Positions 1-64,000 of a stretch of 64,000 bases of DNA are shown piece after piece. Positions within the stretch are counted from its first letter, which is position 1. Every line of letters starts with the position of its first letter. Both the position numbers and the translations under genes were made by a program. The stretch spans positions 5,746,001 through 5,810,000 of the forward strand of contig NZ_VFNX01000001.1 of NCBI RefSeq assembly GCF_006715785.1, given 5' to 3'. Source of the DNA: Streptomyces puniciscabiei. Lineage in GTDB: Bacteria; Actinomycetota; Actinomycetes; Streptomycetales; Streptomycetaceae. The notes under the pieces were generated by a model. The model worked only from the letters and a program-made list of their open reading frames with translations. It did no database searches and had not been told where the DNA came from.

Positions 1-324
1 GCCGAGCGCTACCGGGTCCTCGCCGCCACCGGCCTCGCCCCGGCCGACCCCGCCGCCTCCGGACACTGGGCAGGGCCCCGGGCCCGCCGCATCCTGCGCG
101 CCTGCTTCGACTGGTGGCTGGAGTGGGAGCACGACGAACACCCCCGCCGCCACATCGACCTCAACCACCTCGCCTTCGCCCTGTCCTGTGCCGGCCGCCC
201 GGCCGAGGCGGCGGTGCTGTTCCAGCGCATCGGCCGGCATGCCACCCGGGCGCCCTGGTCCTATGCCCACCGCGACGCCCGCGCGGCCTTCCGGGCGGCC
301 CGCGCCCGGGCCCTCGGGCACTGA
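1..324 (+). CDS. C-terminal part of an unidentified protein (5' end outside window)
   Basis: The frame is open from base 1 and stops at TGA 322-324, giving the last 107 residues. The product is rich in Arg, Ala and His, with a Trp-rich stretch (FDWWLEWEHDEHPRRH) and a helical Ala/Arg tail ending in ALGH. Third positions are almost all G or C, as expected for a real Streptomyces gene. I do not recognise the family. The run LAFALSCAGRPAEAAVLFQ looks like one helix-turn-helix repeat of the TPR kind, which is only an impression. The oxidoreductase starts about 100 bases downstream. Confidence 0.55.
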   Translation, partial: AERYRVLAATGLAPADPAASGHWAGPRARRILRACFDWWLEWEHDEHPRRHIDLNHLAFALSCAGRPAEAAVLFQRIGRHATRAPWSYAHRDARAAFRAARARALGH

Positions 325-425
325 ACGGCACGCCTCTGCGGGACGTACGTAAGAAGTGATTACAGAACTCTGACCAGTGACCCGATTCCCTGGCCCCGCG
401 GGGCCCCGAGTGCTCGAATGAATGA

Positions 426-1154
426 GTGAACTCTGAACAATCCGAGGAGCAGGGCGGCAAACCCGTCGGCCGCCGCGTCTTCCTCGGCACCCTCGGCCTG
501 GGCGCGCTCGGCGTGGTCGCCGCGCCCACGCTGCAACGCGGCCTGGAGGGCTTCCTCGGCTCGGTCGCCGGCAAGGACCCCACGGGCCTGACCGGCCTGC
601 TGCCCAACGGCGGCGGCTTCCGCTACTACTCCGTCGCCGCCTCGGTGCCGCACCTGAACGCCACCGACTACCACCTGAAGATCGGCGGCCTGGTCGACCG
701 CCCGCGCACCTACAGCCTGGCCGACCTGCGCGCCCTGCCGCAGACGCGGCTGGTCAAGGACGTCCAGTGCGTCACCGGCTGGCGGGTCCCCGGCACCCCC
801 TTCGAGGGCGTCCGCCTCTCCGACCTGCTGGACGCGGCCGGCGTCCGCCCCACCGCCAGGGCGATCCACTTCACCTGCTTCGACGGCACCTACACCGAGA
901 GCCTCACCCTCGCCCAGGCCCGCCGTCCGGACGTCCTGGTGGCCCTGCGCATGCAGGACAAGGACATCTCCCACGACCACGGCGGCCCGGTCCGCCTCTA
1001 CGTCGCCCCCATGTACTTCTACAAGTCGGCCAAGTGGCTGTCCGGGATCACGGTCACCGACCGGGTCGAGCCCGGCTACTGGGAGAAGCTCGGGTACGAC
1101 GTCGACGCCTGGGTCGGCCGCTCGAACGGACGCACCGATGAGCCTACGAGCTGA
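426..1154 (+). CDS. Tat-exported molybdopterin-dependent oxidoreductase (sulfite oxidase/MsrP-like domain)
   Basis: The 242-residue product has a twin-arginine signal at residues 14-35 (GRRVFLGTLGLGALG), so it should be exported folded by the Tat system. The rest is one oxidoreductase molybdopterin-binding domain (about 60-230). The conserved cysteine that ligates molybdenum is visible in DVQCVTGW near residue 115, and SHDHGGPVRLYVAP is a typical cofactor-pocket motif. Start is GTG 426; the nearby ATGs at 418 and 422 run into stops within four codons. The last 17 bases overlap the cytochrome b gene, suggesting translational coupling and a membrane-anchored enzyme/haem pair. The substrate is unknown; protein methionine sulfoxide or sulfite are candidates from the family. 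Confidence 0.85.
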   Translation: MNSEQSEEQGGKPVGRRVFLGTLGLGALGVVAAPTLQRGLEGFLGSVAGKDPTGLTGLLPNGGGFRYYSVAASVPHLNATDYHLKIGGLVDRPRTYSLADLRALPQTRLVKDVQCVTGWRVPGTPFEGVRLSDLLDAAGVRPTARAIHFTCFDGTYTESLTLAQARRPDVLVALRMQDKDISHDHGGPVRLYVAPMYFYKSAKWLSGITVTDRVEPGYWEKLGYDVDAWVGRSNGRTDEPTS

Positions 1155-1764
1155 CACCCCGGCCCCGCCCGGCACCCGTGTCCGCCGCTTCGGCCCGGCC
1201 CAACGCTGGGTGCACCGCACCACGGCCGCACTGATGGGGATCTGTGTGGCCACGGCGGCCGTCCTCTACATCCCGCAGCTGGCGGTCATGGTCGGCCGCC
1301 GGGAACTGGTCGTCCGGATCCACGAGTGCGCCGGCGTGGCCCTCCCCGTCCCGGTCCTGCTGGGCCTCGCCTCCCGCGCCTTCCGGGCCGACCTGCGCTT
1401 CCTCAACCGCTTCGGCCCGCACGACCGGCTCTGGCTGCGCGCGGCGCTCGTCCGCGACAAACGCCGTTCCTCCCGTCCGGCCGGCAAGTTCAACGCCGGC
1501 CAGAAGATCTACGCCGCCTGGATCGCCGGCGCCACCCTGGTCATGCTCGGCACCGGTCTGCTGATGTGGTTCACCCACCTCGCCCCGCTGATGTGGCGCA
1601 CCTCGGCGACCTTCGTCCACGACTGGCTCGCCCTGACCATCGGCGTGGTCCTGGCCGGCCACATCGGCATGGCCCTGGGCGACCCGGAGGCGAGACGGGG
1701 CCTGCGCACGGGGACGGTGAGCGCGGAGTGGGCGAAACGGGAACACCCCCTGTGGCGTGGTTAG
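1138..1764 (+). CDS. Cytochrome b/b6-type membrane haem protein, partner of the molybdoenzyme
   Basis: The 208-residue protein has about four hydrophobic segments (near 30-52, 66-82, 118-142 and 162-180). Histidines that could ligate two b haems lie in or beside them: WVHR near 21, IHECAG near 61, FVHDW near 160 and GHIG near 173. This matches the di-haem cytochrome b561/FdnI type that passes electrons between quinone and a periplasmic-side molybdoenzyme. It begins inside the upstream gene (17-base overlap). Its TAG stop at 1762-1764 shares bases with the TAA of the convergent gene, so the two genes meet tail to tail without a spacer. Confidence 0.8.
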   Translation: MSLRADTPAPPGTRVRRFGPAQRWVHRTTAALMGICVATAAVLYIPQLAVMVGRRELVVRIHECAGVALPVPVLLGLASRAFRADLRFLNRFGPHDRLWLRAALVRDKRRSSRPAGKFNAGQKIYAAWIAGATLVMLGTGLLMWFTHLAPLMWRTSATFVHDWLALTIGVVLAGHIGMALGDPEARRGLRTGTVSAEWAKREHPLWRG

Positions 1765-2786
1765 TGCGCGAAGTCCAGCAACACCTTGCAGGACCGGCTT
1801 CGGTCGGCGGCCAGCGCAAACCCCGCCTCGGCGTCCCGCAGCGGAACCACCGCACTGACCAGCCCGTCGAACTCCCCCCGCCCGGCCAGCAGTTCCAGCG
1901 CGTGGCCGAACTCGGCGCCGAACCGGAACGCCCCCCGCAGCTCGATCTCCCGGCTCACCAGCAGATTCCCGGCGAACGGCGACTGCCCGGGCGGCAGCAT
2001 CCCGAGCTGTACGACGACACCTCCGCGCCGCACCAGCCGCAGACACGTGTCCAGCCCGGCCGCGACCCCCGACGCCTCCACGGCCACGTCCACCTCCCCG
2101 GGCCACCCGGGATCATCCGGATCGTCGGCCCGTACGAGCGTGTCCGCCCCGGCCACGGCGGCGTGACCCAGCGCCTGAGGCACCAGGTCCGTCACCGTCA
2201 CCCGCGCCGCGCCGGCCGCCTTCGCCGCCGCGACGACCAGGCACCCGATCGGCCCCGCGCCGGTCACCAGCACATGGGCCCCGGACACGTCCCCGGCCCG
2301 CCGCACCGCGTGCAGCGCCACCGACAGCGGCTCGGCGAGGGCGGCCCGCCGCAGCCCGAGTCCCTCCGGCAGCGCCCGCACCTGCCCGGCCTGTACCGCG
2401 ATCCGCTCCGCGAAACCGCCCTGGACGTGCGGAAAGCGGGCCGCGCTGCCCAGATACCGGGTGTCGCGGCACACGTTCGCCCGCCCGTCGGCGCACTCCG
2501 GGCAGCGCCCGCACGGGGTGGCGGGGTGCACGGCGACGGCCGTACCCGGCGCGGGACCCGTGGCCCCGGCGCCGTAGGACACCACCGTGCCCACCACCTC
2601 GTGCCCGAGCAGCAGCGGCTCCCGGAGCCGGAAGTCCCCGACCCCGCCGTGCCGCCAGTAGTGCAGATCGGAGCCGCACACCCCGCCGTAACGGACGGCC
2701 ACCAGGACCTCGCCGGGCCCGGGTTCGGGCGCCGGCAGCTCCGCCAGCCGCAGCTCGCCCGCGCCGTGGATCACACAACCCAGCAT
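1761..2786 (-). CDS. idnD: Zinc-binding alcohol dehydrogenase, probable L-idonate 5-dehydrogenase
   Basis: The 341-residue product is a medium-chain dehydrogenase. The catalytic-zinc region is GGVCGSDLHYW with GHEVVG, and the structural-zinc cysteines are in CGRCPECADGRANVC. The NAD-binding glycines are in VTGAGPIGCLV. L-idonate 5-dehydrogenase oxidises idonate to 5-ketogluconate, which the adjacent short-chain dehydrogenase would reduce to gluconate. The start chosen is ATG 2786, where homology to the family begins (MLGCVIHGAG); an in-frame GTG lies 18 bases upstream. It is last in an operon with the permease, kinase and SDR. Substrate is inferred from that context; sorbitol or threonine dehydrogenase relatives look similar. 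Confidence 0.8.
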   Translation of the reverse strand: MLGCVIHGAGELRLAELPAPEPGPGEVLVAVRYGGVCGSDLHYWRHGGVGDFRLREPLLLGHEVVGTVVSYGAGATGPAPGTAVAVHPATPCGRCPECADGRANVCRDTRYLGSAARFPHVQGGFAERIAVQAGQVRALPEGLGLRRAALAEPLSVALHAVRRAGDVSGAHVLVTGAGPIGCLVVAAAKAAGAARVTVTDLVPQALGHAAVAGADTLVRADDPDDPGWPGEVDVAVEASGVAAGLDTCLRLVRRGGVVVQLGMLPPGQSPFAGNLLVSREIELRGAFRFGAEFGHALELLAGRGEFDGLVSAVVPLRDAEAGFALAADRSRSCKVLLDFAH

Positions 2787-2800
2787 CGCCGCAGCCCCTT

Positions 2801-3562
2801 TCACAGGACGCTCGTCATGCCACCGTCTACGTACAGGATCTGGCCGCCCATGAAGTCGGAGGCCGGCGAGGCGAGGAAGAGCAACGCGCCCACCAGGTCC
2901 TCGGTACGGCCCCAGCGGCCCGCCGGGGTGCGCCGGCGGACCCAGGCGCTGAACTCCTCGTCCTCCACCAGCGGCCGGGTCAGCTCGGTCTCGATGTAGC
3001 CGGGTCCGATGCCGTTGACCTGGACGCCGTACGGCCCCCAGTCGGCACACATGCCCTTGGTGAGCATCTTCAGTGCGCCCTTGGTCGCCGCGTACGGCGC
3101 GATACCGGGCCGTACGACCTCGCTCTGCAGCGAACAGACGTTGACGATCTTGCCGTGGCCGCGTTCCGTCATCCACCGGGCGGCCTCGCGGCCGACGAGG
3201 AACGCGCTGGTGAGGTTGGTGTCCAGGATCCGGTGCCAGTCGGCCTCGGCGAACTCCAGCAGCGGAGCGCGCAGTTGCATGCCCGCGTTGTTGACGAGGA
3301 TGTCGAGCGGGCCCACCCGCTCCTCGACGTCCGCGATCCCGGCGGCCACGGCCGGTGCGTCGGTCACGTCGAACACCGCCGTGTGGATCCGGTCCCCGGG
3401 CAGTCCCGAGGCCGCCTCGGCCAGCCGGTCCGGGTCGCGCCCGTTGAGGACCACCGTGCAGCCGGCCTCGGCCAGGCCCCGGGCCAGCGCGAGGCCTATG
3501 CCCCGGCCGGCGCCCGTGACCAGGGCGGTGCGGCCGCTGACGTCGAAGAGCGGGTGACTCAT
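2801..3562 (-). CDS. idnO: SDR-family oxidoreductase, probable gluconate 5-dehydrogenase
   Basis: The 253-residue product is a classical short-chain dehydrogenase. It has the cofactor motif TGAGRGIG (17-24), NNAG (about 90), the catalytic Ser in VCSLQSE, and YAATK with the active Tyr and Lys. The C-terminus (GGQILYVDGGMTSVL) is typical of the IdnO/Ga5DH group, which interconverts 5-ketogluconate and gluconate. It begins 10 bases after the gntP stop and ends 14 bases before idnD, so the genes are surely co-transcribed. Confidence 0.82.
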   Translation of the reverse strand: MSHPLFDVSGRTALVTGAGRGIGLALARGLAEAGCTVVLNGRDPDRLAEAASGLPGDRIHTAVFDVTDAPAVAAGIADVEERVGPLDILVNNAGMQLRAPLLEFAEADWHRILDTNLTSAFLVGREAARWMTERGHGKIVNVCSLQSEVVRPGIAPYAATKGALKMLTKGMCADWGPYGVQVNGIGPGYIETELTRPLVEDEEFSAWVRRRTPAGRWGRTEDLVGALLFLASPASDFMGGQILYVDGGMTSVL

Positions 3563-3572
3563 GCCCGTACCC

Positions 3573-4970
3573 CTAGATGATCAGTGAGAGCAGCAGGACC
3601 AGGCCGCCGGCGACCACCGAGAGGATCGTCTCCATGATCGACCAGGTCTTCACGGTCTGCCCGACACTCAGCCCGAAGTACTCCTTCACCAGCCAGAAGC
3701 CGGCGTCGTTGACGAAGCTGAAGAAGAGCGAGCCGGCGCCGATCGCCAGGACGAGGAGGGCGGTGTGGGTGGTCGACGTGCCGGCCGCGAGCGGCGCGAC
3801 CAGTCCGGCCGCGGAGACCGTCGCCACCGTCGCCGAGCCGGTCGCCAGCCGGATCACCACCGCGATCAGCCAGGCCAGCAGCACGGCCGGGATCGACCAG
3901 TTCCTGGAGATGTCCAGGATCATCTGGCCCACGCCGGAGTCGATCAGCGTCTGCTTGAAGCCGCCGCCCGCGCCGACGATCAGCAGGATGCCGGCGATCG
4001 GCATCAGGCCCTTCTCGACGGTCTGCTGCAGCCGCTCCTTGCTGAACCCGGCGGGCCGGCCCAGCGTGAAGAAGCCGACGAGCACGGCGGCGAGCAGGGC
4101 GATCAGCGGGGAACCGATGACGTCGAAGACGCGCTGGGTCGTGTTCGCCGGGTCGTCGACGACGATGTCCACCAGCGCCTTGAGCAGCATCAGCACCACC
4201 GGCAGCAGCACCGTGGAGAGCGTCGCGCCGAAGCCCGGACGGCGCTGCAGCTCCTCCGAGGGGCGCTGGGGCAGCATCCGGTCGGGGGCCTGGACGTCGA
4301 CCCAGCGGGCAGCGACCTTGGAGAACAGCGGACCCGCGACGATCACCGACGGTATGGCGACCAGGATGCCGAACGCCAGGGTCACGCCCAGGTTGGCGTG
4401 CAGCGCGTCGATCGCGACCAGCGGGCCGGGGTGCGGCGGGATCAGGCCGTGCATCACGGACAGACCGGCCAGCGCCGGGATCCCGATGCGCATCAGGGAG
4501 TAGTTGCCGCGCTTGGCGACCATGAGCACGACCGGGATCAGCAGCACGATGCCGACCTCGAAGAACAGCGGCAGGCCGATCACGGAGGCGATCAGCACCA
4601 TCGCCCAGGGCATCGCCCGCCCGCCGGCCTTGGCCAGGATCGTGTCGACGATCTGGTCGGCGCCACCGGAGTCGGCGAGGAGCTTGCCCAGGATCGCCCC
4701 GAGCGCGATCAGGACGCCCACGCCGGCCACCGTGGTGCCGAGCCCGGTGGTGAAGCTGGTGATGGCCTTGTCGAGCGGCGCTCCGGCGGCCGCCCCGAGC
4801 GCCAGTGACCCGATGGTCAGCGCCAGGAAGGCATGGAGCTTGAACTTGGTGATGAGCAGGACGATCACGGCGATGCCCACCAGGACGGCGATGCCCAGCT
4901 GGGCGTGTCCGGCGGAGGTGATCGGCGGAGGCGCGTCCGCTGCCAGCATCTCGACGCTGAGTCTGGTCAC
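3573..4970 (-). CDS. gntP: Gluconate:H+ symporter, GntP family
   Basis: The 465-residue, very hydrophobic protein has about 12-14 predicted membrane segments and GntP-family features. These are the N-terminal LGIAVLVGIAVIVLL segment, IPPHPGPLVA near residue 175, and a C-terminal VNDAGFWLVKEYFG motif. Start is GTG 4970, preceded by AAGGGAAC. It lies 37 bases downstream of gntK and would bring gluconate or idonate into the cell for phosphorylation by GntK. Confidence 0.9.
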   Translation of the reverse strand: MTRLSVEMLAADAPPPITSAGHAQLGIAVLVGIAVIVLLITKFKLHAFLALTIGSLALGAAAGAPLDKAITSFTTGLGTTVAGVGVLIALGAILGKLLADSGGADQIVDTILAKAGGRAMPWAMVLIASVIGLPLFFEVGIVLLIPVVLMVAKRGNYSLMRIGIPALAGLSVMHGLIPPHPGPLVAIDALHANLGVTLAFGILVAIPSVIVAGPLFSKVAARWVDVQAPDRMLPQRPSEELQRRPGFGATLSTVLLPVVLMLLKALVDIVVDDPANTTQRVFDVIGSPLIALLAAVLVGFFTLGRPAGFSKERLQQTVEKGLMPIAGILLIVGAGGGFKQTLIDSGVGQMILDISRNWSIPAVLLAWLIAVVIRLATGSATVATVSAAGLVAPLAAGTSTTHTALLVLAIGAGSLFFSFVNDAGFWLVKEYFGLSVGQTVKTWSIMETILSVVAGGLVLLLSLII

Positions 4971-5007
4971 GGGGGTTCCCTTGCGTTACGGGGGACGGGG
5001 GTGAGTG

Positions 5008-5526
5008 CTACGCGGTGGTGTCGGGAAGCGCCTCGAGTGCCTTCACGGCACGCTCGGTGATCTCCTGGGGGCTGCCGTTGACGTCCACGGCGACTCCCGC
5101 CTCGTCCGGCTCCAGGGGCTGCAGCGTGGCGAACTGGGAGTCCAGCAGCGCGGTCGGCATGAAGTGCCCCTGCCGCTGCCTCATCCGGTCCTCGATCAGC
5201 TTCCGGTCCCCGGTGAGGTGCACGAACACCACTCCGGGAGCGGCGGCCCGAAGCCGGTCGCGGTACGCCCGCTTCAGCGCCGAGCTGCTGACCACCCCGC
5301 CCAGTCCGGCCCGCCCGTGCGCCCAGTGGCCGATGGCGTCCAGCCAGGGCCACCGGTCGTTGTCGTCGAGCGGGATCCCGGCCGACATCTTGTCGATGTT
5401 GGCCTGCGGGTGGAAGTCGTCGCCCTCGCCGTACGGGACGCCCAGCCGCGCGGCGAGCAAGGGACCGATCGTGGTCTTGCCCGTCCCCGCGACGCCCATC
5501 ACGACGACGACCTGGGGGGTTCGCAT
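5008..5526 (-). CDS. gntK: Gluconokinase
   Basis: The 172-residue product is a P-loop kinase of the GntK type. It phosphorylates gluconate to 6-phosphogluconate for entry to the pentose phosphate pathway. The Walker A motif is GVAGTGKTT (residues 10-18), followed by the gluconokinase signature EGDDFHPQANIDKMSAG. SSSALKRAYRD and HFMPTALLDSQF are also diagnostic. ATG 5526 gives the usual family length; the frame continues upstream to about 5676 without conserved sequence. First gene of the operon, divergent from the FadR-type regulator 140 bases away. Confidence 0.92.
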   Translation of the reverse strand: MRTPQVVVVMGVAGTGKTTIGPLLAARLGVPYGEGDDFHPQANIDKMSAGIPLDDNDRWPWLDAIGHWAHGRAGLGGVVSSSALKRAYRDRLRAAAPGVVFVHLTGDRKLIEDRMRQRQGHFMPTALLDSQFATLQPLEPDEAGVAVDVNGSPQEITERAVKALEALPDTTA

Positions 5527-5654
5527 CACTGCCTCGCTGTCTTCCTCGACATCCGACGCCACGGCGGCGTCGCCACACTGAAACCCATTAGGTACGACGA
5601 ATTCAAGAGTCTGTGACATATAAGTCTGACTTTTTCCGTCGGTGATCCACGCCG

Positions 5655-5660
5655 TACGCT
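5655..5660 (+). promoter_or_regulatory. Probable -10 element of a leaderless promoter for the gluconate regulator
   Basis: TACGCT (5655-5660) fits TAnnnT and is followed by six bases and then ATG 5667, with no Shine-Dalgarno sequence. This geometry places the transcription start on or beside the A of the start codon. The rest of the 140-base divergent gap (5527-5654) should carry the gntK promoter and regulator operator. The repeated AGTCTG at 5608-5613 and 5623-5628, around TGACATATA, is the best candidate. Confidence 0.5.
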
Positions 5661-5666
5661 GACTGC

Positions 5667-6368
5667 ATGACCACACCGGGCCGGGGCCTGCACGGCCATG
5701 TACTGGACACCCTCGGCCCCGCGATCACCGCGGGCGAGTACCCGCCGGGCAGCGTGCTGCGCACCGACGAGCTGGCACAGCACTTCGAGGTGTCACGCTC
5801 CGTGATGCGGGAAGCGGTCCGGGTCCTCGAATCCATGCACCTGGTCGAGTCCCGCCGCAGAGTGGGCGTGACGGTCCGCCCCAAGTCCGAGTGGAACGTC
5901 TACGACCCGCAGGTCATCCGCTGGCGGCTGGCCGGCGCCGACCGCCCGCACCAGCTGCGCTCGCTGACCGTGCTGCGCTCCGCGGTCGAACCGGTCGCGG
6001 CCGGGCTCGCCGCCACGCACGCCACGGCGGAGCAGTGCGCCGAACTCACCGAGTGCGCACTCGGCATGGTGGCCAACTCGCGCGGCCACAAACTGGAGGA
6101 GTACCTGGTCCACGACATCGCCTTCCACCGGGTCATCCTCAGCTCCTCGGGCAACGAGATGTTCGCCCGGCTCGGCGACGTCGTCGCGGAGGTCCTGGCC
6201 GGCCGCACCCATCACGAGGTCATGTTCGAGGACCCCGACCCGGCGGCGGTCACCCTGCACGTCCAGGTGGCGGAGGCGGTCCGGGCGGGCGACGCGACCC
6301 GCGCCGAGCAGCTGACCAGGGAGATCACCGTGGGCGCCCTGCAGGAACTGGACATCCTCGCGCCCTGA
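5667..6368 (+). CDS. FadR/GntR-family transcriptional regulator of the gluconate operon
   Basis: The 233-residue product has an N-terminal GntR winged helix-turn-helix (about 5-75: SVLRTDELAQHFEVSRSVMREAVRVLE) and a C-terminal all-helical FCD ligand domain. In the FCD part, DIAFHRVI and RTHHEVMF supply the Asp/His residues that usually hold a metal. It is transcribed divergently from gntK and very probably represses the gluconate genes, with gluconate or 6-phosphogluconate as effector. That role is inferred from position. A TACGCT element six bases before the ATG indicates a leaderless message. Confidence 0.85.
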   Translation: MTTPGRGLHGHVLDTLGPAITAGEYPPGSVLRTDELAQHFEVSRSVMREAVRVLESMHLVESRRRVGVTVRPKSEWNVYDPQVIRWRLAGADRPHQLRSLTVLRSAVEPVAAGLAATHATAEQCAELTECALGMVANSRGHKLEEYLVHDIAFHRVILSSSGNEMFARLGDVVAEVLAGRTHHEVMFEDPDPAAVTLHVQVAEAVRAGDATRAEQLTREITVGALQELDILAP

Positions 6369-6388
6369 GCGGGGCTGTTCCAACGGGT

Positions 6389-6763
6389 CTATTCCAAGAA
6401 GTCCCCGTCCACGTACACCCAGGCCCCGTCGACCCGCTCGAACCGGCTCCGCTCGTGCAGCGAGCCGCCCCGGTAGGAGGCGCGGAACGTCACCGTACCG
6501 GTGCTGTGGAAGGCGGACCCGTCGGTGGCGTCCAGGATCTCCAGCCCCGTCCACCGCATCTCCGGGTCGAGCTCCAGCCGCGCGGGCCGGGTCCGCGGAT
6601 GCCAGGTGCGCAGCAGATACCCCGCGTCCCCCTTCACGAACGCGCTGTACCGCGACCGCATCAGCAGCTCGGCGGTCGGCGCGCTCGCGGCTCCCGCGTG
6701 GAAACGGCCACAGCAGGCGTCGTAGGGCTGGGGGAGTCCACAGGGACAGGTGCGCGAGGTCAT
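6389..6763 (-). CDS. YchJ-family (UPF0225) protein
   Basis: The 124-residue product begins with a SEC-C-like metal-binding motif (TCPCGLPQPYDACCGRFH; Cys and His spaced to bind zinc). The YchJ core follows, with LMRSRYSAFVKGDAGYLLRTWH and a C-terminal RFERVDGAWVYVDG. Family members are small proteins of unknown function, structurally related to NTF2-like folds. ATG 6763 is preferred over an in-frame ATG at 6772 because a CACAAT hexamer sits exactly seven bases upstream, a leaderless arrangement, and neither start has a good ribosome site. Confidence 0.8.
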   Translation of the reverse strand: MTSRTCPCGLPQPYDACCGRFHAGAASAPTAELLMRSRYSAFVKGDAGYLLRTWHPRTRPARLELDPEMRWTGLEILDATDGSAFHSTGTVTFRASYRGGSLHERSRFERVDGAWVYVDGDFLE

Positions 6764-6849
6764 GGCCCACATTGTGCCCGGAGCAGGGGAGGCGTCCGTC
6801 GCGGGCGGGGTGCACAGTGGAAGGGCAGTGCAGCCCAGGGAGGCGGACC

Positions 6850-7164
6850 ATGACCCGACCCGCGACCAGCCGTCCTCCGGCCGTCAAGGAGTGGCGGCTG
6901 AACCTGTACCTCTCCGAGCACGACCCGGACACCACCGCCCGGATCGTCCTCGACACCGGCGACAACGTCCTGGAGAGCCACGCGGAGGCCCGCCGCAACC
7001 CGTACGACCCCGATGTACCGGAAATAGGCGACGAACTCGCCGCCGGACGCGCCCTGATCGCCATGGGCCGGATCCTGCTGCGCGCCGCCGACGGCGACAT
7101 GAAGGCCGTGGGAGCGGCCGACACCGAGGAGGACCTGTCCCCCCTGTGGCTGGACCGGGAGTGA
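6850..7164 (+). CDS. DUF1876 domain-containing protein
   Basis: The 104-residue product matches the actinobacterial DUF1876 family: KEWRLNLYLSEHDPDTTARIVLDTGDNVLESHAEARRN-type start, then IGDELAAGRALIAMGRILLRAAD. The fold is thought to be dsRNA-binding-domain-like but no function is established. GGGAGGCGG just upstream is a good ribosome-binding site for ATG 6850. It stands alone between divergent ychJ and convergent polX. Confidence 0.75.
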   Translation: MTRPATSRPPAVKEWRLNLYLSEHDPDTTARIVLDTGDNVLESHAEARRNPYDPDVPEIGDELAAGRALIAMGRILLRAADGDMKAVGAADTEEDLSPLWLDRE

Positions 7165-7187
7165 CCCCGGGCCGAGAGTGACGCCCT

Positions 7188-8909
7188 TCACCTGCCCTTG
7201 CGCAGGAACCGCCGCAGCCTCGTCAGCGGCCAGGTGTTGATCACGTCGTCCCGGCCGAGCCAGCCCCGCTCCGCCGTGCCGACGCCGTAACGCAACTGCC
7301 CGAGGTGCGGCACGGAGTGCGCGTCGGTGTTCACGGCGAACTTCACGCCGTGCTCCCTGGCCCGCAGGATGTCCTTGTCGCACAGGTCGAGACGGTCCGG
7401 CTGGGCGTTGACCTCCAGCGCGGTGCCGGTGCGCGCGCAGGCCGCGAACACCTCGTCCCAGTCGGCGTCGACGCCCGCCCGCTTGCCGATCAGCCGGGTC
7501 GTCGGGTGCCCGATGATGTTGACGTACGGGTTCTCGCAGGCCCGGACCAGCCGCCGGGTCATGGCCCTGCGGTCCAGGTCGAAGTGGGAGTGCAGCGAGG
7601 CCACGCAGAGGTCGAAACCGGCCAGGAAGTCCTGGGGCCAGTCCACCCCGCCGTCCGGGTCGATGTTGAGCTCCGTGCCGTGCAGCAGCCGCATCCGGTG
7701 GTGGGTGCCGTCCAGCTCCCGCAGCCGCTCCCGCTGGGCGAGGACCTTCTCGTCGGTCATGCGCTGCATGTACAGGTTGGGCGCGTGATCGGTCACCGCG
7801 TAGTACGCGTACCCGCGTTCGGCGGCCGCCGCCACCATCTCCTCCAGCGGGGCCAGCCCGTCGGTGAGATCGGTGTGGGTGTGCAGGTCGCCCCGGACAT
7901 CCTTCTCGGTCACCACCTCGGGCAACTCGCCGTGCAGGGCCGCCTCGATCTCCCCGCGGTCCTCCCGCAGCGTCGGTGTGATCCACGGCAGCCCGAGCCG
8001 GGCGTACACCTCCTCCTCAGTGCGGGAGGCCAGCGAGTTCCCGCTCTCGGCGTCGAACAGGCCGTACTCGGACAGCTTCAGCCCCAGATGCACGGCGATG
8101 GTACGGGTACGGATGTTGTGCGCCTTCGAGCCGGTGAAGTACTGCATCCCGGCGCCCCACGACTCCGGCGGCAGCACCCGCAGATCGACCTGGAGCCCCT
8201 TGACCGTGCGGATCGACGTCTTCTTCGAGCCCCGTGCGACGACCTCCGCGGTGGCCGGCAGCTCGCACAGCGCCGCCATGAACGGCTCGGACTTCCTCGC
8301 CGCGACGATGACGTCCAGGTCCCCGACGGTCTCCCGCATCCGGCGCAGCGAGCCGGCGTACGAGCACCGCTTGCACCCGGTCACCCCGGACAGCTCGGCG
8401 ACGACCTCCTCGGCCGTGTCCAGGGCCAGCGACAGCGGCACCCGGGCGCCCGCCCGCTGCAGCAGCTCGATGCCGTGCCGGATGTTCTCCTGCGTCTTCT
8501 CGCCGAAGCCCTTCAGATCGGCCAGCGCGTCCGCCTCGATCGCCGCGGTCAGCTCGTTCACCGACGAGATGTGCAGGTCCTCGTAGAGCCGCAGCGCCTT
8601 CTTCGGGCCCAGGGTGGGGATCGTGATCAGCTCCCGCACCCCGGCGGGGATCTTCGCCCGGCGCTCCTCGACCACCGCCATCTTCCCCGTGCGCAGGTAC
8701 TCGGCCACCTTGTCGGCGATCGACCTCCCGACGTTCGGGATCTCCTTCAGGCCGTCCTCGTCCAGCTTGGAGATGTCGGCCGGATACCCGCCGATGGCAC
8801 GCGCCGCCTTCTCGTAGGCGCGCGCCTTGAACGCGTCGCCTCCAGTGATCGCGATGAGGTCCGCGTACTCCCGCAGGAGCGCCTCGACCTCGTCATTGGG
8901 CCGGGCCAC
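7188..8909 (-). CDS. polX: PolX-type DNA polymerase / PHP-domain phosphoesterase
   Basis: The 573-residue protein has the order expected of bacterial PolX. Helix-hairpin-helix segments lie in the first 130 residues (IPNVGRSIADKVAEY, IPTLGPKKALRLYE). The nucleotidyltransferase palm follows, with GSLRRMRETVGDLDVIV carrying the GS and DxD metal ligands. The C-terminal PHP domain has GDLHTHTDLTDG, CVASLHSHFD and AVNTDAHS. Family members do gap-filling repair and 3'-5' exonuclease/AP-site processing. GTG 8909 is chosen because similarity begins at ARPNDEVEALL; the upstream frame runs into the tRNA terminator. Confidence 0.87.
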   Translation of the reverse strand: MARPNDEVEALLREYADLIAITGGDAFKARAYEKAARAIGGYPADISKLDEDGLKEIPNVGRSIADKVAEYLRTGKMAVVEERRAKIPAGVRELITIPTLGPKKALRLYEDLHISSVNELTAAIEADALADLKGFGEKTQENIRHGIELLQRAGARVPLSLALDTAEEVVAELSGVTGCKRCSYAGSLRRMRETVGDLDVIVAARKSEPFMAALCELPATAEVVARGSKKTSIRTVKGLQVDLRVLPPESWGAGMQYFTGSKAHNIRTRTIAVHLGLKLSEYGLFDAESGNSLASRTEEEVYARLGLPWITPTLREDRGEIEAALHGELPEVVTEKDVRGDLHTHTDLTDGLAPLEEMVAAAAERGYAYYAVTDHAPNLYMQRMTDEKVLAQRERLRELDGTHHRMRLLHGTELNIDPDGGVDWPQDFLAGFDLCVASLHSHFDLDRRAMTRRLVRACENPYVNIIGHPTTRLIGKRAGVDADWDEVFAACARTGTALEVNAQPDRLDLCDKDILRAREHGVKFAVNTDAHSVPHLGQLRYGVGTAERGWLGRDDVINTWPLTRLRRFLRKGR

Positions 8910-8945
8910 CCCACAAGTGTGGAACCCGGCCGAGGGGAGAAGCAA

Positions 8946-8970
8946 AAGGCCCCTGCTGAGCAGGGGCCTT
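8946..8970 (-). terminator. Rho-independent terminator of the tRNA-Leu gene
   Basis: AAGGCCCCTGC (8946-8956) and GCAGGGGCCTT (8960-8970) form a perfect 11-bp stem with a TGA/TCA loop. Read on the minus strand, the stem ends in TTTT. It lies directly after the CCA end of the tRNA, so it terminates that transcript before polX. Confidence 0.85.
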
Positions 8971-8972
8971 GC

Positions 8973-9060
8973 TGGTGTCCGAGGGGGGACTTGAACCCCC
9001 ACGCCCGATAAAGGGCACTAGCACCTCAAGCTAGCGCGTCTGCCATTCCGCCACCCGGAC
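8973..9060 (-). tRNA. tRNA-Leu (anticodon GAG)
   Basis: On the minus strand the gene runs 9060 to 8973. The acceptor stem is GTCCGGG paired with CTCGGAC (one G-U), discriminator A at 8976, and an encoded CCA at 8975-8973. The anticodon stem CTAGC/GCTAG encloses the loop TTGAGGT, so the anticodon is GAG, reading CUC and CUU leucine codons. The long variable arm TGCCCTTTATCGGGCG identifies a class II tRNA, and the T loop is GGTTCAAGTCC. Length without CCA is 85 nt. Confidence 0.95.
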
Positions 9061-9275
9061 AAGGTGTCTGTCGTGCTCCGGAATCCCTTTCGGCGGGGTT
9101 TCCCTCGCGGCGACGAAGGAAACATTACCAGGCTTTCGGGGGTGGCCGATCACCCCCCCGCCGGAGCCCGGCGCACGTGAACGGCGTGTGACGGGCCGGG
9201 ACCGGTCTTGGGCGGCGGACGGGGGAGAGGGAGGATGAGGAGGACCACCAGCAGCGACAGCGCGGGAGGAAGCAC

Positions 9276-10601
9276 GTGAGCGAGACGGACACGGCCAGGA
9301 GCGTCACCGGCGAGGACGAGGTCGTGGACCTCTGCCGCGAGCTGATCCGGTTCGACACCAGCAACTACGGCGACCACTCCGGCCCCGGCGAGCGGGCGGC
9401 CGCCGAGTGGGCCGCGGAGAAGCTCGCCGAGGTCGGACTCGAACCGAAGATCTTCGAGTCGCACCCCGGCCGCGCCTCGACGGTGGCCCGCATCGAGGGG
9501 GAGGACCCGTCCCGGCCCGCGCTGCTGATCCACGGCCACCTGGACGTCGTACCGGCCAACGCCGCCGACTGGACCCACGACCCGTTCTCCGGCGAGATCG
9601 CCGACGGGTGCGTGTGGGGGCGCGGGGCCGTCGACATGAAGGACATGGACGCCATGACCCTGGCGGTCGTGCGCGACCGGCTCAGGAGCGGGCGGCGGCC
9701 CCCGCGGGACATCGTGGTCGCCTTCCTCGCCGACGAGGAGGCCGGCGGCACCTACGGCGCCCGCCACCTGGTCGACCACCACCCCGAGCTGTTCGAGGGC
9801 GTCACCGAGGCGATCAGCGAGGTCGGCGGCTTCTCCTTCACCGTCAGCGAGCAGCGCCGGCTCTATCTGATCCAGACGGCCGAGAAGGGCATGCACTGGA
9901 TGAAGCTGACCGTGGCCGGCACCGCCGGGCACGGCTCGATGATCCACCGCGACAACGCCATCACCGAACTGTCCGAGGCCGTGGCCCGGGTCGGCCGGCA
10001 CAAGTGGCCGGTGCGGGTCACCAAGACCACCCGGGCCTTCCTCGACGAACTGGGCGACGCCCTCGGGACCGAGCTGGACCCGGAGGACATGGAGTCCACC
10101 CTGGCCAAGCTCGGCGGCATCGCCAAGCTGATCGGCGCGACCCTGAGCAACACCGCCAACCCGACCCAGCTGAACGCCGGTTACAAGGTCAACGTCATCC
10201 CGGGCCAGGCCACCGCGCACATCGACGGACGCTTCCTGCCGGGCCACGAGGAGGAGTTCCTCAGCGACCTCGACCGGCTGCTCGGGCCCCACGTGCGACG
10301 CGAGGACGTGCACGCCGACAAGGCCGTCGAGACCAGCTTCGACGGCGCCCTGGTGGAGGCCATGCAGTCCGCGCTGCTCGCCGAGGACCCCACCGCCAAG
10401 GCGATCCCCTACATGCTCTCCGGCGGCACCGACGCCAAGTCCTTCGACGACCTCGGCATCCGCGGCTTCGGCTTCGCCCCGCTGAAGCTGCCGCCGGAGC
10501 TGGACTTCGCCGGCATGTTCCACGGCGTGGACGAGCGGGTGCCGGTGGACGGCCTGCGGTTCGGCGTCCGCGTCCTGGACCGGTTCATCGACGCGTCGTG
10601 A
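9276..10601 (+). CDS. M20/M25/M40-family metallopeptidase (dipeptidase-like)
   Basis: The 441-residue protein shows the M20 di-zinc signature in order: HGHLDVVP (about 87), WGRGAVDMKD (about 113) with the shared Asp, LADEEAGG (about 145) with the catalytic Glu, and SGGTDAK near 387. A lid/dimerisation domain lies between. Members hydrolyse dipeptides or N-acyl amino acids in the cytoplasm. Start GTG 9276 has GGGAGGA upstream. No operon partner is evident; it is followed by the chaplin genes but separated by a promoter-bearing gap. Confidence 0.85.
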   Translation: MSETDTARSVTGEDEVVDLCRELIRFDTSNYGDHSGPGERAAAEWAAEKLAEVGLEPKIFESHPGRASTVARIEGEDPSRPALLIHGHLDVVPANAADWTHDPFSGEIADGCVWGRGAVDMKDMDAMTLAVVRDRLRSGRRPPRDIVVAFLADEEAGGTYGARHLVDHHPELFEGVTEAISEVGGFSFTVSEQRRLYLIQTAEKGMHWMKLTVAGTAGHGSMIHRDNAITELSEAVARVGRHKWPVRVTKTTRAFLDELGDALGTELDPEDMESTLAKLGGIAKLIGATLSNTANPTQLNAGYKVNVIPGQATAHIDGRFLPGHEEEFLSDLDRLLGPHVRREDVHADKAVETSFDGALVEAMQSALLAEDPTAKAIPYMLSGGTDAKSFDDLGIRGFGFAPLKLPPELDFAGMFHGVDERVPVDGLRFGVRVLDRFIDAS

Positions 10602-10678
10602 CGCTCTGGGCCGAGATGACCCGGATATTCGGCCGCTCGTACGAGATCGACTGGAACGGGTGAATGCGACGATCGGTT

Positions 10679-10706
10679 CGTAGCTTCATTAGTTCCTCCT
10701 CGTTAC
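10679..10706 (+). promoter_or_regulatory. Candidate BldN-type promoter for chpH
   Basis: CGTAGC (10679-10684), a 16-base spacer and CGTTAC (10701-10706) closely resemble the consensus I recall for the developmental sigma factor BldN (CGTAAC, 16 bases, CGTTGA). Chaplin genes are known members of the BldN regulon. Transcription would start near 10713, giving a roughly 44-nt leader with AAGGAGG before chpH. The match is 5 of 6 and 4 of 6 bases. Confidence 0.45.
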
Positions 10707-10756
10707 AGGTGATGTGACTCCGCACCTTGGGGTCGCTTTGCCAACAAGGAGGAATA

Positions 10757-10990
10757 ATGATCAAGAAGGTCGTCGCTGCTGCGGCTGCCACCGGTGGGCT
10801 GGTTCTCGCGGGCGCGGGCCTCGCTGTCGCCGACGCCGGAGCCCAGGGTGCCGCCGTGCACTCCCCGGGTGTCGTCTCCGGCAACGTCGTTCAGGTGCCC
10901 GTGCACGTCCCGGTGAACGTCTGCGGCAACACGGTCAACGTGATCGGGCTCCTGAACCCCGCCTTCGGCAACACCTGCATCAACAAGTGA
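10757..10990 (+). CDS. chpH: Short chaplin ChpH
   Basis: The 77-residue precursor has a Sec signal peptide (MIKKVVAAAAATGG..AVADAG, cleavage near 26) followed by one chaplin domain of about 50 residues. The domain has SPGVVSGN, VPVHVPVNVCGN and LLNPAFGNTCINK, and the two conserved cysteines. Chaplins are secreted, assemble into amyloid-like surfactant films and let aerial hyphae and spores become hydrophobic. ATG 10757 follows an ideal AAGGAGG at 10746-10752. ChpH is one of the short chaplins present in most streptomycetes. It is followed by a strong terminator and chpC. Confidence 0.95.
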   Translation: MIKKVVAAAAATGGLVLAGAGLAVADAGAQGAAVHSPGVVSGNVVQVPVHVPVNVCGNTVNVIGLLNPAFGNTCINK

Positions 10991-11025
10991 CGGCGACCTC
11001 CTGAGGGGGGCGTCATTTTCGAGCC

Positions 11026-11064
11026 GTCGGCCCCGGAGCGCGTGCCATGCGCTCCGGGGCCGAC
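11026..11064 (+). terminator. Transcription terminator after chpH
   Basis: GTCGGCCCCGGAGCGC (11026-11041) and GCGCTCCGGGGCCGAC (11049-11064) form a perfect 16-bp stem with a 7-nt loop. There is no T tract, as is common in Streptomyces. It separates abundant chpH transcription from chpC. Confidence 0.75.
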
Positions 11065-11148
11065 CGGCCTATTGCGCGCGGGAGCGATCCGCCAGGGTCG
11101 CCACGCGCTCGCGAGGCACAGCAGGATCGAAGGCAGGGGAAAATCAGA

Positions 11149-12126
11149 ATGCGACACGGCACCCGCAAGGGCCTGATGACAATGGCGGCGGCCACCGGTG
11201 TGATCGCCGCCGCGAGCGGCTATGCCCACGCCGACGCGGGCGCGTCCGGCGCCGCCGTCGGCTCGCCCGGCGTACTGTCCGGCAACACCGTGCAGGCGCC
11301 GGTCCACGTGCCGGTGAACGTATGCGGCAACACCGTGAACGTCGTCGGGCTGCTCAACCCGGCCGCGGGCAACACGTGTGCCAACCACGGCGGTGCCTCG
11401 GGCGGTCATGGCGGCTCCGGCGGCTCGCACGCGGGCGGCCACAGCAGCGGCTCGCCGGGCGTCGGTTCCGGCAACACGGTCCAGGCGCCGATCGACGCCC
11501 CGGTGAACGTATGCGGCAACAGCGTGAACGTCGTCGGGCTGCACAATCCGGCCGCGGGCAACACGTGCGTCAACCACGGCGGTGCCTCGGGCGGTCATGG
11601 CGGCTCCGGCGGCTCGCACGCGGGCGGCCACAGCAGCGATTCGCCGGGCGTCGGTTCCGGCAACACGGTGCAGGTGCCGATCGACGTCCCGGTGAACGTA
11701 TGCGGCAACAGCGTGAACGTGATCGGAGTCGGCAACGACGCCGCGGGCAACGACTGCGGCAACGGTGGCGGCGACCACAGCCGGCCACCGGGCGGCGGTC
11801 ACGGCAACCCGCCCGGACAGCCGGGTCACCCCGGACAGCCGGGTCACCCCGGACAGCCGGGTCATCCGGGTCACCCCGGTCACCCGGGACACCCGGGTCA
11901 CCCCGGAAGCCCGGCGACGCCGCCCGGCCACGGCGGCCACACGCCTCAGGGGCCCCATGGGCCGAGCCAGGTCCACCAGCAGGGCGGTCGCTCCGGCCAC
12001 TCCCTGACCGGAGGCCAGCTCGCACACACCGGCAGCGATCTGCCGGTGGGTCTCGCGCTGCCGGTCGGCGCGGGCGCGCTGCTCGCCGGCGCGGTGCTCT
12101 ACCGCAAGGCGCGGGCCACGGCCTGA
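11149..12126 (+). CDS. chpC: Long, sortase-anchored chaplin (ChpC-like) with three chaplin domains
   Basis: The 325-residue precursor starts at ATG 11149, after AGGGGAAAA; an in-frame ATG at 11047 lies in the chpH terminator. A signal peptide ends near AHADAG (residue 29). Three chaplin domains follow, near residues 30-79, 98-142 and 161-204, each with SPGVxSGN, VPVNVCGN and two Cys. A Gly/Ser/His linker joins the first to the second and again the second to the third. Next come a Pro-Gly-His/Gln stalk (about 210-255), the sortase signal LAHTG near residue 290, a hydrophobic segment and the basic tail YRKARATA. Long chaplins are anchored to the cell wall by class E sortases and normally have two domains; three is unusual. 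Confidence 0.93.
   Translation: MRHGTRKGLMTMAAATGVIAAASGYAHADAGASGAAVGSPGVLSGNTVQAPVHVPVNVCGNTVNVVGLLNPAAGNTCANHGGASGGHGGSGGSHAGGHSSGSPGVGSGNTVQAPIDAPVNVCGNSVNVVGLHNPAAGNTCVNHGGASGGHGGSGGSHAGGHSSDSPGVGSGNTVQVPIDVPVNVCGNSVNVIGVGNDAAGNDCGNGGGDHSRPPGGGHGNPPGQPGHPGQPGHPGQPGHPGHPGHPGHPGHPGSPATPPGHGGHTPQGPHGPSQVHQQGGRSGHSLTGGQLAHTGSDLPVGLALPVGAGALLAGAVLYRKARATA
11382..11759 (+). repeat. In-frame tandem duplication, 189-bp unit, in chpC
   Basis: Bases 11382-11570 and 11571-11759 are two copies of a 63-codon unit (linker plus chaplin domain). Roughly the first 150 bases differ at only about five positions; the last 40 diverge. The end of copy 1 instead resembles the end of the first chaplin domain (around 11340-11380). 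So the middle domain is a hybrid, as unequal crossing over between two adjacent domains would produce. Confidence 0.85.
11815..11904 (+). repeat. Pro-Gly stalk repeats in chpC (18-bp and 9-bp units)
   Basis: Three 18-bp units beginning GGACAGCCGGGTCA (11815-11868, encoding Gly-Gln-Pro-Gly-His-Pro) are followed by four 9-bp units (11869-11904, Gly-His-Pro). The protein stretch has Gly and Pro at fixed spacing like a short collagen-type or extended wall-spanning stalk. Such units tend to vary in number between strains. Confidence 0.8.
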
Positions 12127-12165
12127 CCCGCGGCACCTCCCGGTGCCGTACGGCGCGGCAGACGG

Positions 12166-12196
12166 AGCGGGCCCGGCCAAGGCGGCGGGGCCCGCT
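12166..12196 (+). terminator. Terminator after chpC
   Basis: AGCGGGCCC (12166-12174) and GGGCCCGCT (12188-12196) pair into a 9-bp stem followed by TTCG, 40 bases after the chpC stop and before the convergent small gene. Confidence 0.65.
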
Positions 12197-12215
12197 TTCG
12201 TTCAGATGTGCCGCC

Positions 12216-12404
12216 TCACCACGTGGCACGCACCTGGCGGATGATCCGCCGGCGCAACCGCACCCTGCGGCTGCCGTCGCGCAGCAGGCTCAGTCGGTCC
12301 AACTCCCAGTGTCCGTACTCGGCATGGTCCGTCAGCAGACGCGTGGCCTCCTTGCGGGACACCCCGCGAGGCACGTACACGTCGACAAATTCGTATTCCG
12401 GCAT
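12216..12404 (-). CDS. Small basic protein, DUF5703 family
   Basis: The 62-residue product reads as a compact alpha/beta protein. It begins PEYEFVDVYVPRGVSRKEATRLL, contains HAEYGHWELDRL and ends in a strongly basic RVRLRRRIIRQVRATW. It is conserved in streptomycetes without known function. Start ATG 12404 has CACAAT exactly seven bases upstream, the same leaderless arrangement seen at 6763. It is divergent from the gene at 12452. Confidence 0.7.
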   Translation of the reverse strand: MPEYEFVDVYVPRGVSRKEATRLLTDHAEYGHWELDRLSLLRDGSRRVRLRRRIIRQVRATW

Positions 12405-12411
12405 CGCATCT

Positions 12412-12444
12412 ATTGTGCGGGCTGGGGCCCGGTACGGATAGCGT
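12412..12444. promoter_or_regulatory. Back-to-back -10 elements for two divergent leaderless genes
   Basis: On the minus strand CACAAT (12417-12412) lies seven bases before ATG 12404. On the plus strand TAGCGT (12439-12444) lies seven bases before ATG 12452. Only 47 bases separate the two start codons, so both promoters share this gap. Confidence 0.5.
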
Positions 12445-12451
12445 CTGCACT

Positions 12452-13174
12452 ATGTCTGATGCTGCGCAGCCCACCGCTGCCGAGGTACGCGCCGCCGCCG
12501 AGGCCGTCAAGACCGCGCTCGACCGTCATCTGGCCGCGGTCGAACGCAGGTCGGGTGAGGACGACCCGGCCGTCCTGGAGGCGTTCAACCAGCTGGCCGC
12601 GGCCGCCGAGGTGTACGACGAGCTGCTCTACGACCGCTACGACGAGGTCACGCCCTTCGAGATCCCCGGTGCGGAGGAGCTGCCGCCGTACGCGGGCCCC
12701 GAGGAACCGAACGCGATCAGCGTGCTGATCCGCCGCGACTACGCCGTGGTGGAACCCCAGCGCCTGCTGGCGCAGGCCCAGCGGGTCGAGGCGGCGGAGT
12801 ACGAGGCCGCGGGCGGCCTGACCGAGGACGCCGCCGCCACGGTTCCGGGCGCGCTGGGCATCCTGTTCGGCGAGTTCGAACCGGACGAGATCGCCTCCCG
12901 GCACAAGGAGTTCGGCCTGGAGGAGGGCGACTCCACGCTCTGGGTGACCGCGGCGGACGAGGCACCCGAGGCGGGGGAGTGGCTGGAGGCGCCGTTCGAG
13001 CACATCGATGCGCAGGGTGTGGTGTGCCGGTTCGACGTCAGCGCCGTCTTCGACGAGGAGGACGAGTCCGACGAGGAGGACGATCTCGAGTTCGTCGAGG
13101 ACGAGGCGGAGGACGCGGACGAGGACGTGGACGAGGTCGAGGACGGGGTCGAGGTCGAGGGCGCCGAGAGGTGA
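12452..13174 (+). CDS. Conserved hypothetical acidic protein
   Basis: The 240-residue product starts with a helical segment (SDAAQPTAAEVRAAAEAVK). A middle region contains YDELLYDRYDEVTPFE, IRRDYAVVEPQRLLAQA and ALGILFGEFEPDEIASRH. The last 45 residues are almost wholly Asp/Glu/Val/Ser. No enzymatic motif is evident. ATG 12452 with TAGCGT seven bases before it implies a leaderless message. The acidic tail comes from GAGGAC-type codon repeats and may be expandable. I know it only as a conserved actinobacterial hypothetical. Confidence 0.7.
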   Translation: MSDAAQPTAAEVRAAAEAVKTALDRHLAAVERRSGEDDPAVLEAFNQLAAAAEVYDELLYDRYDEVTPFEIPGAEELPPYAGPEEPNAISVLIRRDYAVVEPQRLLAQAQRVEAAEYEAAGGLTEDAAATVPGALGILFGEFEPDEIASRHKEFGLEEGDSTLWVTAADEAPEAGEWLEAPFEHIDAQGVVCRFDVSAVFDEEDESDEEDDLEFVEDEAEDADEDVDEVEDGVEVEGAER

Positions 13175-13182
13175 GGCCGGCC

Positions 13183-13224
13183 GGCGGTGCCGTGGGGCCG
13201 GCCTGAGGCCGGTACGGCACCGCC
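13183..13224. terminator. Bidirectional hairpin between convergent genes
   Basis: GGCGGTGCCGT (13183-13193) pairs perfectly with ACGGCACCGCC (13214-13224). The loop contains a second GGCCGG/CCGGCC pairing. It lies 9 bases after the stop of the upstream gene and about 100 bases from the stop of the convergent helicase-like gene. Confidence 0.7.
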
Positions 13225-13323
13225 GATCTCCGCCGTCATGGCTGATCGCCGTTGCGAAGGAGACGGCCTGCGCGGCCGAAACAGGGTGCGCCCCGGGAAA
13301 CAGGGCGCGCGGCGCAGGGAAGA

Positions 13324-15696
13324 TCAGCTCGCCGGCACCTGTGTGCGCAGCAGCGTCTGCAACCGGGTCGTGCGGGGCTTGGCCCGCGTCTGGGCCACCG
13401 CCTTCGGCAGGGCCTGTTCCACGCCGTGGACCACGGACAGATGCCGCTCCGCCCGGCCGAAGGCCGTGTACACCCAGGGTCTGCTGAGCGCCTGCGCGGC
13501 GTCGCCGGGCAGCACGACGACCGCCGCCGGCCAGCGGGCGCCCACCGCCTGGTGTGCGGTCAGCGCCCAGCCGTGCCGTACGGCCCCCTCCACCTGCTCG
13601 CGCGGTACGACCACCGGGGCGCCCGCGCACGACAGGTGCAGCCCCTCCGCGTCGGCCTTCACCACCACGCCCGGCACCGTACGCCCCGGAGCGGGGGAGT
13701 AGGCGATCCGGTCGCCGGGGTCGAAGCCGCCGAAGCGGCCCGGGCCCGGGTTGAGGCGCTCCTTCAGCGCGGAGTTGAGGGCGCGGGTGCCCGCGGCGCC
13801 GCCGTGCCCGGGGCTGATCACCACGGTCTGGTCGGCCGGGACACCGATCGCCCGCGGCACCGAGTCGGCGACCAGCTGGACGGTCCGGTGCACGGCCTCG
13901 CCCGCGTCCCGCACCGGGACGATGACGACCTCCTTGCCCGGAGCGGCGACCTGGTTCAGCTCGCCGATGCCGATGCCGGACACCAGCTCGCCGATCGGGC
14001 CCGGGTCGGGCAGGCGGGAGGCCAGCTGCGGGCAGACCCGGGCGGCGAGCAGGTCGGCGAAGACCCGCCCCGGTCCGGCCGACCACAGCAGAGCCGGGTC
14101 GCCGCTGAGCACCAGCCGGGCCCCGTCGGGCAGCGACTCCACCAGCATCGCGGCGCTCTCCACGTCGAGCTGCGGCGCGTCCAGCACGATCAGCAGGTCC
14201 AGGTCCAGCGCGCCGTCCGCGTCCCGGCCGGGTCCCTCGGCGCCGGACAGCAGGCCGGCGACCGTGCCCACGCCGTGTTCCGCCGGGTCCGGGCCCAGCA
14301 GGGCGGCGAGGCGGTGGCGGCCGTCGGGCGTGTGGCAGACGGCGAAGGCCCGCAGTCCCGCGGTGCGGGCGGCACCGAGCAGGGCGGCCGGTTCGGCGCG
14401 GGCCGCCTCCCCGCCGGTGTGCAGCACCAGGCCGTGCCCGGCGACCGCGCGGACCAGCTCGGCCGCGCCTCCCGAGACGCCGTCGGCCGCCGCCTGCCAG
14501 GCCTGCTCGGTCTCCTTGGGCAGCGAGTTGACCAGCCGGGCCAGGCCGTCGGCGAGGCTCTCCTCGGCCAGTGCGTACCGCTCCAGGCCGACGAGGACCC
14601 TGACCGGCCGCTCCTCCGCGTCCTCGCCCTCGTCCTCCTGAGCCGTCTGCGGCGCGGCGGCTCCCGGTTCCTCCAACGCGTCCTGGAACGCCAGCGCCTC
14701 GCCCTCGGCGAGCGTGCTCTGCACCGCCGCGTCCGGGTCGGGCACGCCCTGCTTGCCCAGTGCCGAGGCGAGCGTGGGCAGTTCCAGCGCGGTGTGCCCG
14801 GCCAGGGCCGCCTGCTCCAGCAGCCAGACGGTGATGGCGCGAGCCCGCCGCTCGTCGCCCGGGCCGCAGGCCGCGCCGAGCAGGGCCCGGGCGAAGCCGT
14901 CGGCCTGGTCGGGCCGTACGCCGCTGATTCGCAGCAGCTGCCAGGGGTCCTCGCGCAGCGCCGCGCCGGCGCCCTCGCCGAGTGCCGCGGCCACCTGGGC
15001 AGCCAGGGTCTCGGGCGCACCGCCCTCGGCCAGCACCCGGCGGACGCCGTCCACCGTCTCGGGTGCCGGGGCGGTGGCCGCGACGGCGGCCGGGGCGGGC
15101 GCGGGCTGCGGCCGGCGTACGGGCTCCGGGGCCGGGCGGCGCGGCGCCGGCGCGGGCTCGGCGAACACCGTGGCCACCGGCTTCTCGCCGCTCTCCACCG
15201 CCCGCACCGCCGCGAGCAGGTCGGCCGCCTTGCCGCTGAGCTTGGCGCCGCTCTCGACGGGGCCCCTCTTCTCGGCCTTGCGCCGCTCGATCCGCTCCCG
15301 CTCGAGCCGCTGCGCGGCCAACTCCGCCTCGGCCTCGGACAACTGACTGGAGTCAGAGCCTTCGCTCTCGCCGCCGCCTTCGCTCTCGCCCTCGCCTTCG
15401 CCCTCGGCCTCGGACGGCTGCGCGGAGTCGGCATGTTCGCCTCCGGCCCCGGGCTGCAGGGTGCCGCCCGCGGCTTCGCCCTCGGTGCCGCCCGAGCCCG
15501 TCGCCTCCGCGGCGCCCTCACCCCCGGCACCGGTGGGACCGCCCGCGGCGCCGCCACCGCCGGCCTTCCCGGCCTGCTGCGCCGCACCCCTGGCGTCCGC
15601 ACGGCCGTCCTCGCGCGCCGCGTCCTGACCCGCGGCCTCCGGGCTGTCCGGCGTCCCCGGCCCGGCTTCCTCCGTGGTCTCCGGCTCCGTGCTCAC
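13324..15696 (-). CDS. RecD2-like helicase-fold protein with degenerate ATPase motifs
   Basis: The 790-residue protein has a low-complexity first 210 residues (Ala/Gly/Glu, then a Glu/Arg helix and Pro/Ala). Next is a RecD2-type helix-hairpin-helix (about 246-275: REDPWQLLRISGVRPDQADGFA) and a helicase-like core. The expected Walker A (GGPGTGKTT in RecD2) reads TGGEAARAEPA at 427-437, with no Lys-Thr. Walker B (normally DEAS) reads LIVLDAPQL at 502-510. SGDP (531-534) and the motif VI region (VYTAFGRAERHL) remain recognisable. It is therefore probably not an ATPase, perhaps a DNA-binding scaffold. GTG 15696 overlaps the stop of the upstream aldo/keto reductase gene (GTGA), so translation is coupled. 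Confidence 0.75.
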   Translation of the reverse strand: MSTEPETTEEAGPGTPDSPEAAGQDAAREDGRADARGAAQQAGKAGGGGAAGGPTGAGGEGAAEATGSGGTEGEAAGGTLQPGAGGEHADSAQPSEAEGEGEGESEGGGESEGSDSSQLSEAEAELAAQRLERERIERRKAEKRGPVESGAKLSGKAADLLAAVRAVESGEKPVATVFAEPAPAPRRPAPEPVRRPQPAPAPAAVAATAPAPETVDGVRRVLAEGGAPETLAAQVAAALGEGAGAALREDPWQLLRISGVRPDQADGFARALLGAACGPGDERRARAITVWLLEQAALAGHTALELPTLASALGKQGVPDPDAAVQSTLAEGEALAFQDALEEPGAAAPQTAQEDEGEDAEERPVRVLVGLERYALAEESLADGLARLVNSLPKETEQAWQAAADGVSGGAAELVRAVAGHGLVLHTGGEAARAEPAALLGAARTAGLRAFAVCHTPDGRHRLAALLGPDPAEHGVGTVAGLLSGAEGPGRDADGALDLDLLIVLDAPQLDVESAAMLVESLPDGARLVLSGDPALLWSAGPGRVFADLLAARVCPQLASRLPDPGPIGELVSGIGIGELNQVAAPGKEVVIVPVRDAGEAVHRTVQLVADSVPRAIGVPADQTVVISPGHGGAAGTRALNSALKERLNPGPGRFGGFDPGDRIAYSPAPGRTVPGVVVKADAEGLHLSCAGAPVVVPREQVEGAVRHGWALTAHQAVGARWPAAVVVLPGDAAQALSRPWVYTAFGRAERHLSVVHGVEQALPKAVAQTRAKPRTTRLQTLLRTQVPAS

Positions 15697-16676
15697 AGCG
15701 TGCTCCAGTCGTGATCGGGATAGCGGTGCACGGGCGCCGACACATCGTCCAGCGCCCGGCAGATCTCGTCAGGAAGACTAAGGGCCTCCACTGACAATGC
15801 CGCCGTGAGCTGCTGCGCGTTGCGCGCACCGACGATCGGCGCGGCCACGCCGGGCCGGTCCCGGACCCAGGCGAGGGCCACCTGGAGCGCGGTGACGGCG
15901 AGCCCGTCGGCGGCCGTCGTGACCGCGTCCACGATGCGGGTCGCCGTGTCGTCCAGGTACGGCTCCACGAACGGCGCGAGATGCTCGGAGGCGCCGCGCG
16001 AGTCCGGGGGAGTGGCGTGCCGGTACTTGCCGGTCAGCACGCCCCGGCCGAGCGGGGAGGAGGGCAGCAGGCCGACGCCGAGGTCCAGCGCGGCGGGCAG
16101 CACCTCCCGCTCCACGCCCCGCTGCAGCAGTGAGTACTCCATCTGCGTGCTGGCCAGGCGGGTGCGGATGCCCGGCGCCGCGAGCTGCCAGGTGGCGGCC
16201 TTGGCGAGCTGCCAGCCGCAGAAGTTGGAGACGCCCGCGTACCGGGCGCGGCCGCTGCTGACCGCTATGTCCAGGGCCTGGAGGGTCTCCTCCAGCGGGG
16301 TCCCGGGGTCGAAGGCGTGGATGTGCCACACGTCGACGTAGTCCGTGCCCAGGCGGGCCAGGGAGGCGTCGAGGGCGGCGAGCAGATGACCGCGGGAGCC
16401 GTCGAAACGGCGGTCGGGGTCGGGAACGCTGCCCGCCTTGGTGGAGATCACCAGGTCCCGGCGCGGCACCAGGCCGTCCATCAGCTGCCCGAGCAGGTAC
16501 TCCGCCTCGCCGTTGCCGTACACGTCCGCGGTGTCGACGAGGGTGCCGCCGGCCTCCCAGAACGCCTTCAGCATGTCCGCGGCGTCGTGCTCGTCGGTGT
16601 CCCGGCCCCAGGTGAGGGTGCCGAGTCCGATCCGGGACACGCGCAGGCCGGTACGGCCGAGATGCCTCTGCTCCAT
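15693..16676 (-). CDS. Aldo/keto reductase
   Basis: The 327-residue TIM-barrel protein has the AKR catalytic tetrad: Asp in VDTADVYG (Asp and Tyr about residues 48-53), Lys in ISTKAG (about 80) and His in WHIHAF (about 117). NADPH-binding signatures are SPLGRGVLTGKY and the C-terminal PIVGARNAQQL. It reduces unspecified carbonyls. Start ATG 16676. It is followed by the RecD2-like gene with a 4-base stop/start overlap; the coupling does not suggest a shared reaction. Confidence 0.87.
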   Translation of the reverse strand: MEQRHLGRTGLRVSRIGLGTLTWGRDTDEHDAADMLKAFWEAGGTLVDTADVYGNGEAEYLLGQLMDGLVPRRDLVISTKAGSVPDPDRRFDGSRGHLLAALDASLARLGTDYVDVWHIHAFDPGTPLEETLQALDIAVSSGRARYAGVSNFCGWQLAKAATWQLAAPGIRTRLASTQMEYSLLQRGVEREVLPAALDLGVGLLPSSPLGRGVLTGKYRHATPPDSRGASEHLAPFVEPYLDDTATRIVDAVTTAADGLAVTALQVALAWVRDRPGVAAPIVGARNAQQLTAALSVEALSLPDEICRALDDVSAPVHRYPDHDWSTL

Positions 16677-16840
16677 GCGGGCGAGATTACTGGCCAGAAC
16701 CGGTGCGGTGGGTGGCCTGTGGACAACGGAGTCGGGCCGTGGGCCGGTGCTTTCGGGTGCCCTGTGCCTGCCCCCGGCGTCCGTCCCCGCGCTAAGGTCA
16801 CCCCGACAAGGACGTTACTCACGGGTAAGGGGAATCGGCC

Positions 16841-17896
16841 ATGCAGCTCGGGATCAACCTCGGCTACTGGGGTGCCGGAATGGACGGGGACAATCTGGCC
16901 GTGGCCCAGGAGGCCGACCGGCTGGGCTTCTCCGTGTGCTGGGCCGCCGAGGCCTACGGCTCGGACGCGGCCACCGTGCTCAGCTGGGTCGCCGCCCAGA
17001 CCGAGCGCATCGACGTCGGCTCGGCCATCTTCCAGATCCCGGCCCGCCAGCCCGCGATGACCGCGATGACCGCCGCGACGCTCGACTCGCTGTCCGGCGG
17101 CCGTTTCCGGCTCGGTCTCGGGGTGTCCGGACCGCAGGTCTCCGAGGGCTGGTACGGCGTCAGGTTCGACAAGCCGCTCGCCCGCACCCGCGAGTACGTG
17201 GAGATCGTACGCAGGGCCATGACCCGGGAGCGGCTGACGTACGAGGGCGAGCACTGGACGCTGCCGCTGCCCGGCGGCCCGGGCAAGCCGATCAAGCTGA
17301 CCGTGCATCCGCAGCGCGAGCACATCCCGCTGTACATCGCCGCCATCGGCCCGAAGAACCTGGAGCAGACGGGTGAGATCGCCGACGGCGCCCTGCTGAT
17401 CTTCCCCGCCGCCGACCACCTGGAGGAGACCACCCTGAAGCACCTGCGCGCCGGGCGCGAGAAGGCCGGCAAGACCCTCGACGGTTTCGACGTCTGCCCG
17501 ACCCTGCCGATCGCCGTCGGCGACGACAAGGACGTGGCCCGGCTCGCCGACACCTTCCGGCCCTACACGGCGCTGTACGTCGGCGGCATGGGCAGCGCCA
17601 AGCAGAACTTCTACAACCAGCTCGCCCAGCGCATGGGATACGAGAAGGAAGCCGCCGAGATCCAGCAGAAGTACCTGTCCGGCGACAAGCAGGGCGCCGC
17701 CGCCGCGATCCCGCAGGACCTCATCGACAAGACGACCCTGCTGGGTTCCGTCGACCGCATCGCCGACCGGATGAGGGCCTATGCCGCCGCCGGCGTCACC
17801 ACGCTCAGCCTGTCCCCGGCCGGATTCACGCTGGACGAGCGGCTCGCCTCCCTCCGGGCCGGTCACGAGGCCCTGGAACGCGCCGGGCTGGCCTAG
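16841..17896 (+). CDS. LLM-class F420-dependent oxidoreductase
   Basis: The 351-residue product is a luciferase-like TIM barrel. It starts MQLGINLGYWGAGMDGDNL and has LSGGRFRLGLGVSGPQVSEGWYG and REYVEIVRR, signatures of the mycobacterial/streptomycete F420-dependent type (TIGR03559-like from memory). IPLYIAAIGPKNLE is the usual second cofactor-side loop. Substrate is unknown. The gene stands alone with its own terminator. Confidence 0.83.
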   Translation: MQLGINLGYWGAGMDGDNLAVAQEADRLGFSVCWAAEAYGSDAATVLSWVAAQTERIDVGSAIFQIPARQPAMTAMTAATLDSLSGGRFRLGLGVSGPQVSEGWYGVRFDKPLARTREYVEIVRRAMTRERLTYEGEHWTLPLPGGPGKPIKLTVHPQREHIPLYIAAIGPKNLEQTGEIADGALLIFPAADHLEETTLKHLRAGREKAGKTLDGFDVCPTLPIAVGDDKDVARLADTFRPYTALYVGGMGSAKQNFYNQLAQRMGYEKEAAEIQQKYLSGDKQGAAAAIPQDLIDKTTLLGSVDRIADRMRAYAAAGVTTLSLSPAGFTLDERLASLRAGHEALERAGLA

Positions 17897-17917
17897 GTCT
17901 GCCCCGGGGAGCTTCAG

Positions 17918-17958
17918 CGGCCGTGGTGGGGGCTCGGGGGTCTTCCCCGCCACGGCCG
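17918..17958 (+). terminator. Terminator after the F420 oxidoreductase gene
   Basis: CGGCCGTGGTGGGG (17918-17931) pairs with CCCCGCCACGGCCG (17945-17958), 14 bp including one G-U, 22 bases after the stop codon. Confidence 0.7.
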
Positions 17959-18048
17959 TCGTGAGGAACAACGCGCCGCGCGCCGCCGGGTTACGACTCC
18001 GGTGTCATCCTTTCGGCCGAGTGGGCGTGCACAGCTGTTGCGGGTCCC

Positions 18049-18064
18049 CAAATGCTCGCATTTG
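18049..18064. promoter_or_regulatory. 16-bp palindrome upstream of the ferritin-like gene, candidate operator
   Basis: CAAATGC-TC-GCATTTG is a perfect inverted repeat with 7-bp arms ending nine bases before ATG 18074. It is unusually AT-rich for this genome. It could be a repressor site overlapping the transcription start. I do not recognise the cognate regulator. Confidence 0.45.
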
Positions 18065-18073
18065 ACTCATTTC

Positions 18074-18862
18074 ATGCTTTCGGCCAAGAGTGTGTTCCAG
18101 GAGATCCTCGACAACGACGAGTCGTTCCGGCTCTTCTGCTCCATCGCCGCCGGCGGGGAGTCCCAGGGCGGCTGGGAGAACGGGCGGATCGCCGCGCTGG
18201 TGCCGCAGGGCGAACGCGCCCTGGCACCGAAGATCGCCCGGCACGGAGCCGACGAGGACAAGCACGGGCGCATCTTCACCGCCCTGCTGAGGAAGCGCGG
18301 GCTCACCCCGGTCGCCGTACCGCCCGAGACCGACTACACGATGCTCCTGGAGCGGCACGGCATCGGCCTCGCCCACGACCGGCTCAGGCGGGACGAGCCG
18401 CTCGGCGAGCGGGACATCATCGTCTACCTCGCCCACAGCCGCGTCACCGAGCAGCGCGCCGCCGAGCAGATGAAGCTGCTGCTCACGCTTTTCGCCGACC
18501 ATCCCGAGGTGGGCAGGGCCGTCCGCATGATCTCCGACGACGAGGACAGGCACCTCGCCTACACCCACGAGGAACTGCTGCGGTTCGCCGCCGCCGGGCA
18601 CGGCCGGCTCATCCAGCGCACCCTGCGCGAGTGCGCCCTCGCCGAGATCCGCATCCACCGGGACGTCAGCCTGGCCGTGATGGCCCGCATGGGCCGGGTC
18701 CTGGGCTGGTCCAGGACCCGATACGCCCTGCTCGCGGCCGGCATCCACGCGCTGTACGCCTACGAGCGGCTGGCCGGCTGGCGCCGCATGGTCACCCTCC
18801 GCATGCCCGAGCGCCGCGACCCCCTCGGCGGCCCCGCCACCACCGCCCCCGAGTTCGCCTGA
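18074..18862 (+). CDS. Ferritin-like di-iron domain protein
   Basis: The 262-residue helical protein has two ExxH-type iron motifs (DEDKHGR near residue 60 and DDEDRHLAYTHEE near 160) and glutamates in the other helices (GGESQGGWENG, RVTEQRAAEQM). This fits a four-helix ferritin-like di-iron fold. The C-terminal third is basic (LGWSRTRYALLAAG, WRRMVTLRMPERR). ATG 18074 is chosen because the helical domain begins there (MLSAKSVFQEILDND); an in-frame ATG at 18002 precedes an operator-like palindrome. Function, whether oxygenase, desaturase-like or iron storage, cannot be told. Confidence 0.75.
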   Translation: MLSAKSVFQEILDNDESFRLFCSIAAGGESQGGWENGRIAALVPQGERALAPKIARHGADEDKHGRIFTALLRKRGLTPVAVPPETDYTMLLERHGIGLAHDRLRRDEPLGERDIIVYLAHSRVTEQRAAEQMKLLLTLFADHPEVGRAVRMISDDEDRHLAYTHEELLRFAAAGHGRLIQRTLRECALAEIRIHRDVSLAVMARMGRVLGWSRTRYALLAAGIHALYAYERLAGWRRMVTLRMPERRDPLGGPATTAPEFA

Positions 18863-18878
18863 GCCGCCCCCAGGGGCC

Positions 18879-19883
18879 TCACAGCCAGCCGCGACGCTTG
18901 AACAGGCGGTACAGCAGCACCTCCAGAGCCGCCATCACGGCGATCACCGCCGGATACGACCACAGCCAGTGCAGCTCCGGCATGTGGTCGAAGTTCATGC
19001 CGTAGATCCCCGCGATCATCGTGGGGACCGCGGCCATCGCCGCCCACGCGGAGATCTTCCGCATGTCGTCGTTCTGCCGCACGCTCATCTGCGCCAGATG
19101 CGCCGACAGGACGTCCGACACCAGCCGGTCCAGGGCTTCCACGGACTCGTTCACGCGCGTCAGATGGTCGCCGACGTCCCGGAAGAACGGACGCGCCTTG
19201 TCGTGCACGAACGGCACCGAGCCGCCGAGCGCACCGGTGCCGGCCAGCCGGTTCAGCGGCAGCGCCAGCGGGCCGGTGGCCCGGCGGAACTCCAGGATCT
19301 GCCGCTTGAAGCCGTAGATCCGGGACGCGGTGCCCCGCGAGCCGCCGCCCTCCGGGCGGAACACCTCCGCCTCCAGCTCCTCCAGATCGGTGCCCAGCTC
19401 CGTCGCCACCTCCAGATAGTGGTCGACGACGGCGTCGGAGATCGCGTACAGCACGGCGGTCGGGCCCTTGTCGAGCATCTCCGGCTCCTCCTCCAGCCGG
19501 CGCCGTACCGCGGCCAGCGGCGAGATCGCGCCGTGGCGGACGGTGACCACGAAACAGTCGCCGACGAAGACCATGATCTCGCCGGCCGAGACGGTGTCGC
19601 TCTCCGTCTCGTACGCGACCGGTTTCAGCACCATGAACAGCGAGTCGTCGTACACCTCCAGCTTCGGCCGCTGATGCGCGTTCAGGGCGTCCTCGACCGC
19701 CAGCGGATGCAGCCCGAACTCCTCGGTGACCAGGTCGAACTCCCGCTCGGACGGCTCGTACAAACCGATCCACACGAACCCGCCCTCGGCCCGAGCCTCG
19801 GTGAGCGCGTCCGACAGGTCCTCCGGGCCCTCGGTGCGGTGCCCGTGCCGATAGATGGCGCAGTCGACGATCACGGAGCGCAT
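18879..19883 (-). CDS. corA: CorA-family Mg2+/Co2+ transporter
   Basis: The 334-residue protein has the large cytoplasmic N-terminal CorA domain. The C-terminal membrane segments follow the signature YGMNFDHMPEL near residue 285, where GMN is the selectivity motif, then the second segment and a basic end (RLFKRRGWL). It forms a pentameric inner-membrane divalent-cation channel. ATG 19883 is preferred; an in-frame ATG nine codons upstream (19910) is possible. Its stop is 16 bases from that of the convergent ferritin-like gene. Confidence 0.92.
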   Translation of the reverse strand: MRSVIVDCAIYRHGHRTEGPEDLSDALTEARAEGGFVWIGLYEPSEREFDLVTEEFGLHPLAVEDALNAHQRPKLEVYDDSLFMVLKPVAYETESDTVSAGEIMVFVGDCFVVTVRHGAISPLAAVRRRLEEEPEMLDKGPTAVLYAISDAVVDHYLEVATELGTDLEELEAEVFRPEGGGSRGTASRIYGFKRQILEFRRATGPLALPLNRLAGTGALGGSVPFVHDKARPFFRDVGDHLTRVNESVEALDRLVSDVLSAHLAQMSVRQNDDMRKISAWAAMAAVPTMIAGIYGMNFDHMPELHWLWSYPAVIAVMAALEVLLYRLFKRRGWL

Positions 19884-19936
19884 TCTCCCTTCGCCCGGTC
19901 TCCGGTGCATGTGCTGATACGCCTACCCTGGGCCGC

Positions 19937-20623
19937 ATGCCCACGCTGATCCTCGTCAGGCACGGACGGTCCACCGCCAACACCTCCGGAGTGCTCGCCG
20001 GATGGACGCCAGGTGTCACCCTGGACGAGCGCGGCGCCGCCCAGGCCGCCGCGCTGCCCGCCCGGCTCGCCGCACTGCCGATCTCCGAGGTCGTCACCAG
20101 CCCCCTCGAGCGCTGCCAGGAGACCGTACGGCCGCTGCTTCAGGCCCGCCCCGGCCTGCGCGCCCACACCGACGAGCGGATCGGGGAGTGCCACTACGGC
20201 GACTGGTCCGGCCGCAAGCTCGCCGAGCTCAAGGACGAGCCGCTGATGGAGGTCGTCCAGGCCCATCCGTCCGCCGCCGCCTTCCCCGGCGGCGAGTCCA
20301 TGCGGGCCATGCAGACCCGCGCCGCCGAGGCCGTACGCGAGTGGAACGCGCGCGTGGAGCACGAGCACGGCGCCGACGCCGTCTACCTCATGTGCTCCCA
20401 CGGTGACATCATCAAATCCCTGGTCGCCGACGCCCTCGGACTCCACCTCGACCTGTTCCAGCGGATCTCCGTGGAACCGTGTTCGGTCACCGCGATCCGC
20501 TACACCAGGCTGCGGCCGTTCCTCGTTCGCCTCGGCGACACCGGGGATTTCGCCTCGCTCGCCCCGCGCGAGGATCCTGGTGAGGACGACGCACCGGTCG
20601 GGGGTGGTGCGGGCGCACCGTGA
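19937..20623 (+). CDS. Histidine phosphatase (MSMEG_4193-type, phosphoglycerate-mutase-like)
   Basis: The 228-residue product has the RHG catalytic motif at the start (LILVRHGRSTANT), the second-site Glu in ERIGECHYGDWSG, and the downstream catalytic His in MCSHGDIIKSL. These are typical of the actinobacterial MSMEG_4193 subfamily. It acts on an unknown phosphoester. TACCCT seven bases before ATG 19937 indicates a leaderless message. It heads a run with DUF3090 and SCO1664-family genes. Confidence 0.85.
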   Translation: MPTLILVRHGRSTANTSGVLAGWTPGVTLDERGAAQAAALPARLAALPISEVVTSPLERCQETVRPLLQARPGLRAHTDERIGECHYGDWSGRKLAELKDEPLMEVVQAHPSAAAFPGGESMRAMQTRAAEAVREWNARVEHEHGADAVYLMCSHGDIIKSLVADALGLHLDLFQRISVEPCSVTAIRYTRLRPFLVRLGDTGDFASLAPREDPGEDDAPVGGGAGAP

Positions 20624-20747
20624 TCGTCGGCCGCAGTAGGGTGAAGCGATCCACACAGTCGCGTGTCCGCAGGCGGCCCGCACCGCTGAAACCCCCAACC
20701 CGCCCCCCGCACTCACTCTCAGCACTCACTCTCAATGGAGACAGGAC

Positions 20748-21338
20748 GTGTCCCGTCAGGTGTTCCTCTACGACCCGCCGGACCGCTTCGTGGCCGGCAC
20801 GGTCGGACTGCCCGGACGCCGTACGTTCTTCCTCCAGGCCACCGCAGGCTCCCGGGTGACCAGCGTGGCTCTGGAGAAGACCCAGGTGGCCGCGCTCGCC
20901 GAGCGCATGGACGAACTGCTCGACGAGGTCGTACGGCGCAGTGGCGGCAGCGCCGCCGTCCCCGCCATGGCGCCCACCGAGATCTCCGACACCGCCCCGC
21001 TGGAGACCCCCATCGAGGAGGAGTTCCGCGTCGGCACCATGGCGCTGGCCTGGGACGGCGAGGAACAGCGCATGATCGTCGAGGCGCAGGCCCTGGTGGA
21101 GCTGGACGCCGACACCGAGGAGGACCTCGCCGAGGCCGAGGAGCGCCTCCTGCAGGACGAGGAGAACGGGCCCCCGATGCTGCGGGTCCGGCTGACCGGC
21201 GCGCAGGCCCGGGCCTTCGCCAAGCGCGCCCTCGACGTCGTCAACGCCGGGCGGCCGCCGTGCCCGCTGTGCAGCCTCCCGCTCGATCCGGAAGGACACG
21301 TATGTCCGCGCCAGAACGGATACCGCCGCGGAGCATGA
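20748..21338 (+). CDS. DUF3090 (YjbR-unrelated) protein with C-terminal zinc motif
   Basis: The 196-residue product begins SRQVFLYDPPDRFVAGTVG and contains RTFFLQA and two acidic helical stretches. It ends in a Cys/His cluster, CPLCSLPLDPEGHVCP, likely to bind zinc. It is the actinobacterial DUF3090/TIGR03847 family of unknown function. Start is GTG 20748 after GGAGACAGGAC. Its end overlaps the next gene by 37 bases, so the two are co-translated. Confidence 0.8.
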   Translation: MSRQVFLYDPPDRFVAGTVGLPGRRTFFLQATAGSRVTSVALEKTQVAALAERMDELLDEVVRRSGGSAAVPAMAPTEISDTAPLETPIEEEFRVGTMALAWDGEEQRMIVEAQALVELDADTEEDLAEAEERLLQDEENGPPMLRVRLTGAQARAFAKRALDVVNAGRPPCPLCSLPLDPEGHVCPRQNGYRRGA

Positions 21339-22141
21339 CGCCCACCGACGCCGCAGCCGGCTCGGCCGTCGCCGAGCTGCTCGCGCGGGGTGAGCTGACC
21401 GTACGCGGCCGGATCCGCGAGGCGTCCAACGCCGCGCTGTTCTGCACCATCGCCCTCGACGGACAGGAGGCCACCTGCATCTACAAGCCGGTGGCCGGGG
21501 AGCGGCCGCTGTGGGACTTCCCCGAGGGCACCCTGGCCGGCCGCGAGGTGGCCGCCTTCGAGGTCTCCGAGGCCACCGGCTGGGGACTCGTCCCGCCGAC
21601 CGTGCTGCGCGACGGGCCCTACGGCGAGGGCATGTGCCAGCTGTGGATCGACGTCCAGGCCGAGGCCGAACTGCTGGCCCTGGTCGACGCGGAGGAACCG
21701 GAACCGGGCTGGAAGGCGATCGGCCTGGCCGAGGTCGGCGAGGGCCGCACCGCGCTCCTCGTGCACGCCGACGACGAGCGGCTGCGCCGGCTCTCCGTCC
21801 TCGATGCGGTGATCAACAACGCCGACCGCAAGGGCGGCCATCTGCTGCCCACCCCGGACGGCCGGCTCTACGGCATCGACCACGGCGTCACCTTCAACGT
21901 GGACAACAAGCTGCGCACCCTGCTGTGGGGCTGGGCCGGGGAGCCGCTGACCACCGAGGCCGTCGACGTCCTCGAGGGACTGCGGGGCGCCCTGGGCGGG
22001 CCGCTGGGCGAGCGGCTGACCGCGCTGATCACCCCGGCCGAGATCGACGCCACACGCGCGCGTGTCGAGGCGCTCCTCACCGCCGGAGTGCATCCCGGGC
22101 CCAGCGGTGAGTGGCCCGCGATCCCCTGGCCACCCGTGTGA
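21302..22141 (+). CDS. SCO1664-family protein (PI3/PI4-kinase-like fold)
   Basis: The 279-residue product matches the actinobacterial TIGR03843/SCO1664 family. ATCIYKPVAGERPLWDFPEG resembles a nucleotide-binding loop with a conserved Lys. VINNADRKGGHLL and YGIDHGVTFN resemble the catalytic NxD and DHG elements of phosphatidylinositol-kinase-like folds. The start at 21302 has GGAAGGA eight bases upstream. ATG 21335, whose ATGA overlaps the previous stop, is an alternative. It lies just before mshC, with DUF3090 upstream, an arrangement kept across streptomycetes. Confidence 0.78.
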   Translation: MSAPERIPPRSMTPTDAAAGSAVAELLARGELTVRGRIREASNAALFCTIALDGQEATCIYKPVAGERPLWDFPEGTLAGREVAAFEVSEATGWGLVPPTVLRDGPYGEGMCQLWIDVQAEAELLALVDAEEPEPGWKAIGLAEVGEGRTALLVHADDERLRRLSVLDAVINNADRKGGHLLPTPDGRLYGIDHGVTFNVDNKLRTLLWGWAGEPLTTEAVDVLEGLRGALGGPLGERLTALITPAEIDATRARVEALLTAGVHPGPSGEWPAIPWPPV

Positions 22142-22210
22142 GCACGATCGTGGCCCCGCAGTGAGCACGGTCGCCGCCAGCACATCGCCCGCGGATGTAC
22201 AAGACCGCAG

Positions 22211-22260
22211 AACCGGCCATCAGCCGTGATCCCGTTCGTATACGCAGCTGGTGGCCGGTT
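22211..22260. repeat. Inverted repeat around the mshC promoter
   Basis: AACCGGCCATCAGC (22211-22224) and GCTGGTGGCCGGTT (22247-22260) are inverted copies, 13 of 14 matching, with a 22-base spacer containing the palindrome CGTATACG (22237-22244). The right arm touches TAGGCT (22260-22265), which lies seven bases before ATG 22273. This could be an operator or a leader hairpin. Confidence 0.5.
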
Positions 22261-22272
22261 AGGCTCATGTAC

Positions 22273-23502
22273 ATGCATGCCTGGCCCGCTTCCGAGGTCC
22301 CCGCCCTGCCTGGTCAGGGCCGCGACCTGAGGATCCACGACACCGCGACCGGCGGCCTCGTCACCCTCGACCCCGGTCCCGTCGCCCGTATCTACGTCTG
22401 CGGCATCACCCCGTACGACGCGACCCACCTGGGGCACGCGGCGACCTACAACGCGTTCGACCTCGTGCAGCGCGTGTGGCTCGACACCAAGCGGCAGGTC
22501 CACTACGTCCAGAACGTCACCGACGTCGACGATCCCCTCCTGGAGCGCGCGGAGCGGGACGGCGTCGACTGGGTCGCCCTCGCCGAGAAGGAGACCGCCC
22601 TCTTCCGCGAGGACATGACCGCCCTCAGGATGCTCCCGCCGCAGCACTACATAGGTGCCGTGGAGGCGATACCCGGCATCGTCCCGCTCGTGGAGCGGCT
22701 GCGCGACCTCGGCGCCGCCTACGAGCTGGAGGGCGACATCTACTTCTCCGTCGAGTCCGACCCGAACTTCGGCAAGGTCTCCAACCTCGACGCGGCCGCC
22801 ATGCGGCTGCTGTCCGCCGAGCGCGGCGGCGACCCGGACCGTCCGGGCAAGAAGAACCCCGTCGACCCGATGCTGTGGATGGCGGCCCGTGAGGGCGAGC
22901 CCAGCTGGGACGGCGGCTCCCTCGGCCGGGGCCGGCCCGGCTGGCACATCGAGTGCGTGGCCATCGCCCTCGACCACCTCGGCATGGGCTTCGACGTCCA
23001 GGGCGGCGGCTCCGACCTCGCCTTCCCGCACCACGAGATGGGCGCCTCGCACGCCCAGGTGCTCACCGGCGAGTTCCCCATGGCCAAGGCCTACGTCCAC
23101 GCCGGCATGGTCGCCCTGCACGGCGAGAAGATGTCCAAGTCCAAGGGCAACCTGGTCTTCGTCTCCCAGCTCCGCCGGGACGGCGTCGACCCCGCCGCCA
23201 TCCGCCTGGCCCTCCTCTCCCACCACTACCGCGCCGACTGGGAGTGGACCGACCAGGTCCTCCAGGACGCCCTGGCCCGCCTGGGCCGCTGGCGCGCGGC
23301 CGTCTCCCGGCCGGACGGCCCGACCGCGGACGCGCTGGTGGAGGACATCCGAGAGGCCCTGGCGAACGACCTGGACGCCCCCGCCGCCCTCGCGGCGGTG
23401 GACCGCTGGGCGGCCCGGCAGGAGGAGCAGGGCGGCACCGACACGGGCGCGCCGGGCGTGGTCACGCGCGCGGTCGACGCACTGCTGGGCGTGGCGCTCT
23501 AG
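22273..23502 (+). CDS. mshC: Cysteine:1D-myo-inosityl glucosamine ligase (mycothiol biosynthesis)
   Basis: The 409-residue protein is a cysteinyl-tRNA-synthetase-like ligase that joins cysteine to GlcN-inositol in mycothiol synthesis. It has [15 protein letters not shown] (HIGH-like site and zinc Cys), WHIEC, FPHHEMG and [10 protein letters not shown] (KMSKS). It lacks the anticodon-binding C-terminus of CysS, which separates MshC from CysS. ATG 22273 is set by the TAGGCT seven bases upstream (leaderless); an in-frame ATG at 22267 is the only near alternative. Confidence 0.94.
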
Positions 23503-23524
23503 CTCCGGCGGGTGTGACGCACGC

Positions 23525-23560
23525 GTAAGGGGCGGTTCCCCCCTGGGAACCGCCCCTTAC
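23525..23560. terminator. Bidirectional terminator between mshC and PAC2 gene
   Basis: GTAAGGGGCGGTTCCC (23525-23540) and GGGAACCGCCCCTTAC (23545-23560) form a perfect 16-bp stem with a 4-nt loop between two convergent stop codons. Confidence 0.85.
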
Positions 23561-23567
23561 GGTGTCC

Positions 23568-24551
23568 TCACTCCTCCGAGCCGTCCTCGTCGTCACCCTC
23601 GGCCGCATCCGGCCTGGGCGGTTTCGGGGGCCGGCTCCTTCCGCCGGGGTTGTCCCTGCGGAACGAGCCGCCGTCCCCGCCGTCGGCTGTCGCGTGCCCG
23701 CCCGGCGGGCTCACGTCCCGGCGCCGCAGATACCGCTCGAACTCCCGGGCGATCGCCTCGCCCGACGCCTCCGGCAGCTCCGCGGTGTCCCGGGCCTCCT
23801 CCAGCGTCTGCACGTACTCGGCGACCTCGCTGTCCTCGGCGGCCAGCTGGTCCACGCCCACCTGCCAGGCCCGCGCGTCCTCCGGCAGCTCGCCCTGCGG
23901 GATCCGCAGGTCCAGCAGGTCCTCCAGGCGGTTGAGCAGCGCCAGCGTGGCCTTCGGGTTGGGCGGCTGGGAGACGTAGTGCGGTACGGCCGCCCACAGC
24001 GACACCGCCGGGACACCGGCGTGGGTGCACGCCTCCTGCAGGACGCCGACGATGCCCGTCGGGCCCTCGTACTTGGTCTCCTCCAGGTCCATGCGCTGGG
24101 CCAGGTCCGGGTCTGACGTCACGCCGCTGACCGGCACGGGACGCGTGTGCGGGGTGTCACCGAGCAGCGCGCCCAGGATGACCACCAGCTCCACGCCCAG
24201 CTCGTGCGCGAAGCCGAGCAGCTCGTTGCAGAACGAGCGCCAGCGCATGGACGGCTCGATGCCGCGGACCAGCACCAGGTCGCGCGGCTTCTCGCCGCCG
24301 ACCCGCACCACCGACAACCTTGTCGTCGGCCAGGTGATCTTGCGCACACCGGCGTCCATGAACACCGTGGGCCGGTTCACCTGGAAGTCGTAGTAGTCCT
24401 CGGCGTCCAGCGCCGCGAACACCTCGCCCTTCCACTCGCGTTCCAGATGCGCGACCGCCGTGGAGGCGGCGTCGCCGGCATCGTTCCAGCCCTCGAACGC
24501 GGCCACCATGACTGGGTCGATCAGCTCGGGAACCCCCTCCAGCTCGATCAC
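23568..24551 (-). CDS. PAC2-family protein (proteasome-assembly-chaperone-like)
   Basis: The 327-residue product has the PAC2 core: PVMVAAFEGWNDAGDAAS, RPTVFMDAG, LVRGIEPSMRWRSF, VVILGALLGDTPHTRP, SLWAAVPHYVSQPPNPKATLALL. The tail of about 60 residues is Gly/Pro/Asp-rich. Actinobacteria with and without proteasomes carry this family, and a role in proteasome assembly has not been shown for it. GTG 24551 has GGAAGGAGG upstream. It lies about 20 kb from the proteasome genes, so no functional link is implied. Confidence 0.82.
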   Translation of the reverse strand: MIELEGVPELIDPVMVAAFEGWNDAGDAASTAVAHLEREWKGEVFAALDAEDYYDFQVNRPTVFMDAGVRKITWPTTRLSVVRVGGEKPRDLVLVRGIEPSMRWRSFCNELLGFAHELGVELVVILGALLGDTPHTRPVPVSGVTSDPDLAQRMDLEETKYEGPTGIVGVLQEACTHAGVPAVSLWAAVPHYVSQPPNPKATLALLNRLEDLLDLRIPQGELPEDARAWQVGVDQLAAEDSEVAEYVQTLEEARDTAELPEASGEAIAREFERYLRRRDVSPPGGHATADGGDGGSFRRDNPGGRSRPPKPPRPDAAEGDDEDGSEE

Positions 24552-24748
24552 CCAGTGCCTCCTTCCGACGTGCCCTCGCTTGACTCACCAACCTTACGGC
24601 GTCCGGCGGGGGCGCCCGCAGCCCCCTTGCGTGGGCCAGTGACCGGATCACTGCCCCGTTCGCCACCGCGGAACACCCCCCGTCAACGGGAGCCCGGACG
24701 GATCCGCACAGGTGTGTCCCCGCTGTCACCGGGTGCTGAGCAGCGGTT

Positions 24749-25420
24749 TCACAGGGTGCTGCGCAGCCACTGCTCCACGCTCGCGATGTGCACGGTCGCC
24801 CAGGAGCGGGCCGCCTCCGCGTCCCGGTCGCGCAGTGCGGCCAGGATCGCCCGGTGCTCGCGCAGGGTGCGGCCGACCGCGTCCTCCTGGGTGAGGCCCC
24901 GCCAGATCCGGGCCCGTGTGGTCGGCCCCGACAGGCCGTCCAGCAGCGAGCACAGCACCGAGTTGCCGGCGCCGCGCACGATGCCGCGATGGAACTCCAG
25001 GTCCGCGGCGACCAGCTCCTCCACCGACGGTTCGTCACCGAGCGCGTCCAACTGGGCCGACAGCGCCTCCAGTTGCTGTTCGCCGATCCGGAAGGCCGCC
25101 ATCGCGGTCGCGGCCGGCTCCAGGATCCTGCGCACCGCGAGGAACTCCAGGACGGTGTCGTCGCGGTGGAAGTCCACGACGAAGCTCAGCGCCTCCAGCA
25201 GCAGTTGCGGATCGAGGCTGGTGACGTACGTGCCGTCGCCCTGCCGTACGTCCAGGATCCGGATCAGCGACAGCGCCCGTACGGCCTCCCGCAGCGAGTT
25301 CCGCGACAGGCCCAGTTCGGCGGCCAGCTCGCTCTCCTTGGGCAGCCGGTCCCCAGGCCGCAGCGCACCGGAGACGATCATGCCCTTGATCTTCTCGATC
25401 GCCTCGTCGGTGACTGCCAT
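24749..25420 (-). CDS. FadR/GntR-family transcriptional regulator
   Basis: The 223-residue product has an N-terminal winged helix (PGDRLPKESELAAELGLSRNSLREAVRAL, about 20-60) and a C-terminal FCD domain. DLEFHRGIVR and LREHRAILAALRDRD supply the expected Asp/His ligand positions. Ligand and target are unknown; an SMI1/KNR4 gene follows just upstream and the glycerol operon lies beyond it. ATG 25420 with GGGAGG upstream. Confidence 0.82.
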   Translation of the reverse strand: MAVTDEAIEKIKGMIVSGALRPGDRLPKESELAAELGLSRNSLREAVRALSLIRILDVRQGDGTYVTSLDPQLLLEALSFVVDFHRDDTVLEFLAVRRILEPAATAMAAFRIGEQQLEALSAQLDALGDEPSVEELVAADLEFHRGIVRGAGNSVLCSLLDGLSGPTTRARIWRGLTQEDAVGRTLREHRAILAALRDRDAEAARSWATVHIASVEQWLRSTL

Positions 25421-25465
25421 GACCGGCCTCCCTGGTCGCCCGGACATCGGATGTCTCAGCGGCCA

Positions 25466-26035
25466 TTATGCGGGCGGTGCGTCGAACCACTCCTTGCCGC
25501 AGGCACAGTGCCGCACCCAGCCGGCGAAGCCGGGCCCGGCGGTGGTGCACCCGAACTCCGCCGCGAAGGGAAACGCGCCCTCACCGGTGATCTGCCATAT
25601 GTGACCCCGGTGCGGACCGGTGACGATCAGATGCCCGTCCATGCCGCAGCCGTCCGTGCCGAGCAAGAGCGAGCCGTCTCGGCCGACCCGCTCGATGACG
25701 GCGTCCGGATCCTCGTAGGGCCCCTCGTCCTCCTCCCACAGCCATGCCTCGCAGAGCGGGAACGGCTCGGCCAGGTCCTGCTTCGCGCCGCCCTCGACCA
25801 GCCCCACCAGCCCGTACTCCGGCGGCCCCTGGCAGGATCCGTCGGTCACCTCGGCCACGAACGTCCGGTACGGCTCGGGCAGCACCACGCGGTGCTCCGC
25901 CTCGAAGGCGTGCACGGCCGCCCAGCCGAGGGCGGACGCGCCGCCGTCGTCCACCCCGAAGGCCTCCCGCAGCGCCACCAGTTCGGCGGGATCCGCCTGA
26001 TCATTGTTCATGCCCCCGTTGTTCATGCCCTCCAT
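25466..26035 (-). CDS. SMI1/KNR4-family protein
   Basis: The product, up to 189 residues, has the SMI1/KNR4 hallmarks: FEAEHRVVLPEPYRTFVAEVTDG, GPPEYGLVGL, and a later acidic region with GHIWQITGEGAFPFA. It ends in CACGKEWFDAPPA. SMI1/KNR4 (SUKH) proteins often act as immunity proteins to nuclease toxins, but here no toxin gene is adjacent, so the role is open. The start is uncertain among ATG 26035, 26026 and 26011, all in frame; GGAGGGC overlaps the first two. It lies after the glp terminator. Confidence 0.72.
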   Translation of the reverse strand: MEGMNNGGMNNDQADPAELVALREAFGVDDGGASALGWAAVHAFEAEHRVVLPEPYRTFVAEVTDGSCQGPPEYGLVGLVEGGAKQDLAEPFPLCEAWLWEEDEGPYEDPDAVIERVGRDGSLLLGTDGCGMDGHLIVTGPHRGHIWQITGEGAFPFAAEFGCTTAGPGFAGWVRHCACGKEWFDAPPA

Positions 26036-26074
26036 GGAAGCACCCGGCACTGACAACGCCCCCCGGGCAGGCGA

Positions 26075-26108
26075 GAGGGGCGGCCCCATCGGCGTGGGGT
26101 CGCCCCTC
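26075..26108 (-). terminator. Terminator of the glycerol operon
   Basis: GAGGGGCGGCCCCA (26075-26088) and TGGGGTCGCCCCTC (26095-26108) form a 14-bp stem with one mismatch, about 110 bases past the glpD stop on the minus strand. Confidence 0.7.
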
Positions 26109-26192
26109 CCGGTCGTCCGGACCCGGTGCGGCGGTCCGGCGCTGCGGAGACGGCCGGTCCCGGTCAGGGGGGCGGACCGGCCGTCACCGAGG

Positions 26193-26240
26193 CCTACTTC
26201 TCGTCGAGCAGGTCGGCCTACTTCTTGTCGAGCAGGTCCT
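26193..26240 (-). repeat. 24-bp tandem duplication across the glpD stop codon
   Basis: Bases 26193-26216 and 26217-26240 are near-identical 24-mers (CCTACTTCT/CTTGTCGAGCAGGTC on the plus strand), differing at one internal base and the last two. On the coding strand the duplicated segment is the end of glpD including the TAG. The non-coding copy would read ADLLDEK-stop in the same frame as the real end QDLLDKK-stop. Confidence 0.85.
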
Positions 26241-27834
26241 GCACCTTCGCCCGGACATCGTCCGTGGCCAGGCCCCGGATGGTCAGCGTGGTGCGGCGGC
26301 GCAGCACGTCGTCCGGCGTCTCGGCCCACTCGTGGTCGCGGGCCCAGACGACCTGCGCCCAGATCTCCGGCGCGTCGGGGTGGACGCGCTCGGCCAGCTC
26401 CGGGTTCTCGTTCGCCAGGCGGGCGATGTCGAAGGCCAGGGAGCCGTAGTGGGTGGCCAGGTGCCGGGCGGTGTCGGCGGCCATGCGCGGGCCCGGAGCC
26501 GGGCGGTCCACCAGCAGGCGGTGGGCGACGGCGCGCGGGTTGGCGACACCGGGCAGCGGCAGCTTCTTCGGCAGGGAGGAGATGGGCTCGAAGTCGTCTC
26601 CGAGCGGGTGGCCCGGCAGCGCCTCCAGCTTCTGCATGACCGTACGGCCGATGTGCCGGAAGGTGGTCCACTTGCCGCCCGCGACGGACAGCATGCCGCC
26701 CTTGCCCTCGGTGACGACCGTCTCGCGCTTGGCCTTGGCGGTGTCGCCGGGGCCGCCCGGCAGCACGCGCAGGCCGGCGAAGGCGTAGGTGATGAGGTCC
26801 CGCTGGAGCTGCTGGTCCCGGACGGAGAACGCGGCCTCGTCCAGGATCTGGGCTATGTCCTTGTCGTTGACGGACACGTCCGCCGGGTCGCCCTCGTACT
26901 CCTCGTCGGTGGTGCCGAGCAGCAGCATGTCCTCCCAGGGGAGGGCGAAGGTGATGCGGTACTTGTCGATCGGGGTGGCCAGCGCCGCCTTCCACGGGGA
27001 CGTGCGCTTCAGGACCAGGTGCGCGCCCTTGGACAGGCGGATGGACGGCGCCGCGTTCGGGTCCTCCATCCGGCGCAGGTGGTCGACCCAGGGGCCGGTC
27101 GCGTTGAGCACCAGGCGGGCGTTCACGCCGAACTCCTCACCGGACAGCCGGTCGCGGAGGTCGGCGCCGGTGACCCGGCCCTTGGTGAAGCGCAGGCCGG
27201 TGACCTCGGCGTGGTTGAGGACGACCGCGCCCGCCTCGACGGCCGCGCGGACCGTCATCAGCGCCATGCGGGCGTCGTTCATCTGGTCGTCGCCGTACAC
27301 GGCCACGGCCTTGAGGTTCTCGGTGCGCAGCTCGGGCACGTCCTGCGCCGCCTTGGCGGGGGAGAGCAGGTGGCCCACGCCGTCGCCGAACGCGGAGAGC
27401 GCGGAGTAGGCGAAGACGCCCGCGCCGAGCTTCGCCGCGCCGTGCGGGCCCCCCTTGTACACGGGGAGGTAGAAGGTGAGCGGGTTCGCCAGGTGGGGGG
27501 CCACCTGGCGGGAGACCGCACGGCGCTCGAAGTGGTTCTCCGCCACCAGCTTCACCGCGCCGGTCTGCAGGTAGCGCAGACCGCCGTGGAGCAGCTTGGA
27601 GGAGGCGGAGGAGGTGGCGCCGGCGAAGTCGCCGGCGTCGACCAGAGCCACCCTCAGGCCGGACTGCGCGGCGTGCCAGGCGGTGGAGATGCCCAGGATG
27701 CCGCCGCCGATCACCAGAAGGTCGTACGACGCCTTGGAGAGTTGCTCCCTGGTCTCGGCCCGGCTCGGGTTGGAGCCGGAGGCCGGGTGCGTCCCCAGGG
27801 CAGGCACGGAACTCAGGGTGGACTGACTGGTCAT
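26218..27834 (-). CDS. glpD: Glycerol-3-phosphate dehydrogenase (FAD, aerobic type)
   Basis: The 538-residue flavoprotein oxidises glycerol-3-phosphate to dihydroxyacetone phosphate at the membrane. It has the N-terminal FAD-binding motif VIGGGILGISTAWHAAQSG, SSKLLHGGLRYLQ, and the C-terminal GlpD domain. It is the third gene of the glpF-glpK-glpD operon (gylB in the older S. coelicolor naming), 48 bases after glpK. ATG 27834 follows GGAGTAAG. The 3' end is duplicated (26193-26240). Confidence 0.95.
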   Translation of the reverse strand: MTSQSTLSSVPALGTHPASGSNPSRAETREQLSKASYDLLVIGGGILGISTAWHAAQSGLRVALVDAGDFAGATSSASSKLLHGGLRYLQTGAVKLVAENHFERRAVSRQVAPHLANPLTFYLPVYKGGPHGAAKLGAGVFAYSALSAFGDGVGHLLSPAKAAQDVPELRTENLKAVAVYGDDQMNDARMALMTVRAAVEAGAVVLNHAEVTGLRFTKGRVTGADLRDRLSGEEFGVNARLVLNATGPWVDHLRRMEDPNAAPSIRLSKGAHLVLKRTSPWKAALATPIDKYRITFALPWEDMLLLGTTDEEYEGDPADVSVNDKDIAQILDEAAFSVRDQQLQRDLITYAFAGLRVLPGGPGDTAKAKRETVVTEGKGGMLSVAGGKWTTFRHIGRTVMQKLEALPGHPLGDDFEPISSLPKKLPLPGVANPRAVAHRLLVDRPAPGPRMAADTARHLATHYGSLAFDIARLANENPELAERVHPDAPEIWAQVVWARDHEWAETPDDVLRRRTTLTIRGLATDDVRAKVQDLLDKK

Positions 27835-27882
27835 GTCGGGTACTTACTCCTCGTCAGAGATGTCTGAGCCGGTGCGGTCCGC

Positions 27883-29421
27883 TCAGCTCTCGTCCTCGAT
27901 CCAGCCCATGGTCCGGTCGACGGCCTTGAGCCAGTTCTTGTACTCACGGTCGCGGGTGTCCGCGTCCATCTGCGGGGTCCATTCGGCGGCCCGGCGCCAG
28001 TTGGCGCGCAGTTCGTCGGTGCTGGACCAGAAGCCGACGGCGAGACCGGCGGCGTAGGCGGCGCCGAGGCAGGTGGTCTCGGCGACCATCGGGCGCACCA
28101 CCGGTGCGTCCAGGACGTCGGCGAGGGTCTGCATCAGCAGGTTGTTGGAGGTCATGCCGCCGTCCACCTTCAGGGCCACCAGCTCGTCGCCGGAGTCCTT
28201 GACCATGGCGTCGGCGATCTCCCGGGTCTGCCAGGCGGTGGCCTCCAGGACGGCGCGCGCGAGGTGCGCCTTGGTGACGTACCGGGTCAGACCGGCGATC
28301 ACACCGCGGGCGTCGGAACGCCAGTGCGGGGCGAACAGACCGGAGAAGGCCGGCACGAAGTAGGCGCCGCCGTTGTCCTCGACCGAGAGCGCGAGCGTCT
28401 CGATCTCGGCGGCGGTGGAGATCAGGCCCATCTGGTCGCGCATCCACTGCACCAGTGAGCCGGTGACGGCGATCGAGCCCTCGAGGGCGTAGACCGTCGG
28501 CTGCTCGCCGATCTTGTAACCGACCGTGGTCAGCAGACCGGCGTAGGAGTTGATGATCTTGTCACCGGTGTTCATCACCATGAAGGTGCCGGTGCCATAG
28601 GTGGACTTGGTCTCGCCCTCGGAGAAGCAGCACTGGCCGAACAGGGCCGCCTGCTGGTCGCCGAGCGCGGAGGCGACCGGGATGCCGCCGAGCAGGTCGC
28701 CCAGCTTGCCGCCGGTGACCTCGCCGTAGACCTCGGCGGAGGAGCGGATCTCCGGCAGGATCTGCAGCGGCACGCCGATGGACTCGGCGATCTTCTCGTC
28801 CCACTCCGTGGTGTGCAGGTTCATCAGGAGGGTGCGGGAGGCGTTGGTGACGTCGGTGACGTGCTTGCCGCCGTTGACACCACCGGTCAGGTTCCAGATG
28901 ACCCAGGTGTCCATGGTGCCGAAGAGGATGTCGCCGGCCTCGGCGCGCTCCTTCAGGCCGTCGACGTTGTCGAGCAGCCAGCGGGCCTTGGGCCCGGAGA
29001 AGTACGAGGCCAGCGGCAGGCCGGTCTCGCGGCGGAAGCGGTCCTGGCCGACGTTGCGGCCCAGCTCCTTGCACAGGGCGTCGGTGCGGGTGTCCTGCCA
29101 GACCAGGGCGTTGTAAACGGGCTCACCGGTGTTCTTGTCCCACAGCACGGTGGTCTCGCGCTGGTTGGTGATGCCGATGGCCTTGATGTCGTCGCGGGTG
29201 ATGCCGGCCTTGGCGATGGCTCCGGCGACGACCTCCTGGACGTTGGTCCAGATCTCGTTGGCGTTGTGCTCGACCCAGCCCGGCTTGGGGAAGATCTGCT
29301 CGTGCTCCTTCTGGTCGACGGCGACGATACGGCCGTCCCGGTCGAAGACGATGCAGCGGCTGGAGGTCGTGCCCTGGTCGATCGCGGCGATGAAGGGGCC
29401 TGCGGTGTGGGCGTCGGTCAC
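27883..29421 (-). CDS. glpK: Glycerol kinase
   Basis: The 512-residue FGGY kinase phosphorylates glycerol to glycerol-3-phosphate. It shows [15 protein letters not shown] at the N-terminus, [21 protein letters not shown], the FGGY-type [10 protein letters not shown] motif near residue 405, and [17 protein letters not shown] 29421 is preferred: GGAG lies at the right distance, and an upstream in-frame TTG (29433) overlaps that site. It lies 62 bases downstream of glpF (gylA in S. coelicolor). Confidence 0.95.
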
Positions 29422-29483
29422 TGTGTTCTCCAAAAGATCCGTGGTGATAGGCGGTGCGTACGGCGCGTGCTTCGAAGTGATTT

Positions 29484-30278
29484 CTAAGCGAAGGCGACGT
29501 TGTATATGCCTGCGGCGATGGCGCCGCCGACCAGCGGACCGACCACCGGGATCCAGGCGTACGCCCAGTCGGAGCCGCCCTTGTTGGGCAGCGGCAGCAG
29601 GGCGTGCACGATGCGCGGGCCCAGGTCACGGGCCGGGTTGATCGCGTAGCCCGTCGGGCCGCCGAGGGAGAGACCGATCGACACCACCACGAGCGAGGTG
29701 ATCAGTCCGCCGAGGATGCCCAGACCGTTGCCCTTGTCGTTCAGGCCCTGCGTGAGGACCGCGAGGATCAGCACGACCGTGCCGATGATCTCCGTGGCGA
29801 GGTTCTGCGCCGCGTTCCGGATCTCCGGACCGGTGGAGAAGATGCCGAGGACCGGGCCCGCGCCCTTCTCCTGGGCCTCGACCGCCTTGGCCGCGGTGGC
29901 CTGCGCGCCCGGACCGCCGACGATCTCCTTGTCGGTGAGGTGGGCGTGGAACTGGCCGTAGTAGGCGACCCACACCAGAGTCGCGCCGATCATCGCGCCG
30001 AGCAGCTGACCGGCGAGGTAGACCGGGACGTTGCTCCAGTCGCTGTTCTTGATGGCGAGAGCCACCGTGACGGCGGGGTTGAGGTGGGCCCCGGACAGCG
30101 GTCCGGAGATGTACACGGCCGTCAGCACGGCGAAGCCCCACCCGAAGGTGATGGCGAGCCAACCGGCGTTACGGGCCTTGGAGGCCTTCAGCGTGACGGC
30201 CGCGCAGACGCCGCCGCCGAGCAGGATGAGTATGGCGGTACCGATGGTCTCGCCGATGAAGATGTCGGAGCTGGACAC
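29484..30278 (-). CDS. glpF: Glycerol uptake facilitator (aquaglyceroporin)
   Basis: The 264-residue MIP-family channel has two NPA-type half-pores: [12 protein letters not shown] near residue 64 and [12 protein letters not shown] near 210. The Asp after NPAR is typical of glycerol-conducting members. Six membrane segments are apparent. An unusually long loop (about 110-150, rich in Ala/Gly/Lys) separates the halves. Start is GTG 30278. First gene of the glycerol operon, 370 bases downstream of gylR. Confidence 0.93.
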
Positions 30279-30400
30279 CCGCGACTCCTTTGTCCTTCGT
30301 CCAGGGGTAGCCGAACCCCGGGTCCCTCCGGTGGTTCTGGCGCCCTCGGGGGTGAGAGCGATTGCCGGCCCTTGGCGTTGTCACACTCTAGCGCGTATTG

Positions 30401-30425
30401 CCGGTAGGTGTTCGACAATGCCGAC
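30401..30425 (-). promoter_or_regulatory. Candidate GylR operator upstream of glpF
   Basis: On the minus strand this reads GTCGGCATTGTCGAACACC then TACCGG and closely matches the site upstream of gylR (31461-31485). It lies about 125 bases before the glpF start. The rest of the 369-base gap (30279-30647) has no gene. It holds the palindrome ACGCATGCGT near 30452-30461 and CTGTT/AACAG arms near 30472-30486. Confidence 0.6.
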
Positions 30426-30647
30426 CGATGGACGGGAGTCTTGCTTCGGCGTTACGCATGCGTCAAGGGTTCTGTTATCGAAAACAGGATCGTTATTGAT
30501 CGCTGACGGTTATCACTCTTCGTACGCTGACGTGCGCATTAGCCCGATATGCCGGTTTCAGGGTAGGGCGAGAACCGGAACGCCGCCCGGCGTTCCGATC
30601 GTCCCCCCGGGGGATCTCCCGGCCTGTCTGCAAGGAGCGCCGAGCGC

Positions 30648-31412
30648 TCAGAACCGTCCCGCGCCCAGGTCCCTGGACACCGCGCGGGCACAGTCGCGCA
30701 CCGCCGCGATCAGCTCGGGACGCAGCTCCCCGTCCCGGCACAGCCGCTCCACGGCACCGGTGATGCCGACGGCGCCCACGGGCATGCGGCGCCGGTCGTG
30801 GATGGGCGCGGCGACCGACGCCACGCCCTCCCAGGTCTCCTCGACGTCGGCCGCGTACCCGCGCGCGCGTGTCACGTCGAGGAGGTGCTCGAAGTCCGTC
30901 CAGTCGCACACCGTGCGGTCGGTGAAGGGCTTGCGGTCGGCCTCCAGCGCCTCGCTGTGCGCCACCGGGTCGTAGGCCGAGAGCACCTTGCCCAGCGCGG
31001 TGGAGTGCAGCGGCTGCATGGCGCCGATCTCCAGCACCTGCCGGCTGTCGTCCGGCCGGAAGACGTGGTGCACGATCAGCACGCCCTGCTGGTGCAGGAC
31101 CCCCAGGTACACGCTCTCCCCGCTGGACCGGGCCAGGTCGTCGGTCCACACCAGGGCCCTGGCCCGCAACTCGTGCACGTCCAGGTAGGTGGTGCCCAGC
31201 CGCAGCAGCTCCGCGCCCAGCTGGTAGCGCCCCGAGGCGTCGTCCTGCTCCACGAAGCCCTCCTGCTGGAGGGTGCGCAGAATGCCGTGGGCGGTGCCCT
31301 TGGCGAGGCCCAGTGACGAGGCGATGTCCGACAGGCCGAGCCGCCGCTCGCCGCCCGCGAGCAACCGCAGCATCGCGGCCGCCCGTTCGAGCGACTGGAT
31401 GTTCCGTGCCAT
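30648..31412 (-). CDS. gylR: IclR-family regulator of glycerol catabolism
   Basis: The 254-residue product has an N-terminal winged helix (NIQSLERAAAMLRLLAGGERRLGLSDIASSLGLAKGTAHGIL) and the C-terminal IclR effector domain ([42 protein letters not shown]). In S. coelicolor GylR represses the glycerol operon and itself; the position directly upstream of glpF-glpK-glpD matches. ATG 31412 begins the conserved sequence; an in-frame ATG at 31469 falls within the operator-like site. Confidence 0.92.
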   Translation of the reverse strand: MARNIQSLERAAAMLRLLAGGERRLGLSDIASSLGLAKGTAHGILRTLQQEGFVEQDDASGRYQLGAELLRLGTTYLDVHELRARALVWTDDLARSSGESVYLGVLHQQGVLIVHHVFRPDDSRQVLEIGAMQPLHSTALGKVLSAYDPVAHSEALEADRKPFTDRTVCDWTDFEHLLDVTRARGYAADVEETWEGVASVAAPIHDRRRMPVGAVGITGAVERLCRDGELRPELIAAVRDCARAVSRDLGAGRF

Positions 31413-31460
31413 CGCCGTCCTGCCTCCGTCCCCTTCGACAACCGCTCGGTATTCAACACC

Positions 31461-31485
31461 GTTCGGCAATGTCGAACACTACCGG
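31461..31485 (+). promoter_or_regulatory. Candidate GylR operator upstream of gylR
   Basis: GTTCGGCAATGTCGAACAC followed by TACCGG, with inverted GTTCG/CGAAC arms around seven bases. It shares TCGGCA, TGTCGAACAC and TACCGG with the site at 30401-30425. Partial copies (TTCGACAACCGCTCGG near 31434, TCGACACTTG near 31514) flank it. It lies about 50 bases before gylR, suiting autorepression. Confidence 0.6.
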
Positions 31486-31558
31486 TCCATGCCGACCTCC
31501 CGCTAACCGTCGGTCGACACTTGTTACATCACAGGTGACCTGCGCTTGACACACCCGC

Positions 31559-31587
31559 CACCGGCGTCCGCCTCGTGGACGCCGGTG
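31559..31587. repeat. Hairpin between gylR and metH
   Basis: CACCGGCGTCC (31559-31569) and GGACGCCGGTG (31577-31587) form a perfect 11-bp stem with a 7-nt loop. It lies before the probable metH promoter (TACGCT 31610-31615) and may insulate metH from upstream transcription. I found no cobalamin or SAM riboswitch features in the metH leader. Confidence 0.5.
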
Positions 31588-31701
31588 CCCATCCAAGCCG
31601 ACTCCCGGTTACGCTGACGCCGTGCGGCATGCCCGCCTGCCAGGAAACCCTGCCCAGGGGCACCGCATAGCCGACAGCCGTCGCACAGAGGGAGCCCCTT
31701 C

Positions 31702-34700
31702 ATGGCCTCGTTGCCACCGTCCCCTTCCGCCGACAGCCGGACCCGTGCGTCCGCGCTCCGAGAGGCGCTCGCCACCCGCGTGGTGGTCGCCGACGGAGCC
31801 ATGGGCACCATGCTCCAGGCCCAGGAACCCACTCTCGACGACTTCCAGCAGCTCGAGGGCTGCAACGAGATCCTCAACCTCACCCGCCCCGACATCGTCC
31901 GCTCCGTCCACGCGGCGTACTTCGCCGTGGGCGTCGACTGCGTCGAGACCAACACCTTCGGGGCCAACCACTCCGCCCTCGGCGAGTACGACATCGCCGA
32001 GCGCGTCCACGAGCTGTCCGAGGCCGGCGCCCGGGTGGCCCGCGAGGTCGCCGACGAGTTCACCGCCGAGGACGGCCGGCCGCGCTGGGTGCTGGGCTCC
32101 ATGGGCCCCGGCACCAAGCTGCCCACCCTGGGCCACGCCCCCTACACCACCCTGCGCGACGCCTACCAGCGCAACGCGGAAGGCCTGGTCACCGGCGGCG
32201 CCGACGCACTGCTCGTGGAGACCACCCAGGACCTGCTGCAGACCAAGGCCGCCGTCCTCGGCGCCCGCCGCGGCCTGGACGCCCTCGGGCTGGACCTGCC
32301 GGTCATCGTCTCGGTGACCGTCGAGACCACCGGCACCATGCTCCTCGGCTCCGAGATCGGCGCCGCGCTCACCGCGCTGGAGCCGCTCGGCATCGACATG
32401 ATCGGCCTGAACTGCGCCACCGGTCCGGCCGAGATGAGCGAGCACCTGCGCTACCTCGCCCGCAACGCCCGCATCCCGCTGTCCTGCATGCCCAACGCGG
32501 GCCTGCCCGTCCTCGGCAAGGACGGCGCCCACTACCCGCTGACGGCGCCCGAGCTGGCCGACGCCCAGGAGACCTTCGTCCGCGAGTACGGCCTGTCCCT
32601 GGTCGGCGGCTGCTGCGGTACGACGCCGGAGCACCTGCGTCAGGTCGTGGAGCGGGTCCAGGGCCTGACCCCGCCCGCGCGCGACCCGCGCCCGGAGCCC
32701 GGTGCCGCCTCGCTGTACCAGTCGGTGCCGTTCCGGCAGGACACGTCCTACCTGGCGATCGGTGAGCGGACGAACGCCAACGGCTCGAAGAAGTTCCGTG
32801 AGGCGATGCTTCAGGGCCGCTGGGACGACTGTGTGGAGATGGCGCGGGAGCAGATCCGCGAGGGTGCGCACATGCTCGACCTGTGCGTCGACTACGTCGG
32901 CCGGGACGGCGTGGCGGACATGGAGGAGCTGGCGGGTCGTTTCGCCACCGCCTCCACCTTGCCGATCGTGCTGGACTCCACCGAGGTGGATGTCATCCGG
33001 GCCGGGCTGGAGAAGCTGGGCGGCCGTGCGGTGATCAACTCGGTGAACTACGAGGACGGCGCCGGCCCGGACTCCCGGTTCGCGAAGGTCACCCAGCTGG
33101 CCCGGGAGCACGGCGCCGCACTGATCGCGCTGACGATCGACGAGGAGGGGCAGGCCCGTACCCCGGAGAAGAAGGTGGAGATCGCCGAGCGGCTGATCGA
33201 GGACCTGACCGGGAACTGGGGCATCCGTGAGGAGGACATCCTCATCGACACCCTGACCTTCACCATCTGCACCGGTCAGGAGGAGTCCCGCAAGGACGGC
33301 CTCGCCACCATCGAGGCGATCCGCGAACTGAAGCGGCGCCACCCGGATGTGCAGACCACCCTCGGCCTGTCGAACATCTCCTTCGGTCTGAACCCGGCCG
33401 CCCGGATCCTGCTGAACTCCGTCTTCCTGGACGAGTGCGTGAAGGCAGGCCTGGACTCGGCGATCGTGCACGCGTCGAAGATCCTGCCGATCGCCCGGTT
33501 CAGTGAGGAAGAGGTCGCCACGGCCCTGGACCTGATCTACGACCGCCGCGCCGAGGGTTACGACCCGCTGCAGAAGCTGATGCAGCTGTTCGAGGGTGCC
33601 ACCGCGAAGTCGCTGAAGGCGGGCAAGGCCGAGGAGCTGGCCGCGCTGCCGTTGGAGGAGCGCCTGAAGCGGCGGATCATCGACGGTGAGCGCAACGGTC
33701 TGGAGGCCGATCTCGACGAGGCCCTGGAGGACCGGCCGGCCCTGGACATCGTCAACGAGACGCTGCTGGACGGCATGAAGGTCGTCGGTGACCTGTTCGG
33801 CTCGGGGCAGATGCAGCTGCCGTTCGTCCTGCAGTCCGCCGAGGTCATGAAGGCGGCCGTCGCCTACCTCGAACCGCACATGGAGAAGTCCGACGCCGAG
33901 GGCAAGGGCACCATCGTGCTGGCCACCGTGCGCGGCGACGTGCACGACATCGGCAAGAACCTCGTCGACATCATCCTGTCCAACAACGGCTACAACGTGG
34001 TCAACCTGGGGATCAAGCAGCCGGTCTCGGCGATCCTGGAGGCGGCCGAGGAGCACCGGGCCGACGTGATCGGCATGTCGGGGCTGCTGGTGAAGTCCAC
34101 GGTGATCATGAAGGAGAACCTGGAGGAGCTCAACCAGCGCGGTCTCGCGGCCCGTTTCCCGGTCATCCTCGGCGGCGCGGCCCTGACCCGCGCCTATGTC
34201 GAGCAGGACCTGCACGAGATCTACGAGGGCGAGGTCCGCTACGCCCGTGACGCCTTCGAGGGCCTGCGCCTGATGGACGCCCTGATCGGCGTCAAGCGCG
34301 GCGTGCCGGGCGCCAAACTGCCCGAACTCCGCCAGCGCCGGGTCCGGACCACCGCCGCCGTCGAGGTCGAGGAACGCCCCGAGGAGGGGCACGTCCGTTC
34401 CGACGTCGCCGTCGACAACCCGGTGCCGAACCCGCCGTTCTGGGACACCCGCGTCGTCAAGGGCATCCAGCTCAAGGAGTACGCGAGCTGGCTCGACGAG
34501 GGCGCGCTGTTCAAGGGCCAGTGGGGACTCAAGCAGGCCCGCACCGGCGAGGGGCCGACGTACGAGGAACTGGTGGAGAGCGAGGGCCGTCCCCGGCTGC
34601 GCGGCCTGCTGGACCGGCTGCAGACGGAGAACCTGCTGGAGGCGGCCGTCGTCTACGGCTACTTCCCGTGCGTCTCCAAGGACGACGACCTGATCATCCT

Positions 34701-35217
34701 GGACGAGCACGGCAACGAGCGCACCCGGTTCACCTTCCCGCGCCAGCGCCGTGGCCGCCGCCTGTGCCTGGCCGACTTCTTCCGCCCGCAGGAGTCGGGG
34801 GAGACCGACGTCGTCGGCCTGCAGGTCGTCACCGTCGGCTCGCGCATCGGCGAGGAGACCGCGAAGCTCTTCGAGGCCAACGCCTACCGCGACTACCTCG
34901 AACTGCACGGCCTGTCCGTCCAGTTGGCGGAGGCGCTCGCCGAGTACTGGCACGCGCGCGTGCGCGCCGAACTCGGCTTCGGCGGTGAGGACCCGGCCGA
35001 CATGGAGGACATGTTCGCCCTGAAGTACCGGGGTGCCCGCTTCTCCCTCGGCTACGGCGCCTGCCCCGACCTGGAGGACCGCGCCAAGATCGCCGAGCTG
35101 CTGAAGCCCGAGCGGATCGGCGTCCACCTGTCCGAGGAGTTCCAGCTGCACCCCGAACAGTCCACGGACGCGATCGTGATCCATCATCCGGAGGCGAAGT
35201 ACTTCAACGCGCGGTGA
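31702..35217 (+). CDS. metH: Cobalamin-dependent methionine synthase
   Basis: The 1171-residue protein carries all four modules. The homocysteine/zinc domain (about 25-330) has LNCATGP and VGGCCGTTPEH for the zinc cysteines. The methyltetrahydrofolate domain (about 345-640) begins YLAIGERTNANGSKKF. The B12 domain has VRGDVHDIGKNLVDIIL near 755, whose His ligates cobalt. The C-terminal activation domain has RFSLGYGACPDLEDR near 1115 for S-adenosylmethionine. It transfers the methyl group from methyl-THF to homocysteine. ATG 31702 follows GAGGGAG. It is not part of the gyl operon. Confidence 0.97.
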   Translation: MASLPPSPSADSRTRASALREALATRVVVADGAMGTMLQAQEPTLDDFQQLEGCNEILNLTRPDIVRSVHAAYFAVGVDCVETNTFGANHSALGEYDIAERVHELSEAGARVAREVADEFTAEDGRPRWVLGSMGPGTKLPTLGHAPYTTLRDAYQRNAEGLVTGGADALLVETTQDLLQTKAAVLGARRGLDALGLDLPVIVSVTVETTGTMLLGSEIGAALTALEPLGIDMIGLNCATGPAEMSEHLRYLARNARIPLSCMPNAGLPVLGKDGAHYPLTAPELADAQETFVREYGLSLVGGCCGTTPEHLRQVVERVQGLTPPARDPRPEPGAASLYQSVPFRQDTSYLAIGERTNANGSKKFREAMLQGRWDDCVEMAREQIREGAHMLDLCVDYVGRDGVADMEELAGRFATASTLPIVLDSTEVDVIRAGLEKLGGRAVINSVNYEDGAGPDSRFAKVTQLAREHGAALIALTIDEEGQARTPEKKVEIAERLIEDLTGNWGIREEDILIDTLTFTICTGQEESRKDGLATIEAIRELKRRHPDVQTTLGLSNISFGLNPAARILLNSVFLDECVKAGLDSAIVHASKILPIARFSEEEVATALDLIYDRRAEGYDPLQKLMQLFEGATAKSLKAGKAEELAALPLEERLKRRIIDGERNGLEADLDEALEDRPALDIVNETLLDGMKVVGDLFGSGQMQLPFVLQSAEVMKAAVAYLEPHMEKSDAEGKGTIVLATVRGDVHDIGKNLVDIILSNNGYNVVNLGIKQPVSAILEAAEEHRADVIGMSGLLVKSTVIMKENLEELNQRGLAARFPVILGGAALTRAYVEQDLHEIYEGEVRYARDAFEGLRLMDALIGVKRGVPGAKLPELRQRRVRTTAAVEVEERPEEGHVRSDVAVDNPVPNPPFWDTRVVKGIQLKEYASWLDEGALFKGQWGLKQARTGEGPTYEELVESEGRPRLRGLLDRLQTENLLEAAVVYGYFPCVSKDDDLIILDEHGNERTRFTFPRQRRGRRLCLADFFRPQESGETDVVGLQVVTVGSRIGEETAKLFEANAYRDYLELHGLSVQLAEALAEYWHARVRAELGFGGEDPADMEDMFALKYRGARFSLGYGACPDLEDRAKIAELLKPERIGVHLSEEFQLHPEQSTDAIVIHHPEAKYFNAR

Positions 35218-35244
35218 GCCGTCCGGCGGTGGGGCCGGTTCGCC

Positions 35245-35274
35245 GGCGCCTCCGGTTCGCCCCTCCGAGGCGCC
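35245..35274 (+). terminator. Possible metH terminator
   Basis: GGCGCCTC (35245-35252) pairs with GAGGCGCC (35267-35274), 27 bases after the metH stop. The loop is 14 nt and there is no T tract, so support is modest. Confidence 0.45.
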
Positions 35275-35449
35275 TCACCCGGGCACAGCGACGGCCCTCC
35301 GGCCTGCGCCGAGGGTGAATTTCGGCATACCCCCGTGCACGAGTGATAAACGAGGCGTTTCCGTCGCCGGAGACGTACACTGGTCGGTCCACCAGGCCGG
35401 TTCCCTGTCCGGGAGCCGGCCTGATCGTCCCTCAAGGAGGTGCGCCCGG

Positions 35450-36151
35450 ATGACCAGCACGGTTCCCGCGCTCGGAACCCTTACGGCCGAAGGCTCCGCC
35501 CTGCAGGCGGTGCTCCTCGACATGGACGGCACCCTGGTGGACACCGAGGGCTTCTGGTGGGACGTCGAGGTCGAGGTCTTCGCCGCCCTCGGCCACACCC
35601 TGGACGAGTCCTGGCGGCACGTGGTGGTGGGCGGGCCCATGACCCGCAGCGCCGGCTTCCTCATCGAGGCCACCGGCGCCGACATCACCCTCGCCGAACT
35701 CACCGTGCTGCTCAACGAGGGCTTCGAGGACCGCATCGACCGTGCCCTGCCGCTCATGCCGGGCGCCGCCCGCCTGCTCGCCGAACTCCACGAGCACGGC
35801 ATCCCCACCGCCCTGGTCTCGGCCTCACACCGGCGCATCATCGACCGCGTGCTGAGCATCCTCGGCGCCCACCACTTCACCCTGTCCGTCGCCGGCGACG
35901 AGGTCTCGCGCACCAAGCCCTTCCCCGACCCGTACCTGCTCGCCGCGGCCGGGCTCGGCGCCCGGCCGGACAGATGCGCGGTGGTCGAGGACACCGCGAC
36001 CGGTGTCGCCGCCGCCGAGGCCGCCGGCTGCCGGGTCGTCGCCGTACCCTCCGTCGCCCCCATCACCCCGGCCGCCGGACGCACCGTGGTGACCTCTCTG
36101 GAACAGGTCGACCTGGCATTTCTGCGCGGCCTGATGACGGAAATGCCCTAG
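35450..36151 (+). CDS. HAD-superfamily phosphatase (beta-phosphoglucomutase-like)
   Basis: The 233-residue product has all four HAD motifs: LLDMDGTLVDTEG (about 25), VSASHRR (about 122), the Lys in SRTKPFPDPYLLAAA and the acidic VVEDTATGVAAAEAAG. The helical cap between motif I and II places it in subfamily IA. The substrate is an unknown small phosphate ester. ATG 35450 has an excellent AAGGAGG upstream. Confidence 0.85.
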   Translation: MTSTVPALGTLTAEGSALQAVLLDMDGTLVDTEGFWWDVEVEVFAALGHTLDESWRHVVVGGPMTRSAGFLIEATGADITLAELTVLLNEGFEDRIDRALPLMPGAARLLAELHEHGIPTALVSASHRRIIDRVLSILGAHHFTLSVAGDEVSRTKPFPDPYLLAAAGLGARPDRCAVVEDTATGVAAAEAAGCRVVAVPSVAPITPAAGRTVVTSLEQVDLAFLRGLMTEMP

Positions 36152-36214
36152 TCGTTCACCCAGCGTGAAAAGTCCATTGGCCCGGCTGGACAAATTTCCG
36201 AGGAAGTACACCCA

Positions 36215-36252
36215 AGTGGAATTCAGGGGCGGTCGCCCGGCCGAATTCCACT
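36215..36252. repeat. Inverted repeat in the gap before the binding-protein genes
   Basis: AGTGGAATTC (36215-36224) and GAATTCCACT (36243-36252) are perfect 10-bp inverted arms around an 18-base GC-rich spacer. They lie in a 433-base gap (36152-36584) without genes and unusually AT-rich for this window. It could terminate the HAD gene or be an operator for the solute-binding proteins. A TAATCT hexamer near 36485 may be a promoter -10. Confidence 0.5.
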
Positions 36253-36584
36253 GACTCCCCACACAGTTGGAAGCGTGACGTTCCTCACCCTGAAAGCCCT
36301 CGACAACTCCGGTCCAGTGTGCTGAACGGCCCCGCTCGGCCCGCATCGACGGGTCTTTGTGTCCCGATTGATGGGATGCTGCACTAATCCTGCCGCTGTC
36401 GGGTTTTCGGTGTGTCCGCACCCGGTTTCACTGCGTGATGGGGGGTCAACTCACGCGGCCGTGAACCCTCGTGCGGGCGCGGACTAATCTCATCGCGAGA
36501 ACATCGCCGCAACCCCCCGTGATCCGCCGCACCACCCATGCATGTCGGATACACGGACCCGAACAGCTCTGGAGAAACTCCCGC

Positions 36585-38189
36585 ATGAACCGCAAGACTT
36601 TGGTGCTGCCGGCGGTGGCCGGCCTGCTCACCCCGGTTCTCGCCGCGTGCGGCGGATCCGGCAGCGGGAGCAAGGGCGGCGACGCCATCGTCGTCGGCAC
36701 CACGGACCGGTTCACCACCACCAGCGACGCCCCGGCGCCCCTCGACCCGGCCTACGCCTACGACGTCGGCACCTGGAACATCCTGCGCCAGACCGTGCAG
36801 ACGCTGATGGCCCAGCCCAAGGGCGAGGGCGACCCCGTGCCGGACGCCGCCGAGAGCTGCTCCTTCACCGACAGCGGCAGCGAGCGCTACGCCTGCAAGC
36901 TCCGCGACGGACTGAAGTTCGCCGGCGGCGACCCGGTGACCGCCCAGGACGTCAAGTACTCCATCGAGCGCGCCCTGCGCATCAAGTCCAGCAGCGGTGT
37001 CTCCTCCCTGCTGAACACCATCGACACCATCGAGACGCAGGGCGACCGCGAGGTCATCTTCCACCTGAAGACCGCCGACGCCACCTTCCCGTACAAGCTG
37101 TCCACCCCGGTCGCGGGCATCATCAACCCGAAGGACTACCAGAAGGACAAGCTGCGCGACGGCTTCGAGGTCGACGGCTCGGGCCCCTACACCTTCCAGG
37201 CCGACGTCAGCGGCAACGCGATCACCACCGCCACCTTCACCAAGAACCCCAACTACAAGGGGTCCGTGAAGGTGAACAACGACAAGGTCGTACTGCGCTC
37301 CTTCACCGACGCCGACGCCATGGGCGCCGCCATCGACAAGGGTGACATCGACGTCATGACCCGCACCATGTCGCCCGCGCAGATCCAGAAGCTGGACGCC
37401 GGCAGCGACGACAAGGTCGACCTGGTCGACATGCCGGGCCTGGAGATCCGCTACCTCGCCTTCAACACCGACGCCTCCAGCGTGAAGTCCAAGGCCGTAC
37501 GCCAGGCCATGGCCCAGATCGTCAACCGCGCGGAGATCGTCTCCAAGGTCTACGGCACCCAGGCCGAGCCGCTGTACTCGCTCGTCCCCGCCACCGTCAC
37601 CGGCCACTCCAACTCGTTCTTCAACAAGTACGGCAACCCCAGCGTCGCCAAGGCCAAGGACCTGCTGACCAGGGCCGGCATCACCACCCCGGTCAAGCTG
37701 ACCCTGCACTACACCACCGACCACTACGGCTCCGCCACCAAGAAGGAGTTCGAGGTCCTGCAGAAGCAGCTCAACGACAGCGGCCTGTTCGACGCGTCCA
37801 TCCAGGGCCACCCCTGGGAGACCTTCCGCCCCTCCGAGCAGAAGGGCCAGTACGACGTCTACGGCATGGGCTGGTTCCCCGACTTCCCGGACGCCGACAA
37901 CTTCCTCGCGCCCTTCCTGGACAAGGACAACTTCCTCGGCTCGCCCTACTCCAACAGCACCATCCAGCACACCCTGATCCCGGAGTCCCGCCGCGAGGCC
38001 GACCGGCTCAACGCCGGCAAGAGTCTGACGGCGATCCAGGACATCGTCGCCGACGACGTTCCGATCCTCCCGCTGTGGCAGGGCAAGCAGTACGTCGCCG
38101 CACGAAGCGACGTCACGGGCGTCGCCTACGCCCTCAACTCCTCGTCTACGCTGCAGCTGTGGGAGCTCGGCCGCGGTGTGAGCGGCTGA
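36585..38189 (+). CDS. ABC-transporter solute-binding lipoprotein (family 5, peptide type)
   Basis: The 534-residue product has a lipoprotein signal (PVLAACGG, lipid-modified Cys near 21) followed by a full SBP family 5 domain. It contains YACKLRDGLKFAGGDPVTAQDVKYSIERAL-type motif, VDGSGPYTF, and VRQAMAQIVNRAEIV. Members bind oligopeptides or similar ligands outside the membrane. ATG 36585 has GGAG 11 bases upstream. It is followed by a second binding-protein gene 100 bases on, and neither has an adjacent permease or ATPase. Confidence 0.88.
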   Translation: MNRKTLVLPAVAGLLTPVLAACGGSGSGSKGGDAIVVGTTDRFTTTSDAPAPLDPAYAYDVGTWNILRQTVQTLMAQPKGEGDPVPDAAESCSFTDSGSERYACKLRDGLKFAGGDPVTAQDVKYSIERALRIKSSSGVSSLLNTIDTIETQGDREVIFHLKTADATFPYKLSTPVAGIINPKDYQKDKLRDGFEVDGSGPYTFQADVSGNAITTATFTKNPNYKGSVKVNNDKVVLRSFTDADAMGAAIDKGDIDVMTRTMSPAQIQKLDAGSDDKVDLVDMPGLEIRYLAFNTDASSVKSKAVRQAMAQIVNRAEIVSKVYGTQAEPLYSLVPATVTGHSNSFFNKYGNPSVAKAKDLLTRAGITTPVKLTLHYTTDHYGSATKKEFEVLQKQLNDSGLFDASIQGHPWETFRPSEQKGQYDVYGMGWFPDFPDADNFLAPFLDKDNFLGSPYSNSTIQHTLIPESRREADRLNAGKSLTAIQDIVADDVPILPLWQGKQYVAARSDVTGVAYALNSSSTLQLWELGRGVSG

Positions 38190-38292
38190 CGGCTCTCTCG
38201 TCCGGGGCCGGCGACGGCTGCCCCGGACTGCCCGGGACCAGGACGGCGGCCCCGGGGTGACGAACCGACGACAAGGCACATTTCAAGTGAAC

Positions 38293-39864
38293 ATGCGCAA
38301 CCAGTGGCCAGTCCTGCCCATCGTGGCGGGACTGGCCTCCGGCCTGTTGACCGGCTGCGGCTCGGGGAGCGGTGATTCCGGGGGTACCGGCTCCTCCGTG
38401 GTGATGGGGATGTCCGACGACGTCCTCGCCACGGACCCGGCCTCCGGCTACGACCCCGGCTCCTGGCTGTTGTTCGACAACGTCTTCCAGTCGCTGCTCA
38501 GCTTCCCCAAGGGCCAGACCGAACCCCAGCCGGAACTCGCCAGGCAATGCACCTTCACCGACTCCCGGGCCACCGTCTACCAGTGCATCCTCAAGGACGG
38601 CCTGAAGTTCAGCAACGGTGACCCGCTCACCTCGAAGGACGTCAAGTTCTCCTTCGACCGCATGCTGAAGATCAACGACCCCGCCGGGCCCGCGGTCATG
38701 TTCCCGATGCTCGGCAGCATCGACACCCCGGACGCGAAGACGGTCGTCTTCCACCTGAAGTCCTCCGACGCCACCTTCCCCAGCAAGATCGCCTCGGGCG
38801 CCGGCTCCATCGTCGACCACCTCCAGTACGACGCGGGCGGCCTGCGCACCGACCACCAGGCCGTCGGCTCCGGCCCCTACAAGCTCGACTCGTTCGACAA
38901 GGACAAGGCGGTCTTCTCCGTCAACGGCAACTACCGGGGCACCGCCAAGGTCAAGAACTCCGGCGTCACCCTGAAGTTCTTCCACGGCGACCGGGCCGCC
39001 CTGAAGAAGGCCCTCCTCGACGGCAACGTCGACATCGCCTACCGAGGTCTGTCCGCCGCCGACATCGCCGGACTCGACCAGCAGGAAGGCAAGGGCGTCG
39101 ACGTCATCGAAGGCAGCAGCGCCGAAGTGCAGCACCTGGTCTTCAACATGAACGACCCGGTCGCCGGAAAACTCGGCGTCCGCAAGGCCATGGCCTACCT
39201 CGTCGACCGCGACGCCCTCATCAAGAACGTCTACCAGGGCACCGCCACCCCGCTGTACTCGATCATCCCGGCGGGCATCGTCGGCCACAACACGGCCTTC
39301 TTCGACACCTACGGCGCCCGCCCCTCACAGGCCAAGGCCGCCGCGGCACTGCGCGCCGCCGGCATCACCGGCAAGGTCAGGCTCACCCTGTGGTCCACGC
39401 CGTCGCGTTACGGCCCCGCCACCGACGAGGAGCTGAAGGCCATCGCCGGGCAGCTCAACGCCAGCGGCCTGTTCGACGCCGACGTCAGGTCGGTCGCCTT
39501 CGACCAGTACGAGAAGGGCATCGCGGCCGGCAAGTACGGCGTCTACGTCAAGGGCTGGGTCCCGGACTACCCGGACGCCGACAACTTCACGGCCCCCTTC
39601 TTCGGCAAGGGCAACGTGCTCGACAGCAACTACAGCAACCGCACCATCACCGGCACCCTCATCCCCGACACCGCCGCGCAGAGCGACCGGGCCGCCACCG
39701 ACAAGGACTTCGGCAGGCTGCAGAACATCGTCGCCACCGAACTGCCCGTCCTGCCCGTCTGGCAGGCCAAGCAGTACGCGGTCGTCCGCGACGGCGTCTA
39801 CGGCCTGGAGTACTGCCTGGACGCCTCCACGGTGTTCCGGTTCTGGGAACTCAGCAAGAGCTGA
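38293..39864 (+). CDS. Second ABC-transporter solute-binding lipoprotein (family 5)
   Basis: The 523-residue product parallels the upstream gene. It has a lipobox LLTGCGSGSG (Cys near 21), then YQCILKDGLKFSNGDPLTSKDVKFSFDRML, AVGSGPYKL and VRKAMAYLVDRDALI. Residues WVPDYPDADNFTAPFF match GWFPDFPDADNFLAPFL in its neighbour, so they are paralogues from an old tandem duplication. ATG 38293 is preferred; GTG 38287 is in frame two codons upstream. Confidence 0.87.
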   Translation: MRNQWPVLPIVAGLASGLLTGCGSGSGDSGGTGSSVVMGMSDDVLATDPASGYDPGSWLLFDNVFQSLLSFPKGQTEPQPELARQCTFTDSRATVYQCILKDGLKFSNGDPLTSKDVKFSFDRMLKINDPAGPAVMFPMLGSIDTPDAKTVVFHLKSSDATFPSKIASGAGSIVDHLQYDAGGLRTDHQAVGSGPYKLDSFDKDKAVFSVNGNYRGTAKVKNSGVTLKFFHGDRAALKKALLDGNVDIAYRGLSAADIAGLDQQEGKGVDVIEGSSAEVQHLVFNMNDPVAGKLGVRKAMAYLVDRDALIKNVYQGTATPLYSIIPAGIVGHNTAFFDTYGARPSQAKAAAALRAAGITGKVRLTLWSTPSRYGPATDEELKAIAGQLNASGLFDADVRSVAFDQYEKGIAAGKYGVYVKGWVPDYPDADNFTAPFFGKGNVLDSNYSNRTITGTLIPDTAAQSDRAATDKDFGRLQNIVATELPVLPVWQAKQYAVVRDGVYGLEYCLDASTVFRFWELSKS

Positions 39865-39905
39865 CGGCCGTTGACACCGAGGGCGCCCATCTCCACGCGG
39901 GAGGG

Positions 39906-39996
39906 GCGCCCTTCGCCGTCGTACGGGACCGGTGCGCCCTTCGCCGTCGTACGGGACCGGTGCGCCCTTCGCCGTCGTACGGGACCGGTGCGCCCT
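39906..39996. repeat. 28-bp direct repeat, three full copies plus a partial
   Basis: The unit GCGCCCTTCGCCGTCGTACG-GGACCGGT occurs perfectly at 39906-39933, 39934-39961 and 39962-39989; a fourth copy stops after GCGCCCT. It lies between the convergent stops of the binding-protein gene and the response regulator. The first copy begins within a hairpin (GGGCGCCC at 39881-39888 and 39904-39911), so the right arm of a terminator seems to have been amplified. Twenty-eight is not a multiple of three and no ORF is preserved, so this is not coding. Confidence 0.9.
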
Positions 39997-40667
39997 CACT
40001 GCGCGCCGGGACGCACCAGACCGCTCTCGTACGCGTACACCGCCGCCTGCACCCGGTCCCGCAGACCCAGCTTGGTCAGCACATGCCCCACGTGCGTCTT
40101 CACGGTGGTCTCGCTGACGAACAGATCAGCCGCGATCTCCGCGTTCGACAGACCGCGCGCCACCAGCTTGAGCACCTCCACCTCACGGTCGGTGAGGGTG
40201 TTCAGCGTGTCCGGCACCGGCTCCTCACCCGAGGGCAGGTGCCCGGCGTACTTGTCCAGCAGCCGGCGCGTGATGCTCGGCGCCAGCATCGCCTCACCGG
40301 CCGCCACCACCCGGATCGCCTGCACCAGTTCGTTCGCCGGCGCGTCCTTCAGCAGGAAGCCGCTCGCCCCGGCCCGCAGCGCCTCCACCACGTACTCGTC
40401 CAGATCGAACGTGGTCAGCACCAGCACCTTCGCCGGACCGTCCCGGCCCGGACCGGTGATCTGCCGGGTCGCCTCCACCCCGTCCATCCGCGGCATACGG
40501 ATGTCCATCAGCACCACGTCCGGCTGCAGGGCCCGCACCTGATCGAGAGCCTGCAGGCCGTCACCGGCCTCGCCCACGACCGCGATGTCCTGCTCGGCCT
40601 CCAGGATCATCCGGAAACCCGTACGCAGCAGGGGCTGGTCGTCGACCAGTAGGACACGGATGGCCAC
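39996..40667 (-). CDS. NarL/FixJ-type response regulator (orphan)
   Basis: The 223-residue protein has a receiver domain with VLLVDDQPLLR, the phospho-acceptor Asp in VVLMDIRMPRMDG (about residue 54), VLTTFD, and Lys in FLLKDAP. A LuxR-type helix-turn-helix lies at about 155-215 (LTDREVEVLKLVARGLSNAEIAADLFVSETTVKTHV). GTG 40667 has GAAGGAG upstream. It follows the RecB-like nuclease gene by 14 bases and no histidine kinase is nearby, so its kinase must be elsewhere. It is likely a transcriptional regulator with unknown targets. Confidence 0.88.
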   Translation of the reverse strand: MAIRVLLVDDQPLLRTGFRMILEAEQDIAVVGEAGDGLQALDQVRALQPDVVLMDIRMPRMDGVEATRQITGPGRDGPAKVLVLTTFDLDEYVVEALRAGASGFLLKDAPANELVQAIRVVAAGEAMLAPSITRRLLDKYAGHLPSGEEPVPDTLNTLTDREVEVLKLVARGLSNAEIAADLFVSETTVKTHVGHVLTKLGLRDRVQAAVYAYESGLVRPGAQ

Positions 40668-40681
40668 CTGACACTCCTTCG

Positions 40682-41893
40682 CTAGTCCGGGCCCATTCTG
40701 CCCTGCGACACACTCCCGGACTCGCGCACCCTCACCGGCAACGGATACGGCGGGGGAGTACCGCCGAACTCCGGGCAGTGCGCCTGGTGGTCGCACCAGC
40801 CGCACAGCTTGGTCGGCCGCGGCCGCCACTCCCCGGTCTCCGTGGCCTGCCGGATGGCCTCCCACAGCGCGTGCAGCTTGCGCTCCACCCGCTCCAGATC
40901 GGCCGGCACCGGGTCGTACGTCCGCACATCCCCGCTGCCGAGATAGACCAGCTGGAGCCGCCGCGGCACGACCCCCTTCAGCCGCCACACCACCAGGGCG
41001 TAGAACTTCATCTGGAACAGGGCGCCCTCGGAGTACTCCGGCCGCGGCGCCTTGCCCGTCTTGTAGTCGACGATCCGCACCTCACCGGTCGGCGCCACGT
41101 CCACCCGGTCGATGATCCCGCGCAGCCGCAGCCCCGACTCCAGCTCGGTCTCCACGAACAGCTCCCGCTCGGCCGGCTCCAACCGCGTCGGATCCTCCAG
41201 CGTGAACCAGCGCTCGACCAGCCGCTCGGCCTCCTGAAGCCAACCGGCCAGCCGCTCCCCGCCCGGGTCGTCCGCGAACAGCTCCATGAGCTCCGGCCTG
41301 CTCTCCCGCAGCCGGTCCCACTGGCCCGGAACCAGCGCCTTCGCCCGGGGCGCGGTCCGCTCCGCCGCGGGCGCGTCGAACAGCCGCTCCAGCACCGCGT
41401 GCACCAGGGTGCCCCGGGTCGCCGCCGCGCTCGGCTTCTCCGGCAGCCGGTCGATCACCCGGAACCGGTACAGCAGCGGGCACTGCATGAAATCGCCGGC
41501 CCGGGACGGGGACAGCGAGGTGGGCGGCACGGCGACGCGCTCGGTGCCGTCCCGGGGCGCGGCGGCCGCGGTCACCTCCGGCCCGGGTGGTGCGTCGGAA
41601 GGGGCGGGGGTCCCGGGCGCGGAGGGTGCGCCGGAGCCGGACGGCGCCTCCGCAGAGGCCGGCACCGCAGCGGCCGGCACCGCAGAGCCGGGCCCGGGGG
41701 CCGCGCCGGAAACGGTGGGTGCCCCGGCCGTGGGGGATGCCCCGGCCGCCTCCGCAGCTCTCGAGGGACCCGGCACCGGCGCCGGCACCGGGACCGGCTG
41801 AGCCGTCATGGGCGTCGGCTGCGGCGCCCTGGCCGGATCCCTCTGCTCGGCGCCCCCCGGCAGGGCTCCCGCGTCCTCGATGCTGCTGTCCAT
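40682..41893 (-). CDS. RecB/Cas4-like PD-(D/E)XK nuclease with Fe-S cluster cysteines
   Basis: The 403-residue product begins with a disordered Pro/Ala/Gly-rich region (about 1-115). The nuclease domain follows, with SLSPSRAGDFMQCPLLYRFR, a conserved His in TRGTLVHAVLERLF, and the catalytic LRGIIDRVDVAPTGEVRIVDYKTGK (Asp, Asp, Lys). One Cys (MQCP) and three C-terminal Cys (LCGWCDHQAHCPEF) match a 4Fe-4S cluster as in AddB and Cas4. It is not next to recombination or CRISPR genes. ATG 41893. The response regulator lies 14 bases downstream. Confidence 0.83.
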   Translation of the reverse strand: MDSSIEDAGALPGGAEQRDPARAPQPTPMTAQPVPVPAPVPGPSRAAEAAGASPTAGAPTVSGAAPGPGSAVPAAAVPASAEAPSGSGAPSAPGTPAPSDAPPGPEVTAAAAPRDGTERVAVPPTSLSPSRAGDFMQCPLLYRFRVIDRLPEKPSAAATRGTLVHAVLERLFDAPAAERTAPRAKALVPGQWDRLRESRPELMELFADDPGGERLAGWLQEAERLVERWFTLEDPTRLEPAERELFVETELESGLRLRGIIDRVDVAPTGEVRIVDYKTGKAPRPEYSEGALFQMKFYALVVWRLKGVVPRRLQLVYLGSGDVRTYDPVPADLERVERKLHALWEAIRQATETGEWRPRPTKLCGWCDHQAHCPEFGGTPPPYPLPVRVRESGSVSQGRMGPD

Positions 41894-42072
41894 GTCCACA
41901 GACCTTACGGCCCACCACTGACAGTGACCCAGCCGCCGCCCGCGACCGGCCACGCGACCGTGGGGCGAACACAAGGGGTGCCGGGGCGAAACGCGTCACC
42001 AAGGCCGCATACCATCGACCACAGACCCTTCCGTCCGCCAGGTACGGAAGACGCTTCGAACGAGGGGACACC

Positions 42073-43680
42073 GTGGACGTGAGCGGCGGGAGCGGGCAGC
42101 CGCGGTCCGGCAACGACAAGCCGGCCGAGCACCCCGCGGGTCCAACGGCCCCGACGACCGACCCCACCCACACCGGCCCGGAGCCCCATCCCGACACGCC
42201 CACCACGAACGCCGGGGACACCGACGACACCGGCGCGGACACCACCACGACACCCCAGGGCACAGACAGCACCCACGGAGTCCCGGACACCACCCCGACC
42301 GACGCCGGGCCGGCCGGCACCGGCGCCACCACCGGGGACACCGACCGCACGGACACCCCCAGCGGCGCAACGACCGGCCCAGCCCAGACCCCCGACACCC
42401 CCGGCCCGCCCGCCCCACCCGAAGACACTCCGGCCGGCACCGGCACCCCGCCCGGCACCCACCCCGAGCACCGCTCCCTCGCCCACTCCGGGATCGCCAA
42501 GGGCGAGCCGCCCCGGCCGAGGCCCAAAGAGCCCGGCGGCGGCATCCTCATGGGCCGCCCCTTCGGCGTGCCGGTGTACGTCGCACCGAGCTGGTTCCTC
42601 GTCGCCGCGCTCATCACCTGGGTCTTCGGCGGCCAGCTCGACCGCGTGCTGCCCGAACTGGGCGCCGCCCGCTACCTGGTCTCCCTCTTCTTCGCCGTCG
42701 CCTTCTACGCCTCCGTACTGGTCCACGAGCTCGCCCACACCGTCGCCGCGATCCGCTTCAAGCTCCCGGTCCGCCGCATCCAGCTGCAGTTCTTCGGCGG
42801 CGTCTCCGAGATCGAGAAAGAGGCCGAGACCCCCGGCCGCGAGTTCGTCCTGGCCTTCGTCGGCCCCCTGCTCTCCCTCGTCCTGGCCGGCCTGTTCTAC
42901 CTCGCCATGAAACCCGTCGAGCCCGGCACCGTACCCGGCGTCCTCCTGGCCGGCCTGATGATCTCCAACCTCATCGTGGCGATCTTCAACCTCCTCCCCG
43001 GTCTGCCCCTCGACGGCGGCCGCATGCTCCGCGCCGTCGTCTGGGCCATCACCGGCAAACCCATGAGCGGCACCGTCGCCGCCGCCTGGGTCGGCCGCGC
43101 CCTCGCCGTCGCCGTCCTGATCGGCCTGCCACTGCTCAACCAGTCCGGCGCCCTCGGCGGCAGCAGCGAGGACACCGGCGGCATGGACACCGTCACCGAC
43201 GCCCTGCTCGCCGCCATCCTCGCCGCCATCATCTGGACCGGCGCCGGCAACAGCCTGCGCATGGCCCGCCTGCGCGAACACCTCCCCGAACTGCGCGCCC
43301 GCACCCTCACCCGGCGCGCCGTACCCGTCGGGACCGACACCCCGCTGTCCGAGGCACTGCGCCGCGCCAACGCCGCCGGCGCCCGCGCCCTGGTCGTCGT
43401 CGACGCCCACGGCAACCCCCTCTCCCTGGTCCGCGAGTCCGCCATCGTCGGCGTACCCGAGCACCGCCGCCCCTGGGTCGCCGTCAGCGGCCTCGCCCAG
43501 GAACTCACCGACGGCATGCGCGTCTCCGCCGAGCTCGCCGGAGAAGAACTCCTCGACGTCCTGCGGGCCACCCCCGCCACCGAATACCTGGTGGTCGAGG
43601 AGACCGGCGAGATCTACGGCGTCCTGTCCGCGGCAGACGTGGAGAGGGCCTTCGTCAAGGCCATGGCCCGGCCCAGCTAG
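42073..43680 (+). CDS. Site-2-protease-type membrane zinc metalloprotease (M50) with CBS domains
   Basis: The 535-residue protein has a Thr/Pro/Asp/Gly-rich disordered first 150 residues. A membrane protease core follows, with VLVHELAHTVAA (HExxH zinc site, near 220) and FNLLPGLPLDGGRML (third metal ligand, near 310). Two C-terminal CBS motifs follow (VPVGTDTPLSEALRRA, GVLSAADVERAF). Such enzymes cleave membrane-bound substrates, often anti-sigma factors. GTG 42073 has GAGGGGAC upstream, and codon bias is coding-like throughout the extension. An alternative, shorter start would be ATG 42551. It is divergent from the RecB-like gene. Confidence 0.87.
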   Translation: MDVSGGSGQPRSGNDKPAEHPAGPTAPTTDPTHTGPEPHPDTPTTNAGDTDDTGADTTTTPQGTDSTHGVPDTTPTDAGPAGTGATTGDTDRTDTPSGATTGPAQTPDTPGPPAPPEDTPAGTGTPPGTHPEHRSLAHSGIAKGEPPRPRPKEPGGGILMGRPFGVPVYVAPSWFLVAALITWVFGGQLDRVLPELGAARYLVSLFFAVAFYASVLVHELAHTVAAIRFKLPVRRIQLQFFGGVSEIEKEAETPGREFVLAFVGPLLSLVLAGLFYLAMKPVEPGTVPGVLLAGLMISNLIVAIFNLLPGLPLDGGRMLRAVVWAITGKPMSGTVAAAWVGRALAVAVLIGLPLLNQSGALGGSSEDTGGMDTVTDALLAAILAAIIWTGAGNSLRMARLREHLPELRARTLTRRAVPVGTDTPLSEALRRANAAGARALVVVDAHGNPLSLVRESAIVGVPEHRRPWVAVSGLAQELTDGMRVSAELAGEELLDVLRATPATEYLVVEETGEIYGVLSAADVERAFVKAMARPS

Positions 43681-43718
43681 TGGTCGGTGACCCGCCCGGC
43701 TGCCGGTAGTCTGGTCAC

Positions 43719-44621
43719 ATGTCCGAACCGACCGGTGCCGCCCGCAGGCGCGGGCCCTTCAAGGTCGGGGACCAGGTACAGCTGACCGACCCCAAGGGCC
43801 GCCACTACACGTTCACGCTCGAAGCCGGGAAGAACTTCCACACCCACAAGGGTTCCTTCCCGCACGACGAACTGATCGGCGCTCCCGAGGGCAGCGTTGT
43901 CCGCACCACCGGCAACGTCGCCTACCTCGCGCTGCGCCCCCTGCTCCCCGACTACGTCCTGTCCATGCCCCGCGGGGCAGCCGTCGTCTACCCCAAGGAC
44001 GCGGGGCAGATCCTCGCCTTCGCCGACATCTTCCCCGGCGCACGCGTCGTCGAGGCCGGCGTCGGCTCCGGCTCGCTCAGCAGCTTCCTGCTGCGCGCCA
44101 TCGGCGACCAGGGCATGCTGCACTCCTACGAGCGCCGCGAGGACTTCGCAGAGATCGCCAAGCAGAACGTGGAACGCTACTTCGGCGGGCCCCACCCCGC
44201 CTGGCAGCTCACCGTCGGCGACCTCCAGGACAACCTGTCCGACACCGACGTCGACCGCGTCATCCTCGACATGCTCGCCCCCTGGGAATGCCTCGAGGCC
44301 GTCTCCAAGGCACTCGTCCCCGGCGGCATCCTCTGCTGCTACGTCGCCACCACCACCCAGCTCGCCCGGACCGTGGAGTCCATCCGGGAGATCGGCTGCT
44401 TCAACGAGCCGACCGCCTGGGAGACCATGATCCGCAACTGGCACATCGAAGGCCTGGCCGTCCGCCCCGACCACCGCATGATCGGCCACACCGGCTTCCT
44501 GCTCACCGCCCGCCGCCTCGCCGACGGCGTCGAGCCCCCCATGCGCCGCCGCCGCCCCGCCAAGGGCGCCTACGGCGAGGACTACGCCGGACCCAACGCC
44601 GACGGCGGCGCCGGCCGCTGA
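43719..44621 (+). CDS. trmI: tRNA (adenine-58 N1)-methyltransferase
   Basis: The 300-residue protein has an N-terminal FKVGDQVQLTDPKGRHYTFTLE domain. A Rossmann methyltransferase follows, with the S-adenosylmethionine motif VVEAGVGSGSLSSFL (about 110) and DVDRVILDMLAPWE (about 180), characteristic of TrmI. It makes m1A58 in the T loop. It lies upstream of the proteasome genes in most actinobacteria. TAGTCT six bases before ATG 43719 indicates a leaderless message. Confidence 0.92.
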   Translation: MSEPTGAARRRGPFKVGDQVQLTDPKGRHYTFTLEAGKNFHTHKGSFPHDELIGAPEGSVVRTTGNVAYLALRPLLPDYVLSMPRGAAVVYPKDAGQILAFADIFPGARVVEAGVGSGSLSSFLLRAIGDQGMLHSYERREDFAEIAKQNVERYFGGPHPAWQLTVGDLQDNLSDTDVDRVILDMLAPWECLEAVSKALVPGGILCCYVATTTQLARTVESIREIGCFNEPTAWETMIRNWHIEGLAVRPDHRMIGHTGFLLTARRLADGVEPPMRRRRPAKGAYGEDYAGPNADGGAGR

Positions 44622-44647
44622 CCCACCCGCACAGAGCACAACGCCAA

Positions 44648-44697
44648 GGCGCCGTGCCGCAGTTCCCGCACACTCACGGGAACCGCGGCACGGCGCC
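44648..44697 (+). terminator. Strong hairpin terminator after trmI
   Basis: Two 21-base arms (44648-44668 and 44677-44697) pair with a single mismatch around an 8-nt loop; the stem core is GGCGCCGTGCCGC. It begins 26 bases after the trmI stop. Confidence 0.8.
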
Positions 44698-44861
44698 CGC
44701 ACGTTGACGGGGCACCAGGGACACCGCCCCACGGCGCGCACGCCCGCCACCCGCGCGAGCCCGCCCGCAGCAATCCCCGACCCCGCCGTTCCCCCGCACT
44801 GTGACGTGTGGCACCATGCTGGCCACCCCCACCGGCACAGCCCTCACAGGAGACACTCCTA

Positions 44862-45443
44862 GTGCAGCAATCCGCCGTTCCGGAGCTCGCCCACACCCAC
44901 ACCCGGCCCATCCACTGGGTCGCCACCGCCACAGCCGTCGCCGGCGTCGTGGCCCTCTCCTCCGTCGTACAACCCGGATCGGCCACCGCCGCCCAGGCCC
45001 ACACCGACACACGCGGCAAATCCGCTCCCGCGGCCCTCGCACCGCCCAGCACCACCGGCGTGGACTTCCCCCTGTCATGCGGCCCCGTCAAAGCCGTCGT
45101 CGCCAAGAAGGCCACCGGAGACCTCGACGGCGACGGCCGGCCCGAAACCGTCGCAGTGGTCCACTGCGACTCCGCCATGGGCACACCCCCCGACGGGGTC
45201 TACGTCCTCACCCGCTCCCCGGACAACGACACCCCCCGCGTCGTCGCCACCCTCGTCGACCCCGAGGACCGGCTCACCGTCACCGACTTCTCCCTGCACG
45301 CGGGCACCGTCGGCGCGACCCTGCTCGGCTACTCCTCCGACGCCGTCCCCAACTGCTGCCCCGACCTGAAAACCCCCACCACATGGCACTGGAACGGCAA
45401 CGCGTTCGTCCGCTCCACCCCCTCCGACGCCCACAGCGTCTGA
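44862..45443 (+). CDS. Putative secreted protein with FG-GAP-like motif
   Basis: The 193-residue product has a basic N-terminus, a hydrophobic segment (VATATAVAGVVALSS) and an Ala-rich cleavage region (ATAAQA), so it is probably secreted. The mature part has ATGDLDGDGRPETVAVVHC, a calcium-binding DxDGDG loop of the FG-GAP/beta-propeller type, and paired cysteines (NCCPD). Function unknown. GTG 44862 follows ACAGGAGA. It sits between trmI and the convergent ferredoxin gene. Confidence 0.7.
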   Translation: MQQSAVPELAHTHTRPIHWVATATAVAGVVALSSVVQPGSATAAQAHTDTRGKSAPAALAPPSTTGVDFPLSCGPVKAVVAKKATGDLDGDGRPETVAVVHCDSAMGTPPDGVYVLTRSPDNDTPRVVATLVDPEDRLTVTDFSLHAGTVGATLLGYSSDAVPNCCPDLKTPTTWHWNGNAFVRSTPSDAHSV

Positions 45444-45478
45444 GCCGGGGCAGCGCCTGACCCGGGGCCCGGCCGGAC

Positions 45479-45775
45479 TCACCCCGCGTCGGGCCCGTAC
45501 ACCTCAACCTTGTCCGAAACCCGGCGCACATGAATGCATTCCCCCGGACACTCCCGCGCCGAGTCCACCACATCCGCCAGCAGCGGCAACGGCACCGGCA
45601 CCGTCGCACCCACGGACTGCAGCAGCTCCTCGTCCGCACCCTTCACATAGGCCAGCCCGTCGATGTCCAGCTCGAACACCTCAGGGGCGTACTGGGCGCA
45701 GATCCCATCACCGGTACACAGATCCTGGTCGATCCAGACCTCCAGCGCCTCCCCGCCCGGGGCCTCCTGCTGCAC
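45479..45775 (-). CDS. Ferredoxin
   Basis: The 98-residue product is a small acidic ferredoxin. The first cluster motif is WIDQDLCTGDGICAQYAPEVFEL and the last cysteines are in ARECPGECIHV. The C-x5-C spacing with only a few cysteines suits a single 3Fe-4S or 4Fe-4S cluster as in P450 partners. Start GTG 45775 is chosen because AGGAG is well spaced for it; another GTG at 45781 is too close. It lies next to arc in reverse orientation, a neighbourhood kept in streptomycetes. Its redox partner is unknown. Confidence 0.85.
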   Translation of the reverse strand: MQQEAPGGEALEVWIDQDLCTGDGICAQYAPEVFELDIDGLAYVKGADEELLQSVGATVPVPLPLLADVVDSARECPGECIHVRRVSDKVEVYGPDAG

Positions 45776-46303
45776 GGTCACCTCTCCTGCCGTCGAATGC
45801 GCCGGGCGGGACCGGCACCCCCAGGGCCAGCCGCGTCCGCACCAGCGGCCGTTGAACACCCCCGACCCTACCCCCGCCCCGAATCCAGCCACGTTCCACC
45901 ACCACCGGGTTTCCACCCCCACGCCCTCGGGTAGCAGCGCCGACCAGGGCGCAGACCACACCGGCCATGAAACCCACCACTTCAAGCCAGGCAGACCGTG
46001 ACACCCCCCGCCCGAACCGTCGCTCTGCGTGATAATCGCGCGAGCGCCCTGAGGGCTGCCCACCCCCGCGCCCAACCGCCCCGCAACGGACAACTCCGGC
46101 CACTCCCGAAGGGTTTTGACCACCCGATGCCCGGAACAACCTGCTTCCGCATCACGTTGAGTGGGTATCCCCTCCGTGCGAGGGAGAGCGCACCGGGTGA
46201 CCGACGACACACCTTGACAGTCTCTGTGATCTAGGGGTTTCAATCGACACCCACCCAGGTAGGGTCTGGAAGCGTCCAGCTCCCCTTGGAGGAGGTGAGG
46301 ACC
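45776..46303. other. Gene-free region between ferredoxin and arc
   Basis: About 530 bases without a supported gene. It must carry the divergent promoters. TTGACA (46214-46219) and TAGGGT (46260-46265) are visible but are not spaced as one standard promoter. The end carries GGAGGAGGTGAG, the ribosome site of arc. Small ORFs here lack codon bias and ribosome sites. Confidence 0.6.
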
Positions 46304-48070
46304 GTGGCAGCCCACGACGACGACATGAACCGCGGCATCCGCCCGGGACGAGGGTCCGACGACCCGGCCGGGCAGATCGCCTACCTTGAGCAGGAGATCG
46401 CCGTCCTGCGACGCAAGCTCGCCGACTCTCCGCGACACACGAGGATTCTCGAAGAGCGGATCGTCGAGCTGCAGACCAACCTGGCCGGCGTGTCCGCCCA
46501 GAACGAAAGGCTGGCCAACACCCTCCGCGAGGCCCGCGACCAGATCGTGGCCCTCAAGGAAGAGGTCGACCGGCTCGCCCAGCCGCCCGCCGGCTTCGGC
46601 GTCTTCCTGCAGGCCAACGAGGACGGCACCGCCGACATCTTCACCGGAGGCCGCAAACTCCGGGTGAACGTCAGCCCCAGCGTCGACCTCGACGACCTCA
46701 GGCGCGGCCAGGAAGTCATGCTCAACGAAGCGCTCAACGTGGTCGAAGCCATGGAGTTCGAGCGCGTCGGCGACATCGTCACCCTCAAGGAAATCCTCGA
46801 GGACGGCGAGCGCGCCCTCGTACTGGGACACACCGACGAGGAACGGGTGGTACGGCTCGCCGAGCCGCTGCTGGACGTCACCATCCGCCCCGGCGACGCC
46901 CTCCTGCTCGAACCCCGCTCCGGCTACGTCTACGAGGTCGTCCCCAAGAGCGAGGTCGAAGAACTCGTCCTCGAAGAGGTCCCCGACATCGGCTACGACC
47001 AGATCGGCGGACTCGGCAACCAGATCGAAGCCATCCGCGACGCGGTCGAGCTCCCGTACCTCTACCCCGACCTCTTCAAGGAGCACGAGCTGCGCCCACC
47101 CAAGGGCGTCCTGCTCTACGGCCCCCCCGGCTGCGGCAAGACACTCATCGCCAAAGCCGTCGCGAACTCACTCGCCAAGAAGGTCGCCGAGGTCACCGGC
47201 CAGGCCGCAGGCAAGAGCTTCTTCCTGAACATCAAGGGCCCCGAACTGCTCAACAAGTACGTCGGCGAGACCGAGCGGCAGATCCGCCTCGTCTTCCAGC
47301 GTGCCCGCGAGAAGGCCAGCGAGGGCACCCCCGTCATCGTCTTCTTCGACGAGATGGAATCCCTCTTCCGCACCCGAGGCTCCGGCGTCAGCTCCGACGT
47401 GGAAAACACCATCGTCCCCCAGCTGCTCGCCGAGATCGACGGCGTGGAAGGCCTGCAGAACGTGGTCGTCATCGGCGCCTCCAACCGCGAGGACATGATC
47501 GACCCCGCCATCCTGCGCCCCGGCCGACTCGACGTGAAGATCAAGATCGAGCGCCCCGACGCCGAGGCCGCCAAGGACATCTTCGGCAAGTACCTCACCG
47601 AACGCCTCCCGCTGCACGCCGACGACCTCGGCGAACACGGCGGCGACAAGGCCACCACCGTCCAGAGCATGATCCAGACGGCGGTCGAGCAGATGTACGC
47701 CGAATCCGAGGAGAACCGCTTCCTGGAAGTCACCTACGCCAACGGCGACAAGGAAGTCCTCTACTTCAAGGACTTCAACTCCGGCGCCATGATCGAAAAC
47801 ATCGTCGGCCGCGCCAAGAAAATGGCGATCAAGGACTTCCTCGAAAAGAACCAGAAGGGTCTCCGAGTCTCCCACCTCCTCCAGGCCTGCGTGGACGAGT
47901 TCAAGGAGAACGAAGACCTCCCCAACACCACCAACCCCGACGACTGGGCCCGCATCTCCGGAAAGAAGGGCGAACGGATCGTCTACATCCGTACCCTCAT
48001 CACCGGAAAGCAGGGCGCGGACACCGGACGCTCCATCGACACGGTGGCGAACACCGGTCAGTACCTGTAA
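46304..48070 (+). CDS. arc: Proteasomal ATPase ARC (Mpa)
   Basis: The 588-residue AAA protein forms the hexameric ring that unfolds pupylated substrates. It has an N-terminal coiled coil ([13 protein letters not shown] onwards, about 20-80) that binds Pup, then OB domains. The AAA core has GPPGCGKT (about 270), [10 protein letters not shown] (about 345) and an arginine-finger region. It ends in GQYL, whose Tyr docks on the 20S alpha ring. GTG 46304 has GGAGGAGGTGAG upstream; ATG 46325 is in frame but lacks a site. It is followed by a terminator and dop. Confidence 0.96.
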
Positions 48071-48079
48071 CAGCAGGGC

Positions 48080-48113
48080 GGCTGCGGGTGCCCTCACCGG
48101 GGGACCCGCAGCC
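48080..48113 (+). terminator. Rho-independent terminator after arc
   Basis: GGCTGCGGGT (48080-48089) pairs with ACCCGCAGCC (48104-48113), followed by CTCGCGTTTT. The stem starts 10 bases past the arc stop codon. Confidence 0.85.
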
Positions 48114-48303
48114 CTCGCGTTTTCAGGCCACGACCGGAGCAGCCAATGACGCAAATGATCTCCCCACCAGCGCAAAGGCGTTCTAGGCTCGTTCCTACCG
48201 CCGAGTCGCGCAGTGCGGGGACGGGCACCGCACACGCACCGGAGCGCCAGCGGTACGCGAGCGGCGCCCACGACCGAGGGTGCCGCCGGGCAAGGAGGGC
48301 CGC

Positions 48304-49815
48304 ATGACCGTACGGCGAGTAATGGGCATTGAGACGGAGTACGGAATCTCCGTCCCCGGCCACCCCAACGCCAATGCCATGCTCACCTCGTCCCAGATCG
48401 TCAACGCCTACGCGGCGGCGATGCACCGGGCCCGCCGGGCCCGCTGGGACTTCGAGGAAGAGAACCCGCTACGGGACGCGCGAGGCTTCGACCTCGCCCG
48501 GGAGGCCGCCGACGCCAGCCAGCTCACCGACGAGGACATCGGCCTCGCCAACGTCATCCTCACCAACGGAGCGCGACTCTACGTCGACCACGCCCACCCC
48601 GAATACAGCGCCCCCGAGGTCACCAACCCCCGCGACGCCGTCCTCTGGGACAAGGCCGGCGAACGCATCATGGCCGAGGCCGCCGAACGAGCCGCCCAGC
48701 TCCCCGGCGCCCAGCCCATCCACCTCTACAAGAACAACACCGACAACAAGGGCGCCAGCTACGGCACACACGAGAACTACCTGATGAAGCGGGAAACCCC
48801 CTTCTCGGACATCGTGCGCCACCTGACCCCCTTCTTCGTCTCCCGCCAGGTCTTCGCCGGCGCCGGCCGCGTCGGCATCGGCCAGGACGGCCACGAACAC
48901 GGCTTCCAGATCAGCCAGCGCGCCGACTACTTCGAAGTCGAGGTCGGCCTGGAGACGACCCTGAAGCGCCCCATCATCAACACGCGGGACGAGCCGCACG
49001 CCGACGCGGAAAAGTACCGCCGCCTCCACGTGATCATCGGCGACGCCAACCTCTCCGAGATCTCCACCTACCTCAAACTCGGCACGACCTCCCTCGTCCT
49101 CGCCATGATCGAGGACGGCTTCATCGCCGTGGACCTCGCCGTCGACCAGCCCGTACGCACCCTCCACCAGGTCTCCCACGACCCCACCCTGAAGCGCCTG
49201 GTCACCCTCCGCAGCGGCCGCACCCTGACCGCCGTCCAGCTCCAGATGGAGTACTACGAGCTCTCTCGCAAATACGTCGAGGAGCGCTACGGCGCCGACG
49301 CCGACGAACAGACCAAGGACATCCTCACCCGCTGGGAGGACACCCTCACACGCCTCGAGAACGACCCGATGAGTCTGGCCGGCGAGCTGGACTGGGTCGC
49401 CAAGCGCGAGCTGATGGAGGGCTACCGCCGCCGCGACAACCTCGACTGGGACGCCGCACGCCTCCACCTCGTCGACCTCCAGTACGCCGACGTACGCGCC
49501 GAGAAGGGCCTCTACAACCGCCTGGCCGCCCGCGGCCGCATGAAGCGGCTCCTGGACGAGGCGGACGTCGAGCAGGCCATGAGGAAGCCGCCAGAGGACA
49601 CACGGGCCTACTTCCGCGGCCGCTGCCTGGAGCAGTACGCCGACGACGTCGCGGCGGCGAGCTGGGACTCGGTGATTTTCGACCTCCCCGGCCGGGACTC
49701 CCTCCAGCGCGTTCCAACCCTGGAACCGCTACGCGGAACGCGAAATCACGTCAAGGAGCTGCTGGACCGCTGCCGCACCGCGGAAGACCTGGTCAGGGTC
49801 CTGTCAGGCGGCTGA
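48304..49815 (+). CDS. dop: Deamidase of Pup
   Basis: The 503-residue glutamine-synthetase-like enzyme converts the C-terminal Gln of Pup to Glu and also removes Pup from substrates. It starts [15 protein letters not shown], with the ATP/Mg site Glu. An insert near residues 40-80 ([25 protein letters not shown]) matches the Dop loop that PafA lacks. [20 protein letters not shown] and NTRDEPHAD are shared with PafA. ATG 48304 follows GGAGGGCCGC. It is the first gene of the dop-pup cluster. Confidence 0.95.
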
Positions 49816-49987
49816 GCGGGCCAGGGGGGTACTCGGTGCGGCCCCGGCGGGCAGGGTGGAAACCCGGCCCGCCGGGAATCATCGGGGTGGCCCCCGTACG
49901 TTGGAGAAACTGCGGGGCCGATGTCGGACCCGGCTTGTAGGGTCTGATCATCACCGATCGGCAGGCGAACTGAGCGGGGTGAGGGTT

Positions 49988-50206
49988 ATGGCAACCAAGG
50001 ACACCGGCGGCGGTCAGCAGAAGGCGACGCGGGCCACCGAAGAGGTCGAGGAGCAGACGCAGGAAGCGCAGGCTTCGGAGGACCTCAAGGAGCGGCACGA
50101 GAAGTTGTCGGACGACGTGGACTCGGTGCTGGACGAAATCGATGATGTGCTCGAGGAGAACGCAGAGGACTTCGTTCGAAGCTTCGTTCAGAAAGGCGGC
50201 CAGTAG
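49988..50206 (+). CDS. pup: Prokaryotic ubiquitin-like protein Pup
   Basis: The 72-residue, highly acidic, intrinsically disordered protein has the ARC-binding coiled region (LKERHEKLSDDVDSVLDEID) and ends in VQKGGQ. The terminal Gln means Dop must deamidate it before PafA can attach it to lysines. ATG 49988 follows GTGAGGGTT. It lies directly upstream of an HNH endonuclease gene and prcB. Confidence 0.97.
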   Translation: MATKDTGGGQQKATRATEEVEEQTQEAQASEDLKERHEKLSDDVDSVLDEIDDVLEENAEDFVRSFVQKGGQ

Positions 50207-50238
50207 CCTTTGAATCGAAGGCTGCAGGGGGATCTGTC

Positions 50239-50832
50239 TTGGGGAGCGAAGAAGGCGTTAAGCGCTGCTCGCGGTGTAAGCAGCACAAGCCGCGGGCAGC
50301 GTTCGCGCGAAACAAGTCGATGAGGGATGGCCTCCAGGTCTATTGCCGTGAGTGCGCGGCGGCCTACCACCAGCAGCGGCAGGTGGCTAAGGGGCGCAAC
50401 GTTCGGCCAAGGGTGAAAGTGCCGCCGGGCCACAAGTACTGCCGGACTTGCGGCGAGATCAAACCGCACAGCGAGTGGTCGCGGAACAGCAGCGCCTCGG
50501 ATGGCCTGGCGACTCTCTGTAAGGCGTGCAAGGCGATGAAGGGTCGGCAGCACCATCTCAAGCGAAACTACGGCCTCACCGAAGCCGAGCGGGACGCAAT
50601 GATCGCCGCTCAGCGCGGCCTCTGTGCGATCTGTCTGGCTGCCGCGCCCGCGCATGTGGATCACTGCCACAAGACGGGTAGGGTCCGTGGCGTACTGTGC
50701 TTCAACTGCAATTCGGCCATCGGCAAGTTGCGCGACGACCCAGGCGCTGCTCGCCGAGCCGCCGCCTATCTGGAAGGAAACTTGTGGAAGCCAACTCTCG
50801 TGGCACCGGGCGTCTACCAGCTGCCTTCCTGA
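50239..50832 (+). CDS. HNH / endonuclease VII-type nuclease inserted between pup and prcB
   Basis: The 197-residue product has two N-terminal zinc ribbons ([13 protein letters not shown] with [12 protein letters not shown] with CKAC). The C-terminal recombination endonuclease VII domain has [36 protein letters not shown]. The His-rich DHCH motif and paired Cys are as in T4 gp49, which resolves branched DNA. The start is TTG 50239 after GGGGG. Base usage is less GC3-rich than its neighbours, hinting at phage origin. Its end overlaps prcB by 49 bases in another frame. A gene of this type occurs here in S. coelicolor too (from memory). Confidence 0.85.
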
Positions 50833-51629
50833 CGCCAGGGTCCTCATCCTTCATGGACTTCCTGTCCGAGCACCAGCCCGAGCTGTTGCCCGGAAACCGG
50901 CAGCTGCCGCCCACCCAGGGGGTGATCGAGGCGCCCCACGGCACCACCATCGTCGCCGTGACCTTCCCGGGGGGCGTGGTGCTGGCCGGCGACCGTCGGG
51001 CCACCATGGGCAACGTCATCGCTCAGCGGGACATCGAGAAGGTGTTCCCGGCGGACGAGTACTCCGCCGTGGGTATCGCCGGTACCGCCGGCCTGGCCGT
51101 GGAGATGGTGAAGCTCTTCCAGCTGGAGCTGGAGCACTTCGAGAAGGTCGAGGGTGCTCAGCTGTCGCTGGAGGGCAAGGCGAACCGGCTGTCCACCATG
51201 ATCCGCTCCAACCTGGGCATGGCCATGCAGGGGCTGGCGGTGGTCCCGCTCTTCGCCGGGTACGACGTGGACCGGGAGAAGGGGCGGATCTTCTCGTACG
51301 ACGTGACGGGTGGCCGCAGCGAGGAGACCAACTTCGCGGCGACGGGCTCGGGCTCGATCTTCGCGCGTGGCTCGTTGAAGAAGTTGTTCCGTGACGACCT
51401 GAGCGAGGAGCAGGCGACCACCCTGGTGGTGCAGGCCCTCTATGACGCGGCTGACGACGACTCGGCGACCGGTGGTCCCGATGTCGCCCGCCGGATCTAC
51501 CCGATCATCACCGTGATCACCGAGGACGGTTTCCGTCGGCTGACGGAGGAGGAGTCCTCCGGGCTCGCTCGTGCGGTGCTGCAGAGGCGCCTGGAGGAGC
51601 CGGACGGTCCGAAGGCCGCCCTGCTCTGA
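50784..51629 (+). CDS. prcB: Proteasome beta subunit
   Basis: The 281-residue precursor carries a 53-residue propeptide and then the catalytic Thr54 in [17 protein letters not shown]; autocleavage is at Gly-Thr. Asp and Lys of the Ntn active site are in [13 protein letters not shown] 50784 lies inside the upstream nuclease gene (49-base overlap). ATG codons further in would truncate the propeptide. It forms the central rings of the 20S core with PrcA, 62 bases downstream. Confidence 0.96.
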
Positions 51630-51691
51630 GTGCGGGCCCCGGTTCTTATCAAGGTGATCCAGTGACCATGACAGAAAGGGACGGATAACCG

Positions 51692-52444
51692 GTGTCGACG
51701 CCGTTCTATGTCTCCCCCCAGCAGGCCATGGCCGACCGTGCGGAGTACGCCCGGAAGGGCATCGCCCGTGGCCGGAGTCTTGTGGTGCTGCAGTATGCCG
51801 ACGGCATTGTGTTCGTCGGTGAGAACCCGTCCCGTGCGCTGCACAAGTTCAGCGAGATCTATGACCGGATCGGTTTCGCGGCCGCCGGCAAGTACAACGA
51901 GTACGAGAACCTGCGCATCGGTGGTGTCCGGTACGCCGACCTGCGCGGTTACACCTATGACCGTGATGATGTGACCGCCCGTGGTCTGGCCAACGTCTAC
52001 GCCCAGACGCTCGGCACGATCTTCTCCTCGGCGGCGGAGAAGCCGTACGAGGTGGAGCTGGTCGTGGCGGAGGTGGGGGAGACCCCGGAGGGGGACCAGA
52101 TCTATCGGCTGCCGCATGACGGGTCGATCGTGGACGAGCACGGCTCGGTCGCGGTGGGTGGTAATGCCGAGCAGATCAGCAGTTTCCTGGATCAGCGTCA
52201 CCGGGACGGGATGTCGCTGGCGGAGGCTCTGAAGCTGGCCGTGCAGGCGCTGTCGCGTGACACGAACGGCAGTGAGCGGGAGATTCCGGCGGAGCGCCTC
52301 GAGGTGGCGGTGCTGGATCGTACGCGTCCGCAGAAGCGCAAGTTCAAGCGGATCGTCGGGCGTCAGCTGTCGCGTCTGCTGGCGGCGGACGGTGCGGCCA
52401 CCGAGGCGGAGAGTGCCGAGGAGGACAGCTCCGAGGAGGAGTGA
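51692..52444 (+). CDS. prcA: Proteasome alpha subunit
   Basis: The 250-residue subunit forms the outer gating rings of the 20S core. The N-terminus [28 protein letters not shown] is the alpha-ring gate and H0 helix. The Ntn fold follows ([15 protein letters not shown]) and the C-terminus is an acidic, Ser/Glu-rich tail. GTG 51692 has AAAGGGACGG upstream. ARC docks on this ring through its C-terminal GQYL. Confidence 0.96.
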
Positions 52445-52470
52445 CCCGCCGCTCTGTTTGTCTGCTCTCG

Positions 52471-52502
52471 TGTGCCCCGGCCGTTCTCCTGGCCGGGGCA
52501 CA
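52471..52502. terminator. Bidirectional terminator between prcA and the LacI gene
   Basis: TGTGCCCCGGCC (52471-52482) and GGCCGGGGCACA (52491-52502) form a perfect 12-bp stem with an 8-nt loop, 26 bases after prcA and 28 before the end of the convergent regulator. Confidence 0.85.
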
Positions 52503-52529
52503 GGGCGTTCCGGGACCGGCGCGGGCCGT

Positions 52530-53546
52530 CTAGGCGGCCCGTGGCGGTGCGGTGGAGCCCCGCACGACCAGCTGGACCGGGATGTCCCCGCTCTGCGGCT
52601 CGCGGCCTTCCAGGACGGCGAGGAGCGCGTGCATGCCGCGTTCGCCGAAGAGTTCGGCGTCGAGTCGTACGGTGGTCAGTTCGGGGTCGATGGCGGTGGC
52701 GAGGCCGAGGTCGTCGACGCCGGTGACGGAGATGTCGTCGGGGATGCGCAGGCCGAGGCGGCGCAGGGCCTTGTAGGCGCCGGCGGCGAGTTTGTCGTCG
52801 TCGCAGACGACGGCGGTGGGCCGGGGTCCGGGTGCGGTGAGTGCGGCCTCGGTGGCGGTGAGGGCGCCTTCGATGGAGATGGGTGCCCGGGCCGTACGTA
52901 CGTGGGTGCCCGGTACGGCGGCGAGGCGTGTCGCCAGTTCCCGCGCGCGTACGTCGAAGGTCCAGGAGGGCACGTCGGCGGCGAGGTGCAGGATGCGGCG
53001 GTGGCCGAGGCCGAGGAGGTGGTCGGTGACCTGGCGGAAGCCGTCGGCGATGTCGAGGTTGACGGTGGCGGCGCCGAGGCTGCCTGCTGGGTCGCTGTCG
53101 AGCATCACGAGGGGCAGTTGGTCGCCGTGGATGGCGGTGAGGGCGTCGGCGGCCATGGAGGAGGCGATGACGCCGTCGAGGGCGGTCTGCGCGGAGGCGA
53201 AGGGGTCTCGGGCGGGGCCGATTCCTTCGGGGGAGGGGTAGAGGACGACGCCGAAGCCGTTTTCGGCTGCCACGCGTGCGGCGCCGGTGTAGACGACGGC
53301 GAAGAACTCTGTCGTGAGTGCGGGTACCACGAGGAGGACGGTGCGGGTGTGGCCGAGGCGGAGGTTGCGGGCGGCGAGGTTGGGGCGGTAGCCGAGTTCG
53401 CGTGCGGCGTGGCGGACTCGTTCGGCGGTGGTTTCGGAGACCCGGCCGCGCCATTTGTCGCCCAGCACGAGGGAGACGGCGGCTTGGGAGACTCCGGCCG
53501 CCTGGGCGACGTCCCGGCTGGTCGGGCGCGTGCTGCTGCGTGCCAC
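52530..53546 (-). CDS. LacI-family transcriptional regulator
   Basis: The 338-residue protein has a LacI helix-turn-helix (SRDVAQAAGVSQAAVSLVLGDK, about 10-31) with the hinge RPNLAARNLRLG. A periplasmic-binding-protein-like sensor follows (VVPALTTEFFAVVY, ICVDD-type CDDDKLAAG, VTGVDDLGLATAIDP). It is divergent from an MFS exporter gene and an operator-like inverted repeat lies between them. The ligand, perhaps a sugar or drug, is unknown. Confidence 0.88.
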   Translation of the reverse strand: MARSSTRPTSRDVAQAAGVSQAAVSLVLGDKWRGRVSETTAERVRHAARELGYRPNLAARNLRLGHTRTVLLVVPALTTEFFAVVYTGAARVAAENGFGVVLYPSPEGIGPARDPFASAQTALDGVIASSMAADALTAIHGDQLPLVMLDSDPAGSLGAATVNLDIADGFRQVTDHLLGLGHRRILHLAADVPSWTFDVRARELATRLAAVPGTHVRTARAPISIEGALTATEAALTAPGPRPTAVVCDDDKLAAGAYKALRRLGLRIPDDISVTGVDDLGLATAIDPELTTVRLDAELFGERGMHALLAVLEGREPQSGDIPVQLVVRGSTAPPRAA

Positions 53547-53590
53547 CGTGGGCCTGCCCCTTCATGTGGACGTGTGAACAGCGCACATGG

Positions 53591-53617
53591 TACGTATGAG
53601 AAGCGACGTTATACGTA
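53591..53617. promoter_or_regulatory. Candidate operator of the LacI-type regulator
   Basis: TACGTAT (53591-53597) and ATACGTA (53611-53617) are inverted arms separated by 13 bases in the 94-base gap between the divergent regulator and MFS genes. The region is AT-rich relative to its surroundings. Binding here would control both genes. Confidence 0.55.
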
Positions 53618-53640
53618 AAACTTGAGGCTGGAGGGCGCAC

Positions 53641-54900
53641 ATGGCCACGGGATATCTGGAGATACTCCGGGCGCGGCATGCGCTGCGGCTGCTCACCGGC
53701 ACCCTGGTGGGCCGGCTGCCGAACGCGACGGCCGCGATCGCCCTGGTGCTGTTCGTGCGCGCCGAGGGCGGTACCTACAGCCTCGCCGGTGCTCTCGCCG
53801 CGGTCTACGGCGTCGCCAACGCGGTGGGCCAGCCGGTGCTGGGGCGGCTCGTGGATCTGCACGGCCAGCCGCGTGTCCAGTTGCCGGCGGCGGTTCTCGC
53901 GGCCGTGTCCATGGCGGTCTTCGCGTTCTCCGGCACCGATCCGCTGCCGCTGGCGTACGGGGCGGTGGCGGCGGCCGGTCTGTTCACTCCGCCGCTGGAG
54001 GGGGGCCTGCGTGCGCTGTGGCCGTCGGTGCTGGGCCGTGAGGAGCAGGTGCACACGGCGTACGCCATGGACGCGATCGCGCAGGAGGTCATGTTCACGG
54101 TCGGGCCGCTGCTGGTGACGCTGTGCGTGTCGTTGTGGGACGCGCGCGCGGCTCTGCTGGTGCTGAACCTGCTGGGTGTGCTGGGTGCGCTGTCCGTGGT
54201 GGTGTCGCCGCCCTCGCGCGCGTGGCGGTCGGCGCCGCGTGAGGCGCACTGGCTGGGTGCGCTGCGCTCGCCGGGTCTGCTCGCCCTGCTGGGTGCCTTC
54301 CTGTTCGTGGGGATCGCGCTGGGCTCGATCACGGTGGCGTCGGTGTCGTACGCCGACGGTCATGGCGGTGACGCGGTGTACGGCTGGATGATGGCGGGGC
54401 TGGGGCTGGGTGCGCTGGCCGGTGGCACGGTGTACGGGGCCCGTCGGTGGGCGGGTTCGCCGGAGCGGCGACTGCGGGTGCTGGTGGCTCTTCTGGCGGT
54501 GTGTTACCTGCCGTTGCTGCTGGTGCCGGGCGCGGTGGCGATGGTGCTGCTCACGGTGGTCTCGGGGGTGTTTCTCGCGCCGTGCATCGCCTGTGCGTTC
54601 ATCATCGTGGACCGGCATGCGCCGGGTGGGACGGTCACCGAGGCGTTCTCCTGGCTCGTGACGACGTTCACGGTGGGTGCGTCGGTGGGTACGGGGGTTG
54701 CGGGGCCGGTGGTGCAGGCCGGTGGCACGGTGTGGGGGTTCGCGGTTCCGGGGGCGGCGGGGGCGGTGTCGTTGCTGGTGCTGCTGGCCACGGGGAGGGT
54801 CCTCGCAGCTCCCGCGCGGGGCGGGGTCGTTGCGTGTTCACCGGAAAATGATCCAAATCGTGCTGTCGAACCCCGTTTCAGCTCGGGGGATCGGGCGTAA
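53641..54900 (+). CDS. Major facilitator superfamily transporter
   Basis: The 419-residue protein has about 11-12 hydrophobic segments and MFS-like loops (GRLVDLHGQPRVQ between segments 2 and 3, GARRWAGSPERRLR in the middle). The C-terminal 35 residues are hydrophilic. Substrate unknown. ATG 53641 has GGAGGGC upstream. The TAA stop at 54898 doubles as part of the pafA -10 element. Together with the divergent LacI gene it forms a module inserted between prcA and pafA. Confidence 0.85.
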   Translation: MATGYLEILRARHALRLLTGTLVGRLPNATAAIALVLFVRAEGGTYSLAGALAAVYGVANAVGQPVLGRLVDLHGQPRVQLPAAVLAAVSMAVFAFSGTDPLPLAYGAVAAAGLFTPPLEGGLRALWPSVLGREEQVHTAYAMDAIAQEVMFTVGPLLVTLCVSLWDARAALLVLNLLGVLGALSVVVSPPSRAWRSAPREAHWLGALRSPGLLALLGAFLFVGIALGSITVASVSYADGHGGDAVYGWMMAGLGLGALAGGTVYGARRWAGSPERRLRVLVALLAVCYLPLLLVPGAVAMVLLTVVSGVFLAPCIACAFIIVDRHAPGGTVTEAFSWLVTTFTVGASVGTGVAGPVVQAGGTVWGFAVPGAAGAVSLLVLLATGRVLAAPARGGVVACSPENDPNRAVEPRFSSGDRA

Positions 54901-54909
54901 TGTTCAGTC

Positions 54910-56271
54910 ATGGACCGCCGCATTTTCGGGCTGGAGAACGAGTACGGCGTCACGTGCACGTTCAGGGGACAGCGGCGCCTGTCTCCTGACGAGGTGGCGC
55001 GGTACCTCTTCCGCCGTGTCGTGTCATGGGGCCGCAGCAGCAATGTCTTTCTGCGAAACGGCGCCCGGCTCTATCTCGACGTGGGCTCACATCCGGAATA
55101 CGCGACCCCGGAATGTGACAACGTGATCGAACTGGTCACCCACGACAAGGCCGGCGAGCGCATTCTCGAAGGACTCCTGGTGGACGCGGAGCGACGCCTG
55201 CACGAGGAGGGAATCGCGGGCGACGTCTACCTGTTCAAGAACAACACCGACTCGGCGGGCAACTCCTACGGCTGCCATGAGAACTATCTGGTGGCGCGGC
55301 ACGGGGAGTTCTCGCGGCTCGCGGACATCCTGATCCCGTTCCTGGTGACCCGGCAGCTGCTGTGCGGTGCCGGGAAGGTGCTGCAGACGCCGCGTGGTGC
55401 GGTGTACTGCGTGAGTCAGCGTGCGGAGCACATCTGGGAGGGTGTGTCCTCGGCGACGACCCGTTCGAGGCCGATCATCAACACCCGTGACGAGCCGCAC
55501 GCGGACGCCGAGCGTTACCGCCGGCTGCATGTCATCGTCGGTGACTCGAACATGTCCGAGACGACGATGCTGCTGAAGGTCGGTGCCACGGATCTGGTGC
55601 TGCGCATGATCGAGGCGGGCACCGTGATGCGTGACCTGACGCTGGAGAACCCGATCCGGGCGATCCGTGAGGTCAGCCATGACATCACGGGCCGGCGCAA
55701 GGTGCGTCTGGCCAGCGGCCGGGAGGCGTCGGCGCTGGAGGTGCAGCGGGAGTACTTCGACAAGGCCGTGGACTTCTGCGACCGGCGCGGGATCCGTACG
55801 GGTACGGTCGCGCAGGTCCTGGAGCTGTGGGGCCGTACGCTGGACGCGATCGAGACCGAGGAACTGGACCGGATCGCCACCGAGATCGACTGGGTGATGA
55901 AGTACAAGCTCATCGAGCGGTACCGGGCCAAGAACAACATGACGATGTCGCATCCGCGGGTCGCGCAGATAGACCTCGCGTACCACGACATCCATCGTCG
56001 TCGGGGTCTGTACTACCTGCTGGAGAAGAAGGGTCAGGCGGCCCGGGTCTGCAACGACTTGAAGATCTTCGAGGGCAAGTCGGTTCCGCCGCAGACCACT
56101 CGGGCGCGGCTGCGCGGTGACTTCATCCGGCGGGCACAGGAGCAGCGCAGGGACTTCACGGTCGACTGGGTGCATCTGAAGCTCAATGACCAGGCGCAGC
56201 GCACCGTGTTGTGCAAGGACCCGTTCCGTTCGGTGGACGACCGGGTGGAGAAGCTGATCGCCGGGATGTGA
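54910..56271 (+). CDS. pafA: Pup-protein ligase PafA
   Basis: The 453-residue glutamine-synthetase-like ligase uses ATP to join the C-terminal Glu of Pup to substrate lysines. It has [14 protein letters not shown] (active-site Glu), [36 protein letters not shown], and the C-terminal [20 protein letters not shown] domain. It lacks the Dop loop. TAATGT lies six bases before ATG 54910, overlapping the upstream stop, so it is leaderless. Confidence 0.96.
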
Positions 56272-56333
56272 CGAAAAGCGGGCGAGTCGAGCGTTTCGGG
56301 TGCCTATTGCCGCGTAATGCCGGAACGCCACAC

Positions 56334-56362
56334 GGGCGTCGTACGTTTTCCGTACGGCGCCC
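56334..56362 (+). terminator. Terminator after pafA
   Basis: GGGCGTCGTACG (56334-56345) pairs with CGTACGGCGCCC (56351-56362), 11 of 12, with loop TTTTC, about 60 bases after pafA. Confidence 0.6.
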
Positions 56363-56424
56363 TTCTCGCGTCGTAGAGTTGCGCGCACGCCATCCGCAAG
56401 ATCGATCGATTACGAGGCTCTTCC

Positions 56425-57426
56425 GTGCGCCGACGTTCCCTTCTCCTCGCTGCCGTACCCGCAGGACTGGTCACTGTCGCCGGTTGCGGTGACGGCAAGT
56501 CCGGCTCGAGCAAGGCGAGTGCCTCGCCGTCGCCCTCGGTGTCCTCGGTGCCTCCGCCGAAGATCGTCGAGGGGCCGTTGCCGGCGATCACGGCGGGCAC
56601 CAGGTTCGGTGAGAAGCCGACGGTGGCCAAGGGTCCGGGCGAGCCGTCGAAGAACCTGGCGGTGAAGACGGTGATCGCGGGCGGTGGTCGTACGGTCGCG
56701 GAGAACGACTTCGTCCAGGCGAACTACCTGGGTCAGATCTGGGACACGGGCAAGGTCTTCGACAATTCCTACGACCGCAAGGTCCCGCTGGTCATTCAAC
56801 TCGCGCAGGGCAGCAGCATCGACGGCTGGCGGTACGGGCTGACGGGCAGGAAGGCCGGCAGCCGTGTCCTGATGGCGGTGCCGCCCACCTGGGGCTACGG
56901 CACGTCGGGTGAGCCGCAGGCGGGCATCAAGGGCACCGACACGATGGTCTTCGTCGTCGACCTGATCGATGTCTTCAACTCCAAGAGCTCCTCCCACGGC
57001 AAGCCGGTCCCGCAGACCGACGCGGCGCTGCCGAAGGTCGCCACGAACACGGACGGCGCCGCCCCCAAGGTCACCGTGCCCAAGGCCGCCCCGCCGAAGA
57101 AGCTCGTGTCGGTCTACGTCCTGGAGGGCGACGGCCCCGCGCTCAAGGCGGACCAGGCGGCTCTGTGCCAGTTCCAGGGTCTGGTGTGGGAGAGCGGCAA
57201 GACCTTGGGGCAGACGTACGGCTCGGGACGGCTCAGCCAGCTCTCGCTGCCGCGCATCGAGCAGCTGGTCAAGGGGCTGGCGCAGGGCCTGACCGGCAAG
57301 AAGGTGGGCAGCCGCGTGCTGGTCGTCGTACCGCCGGAGCTGGGCTACACCACCCCTCCGGCCGGGGGTGTCATCAAGAAGGACTCCACGCTCGTCTACA
57401 CGGTGGACATTCTCGCGGCGATGTAG
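56425..57426 (+). CDS. FKBP-type peptidyl-prolyl isomerase lipoprotein, two domains
   Basis: The 333-residue product has a lipoprotein signal (LVTVAGCGDG, Cys near 21) and a Ser/Pro linker. FKBP domain 1 (about 85-185) has VFDNSYDRKVP, SSIDGWRYGLTGRKAGS and VPPTWGYG, the expected Asp and Trp of the active pocket. FKBP domain 2 (about 230-333) keeps GLTGKKVGSRVLVVVPPELGY but lacks the Asp and Trp, so it is probably inactive. It would fold or scaffold exported proteins outside the membrane. GTG 56425. Confidence 0.87.
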   Translation: MRRRSLLLAAVPAGLVTVAGCGDGKSGSSKASASPSPSVSSVPPPKIVEGPLPAITAGTRFGEKPTVAKGPGEPSKNLAVKTVIAGGGRTVAENDFVQANYLGQIWDTGKVFDNSYDRKVPLVIQLAQGSSIDGWRYGLTGRKAGSRVLMAVPPTWGYGTSGEPQAGIKGTDTMVFVVDLIDVFNSKSSSHGKPVPQTDAALPKVATNTDGAAPKVTVPKAAPPKKLVSVYVLEGDGPALKADQAALCQFQGLVWESGKTLGQTYGSGRLSQLSLPRIEQLVKGLAQGLTGKKVGSRVLVVVPPELGYTTPPAGGVIKKDSTLVYTVDILAAM

Positions 57427-57534
57427 CCGGCGTTGTCCGGGCCGGTCGGAGAGCCGGTGTCCATGGCGGGCGGCAGGGTGCGGAGATGAAAGACTGTCGG
57501 CGTTTCGTGTCGTACACAAGCAGGAGCTTTTGAC

Positions 57535-57906
57535 GTGAGCATCGATAAGCCCGAGATCGACTTCCCGGGTGGCGAGCCCCCGGCGGACCTGGAGATCAAG
57601 GACATCTGGGAGGGCGACGGGCCGGTGGCGCAGGCGGGTCAGACCGTCACCGTCCACTACGTGGGTGTCGCCTTCAGCACCGGCGAGGAGTTCGACGCCA
57701 GCTGGAACCGTGGCACTCCGTTCCGCTTCCCGCTGGGCGGCGGCCGTGTCATCAAGGGCTGGGACCTGGGTGTGCAGGGCATGAAGGTCGGTGGCCGTCG
57801 CCAGCTGACCATCCCCGCCCACCTCGCCTACGGCAACCAGAGCCCGACCCCGGCGATCAAGCCGGGCGAGACGCTGATCTTCGTGGTGGACCTGCTGGGC
57901 GTCTGA
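57535..57906 (+). CDS. FKBP-type peptidyl-prolyl cis-trans isomerase
   Basis: The 123-residue cytoplasmic FKBP has a short N-terminal arm (SIDKPEIDFPGGEPP) and one complete domain. VTVHYVGVAFSTGEEFDASW, GGGRVIKGWDLGVQGMKVGGRRQL and IPAHLAYGN are present, with all pocket residues. GTG 57535 follows AGCAGGAGC. It accelerates proline isomerisation and binds FK506-like ligands. A terminator follows. Confidence 0.93.
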   Translation: MSIDKPEIDFPGGEPPADLEIKDIWEGDGPVAQAGQTVTVHYVGVAFSTGEEFDASWNRGTPFRFPLGGGRVIKGWDLGVQGMKVGGRRQLTIPAHLAYGNQSPTPAIKPGETLIFVVDLLGV

Positions 57907-57974
57907 GCCCCGCCCGGTTCCCTTCTGATCGACACCTGATCGACCGGCCGGATCCGACCGGTTCCGATCACCTG

Positions 57975-58002
57975 GGGCCCATGCCTGCCCGGGCATGGGC
58001 CC
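57975..58002 (+). terminator. Rho-independent terminator after the FKBP gene
   Basis: GGGCCCATGCC (57975-57985) and GGCATGGGCCC (57992-58002) form a perfect 11-bp stem with a 6-nt loop, then CTCGGCTTTT. Confidence 0.88.
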
Positions 58003-58074
58003 TCGGCTTTTGCCACCGCACCCGGGAGCGGTACGGTCATCGGTCGGAAGCACTAGGAAAGGTGAAGGGCGTCG

Positions 58075-59028
58075 ATGGCCATTGCCAAGGCCGAGCGGCT
58101 GATGAACCTCGCGCTGTGTCTGCTCGGCACACGGCGGCCTCTCAGCAAGCGTGAGCTGCGGGAGTCCATCGAGGCCTACCTCGAAGCGGGCAGTGACGAC
58201 TCCTTCAACCGGATGTTCGAGCGGGACAAGGACGATCTGCGCGAGCTGGGCCTGGTCATCGAGACGGTGGAGAACCTGGACGGCGAGGTCGGCTACCTCG
58301 CCCGCCGGGACAGCAACCGGCTGCCGCCCATCACCCTGGACGCCGAGGAGGCCGCGGCGCTGGGGCTGGCCGCGAAGGTGTGGCAGCAGGCCCGGCTCGC
58401 CGGCGCGGCCAGCGGTGCCCTGCAGAAGCTGCGCGCCGCGGGGCTGCCCGAGGACGTCGACCCGTACGAGGCGCACGGCGCCCTGGAGCCCCGTATCCCG
58501 GTGCACGAGGCCGCCTTCGAGCCGCTGATGCTGGCCTGCCGGGACCGCCGCCCGGTCGTCTTCGACTACCGCAAGGCCTCCGCCGCCCACCCCGAGCCCC
58601 GGCATGTGGAGCCATGGGCGCTGGAGTGCTGGCGCGGCCACTGGTACCTGGCCGGTTTCGACCGGGACCGGGGTGCCGAGCGCGTCTTCCGGCTCTCCAG
58701 GATCACCGGCCGGGTCCGCTCGCGCGGTACGGGCTTCACCGCGCCCGTGCCCGACGTCGTCACCGTGCGCGAGACCGTGGCGAGCTGGGCGGGCGAGATC
58801 GCCGACGGTACGGCGCTGATCCGGCTGCGCTCCGGCGCGGGTTACCCCCTTCGGGCGAAGGCCACCGGGGTGCGGGAACTCGGCGACGGCTGGGACGAGT
58901 TGGAGATTCCGTACGGGCACGGCCTGGACGCCTGGCTGGTGGAGTTCGGGCCGGACGTGGTGGTCCTGGAGCCGGCCGAGCTGCGTGCGGACGTGGTGGA
59001 CCGGCTGCGTGCCGTGGCCAAGGGCTGA
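58075..59028 (+). CDS. pafB: WYL-domain regulator PafB
   Basis: The 317-residue product has an N-terminal winged helix (KAERLMNLALCLLGTRRPLSKRELRESI), a central helical segment and a WYL domain (VVFDYRKASAAHPEPRHVEPWALECWRGHWYLAGFD). With PafC it forms a heterodimeric activator of RecA-independent DNA-damage genes in mycobacteria (established there). ATG 58075 follows AAAGGTGAAGG. The pafC start is 17 bases beyond the stop. Confidence 0.92.
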   Translation: MAIAKAERLMNLALCLLGTRRPLSKRELRESIEAYLEAGSDDSFNRMFERDKDDLRELGLVIETVENLDGEVGYLARRDSNRLPPITLDAEEAAALGLAAKVWQQARLAGAASGALQKLRAAGLPEDVDPYEAHGALEPRIPVHEAAFEPLMLACRDRRPVVFDYRKASAAHPEPRHVEPWALECWRGHWYLAGFDRDRGAERVFRLSRITGRVRSRGTGFTAPVPDVVTVRETVASWAGEIADGTALIRLRSGAGYPLRAKATGVRELGDGWDELEIPYGHGLDAWLVEFGPDVVVLEPAELRADVVDRLRAVAKG

Positions 59029-59045
59029 CAGGGGGAAGCAGGACT

Positions 59046-60038
59046 GTGGCAGGCAAACCGGTCAGGCCCGTGAACGCCATCGACCAGACCCGGCGGATGC
59101 TGTCCCTGGTGACGTATCTCAGGGAGCGGCCCGGCGCCCGCATCGCGGACGTCGCGCGCGCCTTCGGGATCACCGAGGACGAGCTCGTCGCCGACCTCGA
59201 TCTGCTGCCGATGTGCGGCACCAGCTTCCGCGGCGGCGACCTGCTGGACATCGACACCGACGGCGAGCGGATCTGGTGGCACAATCCGGCCGCGCTGGGC
59301 GAGGAGGCTGCCGAGCCGCTGCGGCTGGCCGCCGACGAGGCCACCGCGCTGCTGGTGGCCGCCCGCGCGGTCTCGACCCTGCCGGGCCTGCGCGAGAGCG
59401 ACCGTCAGGCCCTGCTGCGGGCCACCGCGAAGGTGGAGGCCGCCGCCGGTGAGACCGCCGGTGCCAGTTCCCGGCTGTCGGTGACCTTCGAGTCCGAGGG
59501 CGGGGTCTTCGCGGACGTCGACCGGGCGATCTCCGAGCGCCGCCGGCTGTGGATCCGCTACTACTCCCCGGCCCGTGACGAGGTCACCGAGCGCGAGATC
59601 GACCCGATCCGCCTGGTCAGCGTCGGCCACACCTATGTCGAGGCCTGGTGCCGCCGCTCCGAGGCCCGGCGCACCTTCCGCCTCGACCGGGTCGCGGAGA
59701 TCCGCATCCTGGACGAGCCGTCCGCGCCGCCCGAGATAGAGCTGCGCGACCTTTCCGAGGCCCTGGTGCAGCCGGCCGCCGAGGACCCTGAGGTCGTCGT
59801 CGAGGTCGGCCCGGGCGGCCGCTGGGTGGCCGAGTACTACCCGCACGACAGCGCCGATGAGCTTGCCGACGGCGGGCTGCGTATCACTCTGCGCACCCCC
59901 GACCCGGCCTCCCTGCGCCGCCTGGCCCTGCGGCTCGGCCGCGACGGCCGGATCGTCTCCCCGCCGGAGCTTGCGGAGAGCGCCCGGAGCGCGGCGGCGC
60001 AGGCCCTGGCGGCGTACGACACGGCGCCGTCGGAGTGA
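59046..60038 (+). CDS. pafC: WYL-domain regulator PafC
   Basis: The 330-residue partner of PafB has an N-terminal winged helix (NAIDQTRRMLSLVTYLRERPGARIADVARAFGITEDEL) and a WYL domain (RRLWIRYYSPARDEVTEREIDPIRLVSVGHTYVEAWCRRSEARRTFRLDRV). GTG 59046 has GGGGGAAG upstream. It adjoins the Pup locus as in other actinobacteria, although the regulator acts on DNA repair rather than on the proteasome genes themselves. Confidence 0.92.
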   Translation: MAGKPVRPVNAIDQTRRMLSLVTYLRERPGARIADVARAFGITEDELVADLDLLPMCGTSFRGGDLLDIDTDGERIWWHNPAALGEEAAEPLRLAADEATALLVAARAVSTLPGLRESDRQALLRATAKVEAAAGETAGASSRLSVTFESEGGVFADVDRAISERRRLWIRYYSPARDEVTEREIDPIRLVSVGHTYVEAWCRRSEARRTFRLDRVAEIRILDEPSAPPEIELRDLSEALVQPAAEDPEVVVEVGPGGRWVAEYYPHDSADELADGGLRITLRTPDPASLRRLALRLGRDGRIVSPPELAESARSAAAQALAAYDTAPSE

Positions 60039-60181
60039 GCCGCCGGGGCGCGGGGCCGTGGTGAAGACGCGGCTCCGCCGCGGGGGCGCGACGAGCCACA
60101 ACGGTGCCGCAGACGCCGGACGGCGGACTGTGGCACTCCAGCGACGCGCTGGGCGAACGACCGAGAGAAGGAGCGAGGGCT

Positions 60182-60475
60182 GTGAGCGAGTCTCCGGTGT
60201 CCGGTTCGGGTGAGATGACGGTGGCGGCCGCCTTCGCCGGGATGAAGAGAGCGGTCCCCGTGGTGTTCAAGGCGGGCTGCCCGGACTGCCGGGGCCGCTT
60301 CGAGCTCGCCGCGAGCGCGCTGCGGCTCGCCATCGGTGCCACCAGCCGGACGACGTTCTACTCCTTCACCTGCCCCGAGTGCGGCGCCGCCGTCCGCAAG
60401 CCCGCGGGGGAACGCATCGTCGAGCTGCTCACCGGCGGTGGGGTCCGCACGCTGCGGCTGCACACCACCGTCTAG
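60182..60475 (+). CDS. Small zinc-ribbon protein
   Basis: The 97-residue product carries two CxxC pairs (CPDCRGRFEL and CPECGAAVRKP) that form one zinc ribbon, and ends in a beta-rich tail (GVRTLRLHTTV). The N-terminus is unstructured. GTG 60182 has GAAGGAG upstream; ATG 60215 is a shorter alternative. Function is unknown; conserved next to pafC/tatA in streptomycetes as I recall. Confidence 0.7.
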   Translation: MSESPVSGSGEMTVAAAFAGMKRAVPVVFKAGCPDCRGRFELAASALRLAIGATSRTTFYSFTCPECGAAVRKPAGERIVELLTGGGVRTLRLHTTV

Positions 60476-60485
60476 TCTCGACGTC

Positions 60486-60680
60486 ATGTTCTGGCCGATG
60501 TTCGCGGTAGTGCTGGGTTTCCTGGGTCTCGCGGTGCTGGGGGTGCTCGCCGTCCGGGTCTTCCTGGAGGCGCGGCGTCTCGGGCACCAGGTCGCCGACT
60601 CCGCGCGCCGCATCAACAGGGCGGCCGAGGACCTGGAGCGGGCGGCGGCCGGCGCGGCCCGGGCTGTGGACGCGCTGTGA
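60486..60680 (+). CDS. Small membrane protein with helical tail
   Basis: The 64-residue product has one N-terminal membrane segment (MFAVVLGFLGLAVLGVLAVRVF) and an amphipathic helical tail rich in Ala and Arg (DSARRINRAAEDLERAAAGAARAV). TAGTCT lies seven bases before ATG 60486, partly within the previous stop codon, so it is leaderless. Function unknown. Confidence 0.72.
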   Translation: MFWPMFAVVLGFLGLAVLGVLAVRVFLEARRLGHQVADSARRINRAAEDLERAAAGAARAVDAL

Positions 60681-60865
60681 CGATCGCACGGCTGTGCGCT
60701 TTGGGTCACTTCGCCCTGTCACCCGACCGGTCCGTCCAGGTACGCTGCTGATCGCGGCCCGGAGAATTGAGGCGCGGTCCGCAGAGGGAGTGGGAGTACG
60801 CACGGGGATTGTTCTACGTTCACCCCCGGGCGTTACGATCGCTGCCAGCACGATGGTCAGACAGT

Positions 60866-60883
60866 TGTCCGACCCGTCGGACA
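60866..60883. promoter_or_regulatory. 18-bp palindrome upstream of tatA
   Basis: TGTCCGAC-CC-GTCGGACA is a perfect inverted repeat 38 bases before ATG 60922. It could be an operator or a leader hairpin. The rest of the 241-base gap (60681-60921) has no gene. Confidence 0.5.
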
Positions 60884-60921
60884 GGCCCCGCCGCCCCGCC
60901 TCAGCGAGAAGGTGAAGACTT

Positions 60922-61206
60922 ATGTTTCGTGGCGCACTCGAGCCGTGGCACCTGGTGCTGCTGATTCTCGTGATCGTCCTCGTGTTCGGCTCCAAGAAGC
61001 TTCCGGACATGGCGCGTTCGCTCGGCAAGTCCGCGCGCATCCTGAAGAGCGAGGCCAAGGCGATGAAGGAAGAGGGCAAGCAGGCCTACAACGCCCCTGA
61101 GCCCGCCGAGGAGCCGTCCCCTGCCCAGCGCACCATTCAGGCCGCGCCCGGCGACGTGACCAGCTCGCGGCCGGTCAGCGAGCCGACGGACACGACCCAG
61201 CGCTGA
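60922..61206 (+). CDS. tatA: Twin-arginine translocase subunit TatA
   Basis: The 94-residue protein has one membrane segment ([20 protein letters not shown], about 10-28). The [25 protein letters not shown] amphipathic helix follows, as in TatA/E, and an unstructured Pro/Glu/Thr tail ends it. It forms the protein-conducting pore in the Tat system. ATG 60922 follows GAGAAGGTG. It lies 47 bases upstream of tatC. Confidence 0.95.
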
Positions 61207-61253
61207 GGCGAGGACCGGGACATCCGGTCCGCTGCATGAGATGAGGATGTGGG

Positions 61254-62198
61254 TTGCTCAAGTCTGCCCGCAAGAAGGAGAGAGATCCCGAGGGGCGGAT
61301 GCCGCTCGGGGATCACCTGCGTGAGCTGCGCAACAGGCTCGCGAAGGGCATCCTGGCGATCATCGTCGTCGCGGTGATCGCGGCCTTCTTCTACAAGGAC
61401 ATCATCGACATCATCACCAGGCCGGTGCTGGACTCGGTCGGTTGCGGGCAATCCTTCGGGGAGCTGGCCAAGACCAAGAACGTTCACTGTGCGCACATCA
61501 CGGTCAGCGGCCTGCTGGCGCCGTTCACGCTGGCTCTGAAGGTGGCGCTGACCACGGGCGTCGTGCTGGCGGCACCGATCTGGCTCTACCAGCTGTGGGC
61601 CTTCGTCGCGCCGGGTCTGCACCGGCACGAGAAGAAGTACGCCTACGCGTTCGTCGGATTCGGCTTCCCGCTCTTCCTCGGCGGCGGCTACCTCGCCTAC
61701 AACATCCTGCCGATGACGGCGAAGGTGCTGATCGACCTGACGCCCAGCGGCGCCGAGAACCTGCTGCCGCTGGACGACCTGCTCGACCTGGTCACGCGCA
61801 TGGTCGTCGTCTTCGGACTCGCCTTCGAGATGCCGTTGCTGCTGGTCATGCTGAACCTCACCGGCGTCCTGTCCGGCCGGCGGATGCTCGGCTGGTGGCG
61901 CGGCATGGTGGTCGGCATCGCGGCCTTCGCGGCCGCGGCCACGCCCAGCCCCGACCCGGGGACGATGCTGGCACTGGCGGCGCCGATCTGGGCGCTGTAC
62001 TTCATCGCCGTGGCCATCTCGCTGCTCAACGACCGGCGCCGGGCGCGCCGCGAGGCGGCGGGTCCCGCCGACGACGAGGCCTCCGAGCTGGACCTCACGC
62101 CCGAGGACATCGGCGAGGTCGAGCCCGTCGCCGCCAGCCGGGCCCTGCCCGAGCAGGCCGGCCCGGACCGGATCAACGGCTACGACGACGTCACCTGA
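61254..62198 (+). CDS. tatC: Twin-arginine translocase subunit TatC
   Basis: The 314-residue membrane protein has six membrane segments and the TatC N-terminal signature (RMPLGDHLRELRNRL, with the conserved Glu that binds the twin-arginine signal). Other conserved parts are PIWLYQLWAFVAPGLHRHEKKYA and the cytoplasmic loop FGLAFEMPL. The C-terminal 60 residues are hydrophilic and acidic. TTG 61254 follows GATGAGGATG. With TatA it should export folded cofactor proteins such as the oxidoreductase at 426-1154. Confidence 0.94.
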   Translation: MLKSARKKERDPEGRMPLGDHLRELRNRLAKGILAIIVVAVIAAFFYKDIIDIITRPVLDSVGCGQSFGELAKTKNVHCAHITVSGLLAPFTLALKVALTTGVVLAAPIWLYQLWAFVAPGLHRHEKKYAYAFVGFGFPLFLGGGYLAYNILPMTAKVLIDLTPSGAENLLPLDDLLDLVTRMVVVFGLAFEMPLLLVMLNLTGVLSGRRMLGWWRGMVVGIAAFAAAATPSPDPGTMLALAAPIWALYFIAVAISLLNDRRRARREAAGPADDEASELDLTPEDIGEVEPVAASRALPEQAGPDRINGYDDVT

Positions 62199-62230
62199 GC
62201 CCGGCGCCCCGCGCCCGGCGAACCACGCAC

Positions 62231-62266
62231 GATGCCCCCGCTCCCTGATGAGGGACGGGGGCATCG
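62231..62266 (+). terminator. Terminator after tatC
   Basis: GATGCCCCCGCTCCCT (62231-62246) pairs with AGGGACGGGGGCATC (62251-62265) with one bulged base, 32 bases past tatC. Confidence 0.75.
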
Positions 62267-62341
62267 GCGTTGGTCGATCAGCCCACGTTCCGGATAATGA
62301 TCGTCCTGTTGTCAGTGGGGCCCGGTACGCTCGAAAGCACG

Positions 62342-64000
62342 ATGACAGAGGACCTCTCTCCGGCCGAGCGGTACGCGGCAGCCCGCAGGCGGGCAGCCGA
62401 GCAGGCCACCGCGCTCGCGTCCTTCCGCGAGATGTACGACTTCGGCCTCGACCCCTTCCAGATCGAGGCCTGCGAGGCACTCGAGGCGGGGAAGGGCGTA
62501 CTGGTGGCCGCCCCCACCGGCTCGGGCAAGACGATCGTGGGCGAGTTCGCCGTCCACCTCGCCCTCGGGCAGGGCAAGAAGTGCTTCTACACGACACCCA
62601 TCAAGGCGCTGTCGAACCAGAAGTACGCCGACCTGTGCCGCCGCTACGGCACCGGCAAGGTCGGCCTGCTCACCGGCGACAACAGCGTGAACTCCGACGC
62701 CCCGGTGGTCGTGATGACCACCGAGGTCCTGCGGAACATGCTCTACGCCGGCTCCCAGACCCTCCTCGGCCTCGGCTACGTGGTCATGGACGAGGTGCAC
62801 TACCTCTCCGACCGCTTCCGCGGCGCCGTCTGGGAAGAGGTGATCATCCACCTCCCCGAATCGGTGACCCTGGTGTCGCTGTCGGCGACCGTCTCCAACG
62901 CCGAGGAGTTCGGTGACTGGCTGGACACCGTGCGTGGCGACACCGAGGTGATCGTCGCCGAGCACCGGCCCGTGCCGCTGTTCCAGCACGTGCTGGCCGG
63001 GCGGCGGATGTACGACCTGTTCGAGGAGGGCGAGGGCCACAAGAAGGCCGTCAACCCCGACCTGGTCCGTCTCGCCCGCATGGAGGCGACCCGGCCGTCG
63101 TACCAGGACCGCAGACGCGGCCGCGCGATGCGCGAGGCCGACCGGGAGCGCGAGCGCAGACAGCGCTCGCGGGTGTGGACACCGGGACGGCCCGAGGTCA
63201 TCGAGCGACTGGACTCCGAGGGCCTGCTCCCGGCCATCACCTTCATCTTCAGCCGCGCCGCGTGCGAGGCGGCCGTGCAGCAGTGCCTGTACGCGGGCCT
63301 GAGGCTGAACGACGAGGAGGCGCGGGAACAGGTCCGTGCCCTGGTCGAGGAGCGCACCGCGCACATCGCGCCGGAGGACCTGCATGTCCTCGGGTACTAC
63401 GAGTGGCTGGAGGGCCTGGAGCGCGGTATCGCCGCCCATCACGCGGGCATGCTGCCGACCTTCAAGGAGGTCGTCGAGGAGCTGTTCGTCCGCGGCCTGG
63501 TCAAGGCGGTGTTCGCGACCGAGACCCTCGCGCTCGGCATCAACATGCCCGCCCGCTCGGTGGTGCTGGAGAAGCTCGTGAAGTGGAACGGCGAGCAGCA
63601 CGCCGACATCACGCCGGGCGAGTACACCCAGCTCACCGGCCGGGCCGGCCGCCGGGGCATCGACGTCGAGGGCCACGCCGTCGTGCTGTGGCAGCGCGGC
63701 ATGAGCCCCGAGCACCTCGCCGGTCTCGCGGGTACCCGCACGTACCCGCTGCGCTCCAGCTTCAAGCCGTCGTACAACATGGCGGTCAACCTGGTCGAGC
63801 AGTTCGGCCGGCACCGCAGCCGCGAGCTGCTGGAGACGTCCTTCGCGCAGTTCCAGGCCGACAAGTCGGTCGTCGGGATCTCCCGCCAGGTGCAGCGCAA
63901 CGAAGAGGGTCTGGCCGGTTACAAGGCCTCCATGACCTGCCACCTCGGCGACTTCGAGGAGTACGCGCGGCTGCGCCGCGAGCTGAAGGACCGGGAGACC
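62342..64000 (+). CDS. helY: Ski2/HelY-type DEAD/DEAH RNA helicase, 3' end outside window
   Basis: The first 553 residues are present. They include PFQIEACEALEAGKGVLVAAPTGSGKT (Walker A), VVMDEVHYL (DExH box), SLSATVSN (motif III), and the second RecA domain with TFIFSRAACEAAV, ATETLALGINMPARSVV and QLTGRAGRRG (motif VI). This is the Ski2-like family; the actinobacterial form is HelY. It unwinds RNA at the expense of ATP. ATG 62342 has a TACGCT promoter element (62326-62331) ten bases upstream and almost no leader. The frame is open at the window edge. Confidence 0.9.
   Translation, partial: MTEDLSPAERYAAARRRAAEQATALASFREMYDFGLDPFQIEACEALEAGKGVLVAAPTGSGKTIVGEFAVHLALGQGKKCFYTTPIKALSNQKYADLCRRYGTGKVGLLTGDNSVNSDAPVVVMTTEVLRNMLYAGSQTLLGLGYVVMDEVHYLSDRFRGAVWEEVIIHLPESVTLVSLSATVSNAEEFGDWLDTVRGDTEVIVAEHRPVPLFQHVLAGRRMYDLFEEGEGHKKAVNPDLVRLARMEATRPSYQDRRRGRAMREADRERERRQRSRVWTPGRPEVIERLDSEGLLPAITFIFSRAACEAAVQQCLYAGLRLNDEEAREQVRALVEERTAHIAPEDLHVLGYYEWLEGLERGIAAHHAGMLPTFKEVVEELFVRGLVKAVFATETLALGINMPARSVVLEKLVKWNGEQHADITPGEYTQLTGRAGRRGIDVEGHAVVLWQRGMSPEHLAGLAGTRTYPLRSSFKPSYNMAVNLVEQFGRHRSRELLETSFAQFQADKSVVGISRQVQRNEEGLAGYKASMTCHLGDFEEYARLRRELKDRET

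Follow-up and report, generated by a model that had tools for sequence, protein, structure and literature searches.

The window analysed here is a stretch of 64,000 nucleotides of Streptomyces puniciscabiei. It contains a long chaplin gene, preceded by a short chaplin and lying between two conserved neighbours. The features are as follows, with positions counted from the first base of the window.

9276..10601, forward: gene of what we take to be the M20 peptidase family, which adjoins chpC in relatives and serves as the flank marker
10757..10990, forward: short chaplin upstream of chpC, 77 aa, PF03777 at 102 bits, presumably to be named ChpH-like
11149..12126, forward: three-domain long chaplin gene of ChpC type, 325 aa, start ATG at 11149, stop at 12124-12126
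11149..11238, forward: N-terminus resembling a signal peptide, residues 1-30, as judged from the sequence
11239..11385, forward: chaplin domain 1, residues 31-79, pure domain-1 type, profile score +27.0
11386..11427, forward: linker 1 (HGGASGGHGGSGGS), 42 bases, all identical to linker 2
11428..11574, forward: chaplin domain 2, hybrid, residues 94-142, front of domain-3 type and rear of domain-1 type
11522..11532, forward: putative recombination junction interval, bounded by the last domain-3-like and the first domain-1-like informative base on either side of the switch
11575..11616, forward: linker 2, a copy of linker 1 (42-base identity), within a 68-base exact repeat
11617..11763, forward: chaplin domain 3, residues 157-205, pure domain-2 type, profile score -41.5
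11764..12018, forward: hydrophilic stalk with GHPGQP/GHPGHP repeats (9-bp-period repeats at 11794-11923)
12019..12033, forward: LAHTG, presumably a sortase-type motif, then a hydrophobic stretch and a basic tail up to the stop, again judged from the sequence
12216..12404, reverse: conserved 62-aa gene downstream, the locus marker, present in 147 of 150 genus genomes (the window's own counted)

The open reading frame at 11149-12126 is clearly a chaplin: PF03777 matches three stretches of it with 245.4 bits, against a curated cut-off of 21. Its start was picked by eye from comparison with relatives (MRQ.TRKGLMT...), the list of reading frames giving a longer one from 11047. Each of the three domains has 49 codons, and the two linkers are an identical pair of 14 Gly-rich residues. 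A preliminary description of this DNA had recognised the three chaplin domains, at residues 30-79, 98-142 and 161-204, and the domain model agrees closely with those bounds. LAHTG, the hydrophobic stretch and the basic tail together form the C-terminal sortase-type signal of a long chaplin, by which the protein is predicted to be anchored. According to the portion of PMC13251363 available, each chaplin domain has two conserved cysteines; by eye, both are present in all three domains here.

NCBIfam held no family for either the long chaplin or the short one upstream. In a sequence search of the PDB there was no chaplin match; 11 of the 12 matches are to the stalk, with its collagen-like or low-complexity sequence, and the remaining one is weak (residues 28-117, E 0.39). 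The length of the 9-bp-period stalk array is itself likely to be variable.

The arrangement of a short chaplin upstream and the conserved 62-aa gene downstream recurs around the orthologues in relatives. For its make-up and this layout the gene is called ChpC-type, and we regard it as the ChpC orthologue, a putatively sortase-anchored long chaplin. The names chpC and chpH, for the long and short chaplin gene pair, are taken to be those of S. coelicolor. The textbook ChpC has two chaplin domains, while the gene in the window has three; since orthologues at this locus have one, two or three, we treat domain number as usual rather than defining. Elsewhere in the same genome there are two one-domain chaplin ORFs, on C7 (L003) and at C1:5588021 (L005), and a two-domain gene on C2 (L004/L008).

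The hybrid middle domain

The three copies of the repeat begin at 11229, 11418 and 11607, a period of exactly 189 bp. This is the linker duplication at exactly 189 bp that the preliminary description reported, and the linkers are indeed identical over their 42 bases. Units 1 and 2 are identical at 160/189 bases, units 2 and 3 at 151/189, and units 1 and 3 at 130/189. The sequence that the linkers share is enclosed in a longer exact repeat, of 68 bases (11382-11449 and 11571-11638). As far as base 11522 the middle domain resembles domain 3; from base 11532 onward it resembles domain 1. A single switch, from a last-domain front to a first-domain rear, fits 32 of its 36 informative sites, and none of 2000 shuffles fitted as well. 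The preliminary description gave the matching tail as the last 40 bases of the domain; a domain-1-like tail is present, but it measures 43 bases from 11532 and runs on into linker 2.

The same question was put to a profile that is independent of the window gene's own copies. It contrasts domain 1 with domain 2 and was built from 125 two-domain ChpC genes in an even sample of the genus (125 of 128, leaving out genes with a domain of another length than 147 bases or containing N); of the 125 second domains in this reference it misassigned 4. By profile type, domain 3 of the window gene is the counterpart of domain 2 in two-domain ChpC. For the middle domain the profile gives a switch from type 2 to type 1, with the best split at domain base 96 and a hybrid gain of 11.6 log units. 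Over the 250 reference domains the gain reaches 8.8 at most, with a 95% point of 4.3; this null slightly favours pure types because the same reference set trained the profile. The middle domain is thus confirmed as a true hybrid of domains 3 and 1.

A gene of the same kind is found in S. filipinensis JCM 4369 (L038). Its ChpC also has three domains with a hybrid middle one, and its best profile split is likewise at base 96 (gain 10.6), although its own sequence places the junction at 66-70 (29/34 sites, shuffle p 0.0005), compared with 94-104 in the window. When the domains of 22 genes are compared, each of the two middle domains has its best match in the other (131/147). Its linkers have 14 and 10 residues, whereas those of the window are both of 14 and identical. 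Uniqueness of the hybrid junction, which the preliminary description would have counted as support, is contradicted by the shared split; nor is a recent event supported, given this split and the presence of three-domain ChpC in other lineages. Since both species have three domains and the same best split, the event is probably older than their divergence. A clade of the two is not rejected in a flanking-gene tree (p-AU 0.49), but the tree leaves their fork with two-domain relatives unresolved, so that there could have been two events; one event common to both is the simpler reading. One flank match (G379:C2:6305320-6306222) keeps 95% identity across query bases 3-905 and ends there, unlike neighbouring listed relatives, which may reflect recombination in the flank.

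Between the two species pN/pS is 0.029/0.260 for domain 1, 0.073/0.211 for domain 2 and 0.068/0.149 for domain 3, from few sites. Because pN is below pS in all three, the hybrid included, the extra domain appears to have been kept as protein in both.

Three-domain ChpC in the genus

Three-domain ChpC is uncommon in the genus, yet recurrent. An even draw of 150 genus genomes gave 147 with the downstream marker and 146 loci other than the window's own, of which three lack a chaplin gene next to the marker (L130, L251 and L258, where the piece ends near it). Among the 143 resolved loci, two have three domains, 128 have two and 13 have one, two of the 13 being unreliable (L185, a run of N; L200, a broken frame). 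All 29 of the nearest non-own relatives by flanking DNA, taken from a second draw of 392 genomes that overlaps the first, have two domains, with one of them (L276) ending at a contig end 40 residues past the second domain. Most relatives thus have two domains, which the preliminary description had named as support for its reading, and three are not usual for ChpC, the possibility that it had named against it.

The 30 best-matching loci of the 392-genome draw comprise the window and 12 others with three-domain ChpC at the locus, five three-domain paralogues elsewhere, and 12 two-domain genes. Together with G124 (L142), this makes three-domain ChpC present in at least 14 of the 392 genomes, a lower bound, since lower-scoring matches went uncounted. 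Two further sets are biased towards the three-domain query: 10 of the 80 best-matching named loci have three domains, and the best 120 of 4398 protein hits divide into 80 with two, 29 with three and 11 with four.

Some further forms were seen. The eleven remaining one-domain loci (L186, L190, L192, L193, L197, L203, L204, L205, L228, L237 and L257) are ChpC orthologues, by eye mostly with a long PG-rich stalk. They were considered as the reciprocal product of a crossover (domain-1 front, domain-2 rear) and rejected as such: the ten that could be scored are plain domain-1 type, L257 having a domain that is not 147 bases long. Three-domain long chaplins also occur away from the chpC locus in five genomes (L306, L309, L311, L320 and L322), and in L309 domains 2 and 3 are identical at 143/147 bases, which indicates a recent duplication. 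In a protein of Streptomyces sp. HUAS TT7 (P0087), domains 2 and 3 and the linkers that precede them are by eye nearly identical, which looks like another recent tandem gain.

The distribution was followed on trees of the flanking gene. A first, fast tree had 226 rows from 256 loci, those with the flank gene missing, shorter than 900 bases or identical being dropped. A careful tree of 61 rows, 12 of them three-domain, needs 7 changes of domain number, at least 6 of them forced. A second careful tree, again of 61 rows but with 20 three-domain (in eight of these the flank gene is covered by no more than 804-897 bases), requires 11, with at least 10 forced by well-supported branches. A single clade of all 20 is rejected (p-AU 3.6e-8), and with it a single origin. 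Loci with the same domain values were entered once (L296/L047, L299/L040, L304/L041 and L305/L044). The tree is that of a single gene and open to disturbance by recombination, and the changes counted may be gains or losses.

Clear hybrids by their own sequences occur in six lineages including the window, with junctions in differing places, and in four of them the profile gain is above the null maximum as well. In all five of the others, none of 2000 shuffles did as well as the observed order. The cleanest are those of S. brasiliensis (42/42 sites, junction 53-65, profile gain 12.8) and G213 (45/45 sites, junction 105-110), although in the latter the gain of 6.3 lies between the 95% point of 4.3 and the null maximum of 8.8. 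Strain AC558 has 35/36 sites, a junction at 20-44 and a gain of 14.8, and its relative S. caelestis also exceeds the null maximum, at 12.3. G198 (38/39 sites, junction 66-95, gain 12.1) and G301 (47/50 sites, junction 83-93, gain 7.7, again between 4.3 and 8.8) have overlapping junction intervals and are far apart on the tree. A weaker case is G260 (32/41 sites, shuffle p 0.034), whose gain of 7.2 also falls between those values. All six clear hybrids share one polarity, a last-domain front and a first-domain rear, and none of the middle domains scored had a gain of reverse polarity above the reference maximum of 8.6.

Not all triplications are simple hybrids, however. In the S. scabiei group the middle domains are wholly of domain-2 type and no hybrid was detected; in CB02400 the middle domain is patchy (a 3-1-3 pattern); and in NK08204 it is identical to domain 1 at 143/147 bases, with a profile gain of 5.4 that is inside the null. 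There are also signs of variation within species, as given by the source labels. Of two proteins labelled S. massasporeus that are otherwise very similar by eye, one has three domains (P0025) and the other two (P0044), and for S. europaeiscabiei there are a protein with four domains (P0006) and a locus with three (L043). Taken together, the sequences make it seem that the same kind of accident has happened several times over in the genus. This wider pattern, in which an amyloid domain is gained in frame again and again and always with one polarity, is of more interest than the one gene of the window.

Origin of the third domain and comparison with known systems

On the basis of these observations, we consider it probable that unequal crossing over between misaligned copies of chpC made the third domain. 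An ancestor, probably shared with S. filipinensis, would have held two copies of a two-domain chpC, on sister chromosomes or from different strains, which paired out of register with domain 2 of one opposite domain 1 of the other. Recombination within the conserved core (VNVCGN-T/S-VNV) would then have added one 189-bp unit of linker plus domain in frame, giving a middle domain with the front of domain 2 and the rear of domain 1, and a second linker copied from the first. In the window lineage the linkers probably stayed alike thereafter through further exchange inside the gene, and the same process would have been active repeatedly in other Streptomyces.

Unequal crossing over predicts the polarity, the duplication of the linker and a 189-bp unit that stays in frame, and the polarity is repeated at the junctions of other lineages. 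The product would be the same, a domain-2 front joined to a domain-1 rear, had replication slippage within one chromosome duplicated the unit by way of short stretches common to domains 1 and 2, no second copy of the gene taking part. Such stretches exist, with 9 bases shared by domains 1 and 3 of the window inside the junction interval and 22 just before it. As the products are identical, sequence cannot tell the two apart; slippage is nevertheless rather unlikely, since 189 bases counts as a long unit for it. Duplication of a whole domain, with the middle copy then patched from its neighbours by gene conversion, would suit the patchy domain of CB02400, and the linkers, identical over 42 bases in the window and unequal in S. 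filipinensis, suggest some later homogenisation. Conversion predicts both polarities, however, whereas the six clear hybrid lineages have one, and the single clean junctions (42/42 and 45/45 sites) require just one event; we regard it as improbable.

That three domains are the old state, the two-domain genes being losses, is given slightly less credence still. The trees count changes rather than gains, three or four domains are found in named Catenulispora proteins and in genomes of other families, and later homogenisation within genes could imitate part of the lineage-specific pattern. Against this, 128 of the 143 sampled loci have two domains, junctions vary by lineage, and hybrid middle domains match the first and last domains of their own gene, as separate gains predict. 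Tandem repeats are a known source of assembly errors, but the units of the window differ by 29 to 59 of 189 bases and a diverged species, S. filipinensis, retains the architecture and the best profile split, so that an artefact is hardly credible. Unequal crossing over is then the preferred origin. The anatomy of the gene, the hybrid with its polarity, the recurrence and the two-domain background can be seen in the sequences themselves; the choice of crossing over above slippage, the timing of the event and the later homogenisation are what we infer. The preliminary description, which proposed the same mechanism, is partly supported: the mechanism is well supported in kind, and the unique, recent event is not supported.

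If the process has acted repeatedly, the number of chaplin domains in ChpC becomes an evolvable copy-number trait. We lean, by a little, towards seeing ChpC as a functional-amyloid array of variable copy number. Misaligned recombination within the amyloid domain would repeatedly add, and presumably remove, domains in frame and always with one polarity. Populations would in this way carry standing variation in how many amyloid units, and of which type, each wall anchor bears. Changes of repeat length in the FLO adhesins of yeast are comparable variation. The repeated junctions make ChpC a compact bacterial case of in-frame domain gain by recombination, and its natural one-, two- and three-domain orthologues at one locus are a ready series in which aerial growth and the hydrophobicity of the surface could be related to how many amyloid domains each wall anchor bears.

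We propose that the extra domain would offer one more joining place for short-chaplin fibres per wall anchor, and a longer projecting part; it may in this way add tethering sites and, as the preliminary description suggested, could alter surface assembly. Hydropathy of the domain halves was tried as an approximate stand-in for amyloid strength. In 88 of 125 two-domain genes domain 1 has a more hydrophobic rear than domain 2, and in the window the rears of domain 1, the hybrid and domain 3 have values of 0.65, 0.38 and 0.04. The pattern was dropped, as S. brasiliensis breaks it (domain 3 highest, at 0.98).

Among known systems, the chaplins labelled Catenulispora (P0030, P0036 and P0054) resemble the window gene, as proteins, in their tandem chaplin domains, but have four and belong to another genus. 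The ChpC of the S. scabiei, S. europaeiscabiei and S. ossamyceticus group shares the locus and the three domains, but its middle domain is of domain-2 type throughout the group, whereas that of the window is a hybrid. In the portions of the literature available, long chaplins are described as two-domain proteins (PMC3079736, PMC5618241, PMC8166509, PMC13251363) that are anchored to the wall, where their domains would help to tether the fibres of short chaplins; chpH and chpC, added to a strain with ChpE as its only chaplin, gave a robust sporulating aerial mycelium (both PMC5618241, PMC3079736). The Streptomyces ChpC that emerges from these excerpts (PMC5618241, PMC8166509) agrees with the gene described here in its PF03777 domains, signal-like N-terminus, hydrophilic stalk, LAxTG-type C-terminus and a short chaplin directly upstream, and differs from it in having two domains, where ChpC of the window has three, the middle one a hybrid.
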